This document shows positions 1-64,000 of a stretch of 64,000 nt of DNA, piece by piece. Below the pieces are notes generated by a model. The model was not told the origin of the DNA. It was given only the letters and a program-made list of their open reading frames with translations, and made no database searches. The DNA is from Roseobacter cerasinus (GTDB taxonomy: Bacteria > Pseudomonadota > Alphaproteobacteria > Rhodobacterales > Rhodobacteraceae): the NCBI RefSeq assembly GCF_009811755.1, contig NZ_BLIV01000002.1, positions 613,001-677,000 of the forward strand, read 5' to 3'. Within the stretch, counting starts at the first letter, position 1, and every line of letters starts with the position of its first letter. The position numbers and the translations under genes were made by a program.

Positions 1-1798
1 TGGCTCCTATGCACATCCCAAGTCTGCCTGGCGCAGCCATATAGAGCGGTTTCCACGTCGGCGCGAAGGCGGATTTGAATTGATACAAGCCCTGCGCGGC
101 CCATTTGCCACGGACATAGGCAAGGAGTTTGGCACCAGACCCATGATCGCGCACCCCACCCGCTGGTACCGCGGCAAGGGACAGCACCGGGATGCCCGCC
201 TGAGCCGCCAGCCTGATCGCTTCATGGATGAGAAGATACATCGTGCCATCCGGCGCTGCGTCTGCGTCGCGCATCACATCTAGCGCCCATTCTGTTTGCC
301 CCTTGTGCAGGCTGACAAACGCGACAGGCCTGTCGTCGACCTCCGCCACAAGCAGGAGTTGGCTTTCAATATAGCAGGGACAGAACCGGCCCATGGTTCC
401 GCCCCGCGCGCCACCGCATCTTTTTTGCCAAGCCACATCAATCTGGTCCAGCGCTGACAGATGCTCAGATCGAAAAAGCTGAACCGTCACACCTGCTTTG
501 GCGGCTTTGCGCAGCTTCCGACGAAGCCCTGAAAACCGGGCGCCTTTCAGGTCGAACGTCGCTGGCGCAACAATGGCATCCTCCGCCACTTTGACGACCG
601 CCCACCCTGCCTTCCGGGCGGCAATGGCATGGCGGGCAGAGCATTTGTAGAGAACCGGTAGCAGGCTGCGCCGCCTCGCGTGATGTTTGAAATGGCGTGG
701 CCAATCCGGGCCGGCATCGGCAATTGGATCAAACAGGCAGACAAGGCTGTTCCCGGCGGGCCACATCGCGCCAACGCCCGAGGGCAGCGCGACCATCTCT
801 CCCCTGTTTTGTGCAATGACACCGACCTCAGCACGTGGTGGAAAACGCGATGGCAGGGGCGGTTGTACGGCCGGCATCTTTGGTATTGCGTTGGGCGGCC
901 GCAGCAGGACCAGCGCGGCAAGGAGCGCCGGTAGCACATAATATAGCATGCGAAAGCCGCAGATGGCCGTCATCAGGCATGTTTGGTCGATATGTGTTGG
1001 CAGGTGCGGCGCCGTCAGCCCAAGCAATACGACCTCGAAGGGGCCGACGCCCCCGGGCACGCCGGAAAGAATGCCAGCGGCGAGCGCAATGCAGAAGATT
1101 GGGAGAAAGGCGGAGAAACCCAACTCAACCGGCTCGGGCAACAGCACGTAGAAGGCCGCCGCTGCGGTCACGACATCCGCAGTGGCCCAAAAAATCGAAG
1201 CTGAGACAGTCACCAGCCCCGGCATGGCTATCTGCCACTTCAAGATCCGCACCCGGGGACGATACAGAACGAGCGTCAGGACGCAGACAGCCAGGCATGT
1301 GATGGCGGCAATGCCAGCGGTCCGGTCAATCAGCAAACCAGAGAAGAGGATCGCGAATGCGGTCACGAACATCATGCCGATCAGGAAGAGCAGCGTGACC
1401 AGTGCGGTGATCTGGCTGGCACGGATCATGCCATCTTGCGGGCTCAGCCGGTAGCGCGCCAAAGCTCCGGTGATCAGTCCGAACCCGAGGAGTTGCGATA
1501 AAGCGACCGCTGCCGCCCCATTTCGATGTGCCCGGGCCTCATCACCCGTCAACCTCAACTCACGTCTTGCGAGCACATCGTACTGGCCCACGGAATAGAA
1601 ACTGACCGCAGCAAAGGCTGCTGCAGCAAGCCATGCCCAGACGGGGAGCGCCCTGCCCAGATCAAAAACTTCCGGTAGCGAGACAGAGCTGGCAAGTTGC
1701 GGTAGCGAATGCAGGCAAATCGCGACCAAAACCAGCGGCAGCCCGTGGCGGAGAACCGGATCCACCAACACATTCCCAACACGTATACTCATATACAT
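1..1798 (-). CDS. MprF-like phosphatidylglycerol aminoacyltransferase (3' end cut by window)
   Basis: The frame stays open from the start codon through the left edge (about 599 codons), so the gene is partial at its C-terminus. The N-terminal 300 residues are hydrophobic with several membrane segments. They include SGVPGGVGPFE, matching the GG(V/L)G-FE motif of the lysylphosphatidylglycerol synthase membrane domain. The C-terminal part is a soluble DUF2156 domain and ends with YQFKSAFAPTWKPLYMAAPG, the usual FK-KF-P-W-P-Y-A signature. Family members transfer an amino acid from tRNA to phosphatidylglycerol at the inner membrane and flip the product. The membrane half is shorter than in classical MprF. 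ATG at 1798 or 1792 could start it. The acyl donor (Lys, Ala or ornithine) cannot be told from sequence. Confidence 0.8.
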   Translation of the reverse strand, partial: MYMSIRVGNVLVDPVLRHGLPLVLVAICLHSLPQLASSVSLPEVFDLGRALPVWAWLAAAAFAAVSFYSVGQYDVLARRELRLTGDEARAHRNGAAAVALSQLLGFGLITGALARYRLSPQDGMIRASQITALVTLLFLIGMMFVTAFAILFSGLLIDRTAGIAAITCLAVCVLTLVLYRPRVRILKWQIAMPGLVTVSASIFWATADVVTAAAAFYVLLPEPVELGFSAFLPIFCIALAAGILSGVPGGVGPFEVVLLGLTAPHLPTHIDQTCLMTAICGFRMLYYVLPALLAALVLLRPPNAIPKMPAVQPPLPSRFPPRAEVGVIAQNRGEMVALPSGVGAMWPAGNSLVCLFDPIADAGPDWPRHFKHHARRRSLLPVLYKCSARHAIAARKAGWAVVKVAEDAIVAPATFDLKGARFSGLRRKLRKAAKAGVTVQLFRSEHLSALDQIDVAWQKRCGGARGGTMGRFCPCYIESQLLLVAEVDDRPVAFVSLHKGQTEWALDVMRDADAAPDGTMYLLIHEAIRLAAQAGIPVLSLAAVPAGGVRDHGSGAKLLAYVRGKWAAQGLYQFKSAFAPTWKPLYMAAPGRLGMCIGA

Positions 1799-1895
1799 CC
1801 CACTTCTCGCGGGGGATTTTAGGGGGGAGACCTCACCAAAGCCCTAAGAGCCATCAAACATCCGGTGATGCCAGATGCTGTGACTTGACATGGAT

Positions 1896-2237
1896 TTAAG
1901 ACCACAGTGCGTTTCGCGCCGCAGTCATGCTGATCCAGACGAAGGGCTTCATTCGGCAGCCCGTGGGGCTGATGACCTCAAGTCTTCCGAGCGCAGAGAG
2001 GTCGGCTTCGTTCACCGCAGAGCACATCAGGACAACGTTGCGTCTCTCGCACCTATCGGTCACGCGCTGCTGGATCAGATCTTCCGGGAAAAATGCGTTC
2101 AAGAATAGGAAACATACGTTTACGAAACAGGGGCTTTCGTCCTCGCACAGGGTGATCAGGGTCGGGCCGGTTTCGACCTCATGCCTGTGGATGTTGCGGA
2201 AACGCTGCGTGTCGGGGACAAGACCGACGCCCGATAC
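1896..2237 (-). pseudogene. remnant of SulP sulfate-permease-type STAS domain
   Basis: The translation carries GLVPDTQRFRNIHRHEVET, then DESPCFVNV and VVLMCSAVNEADLSALGRLE. These correspond to the linker and STAS domain of SulP anion transporters (typically GLVPGTEHFRNV..RH, DESLYFANARFLE, VLMCSAVNxID-SALExLE). All membrane segments are absent and the STAS similarity stops after roughly position 1971. This piece is joined in frame to a fragment of a different gene on its upstream side, so an internal deletion probably fused two neighbouring genes. It is unlikely to be functional. Confidence 0.7.
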
Positions 2238-2505
2238 CTTTGCCTGGTCGTCGACCGAGATCAGATTGTTGGAGACGTGAACCGCGGCGTCATACTTGGC
2301 GACCTGGTCCTGCAGCGCGGGGGCATAGTCCTTCACCCCAAAAAGCACGCCGCCTGCAGTCATGAACTGAACGTCAGCCACCCGTTGCGGAACCAGGCGT
2401 CACCGGACAGTTACAACGCCTTTTGCGGCGCACCGGCGTCTTTGAGCGCGATTTGCGGGCTGACCGACATCTTGTCTGAGAGCCGCTCAATATATCTCTG
2501 CCCCT
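2235..2505 (-). pseudogene. remnant of sulfide:quinone oxidoreductase (SQRDL-type)
   Basis: Reading across two frames gives AGAPQKAL-stop-LSGDAWFRNGW and then ADVQFMTAGGVLFGVKDYAP followed by NNLISVD. This is the order seen in the second half of the mitochondrial-type sulfide:quinone oxidoreductases (CAGAPQKxxYLS..., then LFGVKxYAxAL, then NLxxVD). An in-frame TAA and a frameshift near 2381 break it, the FAD-binding N-terminus is missing, and the C-terminus is replaced by SulP sequence. SQR and persulfide dioxygenase are normal operon partners, which explains its place directly downstream of the dioxygenase gene. Confidence 0.72.
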
Positions 2506-2507
2506 CC

Positions 2508-3389
2508 TTATAACTCGTTCACGGGCACTTTGAGCATCGGGTTGCCATCCTTGTCGGTCGGCACCGCGCCCGCGCGCATGTTCACCTGTAGCGACGGAAT
2601 GATCAGTTTGGGCATGGTAAGCTGCGCATCGCGTTCGGTGCGGAGCTTGATGAATTCTGCCTTCGTCTTGCCGCCGCCCACGTGGATGTTGTGCGCCTTC
2701 TCATCGCCCACCGTGGTTTCCCACTGGATCTCGCGGCCGTTGGGGCCGTAGTCGTGGCACATAAAAAGCCGCATCTCGTCCGGCAGCGCCAGCACCCGCT
2801 GGATGCTGTCGTAAAGAGCACCCGCATCGCCGCCCGGAAAGTCTGCTCTGGCGGAACCGCCATCCGGCATGAACAGCGTGTCGCCCACAAAGGCAGCGTT
2901 GCCCATCACATGCACCATGCAGGCAGGCGTATGGCCGGGCGTATACATGGCAAAGGCCTGCATCGTGCCGATCTGGTAGGTGTCGCCATCCTCAAACAGC
3001 GCATCGAATTGCGAGCCATCGCGCTGAAACTCTGTCCCTTCGTTGAAGACTTTGCCAAAAGTGTCCTGAACTACCATGATCTTGGACCCAATGCCGATCT
3101 TGCCACCCAACCGGCCTTGAATATAGGGAGCTGCGCTCAGATGGTCCGCATGGACATGGGTCTCGATGATCCACTCCAGCTTCAGCCCTTGCGTCTCAAT
3201 CTGCTGAATCAGCGCGTCCGCGTGATCGTAGGTGATACGTCCGGCGGCATAGTCGATATCCATCACGCTATCGATGATCGCACAGGCGTTCGAAGCGGGG
3301 TCTTTCACGATGTAGCTGATTGTGTTTGTGGCCTCATCAAAGCAGGCCTGAACCTCCGGTTTGATATCCATTGTGGCGGGGTAGCTCAT
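2508..3389 (-). CDS. blh: persulfide dioxygenase, MBL fold (ETHE1/Blh family)
   Basis: This 293-residue metallo-beta-lactamase-fold protein has the metal motif THVHADH near residue 95, then TPGHTPACMVH, VGDTLFMPDGGSARADFPGG and MCHDYGPNGR. It belongs to the Blh/ETHE1 group, which oxidizes glutathione persulfide to sulfite and glutathione with Fe(II) and O2 in the cytosol. The ATG is preceded by AAGGAGATGAC, a good ribosome site, and removes an unrelated upstream extension. It is the last intact gene of an operon with two YeeE/YedE-type proteins, an arrangement typical of BigR-regulated sulfide detoxification. SQR, the usual source of the persulfide, is decayed here, so other sulfur sources (or the distant sox system) may supply the substrate. 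Confidence 0.9.
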   Translation of the reverse strand: MSYPATMDIKPEVQACFDEATNTISYIVKDPASNACAIIDSVMDIDYAAGRITYDHADALIQQIETQGLKLEWIIETHVHADHLSAAPYIQGRLGGKIGIGSKIMVVQDTFGKVFNEGTEFQRDGSQFDALFEDGDTYQIGTMQAFAMYTPGHTPACMVHVMGNAAFVGDTLFMPDGGSARADFPGGDAGALYDSIQRVLALPDEMRLFMCHDYGPNGREIQWETTVGDEKAHNIHVGGGKTKAEFIKLRTERDAQLTMPKLIIPSLQVNMRAGAVPTDKDGNPMLKVPVNEL

Positions 3390-3412
3390 GTCATCTCCTT
3401 CGAAAGAAGCTG

Positions 3413-3841
3413 TCAGGTGGCCGTTTTCGCCAGCGCGGGGCTGAGCAGGCGGCGCAGGTAAAAGCCGCCGGTGACCGAAACGAGGAATAGCGCGACTTCC
3501 CACCGGCCCGTGCCGAGTGCGGGGATCGCAGCACCAGGGCAGAAACCTGCGATGCCCCAGCCAATGCCAAAGAGGGCTGCGCCGCCGATCAGCCGGGCGT
3601 CCAGTGCTGTTGAGGTCGGCAATTGGAAGCTCTGTTCGAACAACGGAGCGGCACGGCGCCACACCAGTCGGTAGCCCAGAGATGTGATGATCAGCGCGCC
3701 ACCCATGACAAACATCAGACTTAGGTCCCAAGCTCCGGCAATATCGAAGAAGTTGAGAACTTTCGCGGGGTCCATCATGCCGGAGATCGCGATGCCGGTG
3801 CCAAAGACCAGGCCTGTCAGACATGCAAAGAGGTGTTTCAT
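3413..3841 (-). CDS. YeeE/YedE-type transporter half (DUF6691)
   Basis: A 142-residue membrane protein with about four hydrophobic segments. It has the half-transporter motif SGMMDPAKVLNFFD near the N-terminus and GIAGFCPGAA with a conserved cysteine in the second half. Proteins of this family pair with another short YeeE/YedE protein and resemble the two halves of the thiosulfate/sulfur importer TsuA. The ATG sits next to the stop of the upstream partner gene, so translation is coupled, and persulfide dioxygenase follows 23 bases downstream. Likely role: moving a reduced sulfur species across the inner membrane. The transported molecule is inferred. Confidence 0.85.
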   Translation of the reverse strand: MKHLFACLTGLVFGTGIAISGMMDPAKVLNFFDIAGAWDLSLMFVMGGALIITSLGYRLVWRRAAPLFEQSFQLPTSTALDARLIGGAALFGIGWGIAGFCPGAAIPALGTGRWEVALFLVSVTGGFYLRRLLSPALAKTAT

Positions 3842-3842
3842 C

Positions 3843-4274
3843 TCAGCCTCCTACAACGTGACGGATCAGGAATACGGTGATCGCAGCGGTTGTCATGAAG
3901 GTGGGCACGGCCACAAGCGATCGAAGAGACAGGCGCGACAGGCCGCAAACCCCATGCCCAGAGGTGCACCCGGATCCCAGGCTTGCGCCCAGGCCTACGA
4001 TGACGCCGCCGATGACGATCATGACCGGGCTGACCGGGACGGTGATCGCAGGCATGGTCCCTGTGATGAGAAAAAGCAGCCCGGGGGCAAGCATCATGCC
4101 GAGGATCAGGGCCATCCGCCACGTCAGCTCCGCCCGGCTTTCGGCGAAGACGGCGCCAGAGAGAATTCCGGTCGCGCCGAAGACCCGCCCCAGACCAAGC
4201 ATCAGGAGCACCGCGCCAAGGCCGATCAGCAAGCCGCCCCCGAAGGACGCAAAGGGGGTGAAAACCGTCTCCAT
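3843..4274 (-). CDS. YeeE/YedE family transporter half
   Basis: A 143-residue hydrophobic protein. GLGASLGSGCTSGHGVCGLS carries the conserved cysteine motif of the YeeE/YedE family, and GATGILSG lies in the N-terminal half. I start it at the ATG giving METVFTPFASFGGG; longer readings add a low-complexity extension that overlaps the preceding small gene in another frame. It lies between a truncated DUF2892 gene and the DUF6691 partner and probably forms a two-component sulfur transporter with the latter. The family is widespread in BigR-type operons. Confidence 0.85.
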   Translation of the reverse strand: METVFTPFASFGGGLLIGLGAVLLMLGLGRVFGATGILSGAVFAESRAELTWRMALILGMMLAPGLLFLITGTMPAITVPVSPVMIVIGGVIVGLGASLGSGCTSGHGVCGLSRLSLRSLVAVPTFMTTAAITVFLIRHVVGG

Positions 4275-4278
4275 ACGC

Positions 4279-4392
4279 TCAGGCCTTACAGGTCTGGATG
4301 TCGAGCGCGTGATTTTCGCTGAGAACCGCAAGGTACAGAAGTCCAAGAATGGCGGGAACGATGCGGTCCAGGGGTCCAATATTTGCGGTCAT
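4279..4392 (-). CDS. truncated DUF2892 (YgaP-like membrane) protein
   Basis: A 37-residue product beginning MTANIGPLDRIVPAILGLL, which matches the start of DUF2892 proteins (usually about 60 residues with two membrane helices). GGAGAACGCC precedes the ATG, a convincing ribosome site. The second helix and its CPxY motif are missing: the frame ends after DIQTCKA. It leads the YeeE-YeeE-dioxygenase operon. It is probably a shortened, possibly non-functional relative; a leader role for translation of the next gene is also possible. Confidence 0.5.
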   Translation of the reverse strand: MTANIGPLDRIVPAILGLLYLAVLSENHALDIQTCKA

Positions 4393-4450
4393 GGCGTTCT
4401 CCATTTTTGTATAGCTTGGAGAACACGTACACTTTTGATCCTGCATCTTC

Positions 4451-4465
4451 AGTGACAGTGTCACT
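4451..4465. promoter_or_regulatory. perfect palindrome upstream of the persulfide dioxygenase operon
   Basis: AGTGAC-AGT-GTCACT is a perfect 6-bp inverted repeat about 60 bases upstream of the first gene of the operon, in the region where its promoter must lie. It could be an operator. It does not have the N8 spacing of SqrR/BigR sites or the N6 spacing of Crp/Fnr sites, so the binding protein is unknown. Confidence 0.4.
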
Positions 4466-4486
4466 TAACATGCAGAAAATCGAATA

Positions 4487-4640
4487 TTAATTTGCGGCAG
4501 CGAGGTCCTGCAGTGTTGGCTTGTCAAGCAAGGTGACGCGACCGTGGGTTCGGGCAATCATCCAGCGCTTTTTGAGATCTTGTGCATGCGGCTGATAGAC
4601 TTGGGGTGATACCAAGTTCTCGCACAGGCGGTTTCTTCCC
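4487..4640 (-). pseudogene. frameshifted C-terminal remnant of a Crp/Fnr-type regulator
   Basis: One frame reads PKSISRMHK, which looks like the recognition helix of a Crp/Fnr winged helix (TVSR-type). After a frame change the next reads DLKKRWMIARTHGRVTLLDK and then PTLQDLAAAN-stop, matching the wing and C-terminal helix (g-i....gr-vllDr-aLe-lA). The rest of the gene is replaced by phnM sequence. It borders the persulfide dioxygenase operon and may be its former regulator. The assignment rests on short motifs. Confidence 0.45.
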
Positions 4641-5833
4641 TATCCAGTCTTGTTGCCCTGACACCAGACTCCGCGCAGCAGGGGCGTCGGGCCGATGGTG
4701 CGGACCCGCAGTACATCGCCGCGCAGTCCCGGCTGCAACGCCCCGCGATCAGTCAGTTGCGCGGCTTTGGCCGGGCCCGCCGTCACGGTGGCGACGGCGC
4801 GGGGCAGATCATCCCAGAGCCGGGCCAAGTGAAAAGCCGACAACAGCAGCGCCGAGGGCACATAGTCCGACGATACAATGTCCAGCAGATCAGCTTTCGC
4901 CAGGTCTTCTGCGGCGACGTTGCCCGAATGCGAACCGCCCCGGATCAGGTTGGGTGCGCCCATCATCACTGCGATGCCGTTGGCGCGACAGGCGCGCGCA
5001 GCCTCCACGGTTGTCGGGAACTCCGCAAAGCCCACACCATTTTCAGAGGAGGTCGCGACCTGTTCAGCCGTGGTGTCATCGTGGCTTGCCAGCACGGCAC
5101 CAAGCCGTCCGGCCTCGGCAACCGCTCCGGTTTCATGCCGTGCCCCGAAACGCGTCTGAAGGCCCAGCAGGTTCTCGACGTGTTCGGCAAATTCGACATC
5201 ATTCATGCCGCGTTTTTTTGTGACATAGGTTTTTAGTGCGGTCAGATCACGGAACTGGCGCTGGCCGGGGGTGTGATCCATGAGGCTGACAATGCCGACG
5301 CGGTCCTCCGGGCCAAACGTGGCCAATTCCTCCAGCAGGGTTTCTGAGCAAATCTCGGCCCGCAAATGCAGGAAGTGGCTGATTTTGAACAGCCCTTGCG
5401 CGCGCGCCGCCAGCAGTTCGTTGGCCAGCTTGCGCGCATAGTCGATGTAGCGGCCCTTGCCGGTATGGATGGACCCAACCCGCATGGCATCGAAGACGGT
5501 TGTGATGCCCGTAGACGCCAGCTCCGCATCATGGGCGATCAGGGCCGGCAGATGCGGCCAGTCCACATCTGGGCGGGGCTCAATATGGCGTTCGACATTG
5601 TCGGTGTGAAGCTCGACCAGCCCCGGCAGCACCAGATCACCGGCGCAATCCACCGCGCCGGTCGGCACGTGGTCTCCTTCTGCAATCTCCGAAATTACGC
5701 CCTTGTCGATGGTCACTGAGCCGGTCACCACCCGATCCGGCAGCACGAGCCGTGCATTGGCAAGGCAGAGATCACCCGGCAATTCACTGGCGTAGGGTTT
5801 GGTGAGAGAGGACGCGGGGAAAGGAGAATTCAT
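4640..5833 (-). CDS. phnM: alpha-D-ribose 1-methylphosphonate 5-triphosphate diphosphatase
   Basis: A 397-residue amidohydrolase-fold protein. DLVLPGLVELHTDNVERH carries the metal-binding histidines typical of PhnM. Further motifs are ASTGITTVFDAMRVGS, SLMDHTPGQRQFRD, ASHDDTT and the C-terminal GNVAAEDLA region. PhnM removes pyrophosphate from the 5-triphosphate produced by PhnI, giving the ribose phosphonate that PhnJ cleaves. I chose the internal ATG (GAATTC context) because a GCGAG stretch lies eight bases upstream; a GTG three codons earlier is possible. It is the last gene of the phnG-to-M transcription unit, separated from phnN by about 130 bases containing a hairpin. Confidence 0.93.
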   Translation of the reverse strand: MNSPFPASSLTKPYASELPGDLCLANARLVLPDRVVTGSVTIDKGVISEIAEGDHVPTGAVDCAGDLVLPGLVELHTDNVERHIEPRPDVDWPHLPALIAHDAELASTGITTVFDAMRVGSIHTGKGRYIDYARKLANELLAARAQGLFKISHFLHLRAEICSETLLEELATFGPEDRVGIVSLMDHTPGQRQFRDLTALKTYVTKKRGMNDVEFAEHVENLLGLQTRFGARHETGAVAEAGRLGAVLASHDDTTAEQVATSSENGVGFAEFPTTVEAARACRANGIAVMMGAPNLIRGGSHSGNVAAEDLAKADLLDIVSSDYVPSALLLSAFHLARLWDDLPRAVATVTAGPAKAAQLTDRGALQPGLRGDVLRVRTIGPTPLLRGVWCQGNKTG

Positions 5834-5872
5834 ATCATGCACTCGCTTTGTGACTTACCATGTACTGCCCCA

Positions 5873-5903
5873 AAAGGGCCGTTGGCACGCTTGTGCGCCC
5901 TTT
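5873..5903 (-). terminator. nested hairpin between phnN and phnM
   Basis: AAAGGGC pairs with GCCCTTT around an inner GCAC-GCTT-GTGC hairpin. On the minus strand the arm runs into four T residues. It may be a weak terminator or an RNA-stability element that lowers phnM expression relative to phnG-N. Confidence 0.4.
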
Positions 5904-5964
5904 GCAATGAGCACATCACTCGGCGTGGGACATGCGGAGATGCTCGGGTCAGGGGACGCCATCG

Positions 5965-6510
5965 CTATACCTTCGCCGGTTGAAGCAGCGCCACGGCCCG
6001 CGCGACGGTTTGGGAGAGCGGCCCGTCATTGGACACATGGAGCGCGTCAAGTTCTGGTGGCAAGGGCTTTTCGGCCTGCGCCAGACGTTTGGCGATCTCC
6101 GTGTCCGTTTCCCGCCCGCGCGCTGCGAGGCGTTGCGCCAGGGTTTCGGGTTTTGCCGTGATGTTCAGAACCATGACAAGCGGAAAGGTCGCTGCCGCCT
6201 CGGCCAAGGCCCTGCGGGAGAAATTCACAAGGCAATCGGTGCCCGTGTTCAAGTGATGTTTCACTGTAACGGGGATGCCATAGTAGAGTCCATGGGCGCC
6301 CCAATGCACCGCGAAGGCCCCGCTTGCGACCATGGCTTCGAAGTCCTCCACCGATACCGCGTCATAGTCTTCGCCACCCAACTCCGGCGCTCGCGTTATG
6401 ACTCTCCGGACCAGATGAATCTCTGGCAGAGCGGCGTGAATGCCAGCCATCACACTGTCCTTGCCAACCCCCGATGGGCCAACGACTGCGATGAGGCGTC
6501 CTTGGGTCAT
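5965..6510 (-). CDS. phnN: ribose 1,5-bisphosphate phosphokinase
   Basis: A 181-residue P-loop kinase related to guanylate kinase. The Walker A motif VVGPSGVGKDSV starts at residue 9, HLVRRVITRAPE gives the substrate-binding arginines, and EDYDAVSVEDFEAM and VMVLNITAKPETLAQRL follow. PhnN converts ribose 1,5-bisphosphate to 5-phosphoribosyl diphosphate and so ends the C-P lyase pathway in PRPP. Its ATG overlaps the TGA of phnL by four bases, as expected for a translationally coupled cistron. Confidence 0.92.
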   Translation of the reverse strand: MTQGRLIAVVGPSGVGKDSVMAGIHAALPEIHLVRRVITRAPELGGEDYDAVSVEDFEAMVASGAFAVHWGAHGLYYGIPVTVKHHLNTGTDCLVNFSRRALAEAAATFPLVMVLNITAKPETLAQRLAARGRETDTEIAKRLAQAEKPLPPELDALHVSNDGPLSQTVARAVALLQPAKV

Positions 6511-7193
6511 GCGGCCAGCCCGGGGGTAAAGCAGCTCACGTCGATCTCGCGGTCGCAGACACGGGCACGGGCTGCTTCGTCGTGGAAGATACCGATGATC
6601 GCAGCGCCCCGCGCCTTTGCGGCCTCGATAAGCGTGAGAACCACCTCCCGATTGGCCGCATCCAAGCTCGCCGTCGGTTCGTCAAGCAGCATCGCCGGAT
6701 AAGCATGGGCAAAGCCGCGTGCGATGTTCACCCGTTGCTGCTCGCCCCCTGAAAACGTCGTGGGCGACAACGACCAGAGCCGCTCCGGGATGTTGAGCTG
6801 GCGCAGAAGTTCCTCAGCCCGGGAATGGGCATCCGCGCCGCTCACGCCCAAGGCGCGCAGCGGGTCTGCGACAACGTCCAGCGTCGGCACCCGTGGGACC
6901 ACGCGCAGGAACTGGCTGACATAGCCCAGCACCTCGCGGCGCAGCGCAATGACCTCTCGTGGCTCAGCCTGCACAATGTCTACGTCACCGATGCGGATCT
7001 CGCCCGACTGGGTCAGGTAGTTGCCATAGATCATCCGCATCAGGGTCGATTTCCCGGCGCCCGAGGCCCCGGTCAGCGCGACACATTCGCCCGGTGCGAC
7101 TGTGAAGGACACATTACTGATCACGCCGATCACGGCGCTCCCCTGATTGTGTAGGGTGAAGGTTTTAGAGACCTCTCTGAGTTCTATCATCAT
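6507..7193 (-). CDS. phnL: C-P lyase complex ATPase PhnL
   Basis: A 228-residue ABC ATPase. Walker A is [20 protein letters not shown], the signature is FSGGEQQRVNIARG and Walker B is AMLLDEPTASLD. The switch histidine is in GIFHDEAAR. The MIYGNYLTQSGEI stretch is characteristic of PhnL rather than a transporter ATPase. With PhnK it binds the PhnGHIJ core and probably powers substrate loading or product release. The start is one of three consecutive GTG/ATG codons; the ATG overlapping the phnK stop (TGATG) was chosen. Confidence 0.93.
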   Translation of the reverse strand: MMIELREVSKTFTLHNQGSAVIGVISNVSFTVAPGECVALTGASGAGKSTLMRMIYGNYLTQSGEIRIGDVDIVQAEPREVIALRREVLGYVSQFLRVVPRVPTLDVVADPLRALGVSGADAHSRAEELLRQLNIPERLWSLSPTTFSGGEQQRVNIARGFAHAYPAMLLDEPTASLDAANREVVLTLIEAAKARGAAIIGIFHDEAARARVCDREIDVSCFTPGLAA

Positions 7194-7963
7194 CACACCT
7201 GCAAGACGGAGCTGACAAGAAGTTGGCTGTAGGCGTGCTGCGGGTCATCGAGCACCTGATCGGTCAGACCAGCCTCGACCACGCGGCCCGACTTCATCAC
7301 CATCAGGCGGTCGGCCAACAGGCGCACCACGGCAAGGTCATGGGTTACGATGATCGCCGACAGCCCCATGTCGCGCACCAACCCGCGCAGCAGATCCAGA
7401 AGCCGCGCCTGCACCGACACGTCCAGCCCACCTGTGGGTTCATCCATGAACACCAGACGCGGCCCGGTCACCAGGTTGCGCGCGATCTGCAGGCGTTGCT
7501 GCATGCCCCCCGAGAAGGTTGTGGGCCGGTCATCGACGCGGGTCGCATCAATCTCGACCCGCTCAAGCCAATCGGTGGCTTTGTCGCGGATGTTCCCATA
7601 ATGGCGCTCGCCCACGGCCATCAGCCGCTCACCAACGTTGCCCCCTGCCGACACACCCATGCGCAACCCGTCCCGGGCATGCTGGTGCACAAAGGCCCAG
7701 TCGGTCCGGGACAGCATCCGCCGTTCGGGTTCCGAGAGGGTCACGGTATCTTTGGGGCCATCAGCGCGCGTGTCAAAGACCACCTCACCTCTATCCGGGG
7801 TCAGGTGCCCGGCCAGACAGTTAAGCAGCGTGGATTTGCCCGACCCGCTTTCACCCACGATGCCCATGACCTCACCGGGGTAGAGATCAAACGACACATC
7901 GGCACAGCCGACATAGGCGCCATAGTTCTTGGTGATGCCGGAGACAGAGAGCAAAGCTGTCAT
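7193..7963 (-). CDS. phnK: C-P lyase complex ATPase PhnK
   Basis: A 256-residue ABC ATPase. Walker A is GESGSGKSTLLNCLAG, the signature is FSGGMQQRLQIARN and Walker B is LVFMDEPTGGLD. The sequence between (ERRMLSRTDWAFVHQHARDG, LRMGVSAGGNVGERLMA) is PhnK-specific. Its ATG overlaps the phnJ stop (ATGA). In the enteric complex PhnK docks onto the PhnJ face of the core, which fits its position right after phnJ. No signal or membrane part is seen. Confidence 0.94.
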   Translation of the reverse strand: MTALLSVSGITKNYGAYVGCADVSFDLYPGEVMGIVGESGSGKSTLLNCLAGHLTPDRGEVVFDTRADGPKDTVTLSEPERRMLSRTDWAFVHQHARDGLRMGVSAGGNVGERLMAVGERHYGNIRDKATDWLERVEIDATRVDDRPTTFSGGMQQRLQIARNLVTGPRLVFMDEPTGGLDVSVQARLLDLLRGLVRDMGLSAIIVTHDLAVVRLLADRLMVMKSGRVVEAGLTDQVLDDPQHAYSQLLVSSVLQV

Positions 7964-8817
7964 GCCGCGTCCTTTCCTCTGTGCCCAGCCGCCTGCCGCG
8001 CCTCGCAATAGTCAGTGTCGGAGCAGACAAACATCCGACCACCCGCATCATCCATGATCACCTCATCGAGATAGCTGTCCTCAGCCCCGCACATCCCGCA
8101 GGGGTGATCGGCTTTTGAGGCCTCGAAAGGGTGGTCTTCGAAATCGAGGCTGACGACGTGTGTATAAGGCGGCAATGCATAAATACGTTGCTCTCGCCCG
8201 GCCCCGAACAATTGGATCGCTTCCATACCGTCCAGCTTCGGGTTGTCGAATTTGGGGATCGGGGACGGGTCCATCACATAGCGCCCCTCGACCTTCACCG
8301 GGTAGGCATAGGCGGTCGCGATATGGCCGTGTCTGCTGATGTCCTCATAGAGCTTCACATGCATCAGCCCGTATTCCTCAAGACTGTGCATCTTGCGCGT
8401 CTCGCTCTCGCGCGGCTCAAGAAAGCGCAGCGGCTCGGGGATTGGCACCTGGTAGACAAGGATCTGCCCTGCGCTCAGGGGGTCTTCGGGGATGCGGTGG
8501 CGGGTCTGGATCACGGAGGCATCGGCGGTCGTGGTGGTCGTCTCCACGCCTGCAGTCCGTTCAAAGAAGGTGCGGATCGAGACCGCATTGGTCGTGTCAT
8601 CCGCGCCCTGATCGATCACCTTGAAGGTATCCTCGGGCGTCAGAATGGCGGCTGACACCTGCACGCCGCCGGTGCCCCAGCCATAGGGCATCGGCATCTC
8701 GCGGCTGGCAAAGGGCACCTGATAGCCGGGGATCGCCAGACCTTTGAGGATGGCACGGCGGATCATCCGCTTGGTCTGCTCATCGAGATAAGCGAAATTG
8801 TAGGCCTGATCGGTCAT
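7960..8817 (-). CDS. phnJ: alpha-D-ribose 1-methylphosphonate 5-phosphate C-P lyase
   Basis: A 285-residue radical-SAM enzyme, the catalytic subunit that cleaves the carbon-phosphorus bond to release methane (or another alkane) and ribose cyclic phosphate. HPCGMCGAEDSYLDE followed by MFVCSDTDYC contains the four cysteines of the PhnJ iron-sulfur and active-site cluster. GYQVPFASREMPMPYGWGTG near the N-terminus is the family's best conserved block. It overlaps both neighbours by four bases (ATGA). Upstream, unusually, is a HAD-family gene and not phnI itself. Confidence 0.96.
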   Translation of the reverse strand: MTDQAYNFAYLDEQTKRMIRRAILKGLAIPGYQVPFASREMPMPYGWGTGGVQVSAAILTPEDTFKVIDQGADDTTNAVSIRTFFERTAGVETTTTTADASVIQTRHRIPEDPLSAGQILVYQVPIPEPLRFLEPRESETRKMHSLEEYGLMHVKLYEDISRHGHIATAYAYPVKVEGRYVMDPSPIPKFDNPKLDGMEAIQLFGAGREQRIYALPPYTHVVSLDFEDHPFEASKADHPCGMCGAEDSYLDEVIMDDAGGRMFVCSDTDYCEARQAAGHRGKDAA

Positions 8818-9407
8818 AGAAGCCCCCGTGCCTTGAGGCCAGTTTCAAGCGCACCAGGCCCGGTGAAATGGATGGCATCCATGCCAGCGGCCTTCGCGCC
8901 GAGGCAATTGTGCATTCCGTCGTCGGTGAAGATGCAGTCCGCTGCCTCTACACCCGCCTCGGCACAGAAATGGCGGTAAATTGCAACACTTGGCTTCACC
9001 ATGCCGACCTTGCCGGAAACGATTGTGGTCTCAAAAACCTCGGCCAACTCGGGATGCGCCCGGCAGCCTTCGGGCCAGGTCTCAGCTGACCAATTTGTGA
9101 TGGCGAAAACCCGCACACCTGCGTCTTTGAGGGCGTATAGAATGTCCCATGTTCGGGAAATCTTGTTTGGAACCGTTTGCGCATAGCGCGCGACATATTG
9201 TGCCAGGCGTTTGCCATCCTCTGCATCTGTCAACGCACGCGCCGCGTCAAAGAAGGACGTGCCCGCATCGCAGGCAAAGTTCAGTTTGTCGAAGTTGATG
9301 CGCTGCAAGAAAGCCTTGGTTTCTGCCGCTCCCAGATCGTCGTGCCAGGCCAGGGCCGGGTCCCAGTCGATCAGGACCGCGCCAATATCAAAGACAACAT
9401 GTTTCAC
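8814..9407 (-). CDS. HAD-superfamily hydrolase embedded in the C-P lyase operon
   Basis: A 197-residue HAD subfamily IA protein. Motif I is FDIGAVLIDWDP, motif II is AITNWSAE, the motif III lysine lies in VGMVKPSVAIY, and motif IV is CIFTDDGMHN. The second aspartate of motif I is glycine, as in YihX-like members. The start is a GTG overlapping the phnI stop (GTGA), and the gene's stop overlaps the phnJ ATG, so it is locked between two core subunits. YihX-like enzymes dephosphorylate sugar phosphates, and no phnP is present in this locus. A role on a ribose phosphate intermediate, or in repair of a damaged product, is inference. Confidence 0.9.
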   Translation of the reverse strand: MKHVVFDIGAVLIDWDPALAWHDDLGAAETKAFLQRINFDKLNFACDAGTSFFDAARALTDAEDGKRLAQYVARYAQTVPNKISRTWDILYALKDAGVRVFAITNWSAETWPEGCRAHPELAEVFETTIVSGKVGMVKPSVAIYRHFCAEAGVEAADCIFTDDGMHNCLGAKAAGMDAIHFTGPGALETGLKARGLL

Positions 9408-10492
9408 TCTGCAGCCTCCTGCACCTGAGCCGCGCTCGCTTCGCGACGCAGCTTGCGCACCAGCTCCAGCTCTGACTGAAAGTCGACGTAGTGCGGCAGC
9501 TTGATGTGCTCCAGAAAGCCAGTCGCCTGAATGTTGTCCGCGTGGTAGAGTACAAACTCCGCATCCTGCGCAGGCGCGCCCACATTGTCTTCGCCCAGCT
9601 CTTCCCAACGCAGCGCACGATCAACAAGCGCCATGGAGATCGCCTTACGCTCGCTCTGGCCAAAAACCAGGCCATAGCCGCGCGTGAATTGCGGCGGTTC
9701 GGTCTTGGACCCTTTGAACTGGTTCACGGTTTCGCACTCGGTCAGGCTGACGTCGCCGATCTCGACGGCAAAGCCCAACTCGGGGATGTCCATCTCAACG
9801 GGCACGGTGCCGATGCGCAACTCGCCCACAAAGGCATGGTTCCGGGCGTATCCCCGCTGTGTCGAATAGGCGAGCCCTAGGGTGAACCCTTCATCCGCAC
9901 GGCTCAGCGCTTGCAGGCGCAGCGCCCGGTCAGCGGGCATTTCCAGCGGCTCCCGCGTCAGATCGGGAGGGGGTGTATCGTCATGCGGGGCCTCTTCGAT
10001 CAGGCCCTCGCGGTTCAGGAACTCAGTCACGTGAGGCACGTCACCCGGTTCAGCCTCCCGCGTGGGCGCTTCCGGCTGGCCCCCATCCGCGGCCAGTTTG
10101 AAATCCAGCAAGCGATGTGTGTAGTCGAACGTCGGCCCAAGCACTTGACCGCCCGGCAGGTCCTTGAACGTCGCCGAGATGCGTCGATCACAGGCCATCG
10201 CCCCGGTATCGACTGGTTCTGACGCGCCAAAACGCGGCAAGGTCGTGCGATAGGCGCGGATCAGAAAAATCGCCTCGATCAGGTCGCCCCGCGCTTGCTT
10301 GATCGCCAGCGCTGCGAGATCCGGATCATAAAGCGAGCCCTCAGCCATCACGCGGTTGACCGCGAGGCTCAGCTGCTCGCGGATCTGCGTGATGCTGAGT
10401 TCGGCGACGTCGGTGTTGCCCCGGCGCTCTTCGGCGAGCCAGGCATGGGCGTTTGCAATCGCCCGTTCACCGCCTTTGACAGCCACATACAT
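9404..10492 (-). CDS. phnI: C-P lyase core subunit PhnI (purine ribonucleosidase triphosphate synthase)
   Basis: A 362-residue protein beginning MYVAVKGGERAIANAHAWL, the canonical PhnI N-terminus, with RRISATFKDLPGGQVLGPTF and GYGLVFGQSERKAISMAL in the middle and C-terminal regions. With PhnG, H and L it displaces adenine from ATP by a phosphonate, giving ribose 1-phosphonate 5-triphosphate. The start ATG overlaps the phnH stop (TGATG), ruling out longer upstream readings. PhnI sits centrally in the PhnGHIJ hetero-octamer. Confidence 0.95.
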   Translation of the reverse strand: MYVAVKGGERAIANAHAWLAEERRGNTDVAELSITQIREQLSLAVNRVMAEGSLYDPDLAALAIKQARGDLIEAIFLIRAYRTTLPRFGASEPVDTGAMACDRRISATFKDLPGGQVLGPTFDYTHRLLDFKLAADGGQPEAPTREAEPGDVPHVTEFLNREGLIEEAPHDDTPPPDLTREPLEMPADRALRLQALSRADEGFTLGLAYSTQRGYARNHAFVGELRIGTVPVEMDIPELGFAVEIGDVSLTECETVNQFKGSKTEPPQFTRGYGLVFGQSERKAISMALVDRALRWEELGEDNVGAPAQDAEFVLYHADNIQATGFLEHIKLPHYVDFQSELELVRKLRREASAAQVQEAAE

Positions 10493-11055
10493 CAGCAGAC
10501 CTCTATCGTTCTGGGCAGTGCTGCAAGCTGGCTGCCGCTGGTGAAAATGAAGTCGAGCCCCAAGGGAAACAGGGCCGTGTTGGCCTGCAACGCCCCCACA
10601 TCTGGTAATGACAGCGACGCAGTGTCCTTGATGCCAGGGCCAGTAAGCGTTGTGCCCGATGCCACAAGCCCTGCGCCGTCCACGACCAGCGTTGCTGAGC
10701 GATCCGGGTAGTCCGGGGTGCCGATGGGATAGGCATGTAGCGGCATCAAAGCCTCCCAGCGGCCCAGGGCGAACATGCAGTGTGACGGCCCCGTCAGCGG
10801 CGCGCCAGTATGAAAGGCCAGCCATGCGCGCACCGCGTCGCAATCCGCCTCTCCAGCCAGATAAATCGGGGTCTCGCTGTCGCAGAGTGTGAGAAGAACG
10901 GCTCCCGCAGCCTTGGACAAGGGGGCTGGTGGTTCTGCACCACTGATGTCGTGAATAGTACCCGGGCGCGCCATCGCTTCCATCACACTGCGGAAGGCGT
11001 GGGCCGATTGGATGGCCGGGTCGGCAAAGCCGCCGCACAGGGTTTCAGCCTGCAT
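10492..11055 (-). CDS. phnH: C-P lyase core subunit PhnH
   Basis: A 187-residue protein starting MQAETLCGGFADPAIQSAHA. It has FRSVMEAMARPG and LLTLCDSETPIYL early, then GTPDYPDRSATLVVDG and LTGPGIKDTASL, all PhnH hallmarks. PhnH is a non-catalytic PLP-transferase-like fold that dimerizes in the core complex next to PhnI. It overlaps phnG and phnI by one base each (TGATG). Confidence 0.94.
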   Translation of the reverse strand: MQAETLCGGFADPAIQSAHAFRSVMEAMARPGTIHDISGAEPPAPLSKAAGAVLLTLCDSETPIYLAGEADCDAVRAWLAFHTGAPLTGPSHCMFALGRWEALMPLHAYPIGTPDYPDRSATLVVDGAGLVASGTTLTGPGIKDTASLSLPDVGALQANTALFPLGLDFIFTSGSQLAALPRTIEVC

Positions 11056-11510
11056 CAATCCTCTCCTCTGGCCAGTGTGAAGAACTCGACCTTGGTCGCT
11101 GCGGCCTTTGCGGCGCGTGCAGCCTTTGTAGCCCGCTGCTCGTCTGCGAGTGGCTCCAGCACGGTTTCGCGCAACCGGCGCGCCGCGTCCGTTTGCATCA
11201 GCGCATCGACCAGCGCTGCCGCTTCGGCATCCCCCTGGCGGCGGCCCTGAATATACGCATGGCCCACTTCGCCGGTTCTCAGCGTCAGCGCGCATCGTGT
11301 GACCGTCATCTCACCCAGATTGAACGGCGCGCCAGTACCGCCCATGCGGCCACGCACCATGGTGCTGCCGATCTCGGGCGCGCGCAGCCAGGTGAAGGCG
11401 GGACGGCTCATTGCTGCGTCCAAAAGAGCCGCGACTCGGCCTTCGGGCGCCTTTGCCATCAGGCTCATCCAGGCCCTGCGCGGGTTTTCCTGACCCAAAG
11501 TGTCTTTCAT
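11055..11510 (-). CDS. phnG: C-P lyase core subunit PhnG
   Basis: A 151-residue protein. LRAPEIGSTMVRGRMGGTGA and FNLGEMTVTRCALTL are the conserved PhnG segments, and the C-terminus is a charged helix. PhnG is part of the PhnGHIJ core and is needed with PhnI for the nucleosidase step. It is the first gene of the leftward unit; an 81-base gap separates it from the divergent regulator phnF, which presumably controls it. Confidence 0.93.
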   Translation of the reverse strand: MKDTLGQENPRRAWMSLMAKAPEGRVAALLDAAMSRPAFTWLRAPEIGSTMVRGRMGGTGAPFNLGEMTVTRCALTLRTGEVGHAYIQGRRQGDAEAAALVDALMQTDAARRLRETVLEPLADEQRATKAARAAKAAATKVEFFTLARGED

Positions 11511-11529
11511 CTCGACAACTTTCGTACAT

Positions 11530-11544
11530 ACTATACAACTATAC
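11530..11544. promoter_or_regulatory. candidate PhnF operator in the phnF-phnG divergent region
   Basis: The 81-base divergent gap is AT-rich compared with its surroundings and holds a direct repeat ACTATAC-A-ACTATAC with 8-base periodicity. GntR/UTRA regulators of phn genes usually bind short repeats between their own gene and the target operon, so this is the best candidate site. Confidence 0.4.
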
Positions 11545-11591
11545 TTATCTTATCAGATTCGGCCTTTCATGACAGAGGGTATTTGTGAATT

Positions 11592-12311
11592 TTGCGTAAC
11601 ACTGCCGCCAAGACCCCGATCTGGAAGGCCATCGCGGACACGTTGCGCGGTGATCTGGCCGAAGGCCGCTATAGCCCCGGTGACAAGCTGCCGACGGAGG
11701 CCGACTTGGCGGAGCGCTTTGGCGTCAACCGTCATACGGTGCGTCACGGCATCTCCGCATTGGTCGATGAAGGTCTGATCCGCACGCGGCGCGGGGCGGG
11801 GGCCTTTGTTGCGGCGACGCCCACGGATTATCCGATTGGGCGGCGGGTGCGGTTTCATGAAAACCTGATCGCGGCGGGGCGCCGCCCGGAAAAGCGCGTC
11901 CTGCAGGTCGAACACCGGGCAGCGACAGACGGTGAAGCGCGGGCGCTGGCGATTTCCCCTGGCGATCCGGTCTGCGCCTATCACGGCCTGTCACTGGCCG
12001 ACGGGCAAGCCATCGCGCTTTTTGAGAGCCTGTTCCCATTGGCCCGCCTGCCAGGCATCGGGACCGCATTGGCCGAGACAAGCAGCGTGACGCAGGCGTT
12101 GAACAGTGTCGGCGTCGCTGACTACACGCGCGCCTCCACACGGCTGACGGCGGTGCGCGCGTCGGCCACCCAGGCCCTGCATTTGCAGGTTGCCGAAGGG
12201 GATCCGCTGCTCAGGTCGTCCGGGGTCAACATCGACGAAGGCGGTTTACCGGTGGAGTACGGCCGGACGTGGTTTGCAGGTGACAGGGTGACGCTGACGC
12301 TGGACATCTAG
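11592..12311 (+). CDS. phnF: GntR/UTRA-family regulator of phosphonate genes
   Basis: A 239-residue regulator. The N-terminal winged helix (residues 10-75) contains [20 protein letters not shown] and [13 protein letters not shown], then a UTRA effector domain ending in [18 protein letters not shown]. The only plausible start is TTG, because an in-frame stop lies two codons upstream; GAGGG is placed about nine bases before it. The protein likely represses the divergent phnG operon and senses a phosphonate or sugar-phosphate ligand. Its stop and that of the convergent transferase gene share one CTAG tetranucleotide. Confidence 0.9.
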
Positions 12312-12925
12312 CCTTTGTATTTCTCCAGAAAGGCCTCGGCCCGCAGCGCGCGGAAGTCCTCAAGCGCTCTGCGCAGCGCATCATGGGGCCAATCCCACCA
12401 GGCCAGCGCGATCAGCCGGTCCGCAATGGCGCGCGGTTGACGCGCGCGCAAGTCCTTGGCCGGGGTGCCAGCGACAATGGTGTAAGGGTCAACGTCTTTG
12501 GTGACCACGGCCCCTGCCGCGACTACGGCGCCGTGTCCCAATGTGACCTCGGGTTTGATCATGGCACCCGCACCGATCCAGGTATCGTGGCCAATGTGAG
12601 CCACGCGTGACTTGCGGTATGCAAAAAAGTCGGCGTCCCGGCTCGCATCATCCCAATAGTCCTCCGACCGATAGAGGAAATGGTGGCAGGCGGCGGTGTG
12701 CAGCGGGTGGTCGGTGGCTCCGATCCGGCTGAAGGCTGCGATGTTGGCAAACTTGCCGATCTGCGCGTTGGCGATGTCGGCATAGCGGTCACAGTAGCTG
12801 TAGTCGCCGAAGGCCGAATGCGCGACGCGGCTGCCTTTGCCAATCTCGACATAGGCCCCAAATGTGCTGTCCGTGATTTCACAGTCGGGATGCAAGACCG
12901 GGGTCTCAGGCGACAGGCGCGGCAT
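12308..12925 (-). CDS. hexapeptide-repeat acyltransferase of phosphonate operons
   Basis: A 205-residue left-handed beta-helix protein. Repeats such as [20 protein letters not shown] and [20 protein letters not shown] are followed by [12 protein letters not shown], the usual xenobiotic acetyltransferase end. This is the transferase type repeatedly found inside phn clusters of alphaproteobacteria. It may acetylate aminoalkylphosphonates, the task done by PhnO in enterics; the substrate is not proven. It is the last gene of the phnCDE unit, two bases after the small ORF. Confidence 0.88.
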
Positions 12926-12927
12926 GA

Positions 12928-13122
12928 TCAGACCTCTGTTTCTTTGGCGGTCAAATGGACGATCTTCCCGGTATTAGGCATCGCGCGTTGGTCTGGCCCG
13001 GCGACACTCTTGGCGGCGACCGCACTGGGCTTATCGCGCGCGCCCTGCCCAGCCCCGATTGCAATGGCCAGACCTGTGGCTCCGCCCCTGCGGTTGCTGC
13101 TCAAGATCAGACGACGCGCCAT
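12928..13122 (-). CDS. small hypothetical protein coupled to phnE2
   Basis: A 64-residue ORF starting [20 protein letters not shown]. Its ATG overlaps the phnE2 stop (TGATG), and only two bases separate its stop from the next gene's ATG. The tight packing argues for a translated gene. It has no signal peptide, membrane helix or known motif. The N-terminal part is basic with a small hydrophobic glycine/alanine patch. No function is recognised. It could also be a relic of a P-loop protein, since an [11 protein letters not shown]-like stretch resembles a degenerate nucleotide loop, but that is weak. Confidence 0.5.
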
Positions 13123-14435
13123 CAGTCCTTGCGCCCGATCATTTTGCCGCGCAGCCAACCGGAGACCCAATCCATGAACATGACCATGGCGATGATCAGC
13201 ATGATGTAATAGGCGACCTCTTCCCAGTCCTTCTGGGTCTGGATGGCCTGCGTCAGCATCAGGCCAATGCCGCCGCCGGTGATTGCGCCGATGATTGTGG
13301 CCGAGCGTGTGTTGGATTCCAGAAAATACAGGATCTGCGCCAATAGAACCGGAACCACCTGTGGGATGACCCCAAACCGATAGCGTTGCAGCGGTTTGGC
13401 ACCGGTGGAGGACACGCCCTCTATCTGTTTCTGGTCGACATTCTCCAAGGCTTCGGAGAAGATTTTGCCAAAGGTGCCCGTGTCGGTGATCAGGATTGCC
13501 AGCGCCCCGGTCAACGGCCCCGGACCAAACGCGCGCGCCAGCACCACCGTCCAGATCAACGCATCCACCCCGCGCACGAAGTCAAAGAGGCGACGGGTTG
13601 CGGCGCGCAGCAGCATGATTGGCGAAAACCGTTTGGCAGCCAAAAAGGCCAGCGGCAAAGCGATGAGCGCGGCCCCCATTGTGCCAAGAAAGGCCATCAG
13701 GATTGTCTCGCCAATCGCCCAGACCACGTCTTTGTGGCGCCACATGGCATTGTTCCACCAGTCCGAGACCGCGCCCGGGATGTTGCCGCGCGCGGGGTCG
13801 ATCCGGTCGCCGAACAGGATCGTGCCGAGGCTCTGCCCGTGGTAGGGGCTGTCCAGTGTGAACCAGAACAGCTCCCAACCGGGGAAGTAATTGAACACCT
13901 CTGTGCGCGCGCCGGTGAGGGTGATCCGCCCCTCGGGCGTGGTGATGCTGATCCGTCGGCTGGAGGCGGAGATCCAGTCAGGCAGATCCTGCGGCAAATT
14001 GCTTGTCAGCTTCCGGCCTTCGGCCTGCACGTCGATCAGCGGCAGCCCCGGGATCTCGATCTCGGTTCTGTTGTCCGGCAGGTAGCGTACAACATGCTCA
14101 CCGCCGAGCGCGATGGTGATCACCTCGTCGCCACTAACCCACGCGGGGCGCTGGCCGTCCGGGTAGGTGCCTTTGCGTTCGCCTTCCACGGCATATGTGA
14201 TGTCGCCTGAGCGGTTGTCGCGCGTCACATGCACCTTGTGCGACCAGCTATCGGAGGCCAGCGTGATGGCGTTGTCGAGGTTCGCGCGCTGCGCCAGGCC
14301 CGGCAGGTCGAAGGCAAAGAAGATATAGGCAAGGTAGAGCGTGACCACACCCGGAATGCCAAAAGCCATCAGGCGTTTGCGCCGAAACAGGGTGTCGGCC
14401 TCCTGCTTGGTCAGGGTCAGATCGGCTGTGGTCAT
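13122..14435 (-). CDS. phnE2: phosphonate ABC transporter permease, long form
   Basis: A 437-residue inner-membrane permease. One helix near residues 27-45 is followed by a hydrophilic, probably periplasmic region of about 180 residues. Then come five or so helices with the permease loop FSEALENVDQKQIEGVSSTG and the GAITGGGIGLMLTQAIQTQ region. PhnE proteins are usually near 270 residues; the inserted domain accounts for the difference. It overlaps the first permease gene by ATGA, and the two probably form a heterodimer with PhnC and PhnD. Confidence 0.92.
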   Translation of the reverse strand: MTTADLTLTKQEADTLFRRKRLMAFGIPGVVTLYLAYIFFAFDLPGLAQRANLDNAITLASDSWSHKVHVTRDNRSGDITYAVEGERKGTYPDGQRPAWVSGDEVITIALGGEHVVRYLPDNRTEIEIPGLPLIDVQAEGRKLTSNLPQDLPDWISASSRRISITTPEGRITLTGARTEVFNYFPGWELFWFTLDSPYHGQSLGTILFGDRIDPARGNIPGAVSDWWNNAMWRHKDVVWAIGETILMAFLGTMGAALIALPLAFLAAKRFSPIMLLRAATRRLFDFVRGVDALIWTVVLARAFGPGPLTGALAILITDTGTFGKIFSEALENVDQKQIEGVSSTGAKPLQRYRFGVIPQVVPVLLAQILYFLESNTRSATIIGAITGGGIGLMLTQAIQTQKDWEEVAYYIMLIIAMVMFMDWVSGWLRGKMIGRKD

Positions 14436-15307
14436 TGGCCCTGTCCTTCCGTCAGTCGGTTGCGGTAGCGGCTGGAGACCTGGTCAAAGAACACGATGGT
14501 TCCGAACAGGAGGATGAAGATCGCACCCGCCTCGTCGAACCGGCCCGGACCCCAGGCCATGGCATTGCGCAGCTCATAACCCAGACCACCCGCGCCCACG
14601 AAGCCGAGAATGGCGGAGGCGCGAATGTTGATCTCGAACCGCAGCAGCGCGTAGCTGATGTAATTCGGCGCAACTTGTGGCAGCACGCCGAGCACCATGC
14701 GTTGTGACCACGTCGCCCCGGTCGAGGCGAGACCTTCGACCGGCTTCAGATCCGCGTTTTCGGCCACTTCAGAGAACATCTTGCCAAGCGCGCCTGCTGT
14801 GTGAATTGCGATGGCGATCATCGCGGGCACAGGCCCGCCGCCCAGCACGAAGATCAACATCAGCGCGATCACGATCTCCGGCACCGCGCGCATGATGTCC
14901 GAGATCCGGCGAAACAGGGGGATCAGGCGTGGCCATTTGGCAAGTCCGCGCGTTCCGAGCAGGGACAGCACCAAACCTCCCATGCCGCCGATCAGGGTCG
15001 AGACGGCAGCGATATTCACTGTTTCAACCAATGCCGGGACATACTTGAGGATAAGGGCAGGCAGATCGGCACGCTTTTCCCAGGCCTCGGTCAGCACTTC
15101 GGCCGGGTAATCTCCGATCTGGTGCAGGCCGTCCCAAAAACCGCCTGCATTGCGGTCATCCGCGATGTTGAACCCGGACGCCATGAGAATGACGAAAATC
15201 AACAGGGTCAGGCCGCCATAGAGCCTGCGGCGTTGAACCTGCGCCATGTAGCTGGATTGAATGGTATCTATGCCTTGTGGCGCAGACCCCAGTGCCGCGT
15301 CTGACAT
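14432..15307 (-). CDS. phnE1: phosphonate ABC transporter permease
   Basis: A 291-residue permease with an N-terminal helix (LYGGLTLLIFVILMASGF) and a binding-protein-dependent transport domain containing FSEVAENADLKPVEGLASTG, the EAA-loop equivalent of PhnE. The ATG giving MSDAALGS was chosen over an upstream in-frame codon that lies in the terminator-bearing leader. It follows phnD after a hairpin-T tract and overlaps phnE2. Confidence 0.93.
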   Translation of the reverse strand: MSDAALGSAPQGIDTIQSSYMAQVQRRRLYGGLTLLIFVILMASGFNIADDRNAGGFWDGLHQIGDYPAEVLTEAWEKRADLPALILKYVPALVETVNIAAVSTLIGGMGGLVLSLLGTRGLAKWPRLIPLFRRISDIMRAVPEIVIALMLIFVLGGGPVPAMIAIAIHTAGALGKMFSEVAENADLKPVEGLASTGATWSQRMVLGVLPQVAPNYISYALLRFEINIRASAILGFVGAGGLGYELRNAMAWGPGRFDEAGAIFILLFGTIVFFDQVSSRYRNRLTEGQGQ

Positions 15308-15320
15308 GCCCCGACCCCCC

Positions 15321-15353
15321 AAAAAAAGACCGGCGGCCCCGAAGGGCCACCGG
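15321..15353 (-). terminator. intrinsic terminator between phnD and phnE1
   Basis: On the minus strand CCGGTGGCC pairs with GGCCGCCGG (one G-U pair) over a CTTCGG-type loop and is followed by seven T residues. A complete terminator inside the transport operon would let phnC and phnD be made in excess over the permeases, a common arrangement for binding-protein transporters. Confidence 0.75.
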
Positions 15354-15371
15354 ATACGTCATGAAAATGAC

Positions 15372-16283
15372 TTAGCCGCCGATCTTGGCTTTGCGGGCCT
15401 CGACGATGGAAATGTAGGTCTCGTGCGTCACCGGCTGAGCGCCGAGGTTGTCGCCTGCGAAGACGCCATAAGAGCAATCGGCGTCGGTTTCATAGAGGTT
15501 GTCCATCAACTCTGTCATTTTGGCTTTTACGTCGTCTGGCAATGCGCTGCGCAGAACGATGGGGCCTTCCGGGATGACATCGGATTTCCAGATCTGCACC
15601 AGCTCATTCATGTCGACCAGACCGGCATCAACCGCGCGGCGCAGCGCGCCGGAGTTGTAACCGTCTTCCCAGTTGCCCTGGCCGTCGGCCCAGGTGACGC
15701 CACCATCAATGTCACCATTGTTGACGGCGACGATGGTCTGCTCATGGCCGCCGGTGAATTTGACTTCGCCGAAATACTCACCGGACTCCATGGTGATGCC
15801 CGCTTTGTACTGCGGGATCTCGATGGAGGGGATCAGGTAGCCGGAGGTGGAGTTCGGATCACCGAACCCAAACACTTTGCCTTCCATATCGTCCAGCGAT
15901 GTCACGCCGCTGTCCTTGCGCGCAAATCCGATGGAGTGATAGCCGATGGAGCCGTCAAGGTTGACCTTGACCAGCACAGGCTCAACCGCGTTCGGGTCTT
16001 GCAGGTAGGTGGCGGCATAGGACGAGGCCCCCAGCCAGGCCATATCGAGCGTACCGCCGAGCAGACCCTGGATGACGCCGTTGTAGTCTGCGGGGGCGAA
16101 CACCTTTGTCTCAACACCCAGCGCTTCACTCGTGTAGTCGACAAGGCACTGATAGTTGTTGATGCGGTCCTGTGCATTCTCGCCGCCCAGAACACCGATG
16201 CGGAATTCGGTGATCTCTTCGGCGAAAGCAGCAGTGCTCAGCGCAGTTGTGGCGGCAAAGGCCAGTGCGAGGGTCTTTTTCAT
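15372..16283 (-). CDS. phnD: phosphonate-binding periplasmic protein
   Basis: A 303-residue secreted protein with signal peptide MKKTLALAFAATTALSTAAF, cleaved after AFA. The mature part shows the PhnD-like fold: FRIGVLGGENAQDR, the ligand loop DMAWLGASSYAAT, and FGFGDPNSTSGYLIPS with the Ser/Thr phosphonate ligands. It delivers phosphonates to PhnE1E2. The start is preceded by a GGGAGAAAACG ribosome site. Confidence 0.94.
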   Translation of the reverse strand: MKKTLALAFAATTALSTAAFAEEITEFRIGVLGGENAQDRINNYQCLVDYTSEALGVETKVFAPADYNGVIQGLLGGTLDMAWLGASSYAATYLQDPNAVEPVLVKVNLDGSIGYHSIGFARKDSGVTSLDDMEGKVFGFGDPNSTSGYLIPSIEIPQYKAGITMESGEYFGEVKFTGGHEQTIVAVNNGDIDGGVTWADGQGNWEDGYNSGALRRAVDAGLVDMNELVQIWKSDVIPEGPIVLRSALPDDVKAKMTELMDNLYETDADCSYGVFAGDNLGAQPVTHETYISIVEARKAKIGG

Positions 16284-16323
16284 CGTTTTCTCCCTTGGAT
16301 GTGATGAAGATGGCCCGCGTGGA

Positions 16324-17157
16324 TCACGCGGGGTGAACTGGCTCGGGCGTGGATGTCCGCGCGCGGACCCCCGGCCTGTCCAGTGTCTCGATTTCGGTCG
16401 AGGTCGCCGCCTCGGAAAAATCCGCGCCCGCGCCATAGATGTCACGCGCCACACCGGTGGTGAGCTGCGCGGGGGTGCCGTCAAAGACGATGCGCCCGTC
16501 GCGCATGCCGATGACCCGGTCGCAATACCGCCGTGCCGTATCGAGCGTGTGCAGATTGGCGATGACCATGCGCCCGTCTTCCTCGTGAATGGTCCGCAGT
16601 GACTGCATCACAACTTGAGCGTTCATCGGGTCAAGGCTTGCGATTGGTTCATCGGCCAGAATGATCTTGGGGTTCTGCATCAGGGCCCGGGCAATGGCGA
16701 CGCGTTGTTGCTGGCCACCGGACAGCGCTTCGGCCCGCTTGGGTGCCTGTTCGGCGATCCCCAGCCGGTCAAGGATCTCGATGGCCTTGTGGATGTCCGA
16801 CTGCGGGTAGAGGTTGAACATGGTCGACAACGTCGACCGTCTGTTCAGGGTCCCGTGCAGCACGTTCGACACCACGTCCATCCGGGGCACCAGGTTGAAT
16901 TGTTGAAAGATCATTGCACAGCGGGACTGCCAATGCCGCTTGGCCGCCCCGCGCAGCGCCGTGATCTCTTCGCCCTCGAATGTGATCGTGCCCTCGGAGG
17001 CATCACTGAGCCGGTTGACCATACGCAGCAAAGTCGACTTGCCTGCTCCGGACCGACCGATGATCCCGATCATTGTCGGTTTGTCGACAGAGATGGTGGC
17101 CGCATCCACGGCCGTCTTGTCCCCGAACCGCTTTGTGAGCCTATCGATTTGCAGCAT
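16324..17157 (-). CDS. phnC: phosphonate ABC transporter ATPase
   Basis: A 277-residue ABC ATPase. Walker A is [17 protein letters not shown], the signature is [17 protein letters not shown] and Walker B is [31 protein letters not shown] is typical of PhnC. The C-terminal tail of about 35 residues is extended and threonine/proline-rich. It is the first gene of the transport unit and lies 39 bases downstream of a Pho box, so phosphate starvation should induce it through PhoB. Confidence 0.93.
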
Positions 17158-17195
17158 ATCGCCCCCAATGTTCGAGAGGCGGGTATGAGACCAAA

Positions 17196-17224
17196 GCGAC
17201 AGCTTCGTGACAATTGCGTTTCAG
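17196..17224 (-). promoter_or_regulatory. Pho box (three 7-base repeats) upstream of phnC
   Basis: Minus-strand sequence reads CTGAAAC-GCAA-TTGTCAC, then GAAG, then CTGTCGC: three repeats of the CTGTCAY type at exact 11-base spacing. This is the PhoB-binding pattern of alphaproteobacteria. The site lies 39-67 bases upstream of the phnC ATG. Confidence 0.75.
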
Positions 17225-17376
17225 TTTTCTAACAACTGCACAACGGAACTGTGACACTGCGCCTGAATCCGCAAATGCACAACATCCGCACCACCTATGG
17301 TGGGATTGGGCCATTTTTATCCACTGCCCGTCATAAATCTGTTACATATTATGCTCTGAACAGCTAGCGTTCGATC

Positions 17377-17670
17377 ATGAGCTTTCGTCTTGCCTTTCTC
17401 CTCTGCGCCTGCGTCGCGCTTCCAACATTGTCACAGGCGCGCATGTCGGACGTGAGCTGCGACGACAGCGCCCGAATGACCGAGACCCTGAAAGAGGTTT
17501 GGGGGGCTGAGCGTCAGGGCATGGGGCTGCGCGACCCGGAAACAATGCTGGAAATCTGGGTCACATCCCACAATGGCGAATGGCTCATCGTGCAAAGCTA
17601 CGCAAACGGCACCTCTTGCATTGTGGCCATGGGCGCACATTGGGAAGGGTCGCGGGCGAACCCGGCATAG
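17377..17670 (+). CDS. small secreted hypothetical protein
   Basis: A 97-residue product with a clear signal peptide (MSFRLAFLLCACVALPTLSQ, cut after QA). The mature domain of about 75 residues contains cysteines at VSCDDS and GTSCIVAMG, which could form one disulfide. The region ETMLEIWVTSHNGEWLIVQS is well structured and resembles small periplasmic proteins common in Rhodobacteraceae. It is divergent from phnC. Function unknown. Confidence 0.75.
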   Translation: MSFRLAFLLCACVALPTLSQARMSDVSCDDSARMTETLKEVWGAERQGMGLRDPETMLEIWVTSHNGEWLIVQSYANGTSCIVAMGAHWEGSRANPA

Positions 17671-18103
17671 GCCGCTGCTTATGCGTCCGTGACGTTTCCA
17701 AATGTTTTGTCAGCCTCGGGTTCTCTGGTCAGACCCCGCTCTTTTTTGCTTGGATGTGTGTCGTGATGCAGACCTGCGCTGCATCGGCGCCTACAATTAG
17801 CTGAGCGCCGACCGGCAAAGGCGCTACACTCCACATGAGACATCGGTTGCCACAGCGGGCCACATCCGCAAGCGGAGATTGCCGTCATCAAGGAACGCCT
17901 CGGCGCGCGGGAGACAGGTTGGAGGATCCGCCATCGGGGGTGTCCCAAGACCAACGGGTTTGTTTTGGGACATGCGCTCTCGGTTAGAGCTGTCGGGAAA
18001 ACCAATCTCCTTTGCGGCCTTTGAAAGACAGGCGGGTGGAAACCGGCGCATTTCTTTGTCGCTGCGCTGATTTTCTACGGAGGTGTCGGTTGCCAGTGTC
18101 TTG
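17671..18103. other. no supportable gene
   Basis: Open frames here overlap one another on both strands, lack ribosome sites and show no family motifs. The stretch may be decayed sequence; nothing specific was recognised. Confidence 0.5.
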
Positions 18104-18973
18104 CTACGCCGTCCTTTGCCGCGACAGCTGCACGGCGAGGATACCAAGGGCGATGATGGCCACGCCCAGCATATCGAGCGCGCCCAGGGTTTCGCCCAGC
18201 AACAGTGCTGCGACGGCGACGCCAAGGAACGGGTTGAGGAAGTGGAAGGTTGCCGCACGTGTGGCACCAATGCGGTTCACGAGCCAAAACCAAACGAAAG
18301 TGGCTGCCAGCCCCGGCACCAGTGTCGTATAGGCGAAAGCGGCGAGCAGCGGCCAGCTTGGTGCGATGCGCGGCGTCTCGAGCAGCACCGTTGCCAGCGC
18401 CAGTGCCGCACAGCCCACCAGCATCTGCAGGCCGACGATCATCAGGAAATTTCCACCCGACGTGGCCCCGCGCACCGACAAGGTCGCAATGGTCAGTGCG
18501 ACTACGCCGATACCGCAGAGCATCAGCCCATAGAGGTCGACCCCGCCGGTGACGCGCGTGCCCATGATCAGACCGACGCCGATGATCCCCGCGATAAGCC
18601 CCGCAATGCCGAGCGGCGGCAAGCGGTCGTTCAGAAACAACCACCCTGCAAGAGCCACCAGCAGCGGCATGGTGGAGGCGATGATGGCAGCAACCGAGGC
18701 CTCGATGGTCTGCATCGCTACGAAGTTCAGCCCGAGATAGACGGCGTTCTGCAGGATGCCGAAGATGATGGTCGCGCGCCATTGGCTGCGCGTCAGCTTC
18801 CAGGACTGGCCAAGCGCCTTCGCAATCGCCACGCCAAGCAGCCCGGAGATCAGGTAGCGCAGGGTCAGGGCTGCCAGCGGCGAGGCATCCGCCACGATGA
18901 TCCGTGCAGACGTGAAGGCTGACGACCACATGAAGGCAAAGGCGAGACCCGCCAATATCGCGCGACTGTCCAT
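18104..18973 (-). CDS. EamA-family (DMT) exporter
   Basis: A 289-residue protein of two repeated five-helix EamA halves (ten membrane segments), starting MDSRAILAGLAFAFMWSSAF. The second half contains ATFVWFWLVNRIGATRAATF and FLGVAVAALLLGE, the canonical EamA ending. The start matches the family N-terminus; an upstream extension overlaps the divergent LysE leader. It likely exports small metabolites; the substrate is unknown. Confidence 0.88.
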   Translation of the reverse strand: MDSRAILAGLAFAFMWSSAFTSARIIVADASPLAALTLRYLISGLLGVAIAKALGQSWKLTRSQWRATIIFGILQNAVYLGLNFVAMQTIEASVAAIIASTMPLLVALAGWLFLNDRLPPLGIAGLIAGIIGVGLIMGTRVTGGVDLYGLMLCGIGVVALTIATLSVRGATSGGNFLMIVGLQMLVGCAALALATVLLETPRIAPSWPLLAAFAYTTLVPGLAATFVWFWLVNRIGATRAATFHFLNPFLGVAVAALLLGETLGALDMLGVAIIALGILAVQLSRQRTA

Positions 18974-19082
18974 GACGCCCCTGATGTGGTTTCTTGGGGA
19001 CCATTTCCGAAAACCCCGATCAGGGCAAGCAGGCTTGTCCGGCCCGCAGATCGGTGTCATCACGCCTTGCGGGAGGGCTGAG

Positions 19083-19718
19083 GTGCTGATTGATCCAAAT
19101 GTGTTGGCAGTGTTTCTGACGGCTTCTGTCGCCTTGGCCATGGCGCCCGGGCCGGACAACATCTTTGTGCTCACGCAATCGGCGCTGCATGGGCGGATGG
19201 CGGGTGTGATCGTGACGCTGGGGCTCTGTGCGGGCGTGATGGTGCATACAACTGCCGTGGCCTTGGGAGTCGCTGTGATCTTCCAGACCTCAGCCTTGGC
19301 GTTTACGCTGCTCAAGCTTCTGGGCGCGGCCTATCTGCTCTATCTCGCGTGGAATGCCGTGCGGGCCGGTGCCGCTGATTTTGGCCAAGCGGGCCACCGC
19401 CTTGCCCCGCGTGCGCTGTTTCTGCGTGGCCTGGTGATGAATGTGACCAACCCCAAGGTCGCGATCTTCTTTCTGGCCTTCCTGCCGCAGTTTGCCGACC
19501 CCGAGCGCGGGCCGGTAACCCCGCAGATCTTCCTTTTTGGTCTTGCCTTCGTGGTTTGTGCGCTTGCGGTGTTCTGCACCGTCGCTGTTGCCGCAGGATC
19601 GCTGGGCGTGTGGCTGAGCCGCAGGCCACGGGCACAGATTATGATCAATCGCGCGGCAGCTGTGGTCTTTGTCGGGCTTGCTGTCCGTTTGCTGGTGTCC
19701 CAGCGCTTTGGCAGTTAG
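19083..19718 (+). CDS. LysE-family amino-acid exporter
   Basis: A 211-residue, six-helix protein. MAPGPDNIFVLTQSALHGRM is the LysE/RhtB signature, with GAAYLLYLAWNA and NVTNPKVAIFFLAFLPQF following. The GTG start (VLIDPNVLAVFL) gives the standard family length; longer readings would run into the divergent EamA gene. Exports amino acids or their derivatives; the substrate is not predictable. Confidence 0.88.
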   Translation: MLIDPNVLAVFLTASVALAMAPGPDNIFVLTQSALHGRMAGVIVTLGLCAGVMVHTTAVALGVAVIFQTSALAFTLLKLLGAAYLLYLAWNAVRAGAADFGQAGHRLAPRALFLRGLVMNVTNPKVAIFFLAFLPQFADPERGPVTPQIFLFGLAFVVCALAVFCTVAVAAGSLGVWLSRRPRAQIMINRAAAVVFVGLAVRLLVSQRFGS

Positions 19719-19785
19719 ACGACGCGCCACGCGTCAGGCTATGCTAGGGTAAGCCACCGGGCATGCCAAAGCGGGGGAGACCAAG

Positions 19786-20586
19786 ATGACCAAAATTTCC
19801 AATTCAGCCTATGAGGCGGAGCTTGCAAGGCTGCAGATCGAGCTGGTGAAGCTTCAGGAATGGGTCAGGCACACCGGAGAGAGGATCGCGATTGTCTTCG
19901 AAGGGCGCGATGCCGCGGGCAAAGGTGGAACGATCAAACGCATCACCGAAGCGATGAATCCGCGTATTTGCCAGGTGGTCGCCCTACCCGCCCCGACCGA
20001 GCGCGAGAAATCGCAGTGGTACTTTCAGCGCTATGTGGCGCATCTGCCTGCCGCAGGTGAGATCATCATTTTTGACCGCTCATGGTACAACCGCGCCGGT
20101 GTCGAACGGGTGATGGGGTTTTGCACCGAACATGAGTACCGTGAGTTCATGCGCAGCTGCCCGGAGTTTGAACGCATGCTTGTGCGCTCCGGCATCCGGC
20201 TGATCAAATACTGGTTCTCGGTCAGTGACGAGGAGCAGGAACGGCGCTTTCAGAAGCGGCGCACCCATCCGACCAAGCGCTGGAAGCTGAGCCCGATGGA
20301 TCTGGAAAGCCGCAAGCGCTGGGTCGATTACTCCAAGGCCAAGGACGACATGTTTGCGCATACCGATATCAAGCAATCACCCTGGTATGTGGTGGAGTCT
20401 GACGTCAAAAAACACGCGCGGTTGAACTGCATCAGCCATCTGCTGTCGCTCATTCCTTATGAAGATGTCGCGGCGGATGAGATCATTCTGGAGGAGCGCC
20501 CGCCCCAGCGTGGCTATGTACGGCCGCCGATGGCGGATCAGACCTTTGTCCCCGACGCCCATTCCAAGCTGATCAAAGCGCAATAG
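19786..20586 (+). CDS. ppk2: polyphosphate kinase 2
   Basis: A 266-residue one-domain PPK2. Walker A is FEGRDAAGKGGTIKRITEAM, followed by PTEREKSQWYFQRYVAHLP and the lid/Walker B block IIFDRSWYNRAGVERVMGFC. PPK2 uses polyphosphate to phosphorylate nucleoside diphosphates (or the reverse). The GGGGGAGACCAAG leader supplies the ribosome site. It sits alone on its strand, followed by the HU gene in opposite orientation. Confidence 0.94.
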   Translation: MTKISNSAYEAELARLQIELVKLQEWVRHTGERIAIVFEGRDAAGKGGTIKRITEAMNPRICQVVALPAPTEREKSQWYFQRYVAHLPAAGEIIIFDRSWYNRAGVERVMGFCTEHEYREFMRSCPEFERMLVRSGIRLIKYWFSVSDEEQERRFQKRRTHPTKRWKLSPMDLESRKRWVDYSKAKDDMFAHTDIKQSPWYVVESDVKKHARLNCISHLLSLIPYEDVAADEIILEERPPQRGYVRPPMADQTFVPDAHSKLIKAQ

Positions 20587-20614
20587 ATCGATTTGGTGCG
20601 GTGTGATGCAGTCG

Positions 20615-20640
20615 TAAAAAAAGGCCGCCCGAAGGCGACC
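20615..20640 (-). terminator. intrinsic terminator of the HU gene
   Basis: On the minus strand GGTCGCC-TTCG-GGCGGCC (one G-U pair) is followed by seven T residues. It lies 27 bases after the HU stop codon. Confidence 0.75.
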
Positions 20641-20666
20641 TTGAAAAAGTCTCAGCGCAGCGGCGG

Positions 20667-20954
20667 TTAGCCGTTCACGCTGTCCTTGAGCGCTTTGGCG
20701 ATGGTCATCTTGACCACCTTGTCCGCGTCTTTCTTGAATTGCTCGCCAGTGGCGGGGTTACGCACCATGCGCTCGGGGCGCTCGCGGCAGTAGATCTTGC
20801 CCACGCCGGGCAGGGTTACGGCGCCACCGCCGGAGACTTCGCGTGTGATCAGGTTGCAAACGGCGTCCAGTGCGGCACTTGCGGATTTCTTGTCGGAGCC
20901 CATTTCGTCGGCCAGAGCCGCGACCAATTGGGTCTTTGTCATTGGTTTTGCCAT
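20667..20954 (-). CDS. hup: HU-family histone-like DNA-binding protein
   Basis: A 95-residue basic protein. MTKTQLVAALADEMGSDKKS starts the helical dimer body, and VTLPGVGKIYCRERPERMVR with NPATGEQFK forms the beta arm (proline of RNPxTG). HU bends and compacts DNA non-specifically. It is a single-gene unit with its own terminator. The cysteine in the arm base (KIYCRE) is slightly unusual. Confidence 0.95.
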   Translation of the reverse strand: MAKPMTKTQLVAALADEMGSDKKSASAALDAVCNLITREVSGGGAVTLPGVGKIYCRERPERMVRNPATGEQFKKDADKVVKMTIAKALKDSVNG

Positions 20955-21094
20955 GTTCTTGTTCTCCTTATCTGCCCGAACGGTAGGGCCTCATGGCCAA
21001 AATCTACCCGGATGTTGTGTATGAACACAACGAATAGTGGAGCAATGCAAGGAAAAACATGCAAAATTAACCTATTTTATGGGGTTTTGGGCCC

Positions 21095-22558
21095 TCACAG
21101 GAACGCCGTCTCTTCGAAGGACCGCAATTTCCGGCTGTGGATGCGTTCCAGGGGCATGCCGCGCAGCTTCTCCATGGCCTGAATGCCGATCAGCAGATGC
21201 CGCGTCACTTGCGTTTTATAAAAGTCCGAGGCCATGCCAGGCAGTTTCAACTCGCCATGCAGCGGTTTGTCCGAGACGCAGAGCAACGTGCCATAGGGCA
21301 CCCGGAAGCGGTAGCCATTGGCGGCGATCGTGGCGCTTTCCATGTCGAGGGCCACGGCACGTGACTGGCTGAGCCGCTGCACCGGGCCGGACTGGTCGCG
21401 CAGCTCCCAATTGCGGTTGTCGATGGTCGCGACGGTACCCGTGCGCATGATGCGTTTGAGCTCATAACCTTCGAGCGCCGTCACTTCGGCCACCGCCTGC
21501 TCCAGCGCGATCTGGATTTCCGCCAGTGCCGGGATCGGCACCCAGACGGGAAGGTCGTCGTCCAGCACGTGGTCTTCGCGCAAATACGCGTGGGCCAGCA
21601 CGAAATCCCCCAGCGCCTGAGAGTTGCGCAGCCCGGCACAGTGGCCCACCATCAGCCAGGCGTGCGGGCGCAGCACGGCGATATGGTCGGTCGCCGTTTT
21701 TGCGTTTGACGGCCCCACACCGATGTTCACCAGTGTGATGCCGGACCCATCGGCGCGCTTGAGGTGATAGGTCGGCATCTGCGGGGTCTTGACCGCTTCG
21801 GTCAGTGGTTCGTCGCCGGTGGTGATCGTCGCGTTGTCGGTGGAGACAAAGGCGGTGTAGCCTGAGGCCGGATCGTCGAGTTGCTGGCGGGCGTAGGTTT
21901 CGAACTCGGACACGTAGAACTGGTAGTTCGTGAAGAGCACATGGTTCTGGAAATGCGCAGGGTCGGTGGCGGTGTAATGCGCCAGCCGTGCCAGCGAATA
22001 GTCCACACGCTGCGCGGTGAAAGGCGCCAGCGCGCCCACACCGTCCGTTGGCACATAGGTGCCGTTCACGATGTCATCATTGGTGGTGCTGAGGTCCGGC
22101 ACGTCGAAGACATCGCGCAGTGTGAAGGCTGCAGCACCTTCTTGCGGCACCGTGATGCTGGCGTCATTGGCCACGGCGAAATGCACCGGGATCGGCGTTT
22201 CCGACACGCCGATGATCACCGGCTGATCGTGGTTCTCGATCAGCAGCCCGATCTGTTGCGTCAGATAGCTGCGGAAAAGGTCGGGCCGTGTGATTGTAGC
22301 GCGGAAGCTGCCGGGGGCGGAGACATGGCCAAAGCTCAGCCGCGTGTCCACCTGCGCAAAGGTCGACGTCTTGAACATGACCTCTGGATAGAAAGCGCGG
22401 ATGCGGCCCTGTGGCGCGCCGTCACTCATCGCTTTGCTGAAGTGGGCGCAAAGGAACTCGGTCGCCTGTGTGTAAAGCTCTTCCAGCCGGGCAACGGCGG
22501 CCTTGGCATCGGTGAATTCTTCGGCCGCAGGGGCTTTGGGGGTCAGGATATCGGTCAT
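21095..22558 (-). CDS. amn: AMP nucleosidase
   Basis: A 487-residue cytosolic enzyme with an N-terminal AMP nucleosidase domain (FSKAMSDGAPQGRIRAFYPE) and a C-terminal phosphorylase-like domain (LVNIGVGPSNAKTATDHIAV, DMESATIAANGYRFRVPYGT). It splits AMP into adenine and ribose 5-phosphate. The ATG overlaps the stop of the adenine deaminase gene (ATGA), so adenine made here is likely deaminated by its partner. Confidence 0.94.
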   Translation of the reverse strand: MTDILTPKAPAAEEFTDAKAAVARLEELYTQATEFLCAHFSKAMSDGAPQGRIRAFYPEVMFKTSTFAQVDTRLSFGHVSAPGSFRATITRPDLFRSYLTQQIGLLIENHDQPVIIGVSETPIPVHFAVANDASITVPQEGAAAFTLRDVFDVPDLSTTNDDIVNGTYVPTDGVGALAPFTAQRVDYSLARLAHYTATDPAHFQNHVLFTNYQFYVSEFETYARQQLDDPASGYTAFVSTDNATITTGDEPLTEAVKTPQMPTYHLKRADGSGITLVNIGVGPSNAKTATDHIAVLRPHAWLMVGHCAGLRNSQALGDFVLAHAYLREDHVLDDDLPVWVPIPALAEIQIALEQAVAEVTALEGYELKRIMRTGTVATIDNRNWELRDQSGPVQRLSQSRAVALDMESATIAANGYRFRVPYGTLLCVSDKPLHGELKLPGMASDFYKTQVTRHLLIGIQAMEKLRGMPLERIHSRKLRSFEETAFL

Positions 22559-24357
22559 GAGAGAGATTCCACAACGGGTATGAATTCAAAACTGCGCACG
22601 TCCACAAGGCCGAGGTCAGAGATCCGCAGTTCGGGGATGACGACGAGGGCCAGCAGGGAGTGCTGCATATAGGCGTTGTTGAGCGTGCAGCCACAGGCGC
22701 GCATAGCGTCCATCATCCGGTCGGCCTTGGCTGCGACCTCGGCAGCGGGTTGGTCAGACATCAGCCCGGCAATGGGCAGTTCCACCAGCGCCAATTCTTC
22801 ACCATCCTTGAAGATGACAATACCGCCGCCGACTTCGCCCAACCGGTTCGCGGCCATGGCCATATGCGCGGCATCAGTGCCGACGACAATCATATGGTGG
22901 CTGTCATGGGCGACGGTGGAGGCCATGGACATTGGGCCTTTGTAGCCGAAGCCCGAGACAAAGGCGTTGGTCACTTTGCCTGTCGCCCGGTGGCGCTCGA
23001 CCAGAGCGATCTGCGCCACATCCCCGGTGGCCTGCACGCGGCCTTCGGTCACGGGCAGCTCGAACTGCAGCGCCTTGGTGGGGGCCTGGTTTTCGACCAC
23101 GCCGATGACGTTTGCGCGCACCGCGTTGGCGCCGGTGGGCGCGGGGATGGTGAAATCGCTCGCCTCCAATATCTTGCCCAGATGCACGGTCTGGCGTGCT
23201 TTTGCAGGCCAGTTATAATGCGGGCAGTCCAAGAGGCATGTTCCGTTCTCAGCGACGGTCTGTCCGCGCGCGATTACGGTCTCGATGGGCAGCGTTTTCA
23301 GATCCGATGTCAGGATCACATCTGCGCGCCGCCCTGGGGTGAGCGAGCCAATCTCGCGCTCCAGCCCAAAGTGCGTCGCGGTATTGATCGTCGCCATCTG
23401 CAACGCCACCAGCGGGTCGCAGCCGCAGTCAATCGCGTGGCGCACGACCCGGTTCATATGCCCGTCATTCACCAACGTGCCGGAGTGGCAGTCATCGGTG
23501 CACAGGATCATGTTGCGCGGATCGAGCCCCTTTTCGGTGATCGCGGTGATCTGGCTTTCCACGTCATACCAGGCGGAGCCCAGCCGGATCATCGACCGCA
23601 TGCCTTGCCGCATCCGCGCAATGGCATCGGCCTCGCAGGTGCCTTCGTGATCATCCGCCGGGCCGCCCGCCACATAGCCTGCGAAGGCTGGGCCGAGGTC
23701 GGGCGAGGCGTAGTGCCCGCCCACCGTCTTGCCCGCGACTTGCGTCGCGGCGATCTCGGCCAGCATCTTCGGGTCCGCGTTCGACACGCCGGGGAAATTC
23801 ATCATCTCACCCAGCCCGATGATGCCGGGCCAGGTCATCGCCTCTGCCACATCCTCGGGGGTGATCTCATAGCCCGTAGTCTCCATCCCCGGGGCAGAGG
23901 GCGCGCAGGAGGGCATCTGCGTAAAGATGTTCACCGGCTGCATCAACGCCTCGTCATGCATCATGCGGACGCCGTCGAGGCCCAGCACGTTGGCGATTTC
24001 ATGCGGGTCGGTGAACATGCTGGTCGTCCCATGCGGGATGACTGCGCGGGCGAATTCGGCAGGCGTCAGCATACCGCTTTCGATGTGCATATGCCCGTCG
24101 CATAAGCCGGGGATCATGTAGCGGCCCTCGGCCTCGATGACCTGTGTGTCAAGCCCGATGCAGGGGGACGCGTCCGGCACCACGCAGGCGATGCGGCCTG
24201 CCACAATGGCGATGTCATGACCGTCCAGCACTTCGCGGGTATGGACATTGACCCATTTGCCTGCACGAATGACGGTATCGGCGGCGCCGCGCCCGGTTGC
24301 CACGGCGATAAGCTGTACTGCGGTGTCGGGCCATGAGGGGAAAGGTGTCTGCGTCAT
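22555..24357 (-). CDS. ade: adenine deaminase
   Basis: A 600-residue amidohydrolase. PGLCDGHMHIESGMLTPAEF carries the first metal motif, and CTDDCHSGTLVNDGHMNRVV and GRRADVILTSDL follow. The C-terminal Ade domain has HDSHHMIVVGTD. It converts adenine to hypoxanthine and ammonia. The internal ATG giving MTQTPFPSW was taken as start. It forms an overlapping two-gene operon with amn for purine salvage. Confidence 0.94.
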   Translation of the reverse strand: MTQTPFPSWPDTAVQLIAVATGRGAADTVIRAGKWVNVHTREVLDGHDIAIVAGRIACVVPDASPCIGLDTQVIEAEGRYMIPGLCDGHMHIESGMLTPAEFARAVIPHGTTSMFTDPHEIANVLGLDGVRMMHDEALMQPVNIFTQMPSCAPSAPGMETTGYEITPEDVAEAMTWPGIIGLGEMMNFPGVSNADPKMLAEIAATQVAGKTVGGHYASPDLGPAFAGYVAGGPADDHEGTCEADAIARMRQGMRSMIRLGSAWYDVESQITAITEKGLDPRNMILCTDDCHSGTLVNDGHMNRVVRHAIDCGCDPLVALQMATINTATHFGLEREIGSLTPGRRADVILTSDLKTLPIETVIARGQTVAENGTCLLDCPHYNWPAKARQTVHLGKILEASDFTIPAPTGANAVRANVIGVVENQAPTKALQFELPVTEGRVQATGDVAQIALVERHRATGKVTNAFVSGFGYKGPMSMASTVAHDSHHMIVVGTDAAHMAMAANRLGEVGGGIVIFKDGEELALVELPIAGLMSDQPAAEVAAKADRMMDAMRACGCTLNNAYMQHSLLALVVIPELRISDLGLVDVRSFEFIPVVESLS

Positions 24358-24409
24358 GTCCCTAGGTGCCACGGGATTCTGGGATGTTCAAGCGGGGGGT
24401 GCAGGATTG

Positions 24410-24829
24410 ATGGACTATGAAACCGTATCAGCGGATGATTTCGGCAAAAGCCTGCGCGGCATCGGGCTGAACCTGCTTGTGCGTGACGTGCGCGCAACGG
24501 CTGATTTTCTGAAAGCCGTGTTCGAGATGGGCGTGCACCGGCTGAGCGCGGATTTTGCCATCATCACCTATGGCGCGCAGGTCTTTCAGCTGCACAGCGA
24601 CGGCACCTATGCCGCGAATCCGCTGCTGGGGTTGTTGCCTGAAAACCCGCCGCGCGGTGCTGGCATCGAGATCCGTCTCTACGACACCGACCCCGAGGCG
24701 GCAGTCGCGCGCGCCGAAGCCCTGGGTGCGGTTGTTCTGCAGCCGCCCACGGACAAGCCGCATGGTCTGCGCGAGGCCTATATCCTCTGTGATGATGGCT
24801 ATGCCTGGGTGCCAAGCCGCCCGTTGTGA
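24410..24829 (+). CDS. VOC-superfamily (glyoxalase-like) protein
   Basis: A 139-residue protein with one glyoxalase/bleomycin-resistance fold: GIGLNLLVRDVRATADFLKA at the start, LHSDGTYAANPLLGLLPENP in the centre and HGLREAYILCDDGYAWVPS at the end. The glutamate of GAGIEIRLY and that of HGLREAYI could bind metal. Divergent from ade; the start removes an overlap with that gene. The substrate is unknown. Confidence 0.82.
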   Translation: MDYETVSADDFGKSLRGIGLNLLVRDVRATADFLKAVFEMGVHRLSADFAIITYGAQVFQLHSDGTYAANPLLGLLPENPPRGAGIEIRLYDTDPEAAVARAEALGAVVLQPPTDKPHGLREAYILCDDGYAWVPSRPL

Positions 24830-24901
24830 CGCGCCAGTTTTTGGACTGGCCTGTTGCTGGCGCCCATGGTCTTATCCGAGCAGACACTGAGGAGATGTAC
24901 C

Positions 24902-25657
24902 ATGTCCGTTTCGCAGATTCGCCCCAATCTCGACCACTGGCAGGAGCGTGTGGACCTCGCCGCGGCCTTTCGCTGGACTGTGCGGCTGAACATGCATGAA
25001 GCCGTCGCCAATCACTTCAGCCTGGCGATCAACGAGGATGGCACCCAGTTCCTGATGAACCCGAACCAGATGCATTTCGCGCGTATCAAGGCATCCGATC
25101 TGATCGTGGTCGACGCCAACGACCCGGCCAGCATGGACGGGCCGGATGCGCCCGACCCAACCGCTTGGGGCCTGCACGGCGGGCTGCACCGGCACTGCCC
25201 GCACGCGCGCTGTGCCATGCATGTGCATTCGCCTTATGCCACCGCCTTGGCGGTCTTGGCCGACAGCCGCCTGCCACCCGTGGATCAAAACGCCTGCACG
25301 TTTTTCAACCGTGTGGTGATTGACGAAAACTACGGCGGGCTGGCCTTTGAGGACGAGGGCGAGCGTTGTGCTCAGCTTTTTGATGACCCCAAAAAGAAGG
25401 TCATGGTCATGGGCAACCACGGGGTGATGGTGATTGGCGACACGGTCGCCGACACCTTCAACCGGCTCTATTATTTCGAGCGGGCCTGCATGACCTATAT
25501 CCTCGCGCTGCAGACGGGCCAGCCTTTGCGAATGCTCCCAGATGAGGTGGCCGAGAAGACCGCGCAGGAGCTTGAGAGTTACCCGGAGCAGGACGCGCGT
25601 CATCTGGCAGAGCTCAAGGCGATCCTGGATGACGAGGGCAGCAGCTACGCCGGTTGA
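24902..25657 (+). CDS. class II aldolase/adducin-family protein
   Basis: A 251-residue protein. HRHCPHARCAMHVHSPYATA supplies the zinc histidines, NHFSLAINEDG the phosphate-binding loop and VMGNHGVMVIGDTVADTFNR the C-terminal active-site part. CTGAGGAGATGTACC is an ideal ribosome site. Members act as fuculose- or ribulose-phosphate aldolases, epimerases or decarboxylases; which of these cannot be told. It has no clear partner genes. Confidence 0.87.
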   Translation: MSVSQIRPNLDHWQERVDLAAAFRWTVRLNMHEAVANHFSLAINEDGTQFLMNPNQMHFARIKASDLIVVDANDPASMDGPDAPDPTAWGLHGGLHRHCPHARCAMHVHSPYATALAVLADSRLPPVDQNACTFFNRVVIDENYGGLAFEDEGERCAQLFDDPKKKVMVMGNHGVMVIGDTVADTFNRLYYFERACMTYILALQTGQPLRMLPDEVAEKTAQELESYPEQDARHLAELKAILDDEGSSYAG

Positions 25658-25785
25658 CCGCTGATCAAGCCCGGAGCTGTGGCAAAAGACGCGCCTCGAT
25701 CTGGAAAAGTATACGGTCGGTTTGCCAAAACCCGCTCCCTGCGGCTATGACACGGGCAAAATTTTCGTGGATGGTGTGACCCGGT

Positions 25786-27039
25786 ATGAAACTGCTTTTT
25801 GTGCATCAGAACATGCCGGGCCAGTACCGCGAGATCGTGCAGTGGTTGCTCGCCACCGGCCAGCACGAGATTGCCTTTCTGACCCAGCGTCGCAATCCGC
25901 CGCAGTTCGATGGTATTCGCACCATTGTCTACAAGGCCCATCACCGACCGGCCAAGGATGCCTATGGGCTGTCAAAGGTCTGGGAAGAAGCCACCGGTGC
26001 GGGGTTTGGCGCAGCCATGGCCGCGCGCAAGCTGGAGCGGGACGAGGGCTTCAAGCCCGATATCGTCGTCGGCCATGTGGGCTGGGGTGAGCTGACCTTT
26101 TTTAAGCAGGTCTGGCCGGATGTGCCGATCATCGGCTACTTCGAATACTACTATACCCTGCTGGGCGGGCTGGTTGGTTTTGACAGTGATGAACCAGTCT
26201 CGGAGCACGCGCCCTTCCTGACACAGGCCCGCAACGCCGTGCCGCTGGCCAATATCGAAACGGTAGATCTGGGTCAGTGCCCGACGCTCTGGCAGCGCGA
26301 CCGCTTTCCCAACAGCTTCCATGACCGTATGTATGTGTGCCACGACGGCATCCGCGCCGACAGGCTGTTGCCAAATGCGGACGCGTCTTTGTCGCTTGGG
26401 CGGTTGGAGGTGCCTCTGACCCGCGATGACGAGGTGATCACCTATGTGGCGCGCAATCTGGAGCGGGCGCGGGGCTTTCACATTCTGATGCGCGCGCTGC
26501 CGCGTATTCTGCGGGAACGGCCCAACGCGCGGGTGCTGATCATCGGTGGCAACGACGTTTCCTACGGCGGCAAATCCGATAAGCCCGGCGGTCTGCGGGC
26601 GGAGATGGAAAAGGAGGTCGGCCACGAAATTGACTGGACCCGGCTGCATTTTCTGGGGCAGATCCCGTATCCGGATTTCCAAAAGCTGGTGCAGCTGAGC
26701 CGGTGTCATATCTACCTGACCATGCCTTTTGTGCTGTCTTGGTCGCTGATGGAATCGATGGCGATGCAAGCGACCATCGTGGCCTCGGGCGTGGACCCGG
26801 TGCGCGAGGTGATTGCTCATGGCGAGACGGGCCTGCTGGTGGATTTCCATGATCCGGATGCGTTGGCGCAGCAGGTGATCGACGTGGTGTCTGATCCCGG
26901 CGCCTTTGCACATCTGGGTCCGGCGGCCCGGTTGCATATTCTTGAGCATCACGATTTCCTGACGCGCTGCCTGCCGGAGCATCTGCGCCGGATCAACGAT
27001 CTTGTGCCCAACGCCAGAAAGATCGAGAGTCCCGCCTGA
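25786..27039 (+). CDS. glycosyltransferase (GT4-like)
   Basis: A 417-residue GT-B fold protein. The N-terminal domain starts MKLLFVHQNMPGQYREIV, and the C-terminal domain has VARNLERARGFHILMRALPR, VLIIGGNDVSYGG and the donor-site block SWSLMESMAMQATIVASGVD ahead of VREVIAHGETGLLVD. It would transfer a nucleotide-sugar residue in polysaccharide or glycolipid assembly. It is followed by an SDR and exoD on the same strand, supporting an envelope role. Confidence 0.87.
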   Translation: MKLLFVHQNMPGQYREIVQWLLATGQHEIAFLTQRRNPPQFDGIRTIVYKAHHRPAKDAYGLSKVWEEATGAGFGAAMAARKLERDEGFKPDIVVGHVGWGELTFFKQVWPDVPIIGYFEYYYTLLGGLVGFDSDEPVSEHAPFLTQARNAVPLANIETVDLGQCPTLWQRDRFPNSFHDRMYVCHDGIRADRLLPNADASLSLGRLEVPLTRDDEVITYVARNLERARGFHILMRALPRILRERPNARVLIIGGNDVSYGGKSDKPGGLRAEMEKEVGHEIDWTRLHFLGQIPYPDFQKLVQLSRCHIYLTMPFVLSWSLMESMAMQATIVASGVDPVREVIAHGETGLLVDFHDPDALAQQVIDVVSDPGAFAHLGPAARLHILEHHDFLTRCLPEHLRRINDLVPNARKIESPA

Positions 27040-27081
27040 GCGTGCCTTGAACCTCCGGCATGGGCAGTCCACCTTGGTCGC

Positions 27082-27960
27082 ATGAGCAAAACCCTTCTTT
27101 CCTTTGGCCATGGGTTCAGCGCCAAGGCACTGACCCCGCGTCTTACCCGAAAGGGTTGGCGCGTCATCGGCACGACACGCAGCGCAGAGAAGGCGGCAGC
27201 GGTCATGGCAAGCGGGGCTGAGCCGCTGGTCTGGCCCGGCACAGATATCTCGGAGGTGTTGCAGCAGGCGGACGCGCTGCTGATTTCGGCAGGCCCCGGG
27301 GCGCACGGCGACCCGGTTCTGAACATGCTGCAGGATCAGATCACCGCCGCCGCATCCCAATTCGACTGGGTTGGGTATCTGTCGACAACCGGTGTTTATG
27401 GCGACCATGCGGGCGGTTGGGTTGACGAAAGCACGCCGTTGACGCCGTCAACGAAACGCGGTCAGGCGCGGGTCGAGGCAGAGGCCGCGTGGCAGGCAAT
27501 CCCCGATCTGAACCTGCATATCTTCCGGCTGGCAGGTATCTACGGCCCCGGTCGGGGGCCGTTTTCCAAGGTGCGCAAGGGCACCGCGCGGCGGATCATC
27601 AAAAAGGGGCAGGTGTTCTCGCGGATCCACGTCGAGGATATCGCGCAGGTATTACAGGCCTCGTTGGCGCAGCCCAACCCGGGTGCGATCTACAACTTAT
27701 GCGATGATGACCCGGCACCGCCACAGGATGTCATTGCCTATGCGGCAGAGCTTCTTGGCGTGCCCTTGCCCCCGGCGGTCGATTTCGAGACCGCTAACAT
27801 GACGCCCATGGCGCGGAGTTTCTACGCCGAAAGCAAGAAAGTGCGGAACGATCGCATCAGCCGAGAGTTGGGAGTGCAACTGATGTACCCTGACTACCGA
27901 ACCGGGCTGGAGGCTTTGCTGCGTGAGGAACGCGAGAACGATATCACGACAGAGCTATAG
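27082..27960 (+). CDS. NAD-dependent epimerase/dehydratase-like SDR
   Basis: A 292-residue extended SDR. The N-terminal nucleotide loop is degenerate (SFGHGFSAKALTPRL, from GxGxxG), YLSTTGVYGDHAGGWVDEST is the substrate loop, and LAGIYGPGRGPFSKVRKG and FSRIHVEDIAQVL are typical of YeeZ-like SDRs. The usual YxxxK pair is not obvious, so activity may be altered. It overlaps exoD by 38 bases, an indication of a single operon. Confidence 0.83.
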   Translation: MSKTLLSFGHGFSAKALTPRLTRKGWRVIGTTRSAEKAAAVMASGAEPLVWPGTDISEVLQQADALLISAGPGAHGDPVLNMLQDQITAAASQFDWVGYLSTTGVYGDHAGGWVDESTPLTPSTKRGQARVEAEAAWQAIPDLNLHIFRLAGIYGPGRGPFSKVRKGTARRIIKKGQVFSRIHVEDIAQVLQASLAQPNPGAIYNLCDDDPAPPQDVIAYAAELLGVPLPPAVDFETANMTPMARSFYAESKKVRNDRISRELGVQLMYPDYRTGLEALLREERENDITTEL

Positions 27961-28540
27961 GGATTGGCCACTCACAACCTTGCTGGACGCGGTGGACCGC
28001 GCCGCCGAGGACGACACGGTCGAACTGCGCGATGTGGTGGCAGAAATCGGGGACCGGACGATCACGCCGGTGATCCTTGTCGTTGCCCTGTTGCTTGTCT
28101 CGCCCCTGTCTGGTGTGCCCGGTATCCCAACCATCTGTGCCATCATCATCATCCTACTATCGCTGCAAGGGCTGGCGGGGCGCCGTTTGTGGTTGCCGCG
28201 CTGGATGATGCGGGCCGAGGTCAAGGGGCACCGGCTGCAACAGGCAGTGCAGTGGATGCGCAAACCTGCGGATTGGATCGACCGCAACTCGCACCCGCGC
28301 CTGCAATATCTCACCCGGGGGCCCATGCGGCTGCTCATACTCGCGCAATGTGCGGTGATCCCGCTGGGTTGGCCCGCGTTGGAGCTTTTGCCCGGCGTCA
28401 CCTCCCTTGCAGCTGCAACGGTCGGCCTGTTCGCCTTTGGGCTTTTTGCGCGGGATGGATACTTTGTGATCGCGGGCTACATCGGGATGGTGGCCGTGCC
28501 GGTAGGCGCACTGGCCCTGCTGAATGTGGCTGTGCTCTGA
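27923..28540 (+). CDS. exoD: ExoD-family membrane protein
   Basis: A 205-residue membrane protein. LRDVVAEIGDRTITPVILVV, PLSGVPGIPTICAIIIILLS and LPRWMMRAE are the ExoD signature blocks, followed by three C-terminal helices. ExoD was linked to exopolysaccharide production and nodule invasion in rhizobia; its biochemical role is unknown. The start is a GTG inside the upstream gene. Confidence 0.88.
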   Translation: MRNARTISRQSYRDWPLTTLLDAVDRAAEDDTVELRDVVAEIGDRTITPVILVVALLLVSPLSGVPGIPTICAIIIILLSLQGLAGRRLWLPRWMMRAEVKGHRLQQAVQWMRKPADWIDRNSHPRLQYLTRGPMRLLILAQCAVIPLGWPALELLPGVTSLAAATVGLFAFGLFARDGYFVIAGYIGMVAVPVGALALLNVAVL

Positions 28541-28544
28541 TATC

Positions 28545-30476
28545 TCAGGCGCGCGCTTCGCCAATCTGCGCGATGCCCAGAACCTCCAGAACCTTGCTCT
28601 CGATCTGTGCGGCGTTCATGCCTGCGACCGCGTACATATCCGCCGGGCTGGCCTGGTCGATGAAGATATCCGGCAGAACCATGGAGCGGAACTTCAGCCC
28701 GTGGTCAAACACGCCCTCATCCGCCAGCAATTGCGCCACGTGGCTGCCGAAGCCACCCACAGCCCCTTCCTCAATGGTGATCAGCGCCTCATGATCAGCT
28801 GCGAGCTGCAGAACCAGATCGCGATCCAGCGGTTTTGCAAAGCGGGCATCCGCGATGGTGGGGTTGAGGCCGCGCGCACGCAGGGCTTCGGCGGCTTTTT
28901 CGACTTCGGCAAGCCGTGTGCCGAAGGACAGCAGGGCGACCCGGGCACCCTGAGCGATCATGCGGCCCTTCCCGATCTCAAGCACCTCGCCGCGTTCCGG
29001 CATGTCGACGCCCTGTCCTTCCCCTCGAGGGAAGCGGAAGGCGATGGGGCCGTCATCATGTGCGGCAGCGGTGGCGACCATGTGTTTCAGTTCGGCCTCA
29101 TCCGCCGCTGCCATGACCACAAAGTCCGGCAGGTTGGCGAGATAGGCAATGTCGAAGGAGCCTGCGTGGGTGGCGCCATCCGCACCCACAAGCCCCGCGC
29201 GGTCTATGGCAAAGCGCACTGGCAGGCGCTGGATCGCAACATCATGCACAACTTGGTCGTAACCACGCTGCAGAAAGGTCGAATACATTGCACAGAAGGG
29301 CTTCATCCCGCCCGCTGCCAGACCGGCGCAAAAGGTCACCCCATGCTGCTCAGCAATACCCACGTCGAAACAGCGGCTGGGGTAGCGTTCGGCAAAGAGG
29401 TTGAGGCCGGTGCCATCGGGCATAGCAGCGGTCACCGCACAGATCTTGTCGTCTTCCGCCGCCTCCTGCAGCAGGCTATCTGCAAAGACGCGGGTATAGC
29501 TGGGGGCATTTGACGGTGCCTTCTTCTGCTCGCCCGTCAGCACATCGAACTTCGCCGTGGCGTGCCCCTTGTCGCGCGCCGTCTCGGCGGGGGCGTAGCC
29601 TTTGCCTTTCTTGGTCAGCACATGGATCAGGATCGGCCCGGTGGCGCGCGCTTTCACCGTGCGCAGGACGGGCAGAAGCTGGTCCATCTCATGCCCGTCG
29701 ATCGGCCCGAGGTAGGAAAACCCAAGCTCTTCGAAAAGGGTGCCGCCCACGGCCATGCCCTTTAGCATGTCCTTGGCGCGTTTGGCCCCTTCTCGGAATG
29801 GTTCGGGCAGCAGACTGACCGCCCCTTTGGCGGCGGCCTTGAGGTCCTGAAACGGCTCTTCCGCGTAGAGGCGGCTAAGATAGCTCGACATCGCACCCGT
29901 CGGAGGCGCAATGGACATCTCATTGTCGTTCAGGATCACGATCAGGCGCTTGCCAAGGTGGCCTGCGTTGTTCATTGCCTCATAAGCCATGCCTGCACTC
30001 ATCGAGCCATCGCCGATCACCGCAATCGCATCGCCCAGCCCTTCCGGCACCACGCCGCCGAGATCACGCGCCACGGCAAAGCCAAGCGCGGCAGAAATCG
30101 ATGTGGAACTATGGGCCGCGCCAAAGGGGTCGTAGGGGGATTCCTTGCGCTTGGTGAAGCCACTGAGGCCATCCTTCATGCGCAGCGTGCGGATGCGGTC
30201 GCGCCGTTCGGTGAGGATCTTATGCGGGTAACACTGGTGCCCCACATCCCAGATGACCTTGTCGCGCGGCGTGTCGAAGACTGCATGCAGCGCCACGGTA
30301 AGCTCCACAACACCTAGTCCCGCGCCCAGATGCCCGCCTGTAACGGAGACTGCCGAGATCGTCTCGGCGCGCAATTCCTGCGCCAGTTGGGTCAGTTGGC
30401 GATCAGACAGCGGTTTCATGTCAGCCGGGCGGCGGATGGTGTCAAGCAGCGGGGTGTCGGGTCGATCTGAGCTCAT
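28545..30476 (-). CDS. dxs: 1-deoxy-D-xylulose-5-phosphate synthase
   Basis: A 643-residue thiamine diphosphate enzyme. [20 protein letters not shown] and [15 protein letters not shown] are at the N-terminus, [20 protein letters not shown] with ILNDNEM bind ThDP-Mg, and [19 protein letters not shown] lies in the pyrimidine domain. It condenses pyruvate and glyceraldehyde 3-phosphate, the first step of isoprenoid synthesis by the MEP route. It is the last gene of xseB-ispA-dxs, the usual roseobacter order. Confidence 0.96.
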
Positions 30477-30485
30477 GGGCCCCTC

Positions 30486-31355
30486 TCAGTGCGCGCGCGT
30501 CACAACGAAACGTGCGGCCTCTTTTAGCGTCTCGGCCTCAGCGCCGTAACCCTCCAGGCTGTCGCAGGCCTCCGAGACAAGATCGGCGGCGCGCCTCCGC
30601 GCGGCCTCAAGCCCAAGCAGGGAGACGAAAGTGGCCTTGCCGGCACTCGCATCCTTGCCCACAGCCTTGCCAACGGTCGCGCTGTCGCCAGTCACGTCCA
30701 ACACATCATCGGCGATCTGGAAGGCCAGACCCAAGGCGCGGGCATAGCGGAGTAGCGGCGCGGCGTCAGCTTGCGCTAGCACGGCACCCGCCGTGGCCGA
30801 CCATTCGATCAGCGCGCCGGTCTTGCCGTGTTGCAGCCGGGTTATGTCGTCAAGCGACAGCGGGGCCTCGGCTGTCTCTGCCGCGATATCCAGCGCCTGG
30901 CCCAGAACCATGCCTTCAGCCCCGCTGGCCCGGGCCAGCCGCAAGGCCAGTTCGGCCCGCACGGCAGGCTCCGGGCTTGCTTCGGAGCGGGTCACCAGTT
31001 CGAAGGCGAGGGTTTGCAGAGCATCACCTGCCAGAACCGCCGTGGCCTCATCCCATTTGCGGTGCACAGTGGGTTTGCCCCGGCGCAGGTCGTCGTCATC
31101 CATGCACGGCAGATCGTCATGCACCAGCGAATAGGCGTGCAGCGCTTCGACTGCGGTGGCGGCCCAGATCGATTGCGCGCTGGAGATACCATGCAGCCGT
31201 GCGCTTTCAATCACGAGAAAGCCGCGCAGCCGCTTGCCACCGTGTGTGGCATGCCGCATCGCCCGGACAACCGGTACGTCATCCAGTTGGCCAAGTGTGT
31301 GTTTAAACTGTGCCTGAATAGCCTGAGCCGCAGCGCCCAGACGGTCGGAAAACAT
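30486..31355 (-). CDS. ispA: polyprenyl diphosphate synthase (farnesyl type)
   Basis: A 289-residue trans-prenyltransferase. The first aspartate-rich motif is DDLPCMDDDDLRRG, the second lies in LAFQIADDVLDVTGD, and GKRLRGFLV binds the diphosphate. It makes farnesyl (or geranyl) diphosphate from IPP and DMAPP. Located between xseB and dxs with short gaps, in line with one operon for isoprenoid supply. Confidence 0.93.
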   Translation of the reverse strand: MFSDRLGAAAQAIQAQFKHTLGQLDDVPVVRAMRHATHGGKRLRGFLVIESARLHGISSAQSIWAATAVEALHAYSLVHDDLPCMDDDDLRRGKPTVHRKWDEATAVLAGDALQTLAFELVTRSEASPEPAVRAELALRLARASGAEGMVLGQALDIAAETAEAPLSLDDITRLQHGKTGALIEWSATAGAVLAQADAAPLLRYARALGLAFQIADDVLDVTGDSATVGKAVGKDASAGKATFVSLLGLEAARRRAADLVSEACDSLEGYGAEAETLKEAARFVVTRAH

Positions 31356-31358
31356 GGC

Positions 31359-31601
31359 TCAGAGCCCTTCGACCGGTGTTGTCCCTGTCGGCGCGCCATC
31401 ACCGTCAAGCGTGATCGCCGCCACCTTCTCCTCGGCCTCCTTGAGCTTGGTCTCGCAGCGGGCTTTGAGGGCGGCGCCGCGCTCATAGAGCGCGATGCTC
31501 TCATCCAACGCGACATCGCCGCGCTCCAGCTGTCCCAAGACCTTTTCAAGCTCGGCCATCGCCTGTTCAAAGCTCATCTCTTTTACGGGGGTGTCGGTCA
31601 T
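31359..31601 (-). CDS. xseB: exodeoxyribonuclease VII small subunit
   Basis: An 80-residue protein. MSFEQAMAELEKVLGQLERG and DVALDESIALYERGAALKAR are the defining XseB sequences, with an acidic/alanine tail. It regulates the XseA nuclease, encoded elsewhere. The internal ATG was chosen to fit the family length. Three bases separate its stop from the ispA ATG. Confidence 0.93.
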   Translation of the reverse strand: MTDTPVKEMSFEQAMAELEKVLGQLERGDVALDESIALYERGAALKARCETKLKEAEEKVAAITLDGDGAPTGTTPVEGL

Positions 31602-31678
31602 GCTGGCTCGCTGGTTATGGAGTTTGCGTTCTTTTAGAAGGTTTCCTGTCAGCGTGCCAGTCTTGCTGTGATGCGCCC

Positions 31679-31723
31679 GCCCGCCTGGGCTTGCGGGGCT
31701 GAGCCCCGCAAGCCCAGGCGGGC
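31679..31723. repeat. perfect 22-bp inverted repeat with 1-base centre
   Basis: GCCCGCCTGGGCTTGCGGGG continues to CT, a single G, then the exact reverse complement. It lies between xseB and petR, with its outer base in the petR stop codon. It has no T tract, so it is not a standard intrinsic terminator. It may be a stability hairpin or a mobile palindromic repeat. Confidence 0.8.
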
Positions 31724-32424
31724 TACTCCGGCGCCAACATGTAACCGGCACCGCGGACCGTCTGAAGATAGCGCGGCTGTTTCGGGTCTTCCTCGATCTT
31801 GCGGCGCAGGCGCGTGATCTGAACATCGACAGCGCGCTCCTGGGCCTGCCCGCGATCCCGGCCCAGCTCTTCGACCAGTTTGGCGCGGCTGATGGGCTCG
31901 TTGCAGCTGGCTGAAAAGATCTTCATCAGCTGCATCTCGGTGGCGGTCAATCGCACAAGCTCTTCGCCCTGCCACATCTCGCCGCGCTCCATGTCGTAGC
32001 GGATGCCGCCAAGGCTCAGCACCTTGGGCGCCGTCTGATCGGCCGGGGCCTCGGGCATACGGCGCAGGATGGCGTTGATGCGCAGCAGCAGCTCTTTTGG
32101 CTCGAACGGCTTCGCCAAATAGTCATCCGCGCCCGCTTCAAGCCCTTCGATGCGGTTGTCCGTCTCTCCCTTGGCGGTCAGCAGCAGGATCGGTACCGCG
32201 CGCTCCTCACGGAGAGATTTGGTCAGCGACAAGCCATCCTCGCCCGGCATCATCACGTCCAGCACAATCAGGTCAAAGTCGAGCCCGGACAGAATTCGCC
32301 GGGCGTGTGCCGCATCGCGGGCGGCGGTCACGAGGAACCCACTGCGCATCAGGAATTTCTGCAGCAGCGTCCTGATCCGTTCATCATCGTCGACGATCAG
32401 CAGGTGGGCATCCATTTCACTCAT
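31723..32424 (-). CDS. petR: OmpR-type response regulator PetR
   Basis: A 233-residue two-domain regulator. The receiver has LIVDDDERIR, the phosphorylation site in LIVLDVMMPGEDG, LLLTAKGE and the lysine of LAKPFEP. The C-terminal winged helix holds LTATEMQLMKIF and AVDVQITRLRRKIEEDPKQP, YLQTVRGAGY. In Rhodobacter capsulatus the petP-petR pair next to the cytochrome bc1 genes is required for growth. Here the pair is 13 kb from petABC. It overlaps petP by ATGA. Confidence 0.87.
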   Translation of the reverse strand: MSEMDAHLLIVDDDERIRTLLQKFLMRSGFLVTAARDAAHARRILSGLDFDLIVLDVMMPGEDGLSLTKSLREERAVPILLLTAKGETDNRIEGLEAGADDYLAKPFEPKELLLRINAILRRMPEAPADQTAPKVLSLGGIRYDMERGEMWQGEELVRLTATEMQLMKIFSASCNEPISRAKLVEELGRDRGQAQERAVDVQITRLRRKIEEDPKQPRYLQTVRGAGYMLAPE

Positions 32425-32930
32425 ATGCCGTCCTTCAGCCGTGTGTAGGCCTTGCGCATTTCCCGATCCATCATCGCCTCCAGCACCATTCGAAACCCTG
32501 CAACCGCCTCTGGTCCCGCATCGCGGAATGCCATCCGCATCCGCGCCCGCTGGGCATCCGACAGCTTTTGTTCAAGCGCGCGGCCTTCCTCGGTCAGGAA
32601 CAAGTGGCGCTCGCGTTTGTCTTCGGTTCCGACCTTGCTCTCAACCAGACCATCCTCGATCAGCGTGCGCAAGACACGGTTGAGCGATTGCTTCGTGACC
32701 CCAAGGATGTTGAGCAGATTGTTCACAGTTGTGCCGGGCGCGCGGTTGATGAAATGCACAGCACGGTGGTGCGCACGCCCGTAGGCCATGTCGGAAAGAA
32801 TACGGTCGGGATCGGCAGTAAAGCCGCGATAGGCAAAAAACATGGCCTCAATGCCCTGCCGCAGCTGCTCGTCGGTCAAAAACAGAAGGTTCTCACCGCT
32901 GTGGGCTGAAGAACTGCGCCCGTCTGCCAT
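32421..32930 (-). CDS. petP: MarR-family regulator PetP
   Basis: A 169-residue winged-helix protein. AYGRAHHRAVHFINRAPGTT leads into VNNLLNILGVTKQSLNRVLR (recognition helix) and KRERHLFLTEEGRALEQKL (wing). The second of two consecutive ATGs has GAGG at six bases and is preferred. Its four-base overlap with petR matches the R. capsulatus petPR arrangement. The ligand is unknown. Confidence 0.85.
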   Translation of the reverse strand: MADGRSSSAHSGENLLFLTDEQLRQGIEAMFFAYRGFTADPDRILSDMAYGRAHHRAVHFINRAPGTTVNNLLNILGVTKQSLNRVLRTLIEDGLVESKVGTEDKRERHLFLTEEGRALEQKLSDAQRARMRMAFRDAGPEAVAGFRMVLEAMMDREMRKAYTRLKDGI

Positions 32931-33100
32931 CATATGCCTCAAAAAGTCCTAATCCTTTGTCCACCAGCATATGTCAGTGTTGTTGACATTCCAAGGGGAA
33001 AGGGCTATCGAATCGCATCTTTTGCGCAACTTTATGTCCGTACCGGACGTATCTGGCGCAACTTTTGAAAACATGACGGCCACTTTGGGAAGGAAAGACA

Positions 33101-33970
33101 ATGGCAGGCGCATATGATGACCGCGACGGACAGATCTGGATGGACGGCCAAATGGTCGACTGGCGCGCGGCGAATGTCCACATTCTGACCCATGCCATGC
33201 ACTACGCATCTTCTGTTTTTGAGGGCGAGCGGGCCTACAACGGCAAGATCTTCTTGAGCCGCAAGCATTCGGAACGGCTGCACTTCTCGGCAGGTGAGCT
33301 GGATTTTCAGATCCCCTATACCGTGGACGAAATTGAAGCAGCCAAACAGCAGGTGCTGACGGCGAACGGCCTGACTGACGCCTACGTGCGCGCGGTGGCC
33401 TGGCGCGGGGCAGGCGAAGACATGGGTGTCGCGTCCTCGCGTAATCCGGTGCATCTGGCCATAGCCGCCTGGGAATGGGGCAATTACTATGGCGATGCCA
33501 AGTTCAAAGGCGCGAAGATCGACATCGCCAAGTGGAAGCGCCCCAGCCCCGAGACGATCCCGGTTCATGCCAAGGCGGCGGGGCTCTACATGATCTGCAC
33601 AACCTCGAAACACGCCGCGGAGGCGAAGGGGTGTTCGGATGCGCTGTTCATGGACTATCGCGGCTATGTGGCCGAATGCACGGGCGCGAACATCTTCTTT
33701 GTGAAGGACGGCGAGGTGCACACGCCCAAGGCGGACGTCTTCCTGAACGGGCTCACGCGCCAGACCGTCGTGGGTATGCTGGAGGACCGTCAGATCAAGG
33801 TGCACGAGCGGGTGATCATGCCCGAGGAGCTAGAGAGCTTCGAGCAATGCTGGCTGACCGGCACCGCTGCCGAGGTCACGCCTGTGGGGCAGATTGGCGA
33901 TTATAATTTCGAGGTGGGCGCGATCACCCGCGGGATTGCGGAAGACTACGAGAAGCTGGTGCGCAGTTAA
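33101..33970 (+). CDS. ilvE: branched-chain amino acid aminotransferase
   Basis: A 289-residue fold-type IV PLP enzyme. HAMHYASSVFEGERAYNGKI binds the phosphate, the Schiff-base lysine lies in CTTSKHAAEAKG, and VAECTGANIFFVKDGEVHTP and LNGLTRQTVVGML complete the site. It makes valine, leucine and isoleucine from their keto acids. GGGAAGGAAAGACA precedes the ATG. Divergent from petPR. Confidence 0.93.
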   Translation: MAGAYDDRDGQIWMDGQMVDWRAANVHILTHAMHYASSVFEGERAYNGKIFLSRKHSERLHFSAGELDFQIPYTVDEIEAAKQQVLTANGLTDAYVRAVAWRGAGEDMGVASSRNPVHLAIAAWEWGNYYGDAKFKGAKIDIAKWKRPSPETIPVHAKAAGLYMICTTSKHAAEAKGCSDALFMDYRGYVAECTGANIFFVKDGEVHTPKADVFLNGLTRQTVVGMLEDRQIKVHERVIMPEELESFEQCWLTGTAAEVTPVGQIGDYNFEVGAITRGIAEDYEKLVRS

Positions 33971-33976
33971 GCGCCG

Positions 33977-34318
33977 GTGGATTACGCCGCCTTCGCCGAC
34001 GAATGGGAAGCCGCCTGGAACGCCCATGACCTGGACCGCATCCTCGCCCATTACAGCGCGGATGTGGTCTTTCGCTCACAAAAGGCGATGCGGCTGACCG
34101 GGCGCGGCGAGATACATGGACGCGATGCCCTGCGCGCCTACTGGGCAGCCGCCCTCGACCAGCAGCCTGATCTGTCTTTCATTGTGGTGGATGTGTTGCG
34201 CGGGCATGGGATGCTGGTGATCCTATATCGCAACCAAAGCGATGTGCTTGCTGCTGAAACCTTGCGCTTCGGTACAGATGGGCTGATCGTTGAAGCCTCG
34301 GCCTGTCACAAAGGCTGA
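33977..34318 (+). CDS. SnoaL/NTF2-like protein
   Basis: A 113-residue cone-fold protein. EWEAAWNAHDLDRILAHYSA and EIHGRDALRAYWAAALDQQP are typical of the NTF2-like group. It starts at a GTG six bases after ilvE and so is likely cotranscribed. Members are small enzymes or ligand carriers; none can be singled out. Confidence 0.78.
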   Translation: MDYAAFADEWEAAWNAHDLDRILAHYSADVVFRSQKAMRLTGRGEIHGRDALRAYWAAALDQQPDLSFIVVDVLRGHGMLVILYRNQSDVLAAETLRFGTDGLIVEASACHKG

Positions 34319-34323
34319 GCGGT

Positions 34324-34341
34324 TTGTCATGAATCTTTGAT
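34324..34341 (+). promoter_or_regulatory. possible Pho box upstream of phoD
   Basis: TTGTCAT-GAAT-CTTTGAT shows two CTGTCAT-like repeats at 11-base spacing, about 85 bases before a secreted phosphatase gene. The second repeat matches at five of seven positions, so this is a moderate-quality site. Confidence 0.4.
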
Positions 34342-34424
34342 CCTCCCGTTACACGTGTGTACCTTGGGCGTTACGTTTTTGAGGGTTTATCGCACAGTAG
34401 CCAATCGCCACATGGAGATCTCTC

Positions 34425-35993
34425 GTGACACAGCTCATCCGCCCCACTCGTCGCGCCGTTCTGGCCGGATCCACCGCCTTTGCCGCCAGCCTCGCCATGC
34501 CTAGCCTCAGCCGGGCGTCATCCCGGCCCGTTTTCACCCATGGTGTGCAATCGGGGGATGTCGACACCTCGTCGGGTATGATCTGGACCCGGGTGGACCG
34601 GCCCGCACGGATCAGCATGGAGGTGTCCACCACCGAGAGCTTTGAGAACGCGCGGCAACTCGCTTCGATGGACGCGATCCCGTCGAGCGATATGTCGATC
34701 AAGCGTCTTGTTGCCGGGCTGCCATCCGATCAGGATATCTTCTACCGCTTTGTGGCTGCTGACCTGAATGATGTGAATGCGACGTCAGAGCCGCTGGTTG
34801 GGCGCTTCCGCACGGCCCCCACCGCCCGGCGCAACATCCGCTTTGCCTGGTCGGGCGACACCGCAGGGCAGGGCTGGGGCATCGACGAGACCGGCATGGC
34901 AACTTATGCGACCATGGCGCAGCATCAGCCGGATTTCTTCATTCACTCGGGCGATACGGTCTATGCTGACGGCCCGATGCAGGATGAGGTTGAGAAAGAC
35001 GGTGAGGTGATCTGGCGTAACGTGCTGTTGCCTGATGAAAAGCGCAAGGTGGCCGAAACGCTGGACGAATTCCGCGCTCAGTGGAAGTACAACCTGCTGG
35101 ACGAGCATGTGCGCGCGATGAACGCCTCCGTGCCGACCTTCATGCAGTGGGACGACCATGAAGTCGTGAACAACTGGTCCGACAGCAAGGATATGATGGC
35201 CGATGACCGCTACACCGAGAAATCGGTGCATCTGCTGCAGGCGCGGGCGACGCGGGCGTTCCACGAGATGACGCCGCGGCGCATCACGCCGGAGGAGCCG
35301 AACCGGGTCTACCGCAAGATCAACTACGGCCCGATGCTGGATGTCTTCTTCCTCGATCTGCGCAGCTATCGCGGGCCGAACACCGCCGAGATGACAGAAG
35401 AGCTGACCGATGAACAGCGCGTGCTGGGCGCCGAGCAGATGGCCTGGCTCAAGCGCGAGTTGGCGGCCTCGACCGCGACCTGGAAGGTGATTGCCTCCGA
35501 TCAACCCATTGGTCTGATCGTCTGGGACAACTTCCGCGAGCAGGCGGGCTCCGAAGGGATCGCCGATGGTGTGAGCGGCCCGGCCATGGGGCGCGAGGTC
35601 GAGGTGGCGGAGTTGCTGCGCTTCATCAAGAACGCGCGCATCGACAACACCGTCTGGTTTACCGCGGATGTGCATTATACGGCGGCGCACTACTACAACC
35701 CCGACAAGGCGCAGTTTCAGGATTTCGAGCCGTTCTGGGAGTTTGTCTCCGGCCCGCTGCACGCGGGCACCTTCGGCCCGAATGCGATGGACATGACCTT
35801 TGGAGCCGAGGTGAAATACGTCAAGGCGCCAACTGAAGAGCAAGGCATCAACCTGCCGCCCTCGGAGGGTCTGCAGTTCTTCGGTCTGGTCGACATCGAC
35901 GCGCAGACCCAGCAGATGAAGGTGCGTCTGATGGACCGCGCGGATACAGAGCTTTACGCGGTGACGCTGGACCCGAAAGGCACCAGCCTCTAA
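34425..35993 (+). CDS. phoD: secreted alkaline phosphatase, PhoD family
   Basis: A 522-residue Tat-exported enzyme. PTRRAVLAGSTAFAAS is a twin-arginine signal. The mature protein opens with FTHGVQSGDVDTSSGMIWTR, and the metal site includes FAWSGDTAG, FFIHSGDTVYADGP, MQWDDHEVVNNWSD and TADVHYTAAHYYNP. PhoD uses Ca and Fe to hydrolyse phosphomonoesters and diesters in the periplasm or outside. The window's phn genes and its possible Pho box suggest joint control by phosphate starvation. Confidence 0.93.
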   Translation: MTQLIRPTRRAVLAGSTAFAASLAMPSLSRASSRPVFTHGVQSGDVDTSSGMIWTRVDRPARISMEVSTTESFENARQLASMDAIPSSDMSIKRLVAGLPSDQDIFYRFVAADLNDVNATSEPLVGRFRTAPTARRNIRFAWSGDTAGQGWGIDETGMATYATMAQHQPDFFIHSGDTVYADGPMQDEVEKDGEVIWRNVLLPDEKRKVAETLDEFRAQWKYNLLDEHVRAMNASVPTFMQWDDHEVVNNWSDSKDMMADDRYTEKSVHLLQARATRAFHEMTPRRITPEEPNRVYRKINYGPMLDVFFLDLRSYRGPNTAEMTEELTDEQRVLGAEQMAWLKRELAASTATWKVIASDQPIGLIVWDNFREQAGSEGIADGVSGPAMGREVEVAELLRFIKNARIDNTVWFTADVHYTAAHYYNPDKAQFQDFEPFWEFVSGPLHAGTFGPNAMDMTFGAEVKYVKAPTEEQGINLPPSEGLQFFGLVDIDAQTQQMKVRLMDRADTELYAVTLDPKGTSL

Positions 35994-36605
35994 TCAGTCA
36001 AGGTCCAGATCGGATCTGTCATAGACATGCCGTCCATCCTCGGACGGCATGTCGCGTTTCAGGGCCCAGTATTTGCGCACGTCACCCATGCCCTTCTCGG
36101 GATTGTCGGCCAGAAAATCCCGGGTGTATTGGTTGAACTGGTTGTGGTGCGCGATCTGGGACTGGAACCCCGGCTTGGCTGCTTCGGCCTTCAGCCGGTG
36201 ATACTCGGCGACGGCATCGGCCAGTGTCCTCCCGCAATTGGCCTTCATCCACGCCATGAAGGCGATGTTGAACTTGAAGCCCTCGCCCGCATGCGCCTTG
36301 ACGAACCGCCGCACGTTTTGGGTGTTGCGGTAGCTGTCGGTGATCACTGTCGCGGGCGTGAGCGCGGCGCTGTGCCAGTCGAAGGTCGAGCGTGGTTTGC
36401 TGCGGACATCGCCGGGCCATACGGCCTCGCCAGTGTCCAGAAAATGCGCCAACCGGTCGAGGATTGTGAACTTGCCACCGGTCGCGCGAATGCCGACCGC
36501 CTTGGCCTGCGCTTCCAACTCGGATTTCAGCCAGTACCAGCGGCGCAGCTCTGCTCCGCTGGTGATGGATGTGATGTCAGGTCGGCCATTGCGGATTTTC
36601 GGCAT
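35994..36605 (-). CDS. SAP-like/DUF6434 protein
   Basis: A 203-residue cytosolic protein. The N-terminus (ELRRWYWLKSELEAQAKAVG, TGGKFTILDRLAHFLDTGE) looks like a SAP-type helix-loop-helix. Then FDWHSAALTPATVITDSYRN and FMAWMKANCGRTLADAVAEY are DUF6434 motifs. The ATG with AAAGGACCTGCG upstream is the start. Its stop directly abuts the phoD stop (convergent). It may bind nucleic acid; this is inference from the SAP-like fold. Confidence 0.72.
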   Translation of the reverse strand: MPKIRNGRPDITSITSGAELRRWYWLKSELEAQAKAVGIRATGGKFTILDRLAHFLDTGEAVWPGDVRSKPRSTFDWHSAALTPATVITDSYRNTQNVRRFVKAHAGEGFKFNIAFMAWMKANCGRTLADAVAEYHRLKAEAAKPGFQSQIAHHNQFNQYTRDFLADNPEKGMGDVRKYWALKRDMPSEDGRHVYDRSDLDLD

Positions 36606-36645
36606 CGCAGGTCCTTTCACTGACCCGCAAGATGCAGCGATCAGA

Positions 36646-37245
36646 TCAGAAATCCACCCCGCGTTGCGCCTTGATGCCTGCCTTGTAGGGGTGCTTGACC
36701 TCGGTCATCTCCGTGACCAGATCGGCGTAGTCCATCAGCTCGGGCTTGGCGTCGCGGCCCGTGAGGATCACGCCGGTGCGGGCGTCGCGGGCCTTGAGGC
36801 TATCGATCACCGCATGAATATCGAGATATTCATAGCGCAGCGCGATGTTGATCTCGTCCAGCACCACCAGGTCGTAGTCGCCGCTTTGCATCATCTCTAC
36901 ACCTTTGGCGAAGGCGGCTTCGGCGGCGGCGATGTCGCGGTCGCGGTCCTGCGTGTCCCAGGTGAAGCCTTCGCCCATCGTGTGCCAGGTCACGTCGCCG
37001 AGGCTGTCGAAGAAGCGTTTCTCACCCGTGATCCATTTGCCCTTGATAAACTGGACAACGCCGACCTTCTGCTTCCAACCCAAAGCGCGGATCACGACGC
37101 CGAAGGCGCTGGAGGATTTGCCTTTGCCCTTGCCTGTGTGCACCAGCACCAACCCGCGCCCGGGGTCTTCGGCTTCGGCGACCTTGGCGCGGTGCTTGGC
37201 CTGCACCTTTTTCATCTCTTCCTTGTGGGTCTCTGCATCGCTCAT
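36646..37245 (-). CDS. cobO: corrinoid adenosyltransferase
   Basis: A 199-residue BtuR/CobO enzyme. LVLVHTGKGKGKSSSAFGVV is the modified P-loop, and DLVVLDEINIALRYEYLDIH and VILTGRDAKPELMDYADLV complete the site. It adenosylates cob(I)yrinic acid diamide in cobamide synthesis or salvage. No B12 riboswitch was seen upstream. An EamA exporter follows upstream in the same direction 14 bases away. Confidence 0.94.
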   Translation of the reverse strand: MSDAETHKEEMKKVQAKHRAKVAEAEDPGRGLVLVHTGKGKGKSSSAFGVVIRALGWKQKVGVVQFIKGKWITGEKRFFDSLGDVTWHTMGEGFTWDTQDRDRDIAAAEAAFAKGVEMMQSGDYDLVVLDEINIALRYEYLDIHAVIDSLKARDARTGVILTGRDAKPELMDYADLVTEMTEVKHPYKAGIKAQRGVDF

Positions 37246-37259
37246 GTGATTGCCCTTTG

Positions 37260-38234
37260 TTAAGGTGTGCCCGGCGGCGATTGATTGGGTTTTGATTTGC
37301 TGCGGTCAACCCCCAATTGCTGCTCGCGCCAGATGATCAGGATGCCACCCGCGATCACGAGGCTCGCGCCCAGGATGATGGGGCCGGTGGGCACCTCGTT
37401 GAAGGCGACGTAGCCGATGATGCCCGCAAAGATCATCGAGGCATAGTCGAAGGGCGCCAGCATCGAGGCGCTGCCAAAGCGGTAGGAGGAGGTGACCATG
37501 ATCTGTGCCACCCCCCCGATCAGCCCGGCGGTGATCAGCCACAGCACCACGGCACGCTCGGGCCAAACCCAGACAAAGGCGGGGTGATCGATGACCCAGC
37601 CGATGGGGGCCGAAAGCAGGGCGAGGCCGCTGGCTGTGGCAGAGAAGTAAAAGACGATGGCCGCCGTGTGGTCGGTCTGCACAAGGCGGCGCACATGGAT
37701 CTGCACCAGCGCGCGCAGGATCGCGGCGGTCAGCACCATCCCCGCGCCGATGGTCGCCGCGCGCGAGATGTCATCGGCTCCGACGCTCAGGCGCGGGGCG
37801 ATCACGATCATCACGCCCACAAGGCCAAGCGTCACGGCGGAGATCCGGATCAGCCGGATGCGTTCGCCGAGAAACATCGCCGCAAAGATGACGGCAAAGA
37901 GCGGCGTGGCATAGCCGATGGCCGTGACTTCGGGCAGGGGCAGCAGGCCGAGGCCCGCAAAGGTCAGCGCCATAGCGGAGGTGCCAAAAACGCCACGCCA
38001 GACATGCCCCATCAGGTTCGAGGGGATCAGCCCGTCGCGCAGCTGCCCGCGCTGTGCCAGCCACAGTGCGATGATGGGGATGGCAAAGAGAGAGCGGAAA
38101 AATACGGCCTGCCCCGGCGGGACCGCGCCCGAGACGCCCTTGATGATGGCCGCCATGACCATGAACAGAAAGACCGCGCAAAGCTTGAGAGCAATTGCGC
38201 GGCCCGGTCGGTGTTCCGTAAGGTCTTGGGCCAT
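37260..38234 (-). CDS. EamA-family (DMT) exporter
   Basis: A 324-residue protein with ten membrane segments in two EamA repeats: RSLFAIPIIALWLAQRGQL and GYATPLFAVIFAAMFLGE in the first, ASMLAPFDYASMIFAGIIGY in the second. The start MAQDLTEHRPG avoids overlap with the DM13 gene. It resembles RhaT/riboflavin-type DMT exporters; the substrate is unknown. It may be cotranscribed with cobO. Confidence 0.87.
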   Translation of the reverse strand: MAQDLTEHRPGRAIALKLCAVFLFMVMAAIIKGVSGAVPPGQAVFFRSLFAIPIIALWLAQRGQLRDGLIPSNLMGHVWRGVFGTSAMALTFAGLGLLPLPEVTAIGYATPLFAVIFAAMFLGERIRLIRISAVTLGLVGVMIVIAPRLSVGADDISRAATIGAGMVLTAAILRALVQIHVRRLVQTDHTAAIVFYFSATASGLALLSAPIGWVIDHPAFVWVWPERAVVLWLITAGLIGGVAQIMVTSSYRFGSASMLAPFDYASMIFAGIIGYVAFNEVPTGPIILGASLVIAGGILIIWREQQLGVDRSKSKPNQSPPGTP

Positions 38235-38265
38235 GGCCCTCTCTTGCGCCTCTGACGGCGAAAGA

Positions 38266-38652
38266 TCAACCGAGTTTGGCAACGCCCAGAGGCACCGAGA
38301 ATTTCAGACACCAGATGTAGATTTCGTTGAAGTCGTCCAGGTTGATCGACGCGGGCACGGCGTAGACCTGTTTGCCGTTGAGCTGTTTCAGCGCACCAAG
38401 ATCCGAGGCCTCGATGAATGTGCCGTCTTTCCCAAAGCCCACGCGCGGGTCGGGTGCGCTGTCGAGCGAGAAATCGTCTTCCAATGTGACGGTCGCAGTG
38501 CCGTCTGCGTTTTTGACGATGGTAACACCGCCGGTGGCGATGTGACTGCTTTTGCCGATGAAGTTGCCAGTGGTGCTGCTCCCGGCAAGTGCGCCGACCG
38601 TGGCGAGTGAGGTCAGGGCAATGACAAGAAGGGCGGAGAAGAGCTGTCTCAT
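38266..38652 (-). CDS. secreted DM13-domain protein
   Basis: A 128-residue protein. The signal peptide MRQLFSALLVIALTSLATVG is followed by one DM13 domain (TGNFIGKSSHIATGGVTIVK, VTLEDDFSLDSAPDPRVGFG, IYIWCLKFSVPLGVAKL) with a conserved C-terminal cysteine. DM13 domains are predicted redox or electron-transfer modules. It is divergent from a TetR gene, which probably regulates it. Confidence 0.82.
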   Translation of the reverse strand: MRQLFSALLVIALTSLATVGALAGSSTTGNFIGKSSHIATGGVTIVKNADGTATVTLEDDFSLDSAPDPRVGFGKDGTFIEASDLGALKQLNGKQVYAVPASINLDDFNEIYIWCLKFSVPLGVAKLG

Positions 38653-38698
38653 GAGGATGTGCTTTCCATATGGCGTGCTGGTCATACGCCGAAGCTAA

Positions 38699-38760
38699 AA
38701 TTCGGAACCGGCTGGTTCAATACACGTCTGTGTGAGTTGTGTAACAATCGGTTCCAAATT
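38699..38760. promoter_or_regulatory. two operator-like sites in the DM13/TetR divergent region
   Basis: ATTCGGAACCG on the left and CGGTTCCAAAT on the right are inverted copies about 50 bases apart. The left one also forms GAACC-GGCT-GGTTC. Such paired sites in a divergent gap fit autoregulation and control of the DM13 gene by the adjacent TetR protein. Confidence 0.5.
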
Positions 38761-38789
38761 ATATCGACGGTCGACGACAGGAGACCGCC

Positions 38790-39383
38790 ATGGCCCGCCC
38801 AAGAGAGTTTGAAACCAAGGATGCGATCCGGAACGCCATGGGCGTTTTCTGGGAGAAAGGGTATCAGGAGGCCTCGCTGCCCGACCTTCTGGAAGGAATG
38901 GGGCTGACGCGCGGCAGCCTCTACAAGGCTTTCAAGGACAAGAAGACGCTCTTTTTGCTGGTGCTGGAGCACTATGAGGATGAGGCGGTTGGGGCCGCGC
39001 AGGCGCGACTGTCCGATCCGGCTGTTGAAGACGGACGTGACCGCATCCTTGGTCTTTTTGCGGCATCGGCTGCGGCGGCGACAAAAGGCGATAACCGGGG
39101 GTGCTTGCTGTGCACGGCAGCGGCTGGGTTCGAGATGTCAGATCCAGAGATTGCCGCAGCGGTGCAGCGCGGGCTTGAGGGCATTCGAGCAGGTCTGGAA
39201 ACGGCGCTCCGTGCCTCTCCGGTGCACCATGCTATGGATGATGCAGCCACGCGTGCTTTGGCCAATGTACTGCTGATCCACTACATCGGTCTGCGCGTTC
39301 TGGCCCGGTCGCAGCTGCGCCTTGGCGCGGTAGAGCAGAGCGTGCAGGGCGTCGCGCGCCTGCTGGAGGCGCAGGTGCCCTAG
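38790..39383 (+). CDS. TetR/AcrR-family regulator
   Basis: A 197-residue regulator. The helix-turn-helix is in [20 protein letters not shown] and [20 protein letters not shown]. The ligand domain begins with [19 protein letters not shown] and contains [17 protein letters not shown], typical of the AcuR/NemR-like group with potentially reactive cysteines. It likely represses the divergent DM13 gene. Its TAG overlaps the aroC stop in one CTAG. Confidence 0.86.
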
Positions 39384-40480
39384 CCGATGTGCCCCTGGTT
39401 TTCGCCCACCTGACCGCGATGCAGGAGCAGGTGGTCCAGCAGCACGCAGGCCATCATCGCCTCGCCCACTGGCACGGCGCGAATACCGACACAGGGATCA
39501 TGCCGACCTTTGGTGATAATCTCGGTCTCTTCGCCTGTCTTGGTGATCGTGCGTCGGGTGGTCAGGATGCTGGAGGTGGGTTTCACCGCAAAGCGCACCA
39601 CAATGTCCTGCCCGGTGCTGATGCCCCCCAGGATGCCGCCCGCGTGGTTCGAGGAATAGATCGGTCCATCCGGGCCCATGCTGATCTCATCGGCATTGAG
39701 CTCCCCTGTCAGCATCGCCGCTGACATGCCTTCGCCAATTTCGACGCCTTTGACCGCGTTGATGCTCATCATCGCAGCAGCCAGATCCGTATCCAGCTTG
39801 CCATAGACCGGCGCTCCGAGCCCTGCGGGCACGCCGCGTGCAACCACCTCAATGACAGCACCCACCGAACTACCGGACCTGCGCAACCCGTCAAGATAGC
39901 CCGCCCAGTCATCTGCCGCTTTAGCATCCGGCACCCAAAACGGGTTCTGGTCTATCTGTGCCCAATCGAACCGTTCCCGGTTGATCTGATGCGGACCCAT
40001 CTGCACCATATACCCCTTGATCTCAACGCCAGACACAAGTGATGCCAATGCCGCGCGCGCAAGACCGCCCGCTGCGACGCGCGCTGCTGTTTCGCGCGCG
40101 CTTGACCGCCCGCCGCCGCGATAATCCCGCACACCGTACTTCTGGTGATAGGTGATATCCGCATGGCCCGGTCGAAACTTGTCCTTGATATCGCCATAGT
40201 CCTTGGAGCGCTGGTCCGTGTTCTCGATCATCAATTGCACTGGCGTGCCCGTGGTCTGACCCTCAAAAACACCGGACAGGATACGCACGGCGTCCGGCTC
40301 ACGCCGCTGCGTTGTGTATTTGTTCTGCCCCGGTTTGCGCTTGTCGAGCCAGTGCTGGATCATCGCCTCGTCAATCGCCACGCCCGGTGGGCAGCCGTCG
40401 ACAGTCGCACCAAGGGCAGGCCCATGGCTTTCACCCCAGGTGGTGACGCGGAAGAGATGGCCAAAACTGTTGATCGACAT
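39380..40480 (-). CDS. aroC: chorismate synthase
   Basis: A 366-residue enzyme. [60 protein letters not shown] and [14 protein letters not shown] are signature blocks. It removes phosphate from EPSP to make chorismate using reduced FMN, the last shared step of aromatic amino-acid synthesis. The internal ATG matches the family start MSINSFG. Confidence 0.96.
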
Positions 40481-40575
40481 GGGCGCGCTCCTTTGACGTG
40501 GCTGCTTAGCGGCGCATGCGGATCGCCTCAAGAGCTTATCGCTTGCCAAGCCCGCGACACATCACTACGTCTGAG

Positions 40576-40664
40576 AGGACCTCGGGGGGCCTTTCCGGCT
40601 GAGATGTGCAGACGCGCGGACCCGTAGAACCTGACCCGGTTAAGACCGGCGGAGGGAAGGTGAG
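40576..40664 (+). promoter_or_regulatory. TPP riboswitch (THI element)
   Basis: The conserved core CGGCTGAGATG, then ACCCGTAGAACCTGACCCGG and TTAAGACCGGCGGAGGGAA match the thiamine pyrophosphate aptamer, with the helix-closing GGGGGGCC upstream. It precedes the thiB gene by about 45 bases and should shut off thiBPQ expression when TPP is plentiful. Confidence 0.93.
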
Positions 40665-40709
40665 CTTGATCATCCTTTCATCCGTTCGTCGCATTTGAAA
40701 GGACTGATC

Positions 40710-41690
40710 ATGCGAAGAACTCTTCTTGCCACCACGCTGCTGCTGGCCTCACAAGCGGGCGCCGAGACGCCTGTACTGACCGTTTATGCGGGTGATTACT
40801 TCACGTCTGAATGGGGCCCGGGCCCGAAGATCGAAGAAGGCTTCGAAGCGATCTGCGACTGCGATCTGCAATTCTCCACAGGGGATCTGCTGCCGCGCCT
40901 GCTGCTTGAAGGGGAGCGGACCAAGGCGGATGTGGTTGTGGGCCTCACAACGGATGTGACCGCGCGCGCCCGTGCCACCGGGCTTTTCGCGCCCCATGGA
41001 CAGGACAAGTCCGCGCTGACCCTTCCGATCGACTGGACGGATGATACCTTCCTGCCCTTCAACTACGGGCACACGGCTTTCATCTACAATGAAACCACGA
41101 TGGACGCGCCGCCTGCGAGTTTCGATGCCCTGCTGGAAATGGACGACGATGTGAAGCTGGTCATACAGGATCCGCGCACCTCGATCTCCGGCCTCGCGCT
41201 CGTGCTCTGGGTCGAGGCGGTCTATGGCGAGACATCCGCCGAGGTCTGGCAGATGCTCGCGCCGAAGATCCTGACGGTGACCAAGGATTGGTCTTCCAGC
41301 TACGGCATGTTCACCGATGGCGAAGTGGACATGGTGCTGAGCTACACGACCTCGCCCGCTTATCACATGTTTGCTGAAGAGGATTTCACGAAAAAGGCCG
41401 CGATCTTCCCCGAAGGACACTATTTCATGGCGGAAACCGTGGGCAAGATCGCCGGTACAGATCAGCCTGAGCTGGCCGACGCCTTCATGGCTTACGTACT
41501 CAGCGCGGATTTTCAGCAGATGATCCCGACCGCCAACTGGTCGCTCCCGTCGGCGCTGCCCGAGGATCAGTGGCCAGAGGGGTGGTCAGAGTTGCCGCTG
41601 CCGGAAAAGGTGCTCTTTTACTCCGAGGATGAGGCGGAAGCCCGCAAGGCGCAGGCCATCGAGACATGGCGCAGCGCGCTCAGCCAATAA
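40710..41690 (+). CDS. thiB: thiamine-binding periplasmic protein
   Basis: A 326-residue secreted binding protein. Signal peptide MRRTLLATTLLLASQAGA, then LTVYAGDYFTSEWGPGPKIE (ThiB N-terminus), PFNYGHTAFIYNETT, VIQDPRTSISGLALVLWVE and DMVLSYTTSPAYHMFAEED. It delivers thiamine (or its phosphates) to ThiP. It follows the TPP riboswitch, confirming the assignment. Confidence 0.94.
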   Translation: MRRTLLATTLLLASQAGAETPVLTVYAGDYFTSEWGPGPKIEEGFEAICDCDLQFSTGDLLPRLLLEGERTKADVVVGLTTDVTARARATGLFAPHGQDKSALTLPIDWTDDTFLPFNYGHTAFIYNETTMDAPPASFDALLEMDDDVKLVIQDPRTSISGLALVLWVEAVYGETSAEVWQMLAPKILTVTKDWSSSYGMFTDGEVDMVLSYTTSPAYHMFAEEDFTKKAAIFPEGHYFMAETVGKIAGTDQPELADAFMAYVLSADFQQMIPTANWSLPSALPEDQWPEGWSELPLPEKVLFYSEDEAEARKAQAIETWRSALSQ

Positions 41691-43222
41691 TCGGCACAAC
41701 CGGGATCGCGGCGGGCACATTTGTTGTCCTCGCGGTCCTGCTCTCCTTTGTGGGCCTGGGCCTGCGCGCTGAATTGGGCCGTGGTCTCGGCCCTGCCGAA
41801 TGGGCCGCGATCCGCTTCACCGTGGTGCAGTCCGCCTTGTCGGCCCTACTCTCGGTCGTCTGCGCCATTCCGCTGGCCCGTGCGCTGGCGCGGCGGCGCT
41901 TTGTCGGGCGCGGGCTGCTGGTCACCTTGCTGGGCGCGCCGTTCATTTTGCCCACCATCGTCGCAGTGCTGGGCCTGCTGGCGGTGTTCGGACGCACCGG
42001 TTGGCTGAACACCGCCTTTGGCGCGCTGGGTATGCCCGAGGTGTCGATCTATGGCCTGCACGGCGTGGTGCTGGCGCATGTGTTTTTCAACCTGCCGCTG
42101 GCCACACGGCTTTTGCTGCAAGGCTGGCAGAGCATCCCGGCAGAGCGCTTTCGGCTGGCAGCGCAGCTGGATCTGCCGCCGCGCATGGTCTTCCGTACGC
42201 TCGAATGGCCACTGCTCAAACAGGTTGTGCCGGGCGCTGCTGCACTGATTTTCGTCATTTGCCTCACCAGTTTTGCCGTCGCGCTGACGCTTGGGGGAGG
42301 GCCACGCGCGACTACGGTGGAACTGGCGATCTATCAGGCCTTTCGCTTTGATTTTGACCTGGCACGCGCATCGCTCTTGTCGGTGATCCAACTGGCGCTG
42401 GCAGGGGGTGCTGCGTTGATTGCGCTCTGGGTGATCCCGAATTTCCCGCTCAGCGCCGGGCTGGATCGGAAGCTGATGCGTTGGGACGCGCGGGGCGGGG
42501 TGCAGGCGTGGGTGGATGCTCTGGCCATAGCGCTCGGCGCGGCTTTTCTTCTGCTGCCGCTGTTGGCGATCCTCTTGGCCGGGTTGAAAGGGTTGCCGCA
42601 GATGCCCGCTGTCGTCTGGCAAACCGCAGGCAATTCCCTCTGGGTTGCGGTGCTGAGCGTTGGTGTGCTGTTGCTCATCGCTCTGCCCATGGCGGGGTGG
42701 ATCAGCACGCGGCAACGTGGCAGCGCGGAGGCGATTGGCCTCATTGGCCTCTCGGCCTCACCATTGATGATCGGTACGGGCTGGTTCATTCTGATTAATC
42801 CGATCGCCGATCCGGTGCCATTGGCTTTGCCTGTGACGGCTTTGATCAACGCGCTGATGGCGCTGCCGTTTGCGCTGCGCATTCTCGTGCCGCCGATGCG
42901 GGATGTATTGGTCACTTATGATCGGTTGTCCCGCGCGCTTGGCTTGCAAGGCTGGTCCGCCTGGCGTTGGTTGGTCCTGCCGCGCCTGCGGGCGCAGATC
43001 GGGTTCGCAGCGGGTCTCACCGGGGCGCTGTCCGTGGGCGATCTGGGCGTCATCGCGCTTTTCGCTGATCCAGACCGGGCGACGTTGCCCTTGCAGATGT
43101 ATCGCCTGATGGGCGCTTACCGGACCGAGGCTGCAGCCGGCGCGGCACTTCTTCTGCTGGCCATGGCGCTGGGGCTGTTCTGGCTCTGCGACAAGGGAGG
43201 GCGCTGGCATGCTAACCCTTGA
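41666..43222 (+). CDS. thiP: thiamine ABC transporter permease
   Basis: A 518-residue two-lobe permease with about 12 helices. Each half has an EAA loop: RFRLAAQLDLPPRMVFRTLE and LSRALGLQGWSAWRWLVLPR. Its ATG lies 25 bases inside thiB, indicating tight coupling. It forms the membrane channel of ThiBPQ. Confidence 0.92.
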   Translation: MAQRAQPIIGTTGIAAGTFVVLAVLLSFVGLGLRAELGRGLGPAEWAAIRFTVVQSALSALLSVVCAIPLARALARRRFVGRGLLVTLLGAPFILPTIVAVLGLLAVFGRTGWLNTAFGALGMPEVSIYGLHGVVLAHVFFNLPLATRLLLQGWQSIPAERFRLAAQLDLPPRMVFRTLEWPLLKQVVPGAAALIFVICLTSFAVALTLGGGPRATTVELAIYQAFRFDFDLARASLLSVIQLALAGGAALIALWVIPNFPLSAGLDRKLMRWDARGGVQAWVDALAIALGAAFLLLPLLAILLAGLKGLPQMPAVVWQTAGNSLWVAVLSVGVLLLIALPMAGWISTRQRGSAEAIGLIGLSASPLMIGTGWFILINPIADPVPLALPVTALINALMALPFALRILVPPMRDVLVTYDRLSRALGLQGWSAWRWLVLPRLRAQIGFAAGLTGALSVGDLGVIALFADPDRATLPLQMYRLMGAYRTEAAAGAALLLLAMALGLFWLCDKGGRWHANP

Positions 43223-43901
43223 AGGTATCGAGATTGCGCAGGGGGATTTCCTGCTGGCGGCGGATTTCACCATTGCCCCGGGGCGGAAAACGGCTGTGAT
43301 CGGTCCCTCAGGCGCAGGTAAGTCCACGCTGCTTGGTGCGCTTGGCGGGTTCATACCCCTGCGCGCAGGGCGGCTGGAGTGGGAGGGGCGCGACATCACG
43401 CAGGTGCCCCAGGGGCAGCGCCCTATTGCCATGTTGTTCCAGGACAACAACCTTTTCCCGCATCTGAGCGTGGCGCAGAATGTGGGCCTTGGCATCCGAC
43501 CTGACCTCAAACTCACCGCCGACGACAAGGCGAGCATCGCCCTGGCGCTCGACCGCGTGGGATTGCAGGGCATGGAAGCGCGCACGCCGGGCGCGCTCTC
43601 CGGCGGACAGCAAAGCCGGGCGGCGCTGGCGCGGGTGCTGGTTCAGGACCGCCCTGTGATTTTACTGGACGAACCTTTTGCCGCGTTGGGGCCTGCGCTG
43701 CGACAAGAGATGCTGGACCTGGTGAATGGCCTCGCGACAGAGACGGGGGCAACGCTCCTGATGGTGACACACGATCCTGCAGATGTCCGGCGGATTGCGG
43801 ATGATGTGATTTTTGTCGAAGGCGGGCGCGCAGCGGCCCCACAACCCGCCAAGGCCCTGCTGGAGGATCCACCCCCCGCCTTGCGCGCCTATTTGGGATA
43901 G
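43209..43901 (+). CDS. thiQ: thiamine ABC transporter ATPase
   Basis: A 230-residue ABC ATPase. Walker A is [20 protein letters not shown], the signature is LSGGQQSRAALARVL and Walker B is VILLDEPFAALGP; the switch histidine is in MVTHDP. IAMLFQDNNLFPHLSVAQNV is typical of ThiQ. It overlaps thiP by 14 bases and ends the operon. Confidence 0.93.
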   Translation: MLTLEGIEIAQGDFLLAADFTIAPGRKTAVIGPSGAGKSTLLGALGGFIPLRAGRLEWEGRDITQVPQGQRPIAMLFQDNNLFPHLSVAQNVGLGIRPDLKLTADDKASIALALDRVGLQGMEARTPGALSGGQQSRAALARVLVQDRPVILLDEPFAALGPALRQEMLDLVNGLATETGATLLMVTHDPADVRRIADDVIFVEGGRAAAPQPAKALLEDPPPALRAYLG

Positions 43902-43925
43902 CATCGCATGCTATCAGGCGCCACG

Positions 43926-43945
43926 GCCCGGCATTTATGCCGGGC
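43926..43945. terminator. perfect hairpin after thiQ
   Basis: GCCCGGCAT-TT-ATGCCGGGC is a nine-pair hairpin 25 bases after the thiQ stop, before the convergent ribH. It lacks a T run, so termination would be Rho-assisted or the hairpin protects the mRNA end. Confidence 0.45.
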
Positions 43946-44013
43946 AGCGTCCGCCCCCCTTCGATGGGGGGAAGGGCGCTTTTCTCCTCCGCAGCTTTTC
44001 CGAGTCTGACTCG

Positions 44014-44457
44014 CTAGGCTGCGTCGGCGCGCAGCGCGGCGCGGGCTTTCAGAATACCCAGCGCCGCCTCTGCCGCCTCACGACCCTTCTGCACGAAATG
44101 CGCACGATAGATCGCATTGTGGTGCTCGGTTTCCTGATACTGATGTGGGGTCAGCGCGACGGACAGCACCGGCACTCCGGTCTCCAGCCCGGCCTGCATC
44201 AAACCCTGAACGACCGATTGCGCAACGAAATCATGGCGATAGATGCCGCCATCGACCACAAATGCAGCGCAGGCGACTGCCGCATAGCGCCCCGAGCGCG
44301 CCATATCTCGCGCCATCAGCGGCAGCTCGAAGGCGCCCGGCACGTCGATCACTTCAATCTGCGCTGGCGAGATGACTTCACTGAAGCCATCCAGCGCACG
44401 ATCCACGATATCGGCGTGCCACCGGGCTTTGACAAAGGCGAAACGGGTGTGTGTCAT
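44014..44457 (-). CDS. ribH2: 6,7-dimethyl-8-ribityllumazine synthase, type 2
   Basis: A 147-residue enzyme. FVKARWHADIVDRALDGFSE, IEVIDVPGAFELPLMARDMA and GVPVLSVALTPHQYQETEHH fit the RibH2 subgroup (as in Brucella and rhizobia), which forms decamers. It joins the ribityl pyrimidine and 3,4-dihydroxybutanone phosphate to give the riboflavin precursor. An FMN riboswitch lies upstream, and no other rib gene is adjacent. Confidence 0.92.
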   Translation of the reverse strand: MTHTRFAFVKARWHADIVDRALDGFSEVISPAQIEVIDVPGAFELPLMARDMARSGRYAAVACAAFVVDGGIYRHDFVAQSVVQGLMQAGLETGVPVLSVALTPHQYQETEHHNAIYRAHFVQKGREAAEAALGILKARAALRADAA

Positions 44458-44534
44458 GGGGATCTCCTCTAGGTTCAGACACGTCCACCCAAGGCGATCA
44501 CGGCTGCGCACGGGCCCAAGACCCGCGTCAGTCG

Positions 44535-44690
44535 CATTCTCTTTCATCCGGACTGTGACCGTCGGCTCTGGCTTCTCACCAGATCTGCTGGACCAAGGGA
44601 TTTCAGCGAGAAACCCATTGCGCTCGCGGGCTCGAAGGTCAGTGCCTCCATACCGCCGGTGGGGAATTCCACCCCGCCCTGAGAATGTGC
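44535..44690 (-). promoter_or_regulatory. FMN riboswitch (RFN element)
   Basis: Minus-strand order: AGGGCGGGGTGGAATTCCCC, ACCGGCGGTATGGAGG, GAGCCCGCGAGCG, CAGATCTGGTGAGAAGCCAG, AGCCGACGGTCACAGTCCGG, ATGAAAGAGAATG. This is the full FMN aptamer. It lies about 80 bases upstream of ribH2, whose expression it should reduce when FMN is abundant. Confidence 0.95.
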
Positions 44691-44753
44691 ACAACTTGCC
44701 AAGGGACAGCAAAGCCTGCAAGAGGAAAGCCGCGTTCGAGATCGAGGCCAGCC

Positions 44754-45386
44754 ATGCATCCCAACCCGGTGTTTCACACGCACACACAGGATCAGAACCT
44801 TGCGTTTGCGCGCGAACGGGCTTTTGGCGTGCTGGCCGTCAGCGGGGCCGATGCGCCTTGGCTGTCCCATGTGCCGTTTCTTCTGGCGGAGGATGGCGCA
44901 TCTCTGGGGCTGCACCTGCTGCGCTCCAATCCGATTGCACGGGCGCTGAAGGCGGGGCCGCTGCCCGCACGCCTCGCCGTGTCGGGGCCAGACAGCTATG
45001 TCTCTCCCGATTGGTACGGTGTCGAGGATCAAGTGCCCACGTGGAACTACGTCGCCGTGCACCTGACCGGGTCGCTGGAGCTGCGCCCGCAGGAGGAGCT
45101 GCATGATCTGCTGGATCGACAGTCAGCCCTCTTTGAGGAGCGTTTGCTGCCCAAACCGGCGTGGCTGACCTCTAAGATGTCGCAAGGCGTGATGGAGCGG
45201 ATGATGCGGGCCATCGCGCCCTGCCGGATGACGGTCACCGCCGTTGACGGCACCTGGAAGCTCAATCAGAACAAGCCTGACGACGTCCGCCTGCAGGCAG
45301 CGGACCACGTCGAAGCCTTTGGGCAGGGAATGGAGCTTCCGGTTCTGGCAGCCCTCATGCGCGGGGCCAATGGACACGGCACCTAG
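44754..45386 (+). CDS. FMN-binding PaiB-like protein
   Basis: A 210-residue protein. HPNPVFHTHTQDQNLAFARE, WLSHVPFLLAEDG, GPDSYVSPDWYG and VPTWNYVAVHLTG form the FMN-binding split barrel of the PaiB family, and KMSQGVMERMMRAIAPCRMT and KLNQNKPDD finish it. PaiB was described as a regulator of sporulation and protease genes in Bacillus; here a flavin-dependent redox or heme-related role is equally possible. It starts divergently from the FMN riboswitch. Confidence 0.87.
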   Translation: MHPNPVFHTHTQDQNLAFARERAFGVLAVSGADAPWLSHVPFLLAEDGASLGLHLLRSNPIARALKAGPLPARLAVSGPDSYVSPDWYGVEDQVPTWNYVAVHLTGSLELRPQEELHDLLDRQSALFEERLLPKPAWLTSKMSQGVMERMMRAIAPCRMTVTAVDGTWKLNQNKPDDVRLQAADHVEAFGQGMELPVLAALMRGANGHGT

Positions 45387-45427
45387 CTCTGTTAGGGTCA
45401 CCGCGACATCGCAAGGAGGATTGCCTG

Positions 45428-46039
45428 ATGAAGCTCTACCATTCCCCCGCATCGCCGTTTGTGCGCAAAGTTGTCGTCCTGCTGCATGAGCTGGGCAAGG
45501 CGGAGGAGGTCGAGCTGATCGACGTCCAGTCAACCGCCTTTGCCTCCGACAGCAGTCTTGCCGCCAGTAACCCCTTGGCCAAACTGCCCTCTTTGGTGCG
45601 GGACAATGGAACCACACTTTATGACAGTCGGGTGATCACCGCCTTTCTGAACGATCTTTACGGCGGCAAGATGTACCCAACCGGCACCGCGCGGTGGGAG
45701 ACGCTGACCCTCGAAGCAACCGGCGATGGGATCATGGATTCGGCGGTGTCGATGGCCTATGAGATGCGCCTGCGGCCCGAAGAGATGCAGTACGGAGACT
45801 GGATCGAAGCGCAGTGGGAAAAGGTCGCCCGCGCGATCTCGGTGTTGAACGCGCGCTGGGTCAGTCATTTGTCGGGCCCGATCGATATGGGCCACATCTC
45901 GGTGGCCTGTGCCTTGTCCTATGTCGATTTTCGCCATGGAGCGCGGAACTGGCGTGCAGGCAACGACGCCCTGGCGAAATGGCACGAAGATTTTGATTCG
46001 CGCCCGTCCATGGGTGCGACGAAACCGCCCGCCACCTAG
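45428..46039 (+). CDS. glutathione S-transferase family protein
   Basis: A 203-residue cytosolic GST. The thioredoxin-like N-terminal domain has KLYHSPASPFVRKVVVLLHE, NPLAKLPSLVRDNGTTLYDS (cis-Pro and glutathione-binding Ser), and the helical domain ends in FRHGARNWRAGNDALAKWHE. The catalytic residue is probably Ser8 or a nearby residue. AGGAGGATTGCCTG precedes the ATG. Substrate unknown. Confidence 0.88.
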   Translation: MKLYHSPASPFVRKVVVLLHELGKAEEVELIDVQSTAFASDSSLAASNPLAKLPSLVRDNGTTLYDSRVITAFLNDLYGGKMYPTGTARWETLTLEATGDGIMDSAVSMAYEMRLRPEEMQYGDWIEAQWEKVARAISVLNARWVSHLSGPIDMGHISVACALSYVDFRHGARNWRAGNDALAKWHEDFDSRPSMGATKPPAT

Positions 46040-46239
46040 GAAACAGGATCGAATTAACGTTTTGAACGCGGGTTCGGTCTAAGAAACCGCGCAAAAGGCC
46101 TATGCCTGCGACCGTTTGCGCCTGTTTGATTACTAGACGTGACGGAAGCACGGCGCTACATAGCCGCTGGAGAAAGGCTGCGCTTTGCGCGGCCACTTGT
46201 GTTATTTGCCGGTCCCCGGCCCTGGAAATGGAGCAACCC

Positions 46240-46797
46240 GTGTCCCACGCAGAAGATAACGAAGGCAGCCGCAGGGATTTCCTCTACTACGCCACTGCTG
46301 GTGCCGGCGCGGTCACCGCAGGTGCTGCGGTCTGGCCTCTGGTGAACCAGATGAACCCCTCCGCCGACGTGCGTGCGGCCAGCACGATGCGTGTGGACGT
46401 TGCTGGCCTTGAGCCGGGATCGCAATTGCGGGTTCTGTTTTTGGGCAAGCCGGTGTTTATCCGGCGCCGTACCGAGGAAGAGATCGCCGAGGCACGCGCG
46501 GTTGAGTTGTCGGATTTGCCAGATGGGGACTCGCGCAACGCAAATGCCGAAGGCACCGATGCCTCGGACGAGAACCGCACCATTGATGAAGCCGGTGAAT
46601 GGCTGGTCATGACCGGCGTCTGCACACATCTGGGCTGCATTCCGCTGGACAACGCGGGCAATTTCGGCGGCTGGTTCTGCCCTTGCCACGGCTCGCACTA
46701 CGACATCTCCGGGCGCATCCGCCAGGGGCCTGCGCCGGAAAATCTGCCGGTTCCGCAGGCAGAGTTCGTCGACGACACAACAATCTTGCTTGGTTAA
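46240..46797 (+). CDS. petA: cytochrome bc1 Rieske iron-sulfur subunit
   Basis: A 185-residue protein. [20 protein letters not shown] starts a Tat-type anchor with one helix, and the cluster-binding motifs are [10 protein letters not shown] and [20 protein letters not shown]. It passes electrons from quinol to cytochrome c1. The GTG start (VSHAEDN) matches the known Rhodobacter N-terminus and has GGAG at seven bases; an ATG four codons earlier is less likely. Confidence 0.96.
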
Positions 46798-46809
46798 GGG
46801 AGAAACCTG

Positions 46810-48162
46810 ATGGCTGGAATTCCTCACGACCATTATGAACCGAAGGCGGCTTGGGAAAAGAGCCTATCGAAGCGGTTGCCGATCGTCGGATTGATGTATG
46901 ATACATTGATGATCCCGACTCCCAAGAACCTCAACTGGATGTGGATCTGGGGCATCGTGCTGACCTTTGTGCTGGTGCTGCAGATCGTGACCGGCATTGT
47001 GCTGGTGATGCACTACACCCCGCATGTCGACTACGCGTTTTCGTCCGTTGAACACATCATGCGCAACGTGAACGGCGGGCATATGCTGCGGTATATCCAC
47101 ATGAATGGTGCGTCACTGTTCTTTGTGGCGGTCTATGCGCACATCCTGCGCGGGCTTTACTACGGCTCTTACAAGGCGCCGCGCGAGATCACATGGATCA
47201 TCGGCATGCTGATCTATCTGCTGATGATGGGTACGGCCTTCATGGGTTACGTGCTGCCCTGGGGGCAAATGTCTTTCTGGGGTGCGACCGTGATCACCGG
47301 TCTATTCGGTGCCATCCCCTTCGTAGGCGATGCGCTGCAGGCTTGGCTGCTGGGTGGACCGGCGGTGGACAACGCTACGCTGAACCGGTTTTTCTCGCTG
47401 CATTACCTGCTGCCCTTCGTGATCCTCGGCCTTGTGGTGGTGCACATCTGGGCCTTCCATACAACCGGCAACAACAATCCCACCGGTGTTGAAGTGCGTC
47501 GGACTTCGAAGGAAGAGGCCGAGAAAGACACGCTGCCGTTCTGGCCCTACTTCGTGATCAAGGACCTCTTCGCGCTGGCGGTGATTCTTGCGGTGTTCTT
47601 TGCGGTTGTGGGCTTCATGCCCAACTACCTCGGCCACCCGGATAACTACATCGAGGCAGATCCGCTGGTGACACCGTCGCACATCGTGCCCGAATGGTAC
47701 TTCCTGCCGTTCTACGCGATCCTGCGGGCCTTTGATGACACCGTCTGGGTTGTGCAAATCGCGTCCTTCGTCACCGGTGGCATCATTGACGCGAAGTTCT
47801 TTGGCGTGCTTGCGATGTTTGGCTCCATTGCCGTGATGGCGCTGGCCCCCTGGCTCGACACATCCTCGATCCGCTCGGCGCGCTACCGCCCAATGCTGAA
47901 GTGGTGGTTCTGGCTATTCGTCGTGAACTTCTTCGTGCTGATGTGGGTGGGTGCGATGCCTGCGGAAGGGATCTATCCGATCATCGCGTTGATCGGCTCG
48001 GCATACTGGTTCGCCTATTTCCTGATCATCCTGCCGCTTTTGGGCGTGATCGAGAAGCCACTGGCGCAACCGGACACCATCGAAGACGATTTTGTCGCGC
48101 ACTATCCGAAGTCATCGAAAGATGCCGCCGGTGGTCAAGCGCAAGCCACGCCTGCTGAATAA
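46810..48162 (+). CDS. petB: cytochrome bc1 cytochrome b
   Basis: A 450-residue membrane protein with eight helices. [20 protein letters not shown] supplies heme ligands, [20 protein letters not shown] lies at the quinol site, and [20 protein letters not shown] contains the PEWY quinol-oxidation motif. It oxidizes ubiquinol and pumps protons by the Q cycle. Twelve bases follow petA. Confidence 0.97.
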
Positions 48163-48177
48163 AGGAACACATAACTC

Positions 48178-48966
48178 ATGTTCAGAACACTCACACTCAG
48201 CGCTGTGGCGGCTCTCGGGTTGGCCACGGCCGGTCACGCGGCTGGTGCTTACGACACGCATATCGAAGACTTCGATTTCTCTTTCGAAGGTCCATTCGGC
48301 GCCTATGATCAGAACCAGCTGCAACGTGGCCTGCAGGTCTACACCGAGATTTGTTCCGCTTGTCATGGTCTGAAATTCGTTCCGATCCGGTCTCTCTCGG
48401 AAGAGGGCGGACCTTCGATGCCGGAAGATCAGGTGCGCGCTTACGCGGAGCAGTTCGAGGTCTATGACGCGGCGGACGATGATTTTCGCGCAGCACGCCC
48501 CTCGGACTATTTCCCGGAATCGGGCCTTGAGACCGCACCGGACCTGAGCCTGATGGCCAAGGCCCGCGCAGGCTTCCACGGCCCGTATGGCCTGGGGATC
48601 AATCAATTCTTCAAGGGCATCGGTGGGCCGGAGTACATTGCCTCTCTGCTGACAGGGTACACTGGCGAAGAGAAAGAAGAAGCTGGCGTGACGCTTTACG
48701 AAAACAAGGCGTTCCCCGGTGGCTGGTTGTCGATGGCACCGCCGCTCTACGGTGAGGATGTGGAGTATGCAGACGGTCACGAAAACGATCTGCACCACCT
48801 GTCTGAGGACGTTGCAGCCTTCCTGATGTGGACGGCGGAGCCGAAGATGATGGCGCGCAAGCAGGCAGGGTTTGTCGGTGTGGTCTTCCTGACCCTGCTT
48901 TCGGTCCTTTTGTACCTGACCAACAAACGCCTCTGGGCGCCGGTGAAGGGTAAAGAAACGCTCTAG
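48178..48966 (+). CDS. petC: cytochrome bc1 cytochrome c1
   Basis: A 262-residue protein. Signal peptide [20 protein letters not shown], heme site [11 protein letters not shown], axial methionine region [17 protein letters not shown] and a C-terminal anchor [16 protein letters not shown]. It takes electrons from the Rieske protein to soluble cytochrome c. It ends the petABC operon, followed by a strong hairpin. Confidence 0.96.
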
Positions 48967-48996
48967 GTCTCGCGACCTTACATCGGTGAAAGTAAA

Positions 48997-49028
48997 GAAC
49001 CCCCCGTGCGGATCCGCGCGGGGGGTTC
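48997..49028 (+). terminator. long GC hairpin after petC
   Basis: GAACCCCCCGTGCGGA pairs with TCCGCGCGGGGGGTTC (one G-U pair) across a GGATCC centre. It lies 30 bases after the petC stop. Only a short T-rich stretch follows, so it is a likely terminator or 3' stabilizer. Confidence 0.65.
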
Positions 49029-49230
49029 CTGTCTGCACCTTCGCAATGAAGGTCAATTACAGACCCTGGGGAGAGTAAGAATCGGATGGTCTGACAATCA
49101 CGGCTAGTTGGCAGCTAGAAGCATCGTTTACCGTGATCCCATTCCTGTCCCTTTTTTGAAATCACTCCGTTACCGAACTCGTTACCCTGTCAAACAAGGT
49201 CTCCACTCACTACCCATCACCAACAATAAT

Positions 49231-49383
49231 CTAACAATATATCTTCGGACCTTTGAGGTATGTGAACTTGGTCACATTACGTCGATTTTTAGGGAGCGAA
49301 TTTGCTGTGGAAGCGCGACGAAACGCGGGCAAAGTGGCCTGCGCCAGAGAGTTGCCGATCGTCATTGTCAGTTGAACAGCCAT
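49231..49383 (-). CDS. small ORF, 50 residues, hypothetical
   Basis: The predicted product begins MAVQLTMTIGNSLAQATLPA and continues with a basic, serine/arginine-rich tail. GGAGGGAACG precedes the ATG, a strong ribosome site, and the start lies 13 bases after the stop of another small ORF in the same direction. No known family is recognised. The region is otherwise gene-free; the tail may be noise. Confidence 0.35.
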   Translation of the reverse strand: MAVQLTMTIGNSLAQATLPAFRRASTANSLPKNRRNVTKFTYLKGPKIYC

Positions 49384-49396
49384 CGTTCCCTCCGCC

Positions 49397-49546
49397 TTAA
49401 AATCGGCGGTGAAATCGTTCGATCATGGACTGAGCCACGCGGACCTCGCGGTCTGCCTCGGCCAGCCATGTCAGAATGGTCTGAACCCGCGAGTTCGCTG
49501 GAGGAACCCTTGCAGGATCAGATGTTTTTTTGCCGCGGCGTGTCAT
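49397..49546 (-). CDS. small ORF, 49 residues, hypothetical
   Basis: The predicted product starts MTRRGKKTSDPARVPPANSR and ends with an amphipathic helix containing TWLAEADREVRVAQ and FHRRF. It is basic at both ends. AAGGGG lies seven to eight bases before the ATG. It is followed by a second small ORF with its own ribosome site. No homology is recognised. It may be a real short gene or a leftover of a mobile element. Confidence 0.4.
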   Translation of the reverse strand: MTRRGKKTSDPARVPPANSRVQTILTWLAEADREVRVAQSMIERFHRRF

Positions 49547-49677
49547 GTCGTAGCCCCTTGTTCTGCCGTGGAACCCCGGTCACCCGGGGTATGTCAGATC
49601 AGTGCGTTCTGCTGTGATCTGATCCTGTTATGGCGCAGAAACGAATCGAGGTCTGTGAAACGGATCACACGGGCGAA

Positions 49678-50352
49678 TTAAATCTGATGCAGGTCTGCCA
49701 TGACCTGAAGGGCCTCTCTGTCAAGCACTCGCACGCCGCCGCGCGACGCTTCGATCACGCCGGCTCGCTTCCAGATTGACAGCGTTTTTGATACGGCTTC
49801 GCGCGTGGCACCGACAAATTCCGCCAGCTCCGATTGCGACAGCGGCAGTGTCGAAAGCTGCTTAGATCCGTCCACCGTCAGGTACAGGATCTTGCGGGCC
49901 AGACGTGCGGGCATGGAAAGAAAGACCTGTTCGTTCAACTGGCTGCTCATCCACCGCATCCGCTCTCCTGCGAGTTGGATCATGTCAATGCCCAGATCCG
50001 GCGCCTTGCGGATCGCGCGCAGCATATCGGCGTTTTTAACGCCGCGCAGGCGGGTGGGTTCAAGCGCGGTTACCGTTGCCGTGCGGGTGCCGGGGTCGAA
50101 CAGCGCGATCTCACCGAACAGCGCACCGGGGCGCATCACATCCAGCGACAGCTTACGCCCCTCACGGGACAGGACGCTGAATTCGAGAGAGCCTGATACG
50201 ATTGCGTAGAGCGTGTCGCCGATATCGCCCTGTTCGAAGAGCACCTGACCCTCTTCCAGAACCACTTCGGTTGCGACCGATGCCATCAGATCAGACAGAT
50301 CCTGGGACGCGTGGGCCAGAAACCCCGTTTTTGGCAATGTGACCGTGTCCAT
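49678..50352 (-). CDS. Crp/Fnr-family transcriptional regulator
   Basis: A 224-residue regulator. The cyclic-nucleotide-binding fold includes VLFEQGDIGDTLYAIVSGSL and FGEIALFDPGTRTATVTALE, and the HTH is SQSELAEFVGATREAVSKTL. It lacks the N-terminal cysteine cluster of Fnr, so it is not an iron-sulfur oxygen sensor. The residues of the canonical cAMP pocket (RTA in GTRTATV) are partly present. Its targets are unknown. It is a single gene with long empty flanks. Confidence 0.88.
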   Translation of the reverse strand: MDTVTLPKTGFLAHASQDLSDLMASVATEVVLEEGQVLFEQGDIGDTLYAIVSGSLEFSVLSREGRKLSLDVMRPGALFGEIALFDPGTRTATVTALEPTRLRGVKNADMLRAIRKAPDLGIDMIQLAGERMRWMSSQLNEQVFLSMPARLARKILYLTVDGSKQLSTLPLSQSELAEFVGATREAVSKTLSIWKRAGVIEASRGGVRVLDREALQVMADLHQI

Positions 50353-51089
50353 TGTTGTCCCCTCTCCTTTCCGCTTGGTGTGCCCCTTAACGCCTTTTTT
50401 ATGCTGGGTGTAGTCCTGATCGGATGACGCGATGGCTTGCGCAGGGGGCAGCCTGCCGGTCTCGACCTCTATGAACGATCAAAGGTGCTGCTCCCTAAGT
50501 CACACCCTGCGGGTGCGACGTTGCCAGTTTCGTGTCTGCGTTGGGGGATGGCAGATATGACCGGCACAAGGACTGCCATCGGTCAGCCATATTGGAGGTC
50601 AAGAGATACGATCTCGACCCACTGTCGGCGGCATCCGCGCCCGCGCTGATTTTGCCAGCTGCGCTGCTTTGACCTCGCGATGATTGGTGTCTACATACCG
50701 GCGACCAAAGTGCGTTGGATGACATCACCGTTGCCAAACTGTCTGGCTTCGATTGAGCCATCCGCAAGGTGCCGCCCCGGGGCATCATCCCCAGGATCGA
50801 CCTGTCCAAGTGCTCCAATATACCTCTCCCACAAGGTGCAACCAGAGTAGCGATCAACGCACTGGCTTGTCACGAGCTTTCTTGTGACCGCTGCAGAGGG
50901 GCCGCGCGCGACTTGGACCTGCAGGCCGATTGCTCCGCCTTTCGACGTGGGTCGACCTCAATGAAAGCCGGGTGTCGTCGACAAGAAAGCGCGCTCGTCG
51001 ATGATCTCGATACTGCCGCTGGCAAAACCGCGCCTTTGATCTGAGCGAGGCGCCGACACTTTTCTGCGATTGCCGTATGACCTGCCTGA
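50353..51089. other. gene-poor stretch, no supportable gene
   Basis: Only short, mutually overlapping frames without ribosome sites or recognisable motifs were found between the Crp/Fnr gene and the chemoreceptor. The part next to 50352 holds the regulator's promoter. Decayed coding sequence is possible but could not be identified. Confidence 0.5.
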
Positions 51090-54062
51090 TCAACCTGCGA
51101 GAGGCATGGATTGCGGTGGTTCGTGTCCACCTACCTCAAACTTGCCAATCGTTTCTGCGAGCGATTTCGCCTGAGCCGTCAGCGCATGGCTGGCTGCCGT
51201 GGTCTCCTCAAACATGGCCGCATTTTGCTGGGTCAGCCCGTCAAGCTGATTGACCGCTGTGTTGATCTCCGCCAGCCCATGCGACTGCTCGGTCGTCGCT
51301 TCTGACATCTCTGAAACCAGCGCCGCGATATCGCCGACCGCTGCAACAATCTCCTGCAAGGCGGTGCCGGTCCTATCGACCATGGAGACCCCGTTTTCGA
51401 TCTGTTGACCAGTTGCGGAGATCAGGGCCGCGATTTCTGTTGCCGCTTGCGAAGACTGCTGCGCCAGGGCCCGCACTTCGGATGCGACAACTGCAAACCC
51501 GCGACCGGCTTCCCCCGCGCGGGCGGCTTCGACGCCCGCGTTCAGGGCAAGGAGGTTGGTCTGAAAAGAGATGTTTTCGATCACTTCGACGATCGTTGTT
51601 ATCGAGGTTGAGGAGGCGGCGATTTCCTGCATGGCCGTCTCCGCCTTTGACATCACCTTGCCGCCCTCATCCGCCTTGGCCTGCGTCGCCTCCACCAACG
51701 TCGCGGCCTGCTGAGCCCGGTCGGCGGCTGATTTTACCGACGCGGTCATCTGATCCAGCGCTGCGGCCGTCTCTTCGAGGGTCGAGGCCTGGGTCTCTGT
51801 TCGTGACGCGAGATCGTCCGCCGCATTGGTGATCTCGACCGCTTCGGAATGAATGGTTTGCGCGTTTTCGGAGATCGCCCTCAGGGCCGTTTCCAGGCTG
51901 GACAGGGCTGCATTGTAGTCCGTACGCAATTCCTCGTATTCGGGTGCGTAGTCTGCGGTGATTTGATCTATCAGGCGCCGTTGCGATAGGGATTTGAGCG
52001 CAGATCGCAGCGAATTGACCACCGTATCTTGAGCGGCCACCATCTTTCTCCGGTCTGCCCGATCTGCTGCTTTGGCGAGATAGGAGGCGGTCACGTCATT
52101 GGCGATCAGGATAAAGCTGCCCGGTTCACCGGTATGATCTGCGACCGTGGTAAAGCCACCTTCGATGTAGGCAGGGCCGTTTGATGTGGTCAGCTGAAAG
52201 CACCCAAACACCCGGTCGCCACGGATCAGCTCCGCCCAGAAATTCCGGGGCGCTGCGCTGTCCTCCTGTTCGAGGGATACGACATCGCTCACCGCACGGC
52301 CTGTGATCTGGTCAGCGGTCCCGCCGATCAGGTCGATGGCCTTGTCGTTGACGCTGAGAATGCGTCCATCCAGCATGACTTCAATCTGCGCCTGAGTGAC
52401 GTCGAGTGATTGCATGATGGCGGTATTGCGCAAAACCTCTGTCCGGTCTCGCCATTCGGTCACAAACCCGATGTGCTCTCCGTCATTGTTTTTGACTGCG
52501 GCGACACCGAGGCTAAGCACCAGATCGCCGATTTTAAATGTGGTTGTCAGCGGCAGGGTGTCGATATCGCCCGACATCGCATCCCGTACGTCATCGGAGA
52601 TATGCAGCGCATGAAAATCATGGCCAACAAGGTCAGTGGGGTCGAAGACCGGCAGCACCTTGGCGAGCTGCGGTGTGTTGTCTTCGAACAATTTTGTCAG
52701 GGCCGCGTTTGCCCAGACAACACGGAAATCCAACCCCACAAGCATCATCGCGGAAGATGACGCCTCGAATGCAGCCCCCTTGTAGGAGGCATCGCGCCCC
52801 ACCGCGTCCGCCCGGATCAGAGAGTTGCGAAACTCCTCAAGTGTTTGTGCGATCTCGCCAATCTCATCGCCCCGGTCGAGATGCGGTACAACAATAGCAT
52901 AGTCGTTCCGGGCCACTTGAGCCATCGCCGTCCCGACCCGCCCAAGCGGTGCGCTGACAGACCGGGCAAGCAGGATGGCAATCGCGGCGGCAGCAACAAC
53001 CAGGAGACCACCGCCCTGGATGAAGGCATTGCGCATGTCCACGATGGGCGCCAGCACTTCGGCCGTATCTTGCGAGATGACGACGGCAAAGTCGGTGCCC
53101 AGAAACGACATGGGCTGGACCTGCGCCAGGGCCGGTTGGCCTGTCAGCCCCTGTATCTCCGTCAGAACCGCGTTTTCACTCGTGACCAGGTCGCGCACGG
53201 CTTCGCTGACGCTGGTGGTCAGAATGTCGTTTCGTTCGGTCAACAGAGCATCCGTGCGCAGCAGCCCATCGGTGCCAAGGATAAAGGCGCTCCCGGTTTC
53301 GCCCAGACCTGCAACGCCCTGAACAGTATTGTTGAGCCGATCGATCGGCATTTGATAGGCTAAAACACCAATGCGGCTGCCATCTTCGGCAAAGAGGGGC
53401 GCGCCCATGAAGGCAGCGGGCGCATCGGCACTGGGCGCATAGGGCGCAAAGTCGATAAACACCGGCGGCTGCCCCTTATCCAGAGTGGAAGCGGCAGAGA
53501 ACACCTGTGCCAGCCCGCTGTCGCGCCACTGGCCGGTGTTCATATTGGTGGCAAAATCCAGTTCCTTGAAGACGGAATAGACCAGGTTGCCTTGCGTATC
53601 GAAAAGAAAGACGTCGTAGTAGCCAAGCCGCTGCTGTAAATCATGAAAATGCGGGTGGTACTGTGCATGCAGCGCATCATACCAGAGCTCGCTGTCAGCT
53701 GCGTAGAGCCTGTCTTTCTCGCCAAGCGGGTGCGGGTTGTCAGTGATGTAGAGGGCTTGCAAGGTCTCGACCGGGTCTGCCAGCTCCTGAAACGCCACTG
53801 AGAAGGCCTCCAGCGCTTCGACGGCATAGGGGTTGAGCGCTTCGATCATGAGATTGTTCTCGATACTGTCGAGATATGAGGTCACGATCTGTGCGTTGCT
53901 CTGGGCCAGCGCCTGCAGTTTTTCTTCGGCGCTGTCGAGCGCCGTTTGCTTGGACTTTGCGTAGCTTACGGCCCCCATCGCCACAATGGCGACGGTGGTC
54001 ATGGCAACCATTACCAGAGGTAGTTTCCGGCTGATCCGGACCTGCTGAAATAGGGCGGGCAT
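51090..54062 (-). CDS. methyl-accepting chemotaxis protein with Cache-like and PAS domains
   Basis: A 990-residue receptor. One N-terminal helix ([20 protein letters not shown]) precedes a periplasmic sensor of about 300 residues ending at a second helix ([20 protein letters not shown]). HAMP, two PAS domains ([33 protein letters not shown]) and a signalling domain with [20 protein letters not shown] and [20 protein letters not shown] follow. The start is the ATG with GGAGG at eight bases. The ligand is unknown. It neighbours the sox genes but is not cotranscribed with them. Confidence 0.9.
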
Positions 54063-54345
54063 GCACATTGCCTCCGATATACAATTGCATACAAATTAGG
54101 CATCGAGCGTAAAGATACCCTTTAAGAGCCAGTGGCAATTTTATCATTCGGTGTATTGTGATTGACTTGGGAGACTCCAAGGGACGTTTAGCGGCCCGCC
54201 TGTTCAGTCGGGCTGTGCAGCGAGGGAAATTGCGCGCCTGCTTCAAGACACATCAACGCGCTGGCGTCCGATGCCCGCATTGATTTTTTTTATTGTGCTA
54301 GCACCAGCACAGACGACTGGTTGCCGGTCTGAGCCGTTGGCCGCA

Positions 54346-55398
54346 TCACTCTGCAGGCGCAAATCCGGTGATGAGTTGCTTCAGTCCGAGGGCAGCGCCG
54401 ACAAAGATAGCCACAAAGGCCACGGGGGCACTGAAAGCGAGGAGTGAAAAGGCGGAAATGCCCTGCCCGACGCTGCACCCGACCGCTAGGATCGCGCCGG
54501 GGCCCATGATCGCAGCCCCGAGGATCTGCCGCCGCAATTCGCGGGGATCCTCGCAGGCTTCCCATCGAAAGTGGCCCTTGGAGGAGGAGCCGATGGCAGC
54601 CCCGATGATCACACCCAGAACCGAGCCAACGCTGAACGACAGCGCGTTGCCCGACGCAGTCATGCCGTAGATGATCGTGTCACCGATGGGGGCGGCGAAG
54701 GTGTGGGTCTCGATGGGTTCGGCGTCAAACCCTGTCGTGGCGACCCAATAGGTGCCAAGCCAGCCTGATACGACGGCCAGGCCAACCACGACGCCCCAAA
54801 AGATGTGACCGTAGGAGTGGCGCATCTCGGCCTTGGAGAAGGCAAGCAAGAGCAGGGCACCGCCCACCACACTGCCGGTGATCCAAGGCGACACGCCCAA
54901 GGCACCTGCCAGAAATGTGAGGCTCTGCGGTGGGCTGGCCCCGGTTTCGACTGGAAACAGCCAGACCCGCGCGTGGGCCAGCGGACCGGACATCACGAAA
55001 TAGGCGGACAGGCCCATGACCAGAACAATCACAAAAGACCGCAGATCGCCGCCGCCAAGCCGGGCAAGCGCGCCGTAGCCGCAATTCCCGCTCAACGCCA
55101 TGCCGTAGCCGAACATCAGCCCGCCGATGATGGTGCCCAGCGGGTTCCAGACCTGATCGAGATAGGCGGTCTCAGCGCTGCTAAAGAGACCGGCGCTGAC
55201 CGCCACATGCACGCCGATGATCGCGACGCCGATGGCAATGGCCCACATGCGCAAGCGCCGGTCATCCGCACCATAGAGCATGTCTTCGATGGCGCCCAAC
55301 GTGCAAAACCGCCCGATCCGGGCTGCGAGGCCAAGCGCTATTCCTCCGCCCAAACCAATGAGCGCGGTTGCGTTCGCTTCTCCAAGCACGTCCAGCAT
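54346..55398 (-). CDS. soxT: YeeE/YedE-family sulfur transporter SoxT
   Basis: A 350-residue membrane protein with about ten helices in two halves. Each half carries a conserved cysteine: MALSGNCGYGALARLGGGDL and LAVGCSVGQGISAFSLLAF. IGRFCTLGAIEDMLYG is the family N-terminal motif. It likely imports thiosulfate or another sulfur anion. It is next to soxR and soxS on the same strand, as in other sox loci with soxT. Named by context and family. Confidence 0.85.
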   Translation of the reverse strand: MLDVLGEANATALIGLGGGIALGLAARIGRFCTLGAIEDMLYGADDRRLRMWAIAIGVAIIGVHVAVSAGLFSSAETAYLDQVWNPLGTIIGGLMFGYGMALSGNCGYGALARLGGGDLRSFVIVLVMGLSAYFVMSGPLAHARVWLFPVETGASPPQSLTFLAGALGVSPWITGSVVGGALLLLAFSKAEMRHSYGHIFWGVVVGLAVVSGWLGTYWVATTGFDAEPIETHTFAAPIGDTIIYGMTASGNALSFSVGSVLGVIIGAAIGSSSKGHFRWEACEDPRELRRQILGAAIMGPGAILAVGCSVGQGISAFSLLAFSAPVAFVAIFVGAALGLKQLITGFAPAE

Positions 55399-55437
55399 AT
55401 GGCTCCTCCCCGGACCAGCCGCGGGCGAGGCAGTTGG

Positions 55438-55821
55438 TCAGTCTTCCCTGCAGAACAGGTCGTAGACCACTTCCATGATTTGCTTTGGCCGGTCATCTGT
55501 CAAGCTGTAGTAGATGGCCTTGCCATCCCGGCGCGGGGTCACGAGCCCTTCGAGGCGAAGGCGCGACAGCTGCTGCGAGACCGCCGCCTGCCGCGCGGAC
55601 AGCAGTTCCTCCAATTCGGTCACCGATTTCTCGCCGGAGGCGAGATGGCACAGGATCATCAGACGCCCCTCATGGCTGATGGCCTTGAGGAAGTTGGAGG
55701 CACGCTGCGCGTTCTCCATCATGCGCTCCATGTCTTGCGCGCACATATTCTTGTCGAACACGGGCAGGCGCGATGCGGGCTCCGGTTTCATGCCAACGTC
55801 AGATGTCATGTCAAAGGTCAT
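55438..55821 (-). CDS. soxR: ArsR-family repressor SoxR
   Basis: A 127-residue winged-helix repressor. SNFLKAISHEGRLMILCHLA starts the ArsR fold, and ELLSARQAAVSQQLSRLRLE is the recognition helix. Cys58 (ILCHLA) and Cys124 (LFCRED) have the same 66-residue spacing as the persulfide-sensing pair of SqrR; a third, Cys27, lies in the N-terminal arm. It should repress sox genes until reactive sulfur crosslinks the cysteines. It sits between soxS and soxT. Confidence 0.92.
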   Translation of the reverse strand: MTFDMTSDVGMKPEPASRLPVFDKNMCAQDMERMMENAQRASNFLKAISHEGRLMILCHLASGEKSVTELEELLSARQAAVSQQLSRLRLEGLVTPRRDGKAIYYSLTDDRPKQIMEVVYDLFCRED

Positions 55822-55827
55822 AGCCAG

Positions 55828-56190
55828 TCAACTCGCCTGATCCAAGGGGATTGCTGCACGCTCGAACATCATGGTGAGCAGGCCCCAGAAAAAATCCTCA
55901 CCCGGATAGCCTTCGATCCGGCCCACTTCCCTGCCGTCCTGCACAAGGATAAAGGTGGGGGTGAAATGCACGCGCCTGTCGAAAGCCACATTCGGGGCGT
56001 CGCCATGCACATCATAGCGGTGTAGGGGCGCGGTGCGCCCTTCCGCTGTCTTGGGATAGATATGAGCGATTTCTTCGTTCCACTTGCCGCACCAATAACA
56101 GCCGTCTTCCTCAGCCATCAGCAGCACAGGGTCTGCCAAAGCGGTCAGAGGCAGCAGCCCCATACATGAAACAGCAAGTGCTTTCAGCAT
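55828..56190 (-). CDS. soxS: periplasmic thioredoxin-like SoxS
   Basis: A 120-residue secreted thioredoxin-like protein. Signal peptide MLKALAVSCMGLLPLTALA, active-site motif GCYWCGKWNEEIA, cis-proline region HFTPTFILVQDGREVGRIEG. SoxS keeps the SoxYZ carrier cysteine reduced and reactivates Sox in Paracoccus. It is the first gene of the leftward soxSRT unit and shares a divergent promoter region with soxV. Confidence 0.9.
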   Translation of the reverse strand: MLKALAVSCMGLLPLTALADPVLLMAEEDGCYWCGKWNEEIAHIYPKTAEGRTAPLHRYDVHGDAPNVAFDRRVHFTPTFILVQDGREVGRIEGYPGEDFFWGLLTMMFERAAIPLDQAS

Positions 56191-56232
56191 CGCCGCGCAG
56201 TCCCTTCATTGACGCGTCTCAATGATCCTAAC

Positions 56233-56252
56233 ATAATCTGATTTGTGAATAT
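56233..56252. promoter_or_regulatory. SoxR-type operator in the soxS/soxV gap
   Basis: ATAATC-TGATTTGT-GAATAT is an inverted repeat (five of six bases) fitting the ATTC-N8-GAAT pattern of SqrR/BigR-type ArsR repressors with one mismatch. It lies midway in the 86-base divergent region, where it could repress both directions. Confidence 0.6.
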
Positions 56253-56276
56253 CTCAAGGCGCGAGGCCGTTTGGAC

Positions 56277-57017
56277 ATGCTTGATGTTACCTTTTTGGGC
56301 GCTTTGCTGGCCGGTCTGCTGTCTTTTCTGTCGCCCTGTGTCCTTCCGATGGTGCCATTTTACCTCAGTTACCTGGCTGGGGTTGGCATGAACCAGATCA
56401 CGGCTGAGGCGGAGATTCCGCGTGGGGTCCGCTCGCGCGCGGTGCTGTCGGCCTGCTGTTTCGCGCTTGGCGTGATCACGGTCTTTGTCGGGTTGGGGGC
56501 CACGGCCACCGTGTTTGGCGGGCTGGTTCGGGAGTACTTTGATGTGCTGCGCTGGTTCGCGGCGGGCTTGATCATTGCCATGGGGTTGCACTTTCTGGGG
56601 CTGATCCGCATCGGAGTTCTGCACCGGCAGTTTCGCGCGGATGTGGGCGCGACCTCGCATGTGGGTCTGATCGGCGCCTATGTCATCGGGCTGGCCTTTG
56701 CTTTTGGCTGGACCCCCTGCGTGGGCCCGGTTCTGGCTGCGATCCTGTTTACGGCAGCGGCGCAGGAGGCAGCGCGCCAGGGCGGGCTGCTGCTCTTCAC
56801 TTACGGCGCCGGCATGACCTTGCCCTTCGTCGCTGCCGCTCTGTTTATCGGGCCATTCATGGCGTGGATGGCGAGGTTCCGCCGTCATCTTGGGCTGGTT
56901 GAGAAACTCATGGGCGGCCTTTTACTGCTCTTTGGTGGTTTGATCGCGACCAATTCCATCAATCTCATTGCGCAGTGGATGCTGGAGCATATCCCCTGGT
57001 TCAGCACCATTGGCTGA
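56277..57017 (+). CDS. soxV: CcdA-like thiol electron carrier SoxV
   Basis: A 246-residue membrane protein with six helices. LSFLSPCVLPMVPFYLSYLA and GWTPCVGPVLAAILFTAA contain the two conserved cysteines of the CcdA/DsbD transmembrane domain. It moves electrons from cytosolic thioredoxin to a periplasmic partner (SoxW or SoxS). The ATG (MLDVTFLGALL) was chosen over an upstream TTG. No soxW follows: soxX starts 216 bases later. Confidence 0.92.
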   Translation: MLDVTFLGALLAGLLSFLSPCVLPMVPFYLSYLAGVGMNQITAEAEIPRGVRSRAVLSACCFALGVITVFVGLGATATVFGGLVREYFDVLRWFAAGLIIAMGLHFLGLIRIGVLHRQFRADVGATSHVGLIGAYVIGLAFAFGWTPCVGPVLAAILFTAAAQEAARQGGLLLFTYGAGMTLPFVAAALFIGPFMAWMARFRRHLGLVEKLMGGLLLLFGGLIATNSINLIAQWMLEHIPWFSTIG

Positions 57018-57140
57018 CTCGGCCCGCACAAGGCTCTGTTCACTTGACTCCGGCTGCGTGCAGTCTGGACCGGAGAGGTCTGAAAATGCTGCGCCCGCGC
57101 AATAAGACTGCGTATTTTTCTGCGCATGCAAACAAATCTA

Positions 57141-57162
57141 AAAATTCATGTAGTTGAATTTG
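57141..57162. promoter_or_regulatory. SoxR-type operator upstream of soxX
   Basis: AAATTC-ATGTAGTT-GAATTT is a perfect 6-base inverted repeat and an exact ATTC-N8-GAAT site. It lies about 75-90 bases upstream of the soxX ATG in an AT-rich stretch, fitting a repressor site over the soxXYZABCD promoter. Confidence 0.75.
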
Positions 57163-57233
57163 TTGTTGCGTGAAGGCTGGTGTGTGCCGTAGTGTACTGA
57201 AAAGCGATTGCGGAATCGTGTCTGGGAGGGCGC

Positions 57234-57710
57234 ATGAAACACATATCGGGACTAGCGGTGATGGCTGCCTTTTGCGGATCATTCGCTGCGGCTGAAGCGA
57301 TTAAGCCAACAGATGTTGTTTATGTTGACGGTGCCGTCGAGGCGTCTCTTTCTGGCACGGCAGGCGACCCCGTCAGCGGTGCAGAGCTGATGAACAAGGG
57401 CGCGGGCAATTGCATTGCCTGCCACCAGGTCTCGGACCTCGCGCATCTGCCTTTCCACGGTGAGATTGGCCCGACGCTGGACGGCGTGGCTGACCGGTGG
57501 ACGGTGGCCGAGCTACGCGGCATCGTCGCCAATGCCAAGGTGATGTTCGAGGGCACGATGATGCCGTCGTTCTACAGGACCACGGGCTTTTTCCGGCTGG
57601 GCGATGCCTACACCGGGGACGCGCATGGCGACACCGAAGTGCAGCCTCTGCTGACGGCGCAGCAGGTCGAAGATGTGGTCGCGTATCTTGTTACACTGAC
57701 AGAAGACTGA
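57234..57710 (+). CDS. soxX: sulfur-oxidizing cytochrome SoxX
   Basis: A 158-residue secreted single-heme c-type cytochrome. Signal peptide MKHISGLAVMAAFCGSFAAA, heme site GNCIACHQVSDL, axial methionine in EGTMMPSFYRTTGFFRLG and C-terminal QQVEDVVAYLVTLTED. It forms the SoxXA complex that couples thiosulfate to the SoxY cysteine. It starts the soxXYZAB run after the operator-bearing gap. Confidence 0.94.
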   Translation: MKHISGLAVMAAFCGSFAAAEAIKPTDVVYVDGAVEASLSGTAGDPVSGAELMNKGAGNCIACHQVSDLAHLPFHGEIGPTLDGVADRWTVAELRGIVANAKVMFEGTMMPSFYRTTGFFRLGDAYTGDAHGDTEVQPLLTAQQVEDVVAYLVTLTED

Positions 57711-57732
57711 CCTTTCAAGAAGGGAGTTCACT

Positions 57733-58155
57733 ATGGAACTGACACGGCGAAAAATGCTCGCAATCGGCTCAGGCACGCTCGCACTGGCGAGCTTGACGGG
57801 CCTCCCGGCGTTCGCAAGTCTGACGGATGAGGCCGTCAGCGCGCTGACGGGCGGCGCGGATCTGGGTGAGGGCGCAATCACACTGACCGCCCCGGAAATT
57901 GCCGAGAACGGCAACACCGTGCCCATCGAGGTCGACGCGCCCGGCGCGGTCGAGATCACGCTTTTTGCGGATGGCAACCCGGTGCCGAATGTGGCGACCT
58001 TCAAGTTCGGACCGCTCAGCGCATCGCGCAGCGCCTCCACCCGCATTCGGCTGGCCACCACGCAGAACGTGGTCGCCATCGCCAAGATGGAAGACGGATC
58101 GTTCCAGAAGGCATCGGCCGAAGTGAAAGTGACCATCGGCGGCTGCGGCGGCTGA
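57733..58155 (+). CDS. soxY: sulfur carrier protein SoxY
   Basis: A 140-residue Tat-exported protein. TRRKMLAIGSGTLALASLTG is the twin-arginine signal, and the C-terminus VKVTIGGCGG is the GGCGG swinging arm whose cysteine carries the sulfur intermediates. It works as SoxYZ. Located between soxX and soxZ. Confidence 0.96.
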   Translation: MELTRRKMLAIGSGTLALASLTGLPAFASLTDEAVSALTGGADLGEGAITLTAPEIAENGNTVPIEVDAPGAVEITLFADGNPVPNVATFKFGPLSASRSASTRIRLATTQNVVAIAKMEDGSFQKASAEVKVTIGGCGG

Positions 58156-58216
58156 GCCAACCCTAGATTGCCCGAGGGCCAAGGCCCGCACGGGCGCAAG
58201 ACAAAGGAGAGACAGC

Positions 58217-58546
58217 ATGGCATCTGGTGTAAAACCCCGGGTCAAAGTCCCCAAGACAGCAGCAGCGGGTGAGACGATCACGATAAAGACGCTGATCAGC
58301 CACAAGATGGAAAGCGGCCAGCGCAAGGATGACGATGGCAACATCATCCCGCGCTCGATTATCAATCGCTTCACTGCCGACTTCAACGGTCAGAACGTGA
58401 TCGACGTGACGCTGGAGCCTGCGATTTCGACCAACCCCTACTTTCAGTTCGAGGCGGTTGTTCCGGAATCCGGCGAGTTCAACTTCACCTGGTATGACGA
58501 TGACGGCTCCGTCTACGAGACGGCCAAGAAGATCACGGTTGGCTGA
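58217..58546 (+). CDS. soxZ: SoxY partner protein SoxZ
   Basis: A 109-residue protein without a signal peptide. AAAGETITIKTLISHKMESG, NIIPRSIINRFTADFNGQNV and FEFTW-type NFTWYDDDGSVYETAKKITV are standard. It binds SoxY and is exported with it by the Tat system on SoxY's signal. AAAGGAGAGACAGC precedes the ATG. Confidence 0.96.
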   Translation: MASGVKPRVKVPKTAAAGETITIKTLISHKMESGQRKDDDGNIIPRSIINRFTADFNGQNVIDVTLEPAISTNPYFQFEAVVPESGEFNFTWYDDDGSVYETAKKITVG

Positions 58547-58585
58547 TCGCAAGATCAGGCAGACGTTCGGGAGAGGGAGGATAGC

Positions 58586-59437
58586 GTGAAAAAGACAACA
58601 CTTGCAGTGTGTTCCATAGCGGTGCTGTGGGTTGGACCGCAGCTGGCCGTGGCGGACCCCGATGACGATCAACTCGTGATCAACGAGGAGATCTCGATTG
58701 TCACGGAGGTCGCAGCACCTGCCCATGTGGAGAACCTGTCCACCATCTACTCAGGCTGGCGGTTCCGCTCTGACGAGACGCAAGCCGTGCAGATGGACGA
58801 CTTCGACAACCCTGGTATGATCGGGGTGGAAAACGCTCTGGTCGATTGGGACACGGTCGAGGGCACCGCCGGGCAGTCTTGTGCGGGTTGCCATGGTGCT
58901 GCCGAGGATATGGCGGGCGTGCGCGCTGTCTACCCCAAGTGGAATGAAGAGAAAGGCCTGGTCACCACCCTTGAGATGGAGGTGAACAATTGCCGTGAGG
59001 CCCGCATGGGTGCGGATAAGTGGAAGTATACCGGCGGCGACATGACGGATATGGTCGCGCTGATTTCGTCGGTTTCACGTGGGATGCCGGTGAATGTTGC
59101 AATTGACGGCCCGGCCCAATCCACCTGGGAAGAGGGCAAGGAACTCTACTACACCCGCACCGGCCAGTTGGAGCTGTCCTGCGCGAATTGCCACGAAGAC
59201 AGCTATGGCATGATGATCCGAGCGGATCATCTGAGCCAGGGTCAAATCAACGGCTTCCCGACGTATCGGCTGAAGAACACCAAGCTCAATTCCGTTCACG
59301 CACGGTTCAAGGGCTGCGTGCGGGACACACGGGCCGAGACCTACAAGCCCGGCTCGCCTGAGTTTGTTGCGCTGGAACTCTACGTCGCCTCTCGCGGCAA
59401 TGGTCTGAGCGTCGAAGGCCCGTCCGTCCGAAACTAA
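58586..59437 (+). CDS. soxA: sulfur-oxidizing cytochrome SoxA (diheme)
   Basis: A 283-residue secreted diheme cytochrome. Heme sites are QSCAGCHGAAEDM and LSCANCHEDSYGM. The active-site heme ligand cysteine, modified to a persulfide in other SoxA, lies in RFKGCVRDTRAETY. The signal peptide is KTTLAVCSIAVLWVGPQLAV. With SoxX it oxidatively conjugates thiosulfate to SoxY. Followed by a hairpin-T terminator before soxB. Confidence 0.95.
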   Translation: MKKTTLAVCSIAVLWVGPQLAVADPDDDQLVINEEISIVTEVAAPAHVENLSTIYSGWRFRSDETQAVQMDDFDNPGMIGVENALVDWDTVEGTAGQSCAGCHGAAEDMAGVRAVYPKWNEEKGLVTTLEMEVNNCREARMGADKWKYTGGDMTDMVALISSVSRGMPVNVAIDGPAQSTWEEGKELYYTRTGQLELSCANCHEDSYGMMIRADHLSQGQINGFPTYRLKNTKLNSVHARFKGCVRDTRAETYKPGSPEFVALELYVASRGNGLSVEGPSVRN

Positions 59438-59443
59438 AGTTTG

Positions 59444-59473
59444 AAAGGCTCCGCTGTGCACGCGGGGCCTTTT
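59444..59473 (+). terminator. intrinsic terminator between soxA and soxB
   Basis: AAAGGC-T-CCGC pairs with GCGG-G-GCCTTT around TGTGCAC and ends in four T residues. It lies inside the sox operon and could lower soxB-soxE transcription relative to soxXYZA. Confidence 0.6.
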
Positions 59474-59526
59474 CCATCTGCATAACATTCATTTATGCGC
59501 ATATGTTTTGAGGAGCTGAAAGACAG

Positions 59527-61224
59527 ATGATTTCGCGGCGCGACTTTCTGCAGGTTGGCATGGCGGCCTCCGCCCTTCTGGGTACATCCGGCTTCGGAAA
59601 CTGGGCCCGTCTGGCTGCGCAGCAGGCCTTGACGCAGGATCAGCTGCTGGAGTTCGAGACCTTCGGCAATGTCTCTCTGATCCACATCACCGATATCCAC
59701 GGGCAGCTGAAACCGATCTATTTCCGCGAGCCGTCGGTCAACATCGGGGTGGGTGACAACAAGGGTGCCGTGCCGCACATCACAGGGGCCGAGTTCCGCA
59801 AGCTCTACGGTATCGCCGATGGCAGCCCCAGCCACTATGCGCTGAGCTCGGGTGACTTTGCAGCCCTTGCAAAGGGTTATGGTCGGGTTGGCGGGCTGGA
59901 CCGTGTGGCCACTGTGATCAAGGCGATCCGTGCCGACCGGCCTGATGCGATCCTGCTCGATGGCGGCGACACCTGGCACGGCTCCTACACCACTTGGAAG
60001 ACGCAGGCACAGGACATGTTCAACGTCATGAACGCGCTGAAACCCGATGCGATGACCTTTCATTGGGAGTTCACGTTGGGCAGCGACCGGGTGACCGAGT
60101 TGGTGGAGCAACTGCCCTTCGCCGCCCTTGGGCAAAATATCTTTGACGCGGAATGGGACGAGCCGACTGAGCTTTTCCCGCCCTACAAGATGTTTGAGCG
60201 TGGCGGCACCAAGATCGCGGTGATTGGCCAGGCGTTTCCTTACATGCCCATCGCCAACCCGCGCTGGATGTTTCCGGAATACTCCTTTGGCATCCGTGAT
60301 GAGAACATGGCCGCGATGGTCGAAGAGGTGCGCGCCGCCGGGGCGGAATGCGTGGTTGTGCTGAGCCACAACGGCTTTGACGTCGATAAAAAAATGGCCA
60401 GCGTGGTGCCCGGCATTGACGTGATCCTGTCCGGCCATACCCATGATGCGCTGCCGGAACCGGCGCTTGTGGGCGAGACGATCATCGTCCCATCCGGCTC
60501 AAACGGCAAGTTTGTCAGCCGCGTGGATCTCGATATCCGCGACGGCCGCATGATGGGTTATCGCACCAAGCTGATCCCGATCTTTTCCGATGTGATCACG
60601 CCCGACCCGGAGGTTGCCGCGCTGATCGACGCGGAACGCGCGCCCTATCTCCATGAGATGACCGAAGTGGTGGGCCAGACCGAAAGCCTGCTCTACCGGC
60701 GGGGCAACTTCAACGGCTCCTGGGATGATCTCATTTGCGACGCGCTGCTGAGCGAGCGGGACGCCGAGATCGCGCTCAGCCCCGGCGTGCGCTGGGGCCC
60801 AACGCTGATCCCCGGGCAGGACATCACCCGCGAGGATATCTTCGGCGTGACCTCCATGAGCTACGGGCAGGCCTACCGCACCGAGATGACGGGCGCGTTC
60901 CTGAAAGTCGTGCTGGAAGATGTGGCCGACAACATCTTCAACCCCGACCCCTATTATCAGCAGGGCGGCGACATGGTGCGCACCGGCGGGCTCGGCTACC
61001 GCATCGATGTGTCGAAACCGCAAGGCGCGCGCATCTCGAACATGACGCTCCTGAAAACCGGCGAGCCGATTGACCCGGCCCGGTCTTACGTGGTCGCCGG
61101 TTGGGCCAGCGTGAACGAAGGCACCGAAGGCCCGCAGATCTGGGATGTGGTGGAAAGCCACATCCGCAAGCTCGGTACCGTGACGGTGCAAGGCAATACC
61201 AACGTCGACGTTGTCGGCGCGTGA
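59527..61224 (+). CDS. soxB: thiosulfohydrolase SoxB
   Basis: A 565-residue dinuclear-Mn enzyme of the 5'-nucleotidase fold. SRRDFLQVGMAASAL is the Tat signal. Metal motifs include LIHITDIHGQLKP, LLDGGDTWHGSYTTW and GIDVILSGHTHDALPEPALV. It hydrolyses the terminal sulfone from SoxY-bound thiosulfate, releasing sulfate. A terminator and a short leader with GAGGAG precede it. Confidence 0.97.
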   Translation: MISRRDFLQVGMAASALLGTSGFGNWARLAAQQALTQDQLLEFETFGNVSLIHITDIHGQLKPIYFREPSVNIGVGDNKGAVPHITGAEFRKLYGIADGSPSHYALSSGDFAALAKGYGRVGGLDRVATVIKAIRADRPDAILLDGGDTWHGSYTTWKTQAQDMFNVMNALKPDAMTFHWEFTLGSDRVTELVEQLPFAALGQNIFDAEWDEPTELFPPYKMFERGGTKIAVIGQAFPYMPIANPRWMFPEYSFGIRDENMAAMVEEVRAAGAECVVVLSHNGFDVDKKMASVVPGIDVILSGHTHDALPEPALVGETIIVPSGSNGKFVSRVDLDIRDGRMMGYRTKLIPIFSDVITPDPEVAALIDAERAPYLHEMTEVVGQTESLLYRRGNFNGSWDDLICDALLSERDAEIALSPGVRWGPTLIPGQDITREDIFGVTSMSYGQAYRTEMTGAFLKVVLEDVADNIFNPDPYYQQGGDMVRTGGLGYRIDVSKPQGARISNMTLLKTGEPIDPARSYVVAGWASVNEGTEGPQIWDVVESHIRKLGTVTVQGNTNVDVVGA

Positions 61225-61244
61225 GCATTTGGAGACGTTGAGCT

Positions 61245-62507
61245 ATGGATGAGACATTCAAACCATCCCGCCGGGCCTTCTTGCGCGGCAGTGCAGCGGC
61301 TGCGGCCGGGTCGGTCGCTGGAGCCGCCGCCGCCAATGGCGCAGACCCGCTGATCACCGAACTGCAGGATTGGGCCTCCTACACCGGCGCGGGAGTGGAT
61401 GAGACGCCCTATGGCATGCCCATCAGCTTTGAGAGCCACGTGGTCCGGCGCAATGTCGAATGGCTAACGGCCTCGCCGATCTCCTCGATCAACTTCACGC
61501 CGATCCACGCGCTGGACGGGACGATCACCCCGCAGGGCTGCGCATTCGAGCGGCACCACTCCGGCGCTATCGAGCTGCGCAAGGAAGACTACCGGCTGAT
61601 GATCAACGGGCTGGTCGACCGCCCGCTGGTCTTCACCTACGAGGATCTCGAACGCTTCCCGCGTGAGAACCACGTCTATTTCTGCGAATGCGCGGCCAAT
61701 ACGGGCATGGAGTGGGCGGGGGCGCAGCTCAACGGGGTGCAGTTCACCCACGGCATGATCCACAACATGGAATACACCGGCGTCCCCCTTCGCACCCTGC
61801 TGCGAGAGGCGGGGGCCGACATCGCCCTCGACAAATGGGTCTATGTGGAAGGAGCCGATGCCTCCTCCAACGGGCGCTCGATCCCCATGGAAAAGGCGCT
61901 TGATGACGTGCTCGTCGCCTTCAAGGCCAATGGCGAGGCGCTGCGGATGGAGCATGGCTACCCGGTCCGCCTCGTCGTGCCCGGATGGGAAGGCAACATG
62001 TGGGTCAAGTGGCTGCGCCGCGTCGAGGTGACTGATATGGCCGTGGAAAGCCGCGAAGAGACCTCGAAATACACCGACGTCTATGCCGATGGCACCGCGC
62101 GCAAATGGACCTGGGTGATGGATGCGAAATCCGTCATCACCACGCCGAGCCCGCAAATGCCGATCACACACGGCCCGGGGCCGCTGGTGATCTCGGGGCT
62201 GGCTTGGTCCGGTCACGGTCAGATCACCCGCGTCGACGTCTCCAAGGACGGCGGCATCACATGGGAGACGGCGCGGCTGGGCAAGCAGGGCGATACAAAG
62301 GCGCTCACCCGCTTCTATCTCGATACCGAGTGGGACGGCGCGCCCATGCTGCTGCAGGCCCGCGCGATGGATGAGACCGGCTATGTCCAGCCCACCAAGG
62401 AACAGTTGCGCGACCAGCGCGGCGAAAACGCCGTCTATCATAACAATTGTATCCAGACCTGGTACGTGAACGCAGAAGGGATCGCCGAGAATGTCGAAGT
62501 CTCCTAA
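61245..62507 (+). CDS. soxC: sulfane dehydrogenase molybdopterin subunit SoxC
   Basis: A 420-residue Tat-exported molybdoenzyme. SRRAFLRGSAAAAAGSVAG is the signal, VYFCECAANTGMEW contains the molybdenum-ligand cysteine, and GVPLRTLLREAGADIALDKW and HGYPVRLVVPGWEGNMWVKW are sulfite-oxidase family blocks. It oxidizes the SoxY-bound sulfane sulfur with SoxD. It overlaps soxD by 17 bases. Confidence 0.96.
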   Translation: MDETFKPSRRAFLRGSAAAAAGSVAGAAAANGADPLITELQDWASYTGAGVDETPYGMPISFESHVVRRNVEWLTASPISSINFTPIHALDGTITPQGCAFERHHSGAIELRKEDYRLMINGLVDRPLVFTYEDLERFPRENHVYFCECAANTGMEWAGAQLNGVQFTHGMIHNMEYTGVPLRTLLREAGADIALDKWVYVEGADASSNGRSIPMEKALDDVLVAFKANGEALRMEHGYPVRLVVPGWEGNMWVKWLRRVEVTDMAVESREETSKYTDVYADGTARKWTWVMDAKSVITTPSPQMPITHGPGPLVISGLAWSGHGQITRVDVSKDGGITWETARLGKQGDTKALTRFYLDTEWDGAPMLLQARAMDETGYVQPTKEQLRDQRGENAVYHNNCIQTWYVNAEGIAENVEVS

Positions 62508-63789
62508 CATCTTCATTCCCGCCCTCGCTGGCACCGCCGGGATTCTGGGCGTGGCCTTTGCGGTGACCTCGCGCGACTATGGCGCCGATAAGATCAGAGC
62601 GCTGGAGACCCGCATGGGGCAGGTCGAGGCGCAGGCCTCCGCCGCCAGCGAGAAGGCCAGCGTCGAAGCACAGCGGGCCGCCGAGTTAGAACTCAAGATC
62701 GCCGAAGTGCAGGCTGCTGCAAGCCAACGCGTCGCCAGCCTCACCGCACCAGCCCCAGCGGTTGAAGGCACCTATGGCATCGGCCGTCCGGCGCTGGACG
62801 AGGAGGTCGCCGCCTGGGATGTGGATGTGCTGCCCGATGGTCGTGGACTGCCCGCCGGCGGCGGTGATGTCTTTACGGGCGAAGAGGTCTTTGCCGAGAA
62901 ATGCGCCTCCTGCCACGGCGATTTTGCCGAAGGGGTCGACAACTGGCCGGTGCTGGCGGGCGGGTTTGACACGCTGGCTGATGAGGATCCGGTGAAGACC
63001 GTGGGCTCCTACTGGCCGTATCTCTCGACCGCCTGGGACTACATCCACCGCTCCATGCCTTTTGGCGAGGCGGGCACGCTGACAGCGGATGAGACTTATG
63101 CCATAGTCGCCTACATCCTCTATTCGAACGACCTCGTGGACGACAACTTTGAACTGACCCGCGAGAACTTCGCGGACTTCAACATGTACAACATGGATGG
63201 CTTCACCGTCGACGACCGCCCCGAACAGGAATACGCCGCGTGGCGGGCTGAACCCTGCATGGAAAACTGCAAGGACGAGGTGCAGGTGACCATGCGCTCG
63301 GTGTTTCTGGTCGACACACCGCCTGAGGGCGGATCGGACTCCGTCATGAACCCGGCAAGCATCGACGGGCTGCCAAGTTTCACTGCCGCCGGCCCATCCT
63401 TCATTCCTGAGGCCGCACCAAAGCCTGCCCCGGTTGTGCAGAAGGCTGCCGTGACGCAGCCCGCAGCACCAGACCTCATGGAAGCAGGCGAGAAGGTCTT
63501 CAAGAAGTGCAAGGCCTGCCATCAAGTGGGCGAGGGCGCCAAGAACCGCTCCGGCCCGCATCTCAACGGATTGATCGGGCGCACCATGGGGTCCGTCGAC
63601 GGGTTTGCCTATTCCAGTGTCTTTGCGGCTGCCCTGGATGAGGGGCGCATCTGGGATGAGGCAGCGCTGGCTGAATTCCTCGCTAAGCCCAAGACTTATA
63701 TGAAAGGCACAAAGATGTCCTTCTCCGGCCTGAAAAAGGACGAGGATCTGGCCGCGATCACCGCCTACCTCAAGTCATACGGTGAATAG
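62491..63789 (+). CDS. soxD: sulfane dehydrogenase diheme cytochrome SoxD
   Basis: A 432-residue protein. An N-terminal hydrophobic segment (IFIPALAGTAGILGVAFAVT) is probably an uncleaved anchor or signal, followed by a coiled coil of about 55 residues rich in Ala/Glu. Heme sites are EKCASCHGDFAEG in the first cytochrome domain and KKCKACHQVGEGAK in the second, joined by an Ala/Pro linker. It accepts six electrons from SoxC. It ends three bases before the soxE start. Confidence 0.94.
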   Translation: MSKSPNIFIPALAGTAGILGVAFAVTSRDYGADKIRALETRMGQVEAQASAASEKASVEAQRAAELELKIAEVQAAASQRVASLTAPAPAVEGTYGIGRPALDEEVAAWDVDVLPDGRGLPAGGGDVFTGEEVFAEKCASCHGDFAEGVDNWPVLAGGFDTLADEDPVKTVGSYWPYLSTAWDYIHRSMPFGEAGTLTADETYAIVAYILYSNDLVDDNFELTRENFADFNMYNMDGFTVDDRPEQEYAAWRAEPCMENCKDEVQVTMRSVFLVDTPPEGGSDSVMNPASIDGLPSFTAAGPSFIPEAAPKPAPVVQKAAVTQPAAPDLMEAGEKVFKKCKACHQVGEGAKNRSGPHLNGLIGRTMGSVDGFAYSSVFAAALDEGRIWDEAALAEFLAKPKTYMKGTKMSFSGLKKDEDLAAITAYLKSYGE

Positions 63790-63792
63790 ATA

Positions 63793-64000
63793 GTGCGGAT
63801 CCTGCGGTTCTCCCTGTCGGTTGCTGTGGCGGTGTTCTGCACCGTCGCAGCGGCTGATGAGTTTGGGGATCCGACCGCAGGCGAAAAGATCTATCGGCAA
63901 TGCAAAAGTTGCCATCAGATCGGCTCAGCGGCCAAACATCGCATCGGGCCGCATTTGAACGGGATCTTCGGGCGGCAGGCCGCGAGCCATGATGGCTTTC
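63793..64000 (+). CDS. soxE: c-type cytochrome SoxE (3' part beyond window)
   Basis: The frame starts with GTG and stays open to the window end (69 codons). VRILRFSLSVAVAVFC then AAAD is a signal peptide, and IYRQCKSCHQIG is a heme site, followed by RIGPHLNGIFGRQAASHDGF, typical of cytochrome c2-like domains. It begins three bases after soxD, where soxE is found in other Rhodobacteraceae. Whether it has a second heme domain cannot be seen. It probably passes electrons from the Sox enzymes towards the oxidase. Confidence 0.85.
   Translation, partial: MRILRFSLSVAVAVFCTVAAADEFGDPTAGEKIYRQCKSCHQIGSAAKHRIGPHLNGIFGRQAASHDGF

Follow-up and report, generated by a model that had tools for sequence, protein, structure and literature searches.

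A HAD-IA phosphatase gene conserved between phnI and phnJ in C-P lyase operons of Rhodobacteraceae: a candidate accessory sugar phosphatase

Why should a HAD hydrolase gene be inserted between phnI and phnJ, and what might its product do in phosphonate metabolism? The C-P lyase operon of Roseobacter cerasinus raises this question in the 64,000-nucleotide stretch analyzed here (hereafter, the window). The HAD gene (8814..9407, minus strand) has an intact frame of 197 amino acids, running from a GTG start at 9407-9405 to a TGA stop at 8816-8814. As the initial annotation had it, the start overlaps the TGA stop of phnI (GTGA, 9404-9407) and the stop overlaps the ATG start of phnJ (ATGA, 8814-8817).

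The surrounding operon lies on the same minus strand. The HAD gene is flanked by phnI (9404..10495; PF05861, 549 bits) and phnJ (7960..8817; PF06007, 479 bits), followed by phnK (7193..7963; TIGR02323, 395 bits with the whole ORF 7193-8008, within which an internal ATG was picked by eye as the start), phnL (6507..7196; TIGR02324, 317 bits), phnN, encoding ribosyl 1,5-bisphosphate phosphokinase (5965..6510; TIGR02322, 188 bits, exceeding the cut-off of 156), and phnM (4640..5842; TIGR02318, 424 bits, above the cut-off). On the other side of phnI are phnH (10492..11055; TIGR03292, 154 bits; PF05845, 189 bits; start chosen by eye within the translated stretch 10492-11127) and phnG (11055..11510; TIGR03293, 166 bits). 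Beyond them lie a divergent phnF-type GntR/UTRA regulator on the plus strand (11592..12311; PF07702, 107 bits; PF00392, 70 bits), and, again on the minus strand, a hexapeptide transferase of phn clusters (12308..12925; TIGR03308, 298 bits) and a phosphonate ABC transporter comprising two permeases, a binding protein, and an ATPase (13122..17157; ORFs 13122-14435, 14432-15322, 15372-16484, and 16324-17157). The transporter genes were named phnE, phnE, phnD, and phnC from their position, their recurrence beside related loci, and the RefSeq order in locus L228 rather than from a family scan.

The protein appears to be a C1-capped HAD-IA phosphatase. Family profile scans matched it to PF00702 (46.3 bits, cut-off 26.4) and to the HAD-IA v3 model TIGR01509 (44.3 bits, cut-off 29.4), and its AlphaFold2 model (pLDDT 97.9) aligns with solved HAD structures over residues 1-197. 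The motif I catalytic Asp (D7), motif II Thr (T104), motif III Lys (K138), and motif IV acidic pair (D162 and D163) are invariant across 42/42 aligned HADs. The catalytic Asp, the motif II, III, and IV residues, the fold, and the family model all point to HAD-IA membership, the one departure being the D+2 position. A second Asp at D+2 (DxD) is typical of phosphatases, and the glycine found there led the initial annotation to regard the chemistry as not obvious. The glycine is present: motif I reads DIGAV, with Gly9 two residues past the nucleophile D7, and Gly occupies D+2 in 99% of 82 core-clade members and 28/28 comparison HADs. The idea of odd chemistry fails, since the active phosphatase YihX reads DLGNV at this position; the missing Asp therefore does not appear decisive against a HAD-IA phosphatase.

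YihX (HAD4) of Escherichia coli (PDB 2b0c, 8pne, 8pno) is the nearest characterized relative by sequence (63.9 bits with the HAD profile) and is among the nearest folds (Foldseek query TM 0.78-0.79, Z 18.6-18.8). Like the operon HAD, it is a C1-capped HAD-IA protein with DxG at motif I, and KP (motif III) and DDxxxN (motif IV) are aligned; unlike the operon HAD, it is no phn gene, and the two proteins share ~21% identity. A score of 51.1 bits against the YihX equivalog model NF006991, below the curated cut-off of 295, suggests a relative of the YihX glucose-1-phosphatase but not its equivalog. The soluble epoxide hydrolase N-terminal phosphatase and the drimenol synthase HAD domain belong to the same fold group (Z ~18), and structure 9m7d (titled AsDMS) is likewise DxG (FDLGDV). 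Each of these HADs forms one domain of a larger protein whose substrates are lipid or terpene phosphates. According to the available part of PMC4251788, YihX is an active, relatively specific alpha-glucose 1-phosphate phosphatase that cuts the anomeric phosphate, while HAD-like phosphatases are often broad in their substrates.

The phnI-HAD-phnJ slot is no single-strain oddity. Among 80 loci fetched of the 178 relatives found, 73 have this order, so more than one strain carries the insertion, and another is cut by a contig edge, leaving HAD-phnJ. Four-nucleotide overlaps occur on the phnI side in 58/73 loci and on the phnJ side in 55/73; the 73 include one locus (L037) in which the HAD frame is broken, part of the apparent gap before phnJ being HAD sequence. 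This conserved position, within phn operons of many genera, is what would be expected of a C-P lyase accessory gene. In Phaeobacter sp. MED193, PhnI (MED193_17614) and PhnJ (MED193_17624) are induced under phosphate stress (available text of PMC10132767); the intervening tag MED193_17619, absent from the main text of that paper, putatively denotes this HAD, judging by the numbering and by a Phaeobacter MAG (L059) that has the HAD in this slot. In a HAD tree of 94 rows (thinned from 114), 59 operon copies, six orphans, and two others form one 67-row clade (SH-aLRT 94). In a family sample of 198 Rhodobacteraceae genomes, one per genus, PhnJ was found in 24/26 genomes with a close HAD versus 65/172 without (Fisher p 1.3e-7, uncorrected for kinship). 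The link to the C-P lyase pathway drawn in the initial annotation finds support in the constancy of the slot, in the grouping of the HADs as one clade, and in this co-occurrence. Beyond Rhodobacteraceae, a HAD (profile E<=1e-15) adjoined phnJ in 0/43 PhnJ genomes of other families in a class sample of 279 genomes, a position check that left out one second match on a different contig (G290).

The HAD is dispensable, since 65/89 PhnJ genomes of the family sample lack it, among them one (G056) whose PhnJ is sister, with support of only 83, to the PhnJ of the HAD-bearing locus nearest the window's (L033). On the PhnJ tree, HAD presence required 14 changes against a shuffled mean of 17.1, with 15/500 shuffles as low. 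HAD and PhnJ distances were loosely correlated (r 0.39), compared with r 0.86 for PhnI and PhnJ (70 loci). Among the best-ranked titles in the open-access PMC literature, no description of the gene was found: the available parts of PMC9381506, PMC6852614, and PMC9947105 name no such HAD, that of PMC5649143 lists extra genes, rcsF among them, for clusters of Sulfitobacter and Roseovarius but no HAD, and a Qingshengfaniella plasmid copy is annotated merely as 'HAD family phosphatase'.

PhnP, a phosphoribosyl cyclic phosphodiesterase of metallo-beta-lactamase fold, acts in the stretch of the pathway where the HAD might act, and the absence of phnP had suggested that the HAD could replace a missing step. 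The absence itself is borne out: with all 13 candidates in the source genome scored, the best TIGR03307 match reached 34.1 bits (cut-off 272), and a PhnP elsewhere in that genome was accordingly rejected. TIGR03307 is also absent from the 16 families that the HAD protein matched. Among the matches scored, PhnP was found above the cut-off in 0/198 family genomes and at E<=1e-40 in 0/279 class genomes, with or without HAD. Weak matches (E<=1e-12) in 122/198 family genomes look like another metallo-hydrolase, and the best match in the family was a partial one (153 bits) in a genome (G149) without PhnJ. Since PhnP is missing with or without HAD, its absence explains nothing about the HAD; the samples offer no HAD-PhnP anticorrelation, as no sampled genome exceeds the PhnP limit.

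A substitute for PhnP has already been proposed, namely DUF1045/RcsF (available text of PMC10574752, PMC8235418, and PMC3840354), and in the part of PMC3840354 available a Rhodobacteraceae cluster with RcsF/DUF1045 and without phnP, for which no HAD is named, restores growth on methylphosphonate to E. coli lacking phnH-P. DUF1045 is present in the source genome, outside the phn cluster. Two HxT/S motifs (HGTV and HMTL) and Foldseek matches to YjcG, Arabidopsis CPDase, and LigT (E 2.7e-6 to 1.7e-4, TM ~0.5) indicate a 2H phosphoesterase, a fold unrelated to that of the HAD. In the family sample, DUF1045 occurred in 24/24 HAD-in-operon genomes and in 86/87 genomes with canonical PhnJ, and it is not tied to PhnJ, being found in 39/109 genomes without it. 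It lay inside the operon in 11/24 HAD genomes versus 48/63 PhnJ genomes without HAD (one genome per genus, some contigs short), and was thus outside or absent from the phn cluster in 13/24 versus 15/63 (Fisher p 0.010, uncorrected for kinship). Among HAD operons fetched through to phnM, DUF1045 was inside 47/65, which disagrees with the one-per-genus sample.

HAD copies also occur outside C-P lyase operons. Eight HAD genomes have no detectable PhnJ: 2/26 in the family sample (G160 and G151) and 6/6 orphan genomes, all of them MAGs of unstated completeness. Four of the eight (G478, G479, G160, and G151) also lack DUF1045, which counts against an obligate HAD-DUF1045 pair. In an isolate, a Paracoccus plasmid carries a HAD away from phn genes, beside a TRAP transporter. 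Two orphan loci retain both genes: HAD and DUF1045 are convergent and ~30 nt apart in a Ruegeria MAG (L062, genome G476), and convergent and at most ~70 nt apart in a Marivita MAG (L111, genome G480). Searches by tblastn with the window's phn proteins found no further phn genes over the fetched stretches of 15.9 and 20.6 kb, respectively, around these pairs. In the trees, each gene groups with operon-borne copies from its genus; starred branches hold the Ruegeria HAD and DUF1045 and the Marivita DUF1045, and support for the Marivita HAD is 89-92. Retention of HAD with DUF1045 without the operon thus arose twice. Where computable, and with dS near saturation, dN/dS to near operon copies was 0.07-0.10 for HAD and 0.10-0.15 for DUF1045; the HAD of another orphan, L088, is under weaker constraint (0.34 to L103). 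The survival of HAD and DUF1045 as neighbors in two lineages where PhnJ is not detectable, both genes being under purifying selection, is new here. PF01885 was found in 4/31 genomes searched, including that of the Ruegeria pair and excluding that of the Marivita pair and the other four orphan genomes; a PF01885-linked source was rejected as a general reason for the survival of HAD and DUF1045 without PhnJ.

What, then, might the HAD do? Our best guess, as in the initial annotation, is that it dephosphorylates a ribose phosphate. We tentatively favor, as the best explanation at hand although one that may well be wrong, a YihX-type phosphatase that plays an accessory part downstream of DUF1045 and takes the anomeric phosphate off a sugar, the substrate probably being ribosyl 1,5-bisphosphate. 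An ancestral member of the Rhodobacteraceae would have captured the gene, probably in a single event, between phnI and phnJ of its phn operon, and translational coupling would cause it to be made together with the C-P lyase core complex. PhnJ would yield 5-phosphoribosyl 1,2-cyclic phosphate, DUF1045 would open the cyclic phosphate ring to give ribosyl 1,5-bisphosphate, and the HAD would remove the anomeric phosphate, leaving ribose 5-phosphate and setting the phosphate that stems from the phosphonate free directly as Pi. This route would form an ATP-free branch beside PhnN, a kinase that adjoins the HAD operon genes in the window and would use the same substrate but converts it to PRPP at the cost of ATP. 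PhnN was found in 69/74 loci with phnJ, the other five ending before phnN; that ribosyl 1,5-bisphosphate is thus already consumed by another enzyme counts against the proposed role. According to the available part of PMC3463581, the terminal steps were not firmly set as of 2012, and it was then unknown what becomes of the 1-phosphate of ribosyl 1,5-bisphosphate.

The two eroded operons invite a bolder extension, which we consider unlikely as a whole: DUF1045 and HAD could constitute a two-enzyme module converting ribosyl cyclic phosphates to free Pi and ribose (or ribose 5-phosphate), serving as an ATP-free exit beside PhnN and PRPP inside phn operons and surviving alone, on ribosyl cyclic phosphate from another source, in lineages that lost C-P lyase. 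With a phosphatase encoded among the core genes, the path to Pi would become defined and testable; the HAD-DUF1045 pairs, for their part, make the DUF1045 step, so far a proposal, accessible to genetics. Use of methylphosphonate by C-P lyase releases methane. In the Roseobacter clade, C-P lyase was reported in 38/54 genomes (available text of PMC5649143).

Alternatively, the HAD may be a fast-moving, YihX-like general sugar phosphatase that hitch-hikes in a coupled slot and has no specific role in phosphonate use. The scatter of HAD on the PhnJ tree, the eight HAD genomes without detectable PhnJ, half of them also lacking DUF1045, and the orphan beside a TRAP transporter on the Paracoccus plasmid would all suit such a gene, whereas one HAD clade in one slot across 24 genomes of 24 genera in the family sample, the concentration of close copies in PhnJ genomes (24/26), and the retention of HAD with DUF1045, rather than with other neighbors, in two eroded operons make this reading doubtful. 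About as unlikely is a role in damage control, in which the HAD would clear off-pathway phosphates of the C-P lyase core rather than catalyze a main step. Ribose 5-triphosphate from side hydrolysis by PhnI, stalled 5-phosphoribosyl phosphonates, and excess cyclic phosphate are candidate substrates. Coupling to both phnI and phnJ is consistent with such housekeeping, as are dispensability and patchy presence, and E. coli phnP strains put dephosphorylated ribosyl phosphonate and ribosyl cyclic phosphate into the medium (available text of PMC3463581). However, HAD copies without PhnJ would have no such by-products, and YihX favors an anomeric phosphate, not a 5-triphosphate (PMC4251788, in part).

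Improbable, in our view, is a 5-phosphatase acting on ribose 5-phosphate or the cyclic 5-phosphate, so that the phosphate that came from ATP would be released, along with ribose to be exported or catabolized. The operon context would be the same, the breadth of HAD-like phosphatases would accommodate it, and the core clade has private residues (R36, F39, and D64, which lie with W87 in the cap pocket); the preference of YihX for the anomeric phosphate of glucose 1-phosphate argues against it (PMC4251788, in part). It is most improbable of all that the HAD itself opens the 1,2-cyclic phosphate in place of PhnP, the stronger option of the initial annotation: PhnP is not found in the source genome, and DUF1045 lies outside the phn cluster there and in 13/24 HAD-in-operon genomes, but DUF1045 is nevertheless present in 24/24 of these and inside most HAD operons fetched to phnM, PhnP is missing with and without HAD, and a DUF1045 cluster in which no HAD is named suffices in E. 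coli lacking phnH-P in the available text of PMC3840354. HADs are also, as a rule, monoesterases.

More distant HADs occur near phn genes elsewhere. In one genome of 1.4 Mb (G455), a distant HAD is separated from PhnJ by 17.9 kb. The phosphonate island of HIMB59 contains a HAD (available text of PMC10734472), which may or may not correspond to that of G455. Three genomes (G017, G008, and G104) have distant YihX-like HADs at 4-7 kb from phnJ; in G017 and G008 the gene is found beyond phnF, and these two HADs group as sisters in the tree. G015 has a distant HAD as well, at 1.3 kb from DUF1045.

The HAD-IA phosphatase gene (HAD) between phnI and phnJ of Roseobacter cerasinus (8814-9407, minus strand) is a complete open reading frame of 197 codons with a GTG start. 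Its minus-strand junctions read ...gcagaGTGAaacatg with phnI and ...tctATGAccgat with phnJ, and bear out the overlaps described in the initial annotation. The neighbors match family models for PhnI (549 bits) and PhnJ (479 bits); phnK, phnL, phnN, and phnM lie beyond phnJ on one side of HAD, and phnH, phnG, a phn hexapeptide transferase, and an ABC transporter lie on the other, with a phnF-type regulator in the opposite orientation. A polyphosphate kinase 2 (PPK2) gene (19786-20586, plus strand; 370 bits) is located close to the phn and transporter genes, and phosphate stress induces a PPK2 in Phaeobacter (PMC10132767).

A single-strain oddity, which had been named as grounds for rejecting a role in the C-P lyase pathway, is not what we found. 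A scan with one genome per species yielded 178 HAD relatives, and among the loci fetched for the best 80, 73 have the order phnI-HAD-phnJ, with 4-nt overlaps at phnI/HAD in 58 of the 73 and at HAD/phnJ in 55. One further contig (L049) begins at HAD with phnJ next, and the other six of the 80 loci are orphans, with HAD away from phnI and phnJ. Almost all relatives are labeled as Rhodobacteraceae sensu lato; a few MAGs are labeled Alphaproteobacteria alone, and one locus (L054) is labeled Erythrobacter. Of 198 Rhodobacteraceae genomes (one per genus), 26 encode a close HAD (best matches down to E 1.7e-38), 89 encode PhnJ, and 24 encode both, always with HAD immediately upstream of phnJ on the same strand; the two profile matches are at most 33 nt apart in 22 of these and 235 and 274 nt apart in two. 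Because of these counts, and because no HAD adjoins PhnJ in 43 PhnJ genomes from other families in the class sample, the insertion is a Rhodobacteraceae trait, though not a universal one. In a Litoreibacter MAG (L037, ~9833-10423), the HAD frame is broken and reads as two pieces, which may be an assembly error.

HAD is thus a genuine accessory gene, conserved in phn operons of Rhodobacteraceae, and we found no earlier description of a HAD at this site in the portions of the open PMC literature searched. In Phaeobacter, PhnI (MED193_17614) and PhnJ (MED193_17624) are induced by phosphate stress (PMC10132767); one locus tag falls between them and is absent from that paper's main text. A plasmid-borne phnI-HAD-phnJ copy in Qingshengfaniella is annotated "HAD family phosphatase".

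The initial annotation was correct that the phosphoribosyl cyclic phosphodiesterase PhnP is missing here: none was found in the whole R. cerasinus genome (4.47 Mb, 24 contigs, 99.99% complete), which does contain PhnN and, on contig C4, the 2H phosphoesterase DUF1045 (RcsF). Its use of this absence as a pointer to HAD function fails, since the PhnP model TIGR03307 exceeded its cut-off in 0/198 family genomes and reached E 1e-40 in 0/279 class genomes, in a search that recovered the E. coli positive control; the missing PhnP is no clue. DUF1045, already named as the likely PhnP substitute (PMC10574752, PMC8235418, PMC3840354), is present in 86 of 87 family genomes with canonical PhnJ (≤8 kb from PhnJ in 59 of these), in 45 of 46 class genomes with PhnJ, and also in 39 of 109 family genomes without PhnJ. 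One genome (G161) has HAD but no DUF1045 in its main phn operon (L038), and elsewhere has phnM, DUF1045, phnN, and phnF grouped in a second mini-cluster (L186, 5070-8656). Nine of the 198 family genomes (G086, G127, G139, G112, G020, G171, G022, G074, and G080) encode a divergent PhnJ of a second type (~377-389 bits), which in G074 is the sole PhnJ and lies near DUF1045.

The best hint that DUF1045 is the partner of HAD, and that the pair may be useful beyond C-P lyase, comes from two loci where the genes are adjacent and convergent: L062 (HAD 10001-10597, plus; DUF1045 10626-11309, minus) and L111 (HAD to 10594, plus; DUF1045 match 10664-11320, minus). No further phn gene was found at either locus. 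Both L062 genes nest with Ruegeria operon copies (in the HAD tree and, on starred branches, the DUF1045 tree) and both L111 genes with Marivita copies (HAD branch 89-92, DUF1045 branch starred); since each pair nests with its own genus, the remainder of the operon appears to have been lost on two separate occasions. Neither gene shows apparent decay, as Nei-Gojobori dN/dS against operon copies is low where computable (0.07-0.10 for HAD, 0.10-0.15 for DUF1045), at dS of 1.4-2.9, near saturation; two HAD pairs gave infinite dS. Searches for PhnJ in the six orphan genomes found none, although all six are MAGs of unstated completeness, so that genome-wide absence is less sure than local loss; four of the six contain DUF1045. 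The pairing is not strict, because four genomes (G478, G479, G160, and G151) have HAD with neither PhnJ nor DUF1045. KptA-made ADP-ribose cyclic phosphate was ruled out as a general reason for the pairs (4 of 31 genomes). In the isolate Paracoccus sp. SCSIO 75233, plasmid p3 carries an orphan of the operon-HAD family (L227, 8501-9097) directly after a TRAP transporter operon.

Structural comparison places HAD near E. coli YihX, which hydrolyzes alpha-glucose 1-phosphate with relative specificity (PMC4251788). The AlphaFold2 model (pLDDT 97.9) has YihX entries as its closest solved structures in Foldseek (query TM 0.78-0.79), while VIA-align ranks the Deinococcus hydrolase 3cnh first (Z 21.4), followed by BT2542 (Z 18.8), YihX (Z 18.8, rmsd 2.8), and an epoxide-hydrolase phosphatase domain (Z 18.3). 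Classical HAD residues are invariant except for Gly at D+2, which had been taken to obscure the chemistry. The same Gly occurs in YihX (FDLGNV), AsDMS (FDLGDV), and 28/28 comparison HADs; this and YihX specificity suggest ordinary phosphatase chemistry leaning to anomeric phosphates. R36, F39, and D64 are private to the operon clade, occurring in 100% of its 82 core rows (orphans included, four basal operon members excluded) and in 0, 7, and 0% of the 28 other HADs; two basal members (L025, L028) have Glu at position 36 by eye. Our guess is that R36 binds a second phosphate.

HAD could act after DUF1045, removing the anomeric phosphate of ribosyl 1,5-bisphosphate, which would free phosphonate-derived phosphorus as Pi at once, bypassing PRPP and pyrophosphate. 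According to PMC3463581, what becomes of this 1-phosphate is unknown and the terminal steps are not firmly established; the interest of HAD lies in a testable claim on this unsettled last step of phosphonate breakdown. The proposal is weakened because PhnN claims the same substrate, because most PhnJ genomes lack HAD, and because HAD also occurs without PhnJ; alternatively, HAD may serve to remove by-products or work as a general sugar phosphatase.

Operon HADs appear to share one origin, with loose inheritance afterwards. In a quick tree (94 rows thinned from 114), they form a single clade with the six orphans and the G160 and G151 copies (67 rows, SH-aLRT 94), separate from other alphaproteobacterial YihX-like HADs. 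Across 70 loci, HAD distances fit PhnJ distances loosely (Mantel r 0.39, 0/999 permutations as high), compared with r 0.86 for PhnI versus PhnJ. Mapped onto the poorly resolved PhnJ tree, HAD has a scattered distribution (14 changes versus a shuffled mean of 17.1), with at least 3 of the 14 forced by starred branches. The 19 HAD-less loci examined around PhnJ vary at the junction: 10 have a 4-nt phnI/phnJ overlap, one a 63-nt gap, and eight gaps of 181-559 nt. HAD is therefore an accessory gene that has been repeatedly gained or lost. Two sister, more distant YihX-like HADs (L214, 2922-3506, minus; L215, 11277-11861, plus) lie beyond phnF, next to phn operons without the inserted gene.

The eight 181-559-nt gaps (L114, L115, L116, L119, L120, L122, L124, and L126) contain no HAD match, and some translate, by eye, like palindromic repeat sequence. 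The phnI-phnJ junction seems open to repeated insertions: in several genera, junctions flanking HAD span ~240-710 nt with short antisense ORFs (~50-120 aa), in the phnI-HAD gaps of L036, L064, L075, L078-L080, L084, and L085 and the HAD-phnJ gaps of L053, L064, L074, L077-L080, L084, and L085. Three examples searched gave no Pfam match. Hydrophobic stretches occur in many of these ORFs, and Gly/Asp-rich ends in those of L036, L064, L075, and L053 and of the phnI-HAD gaps of L078-L080, L084, and L085.
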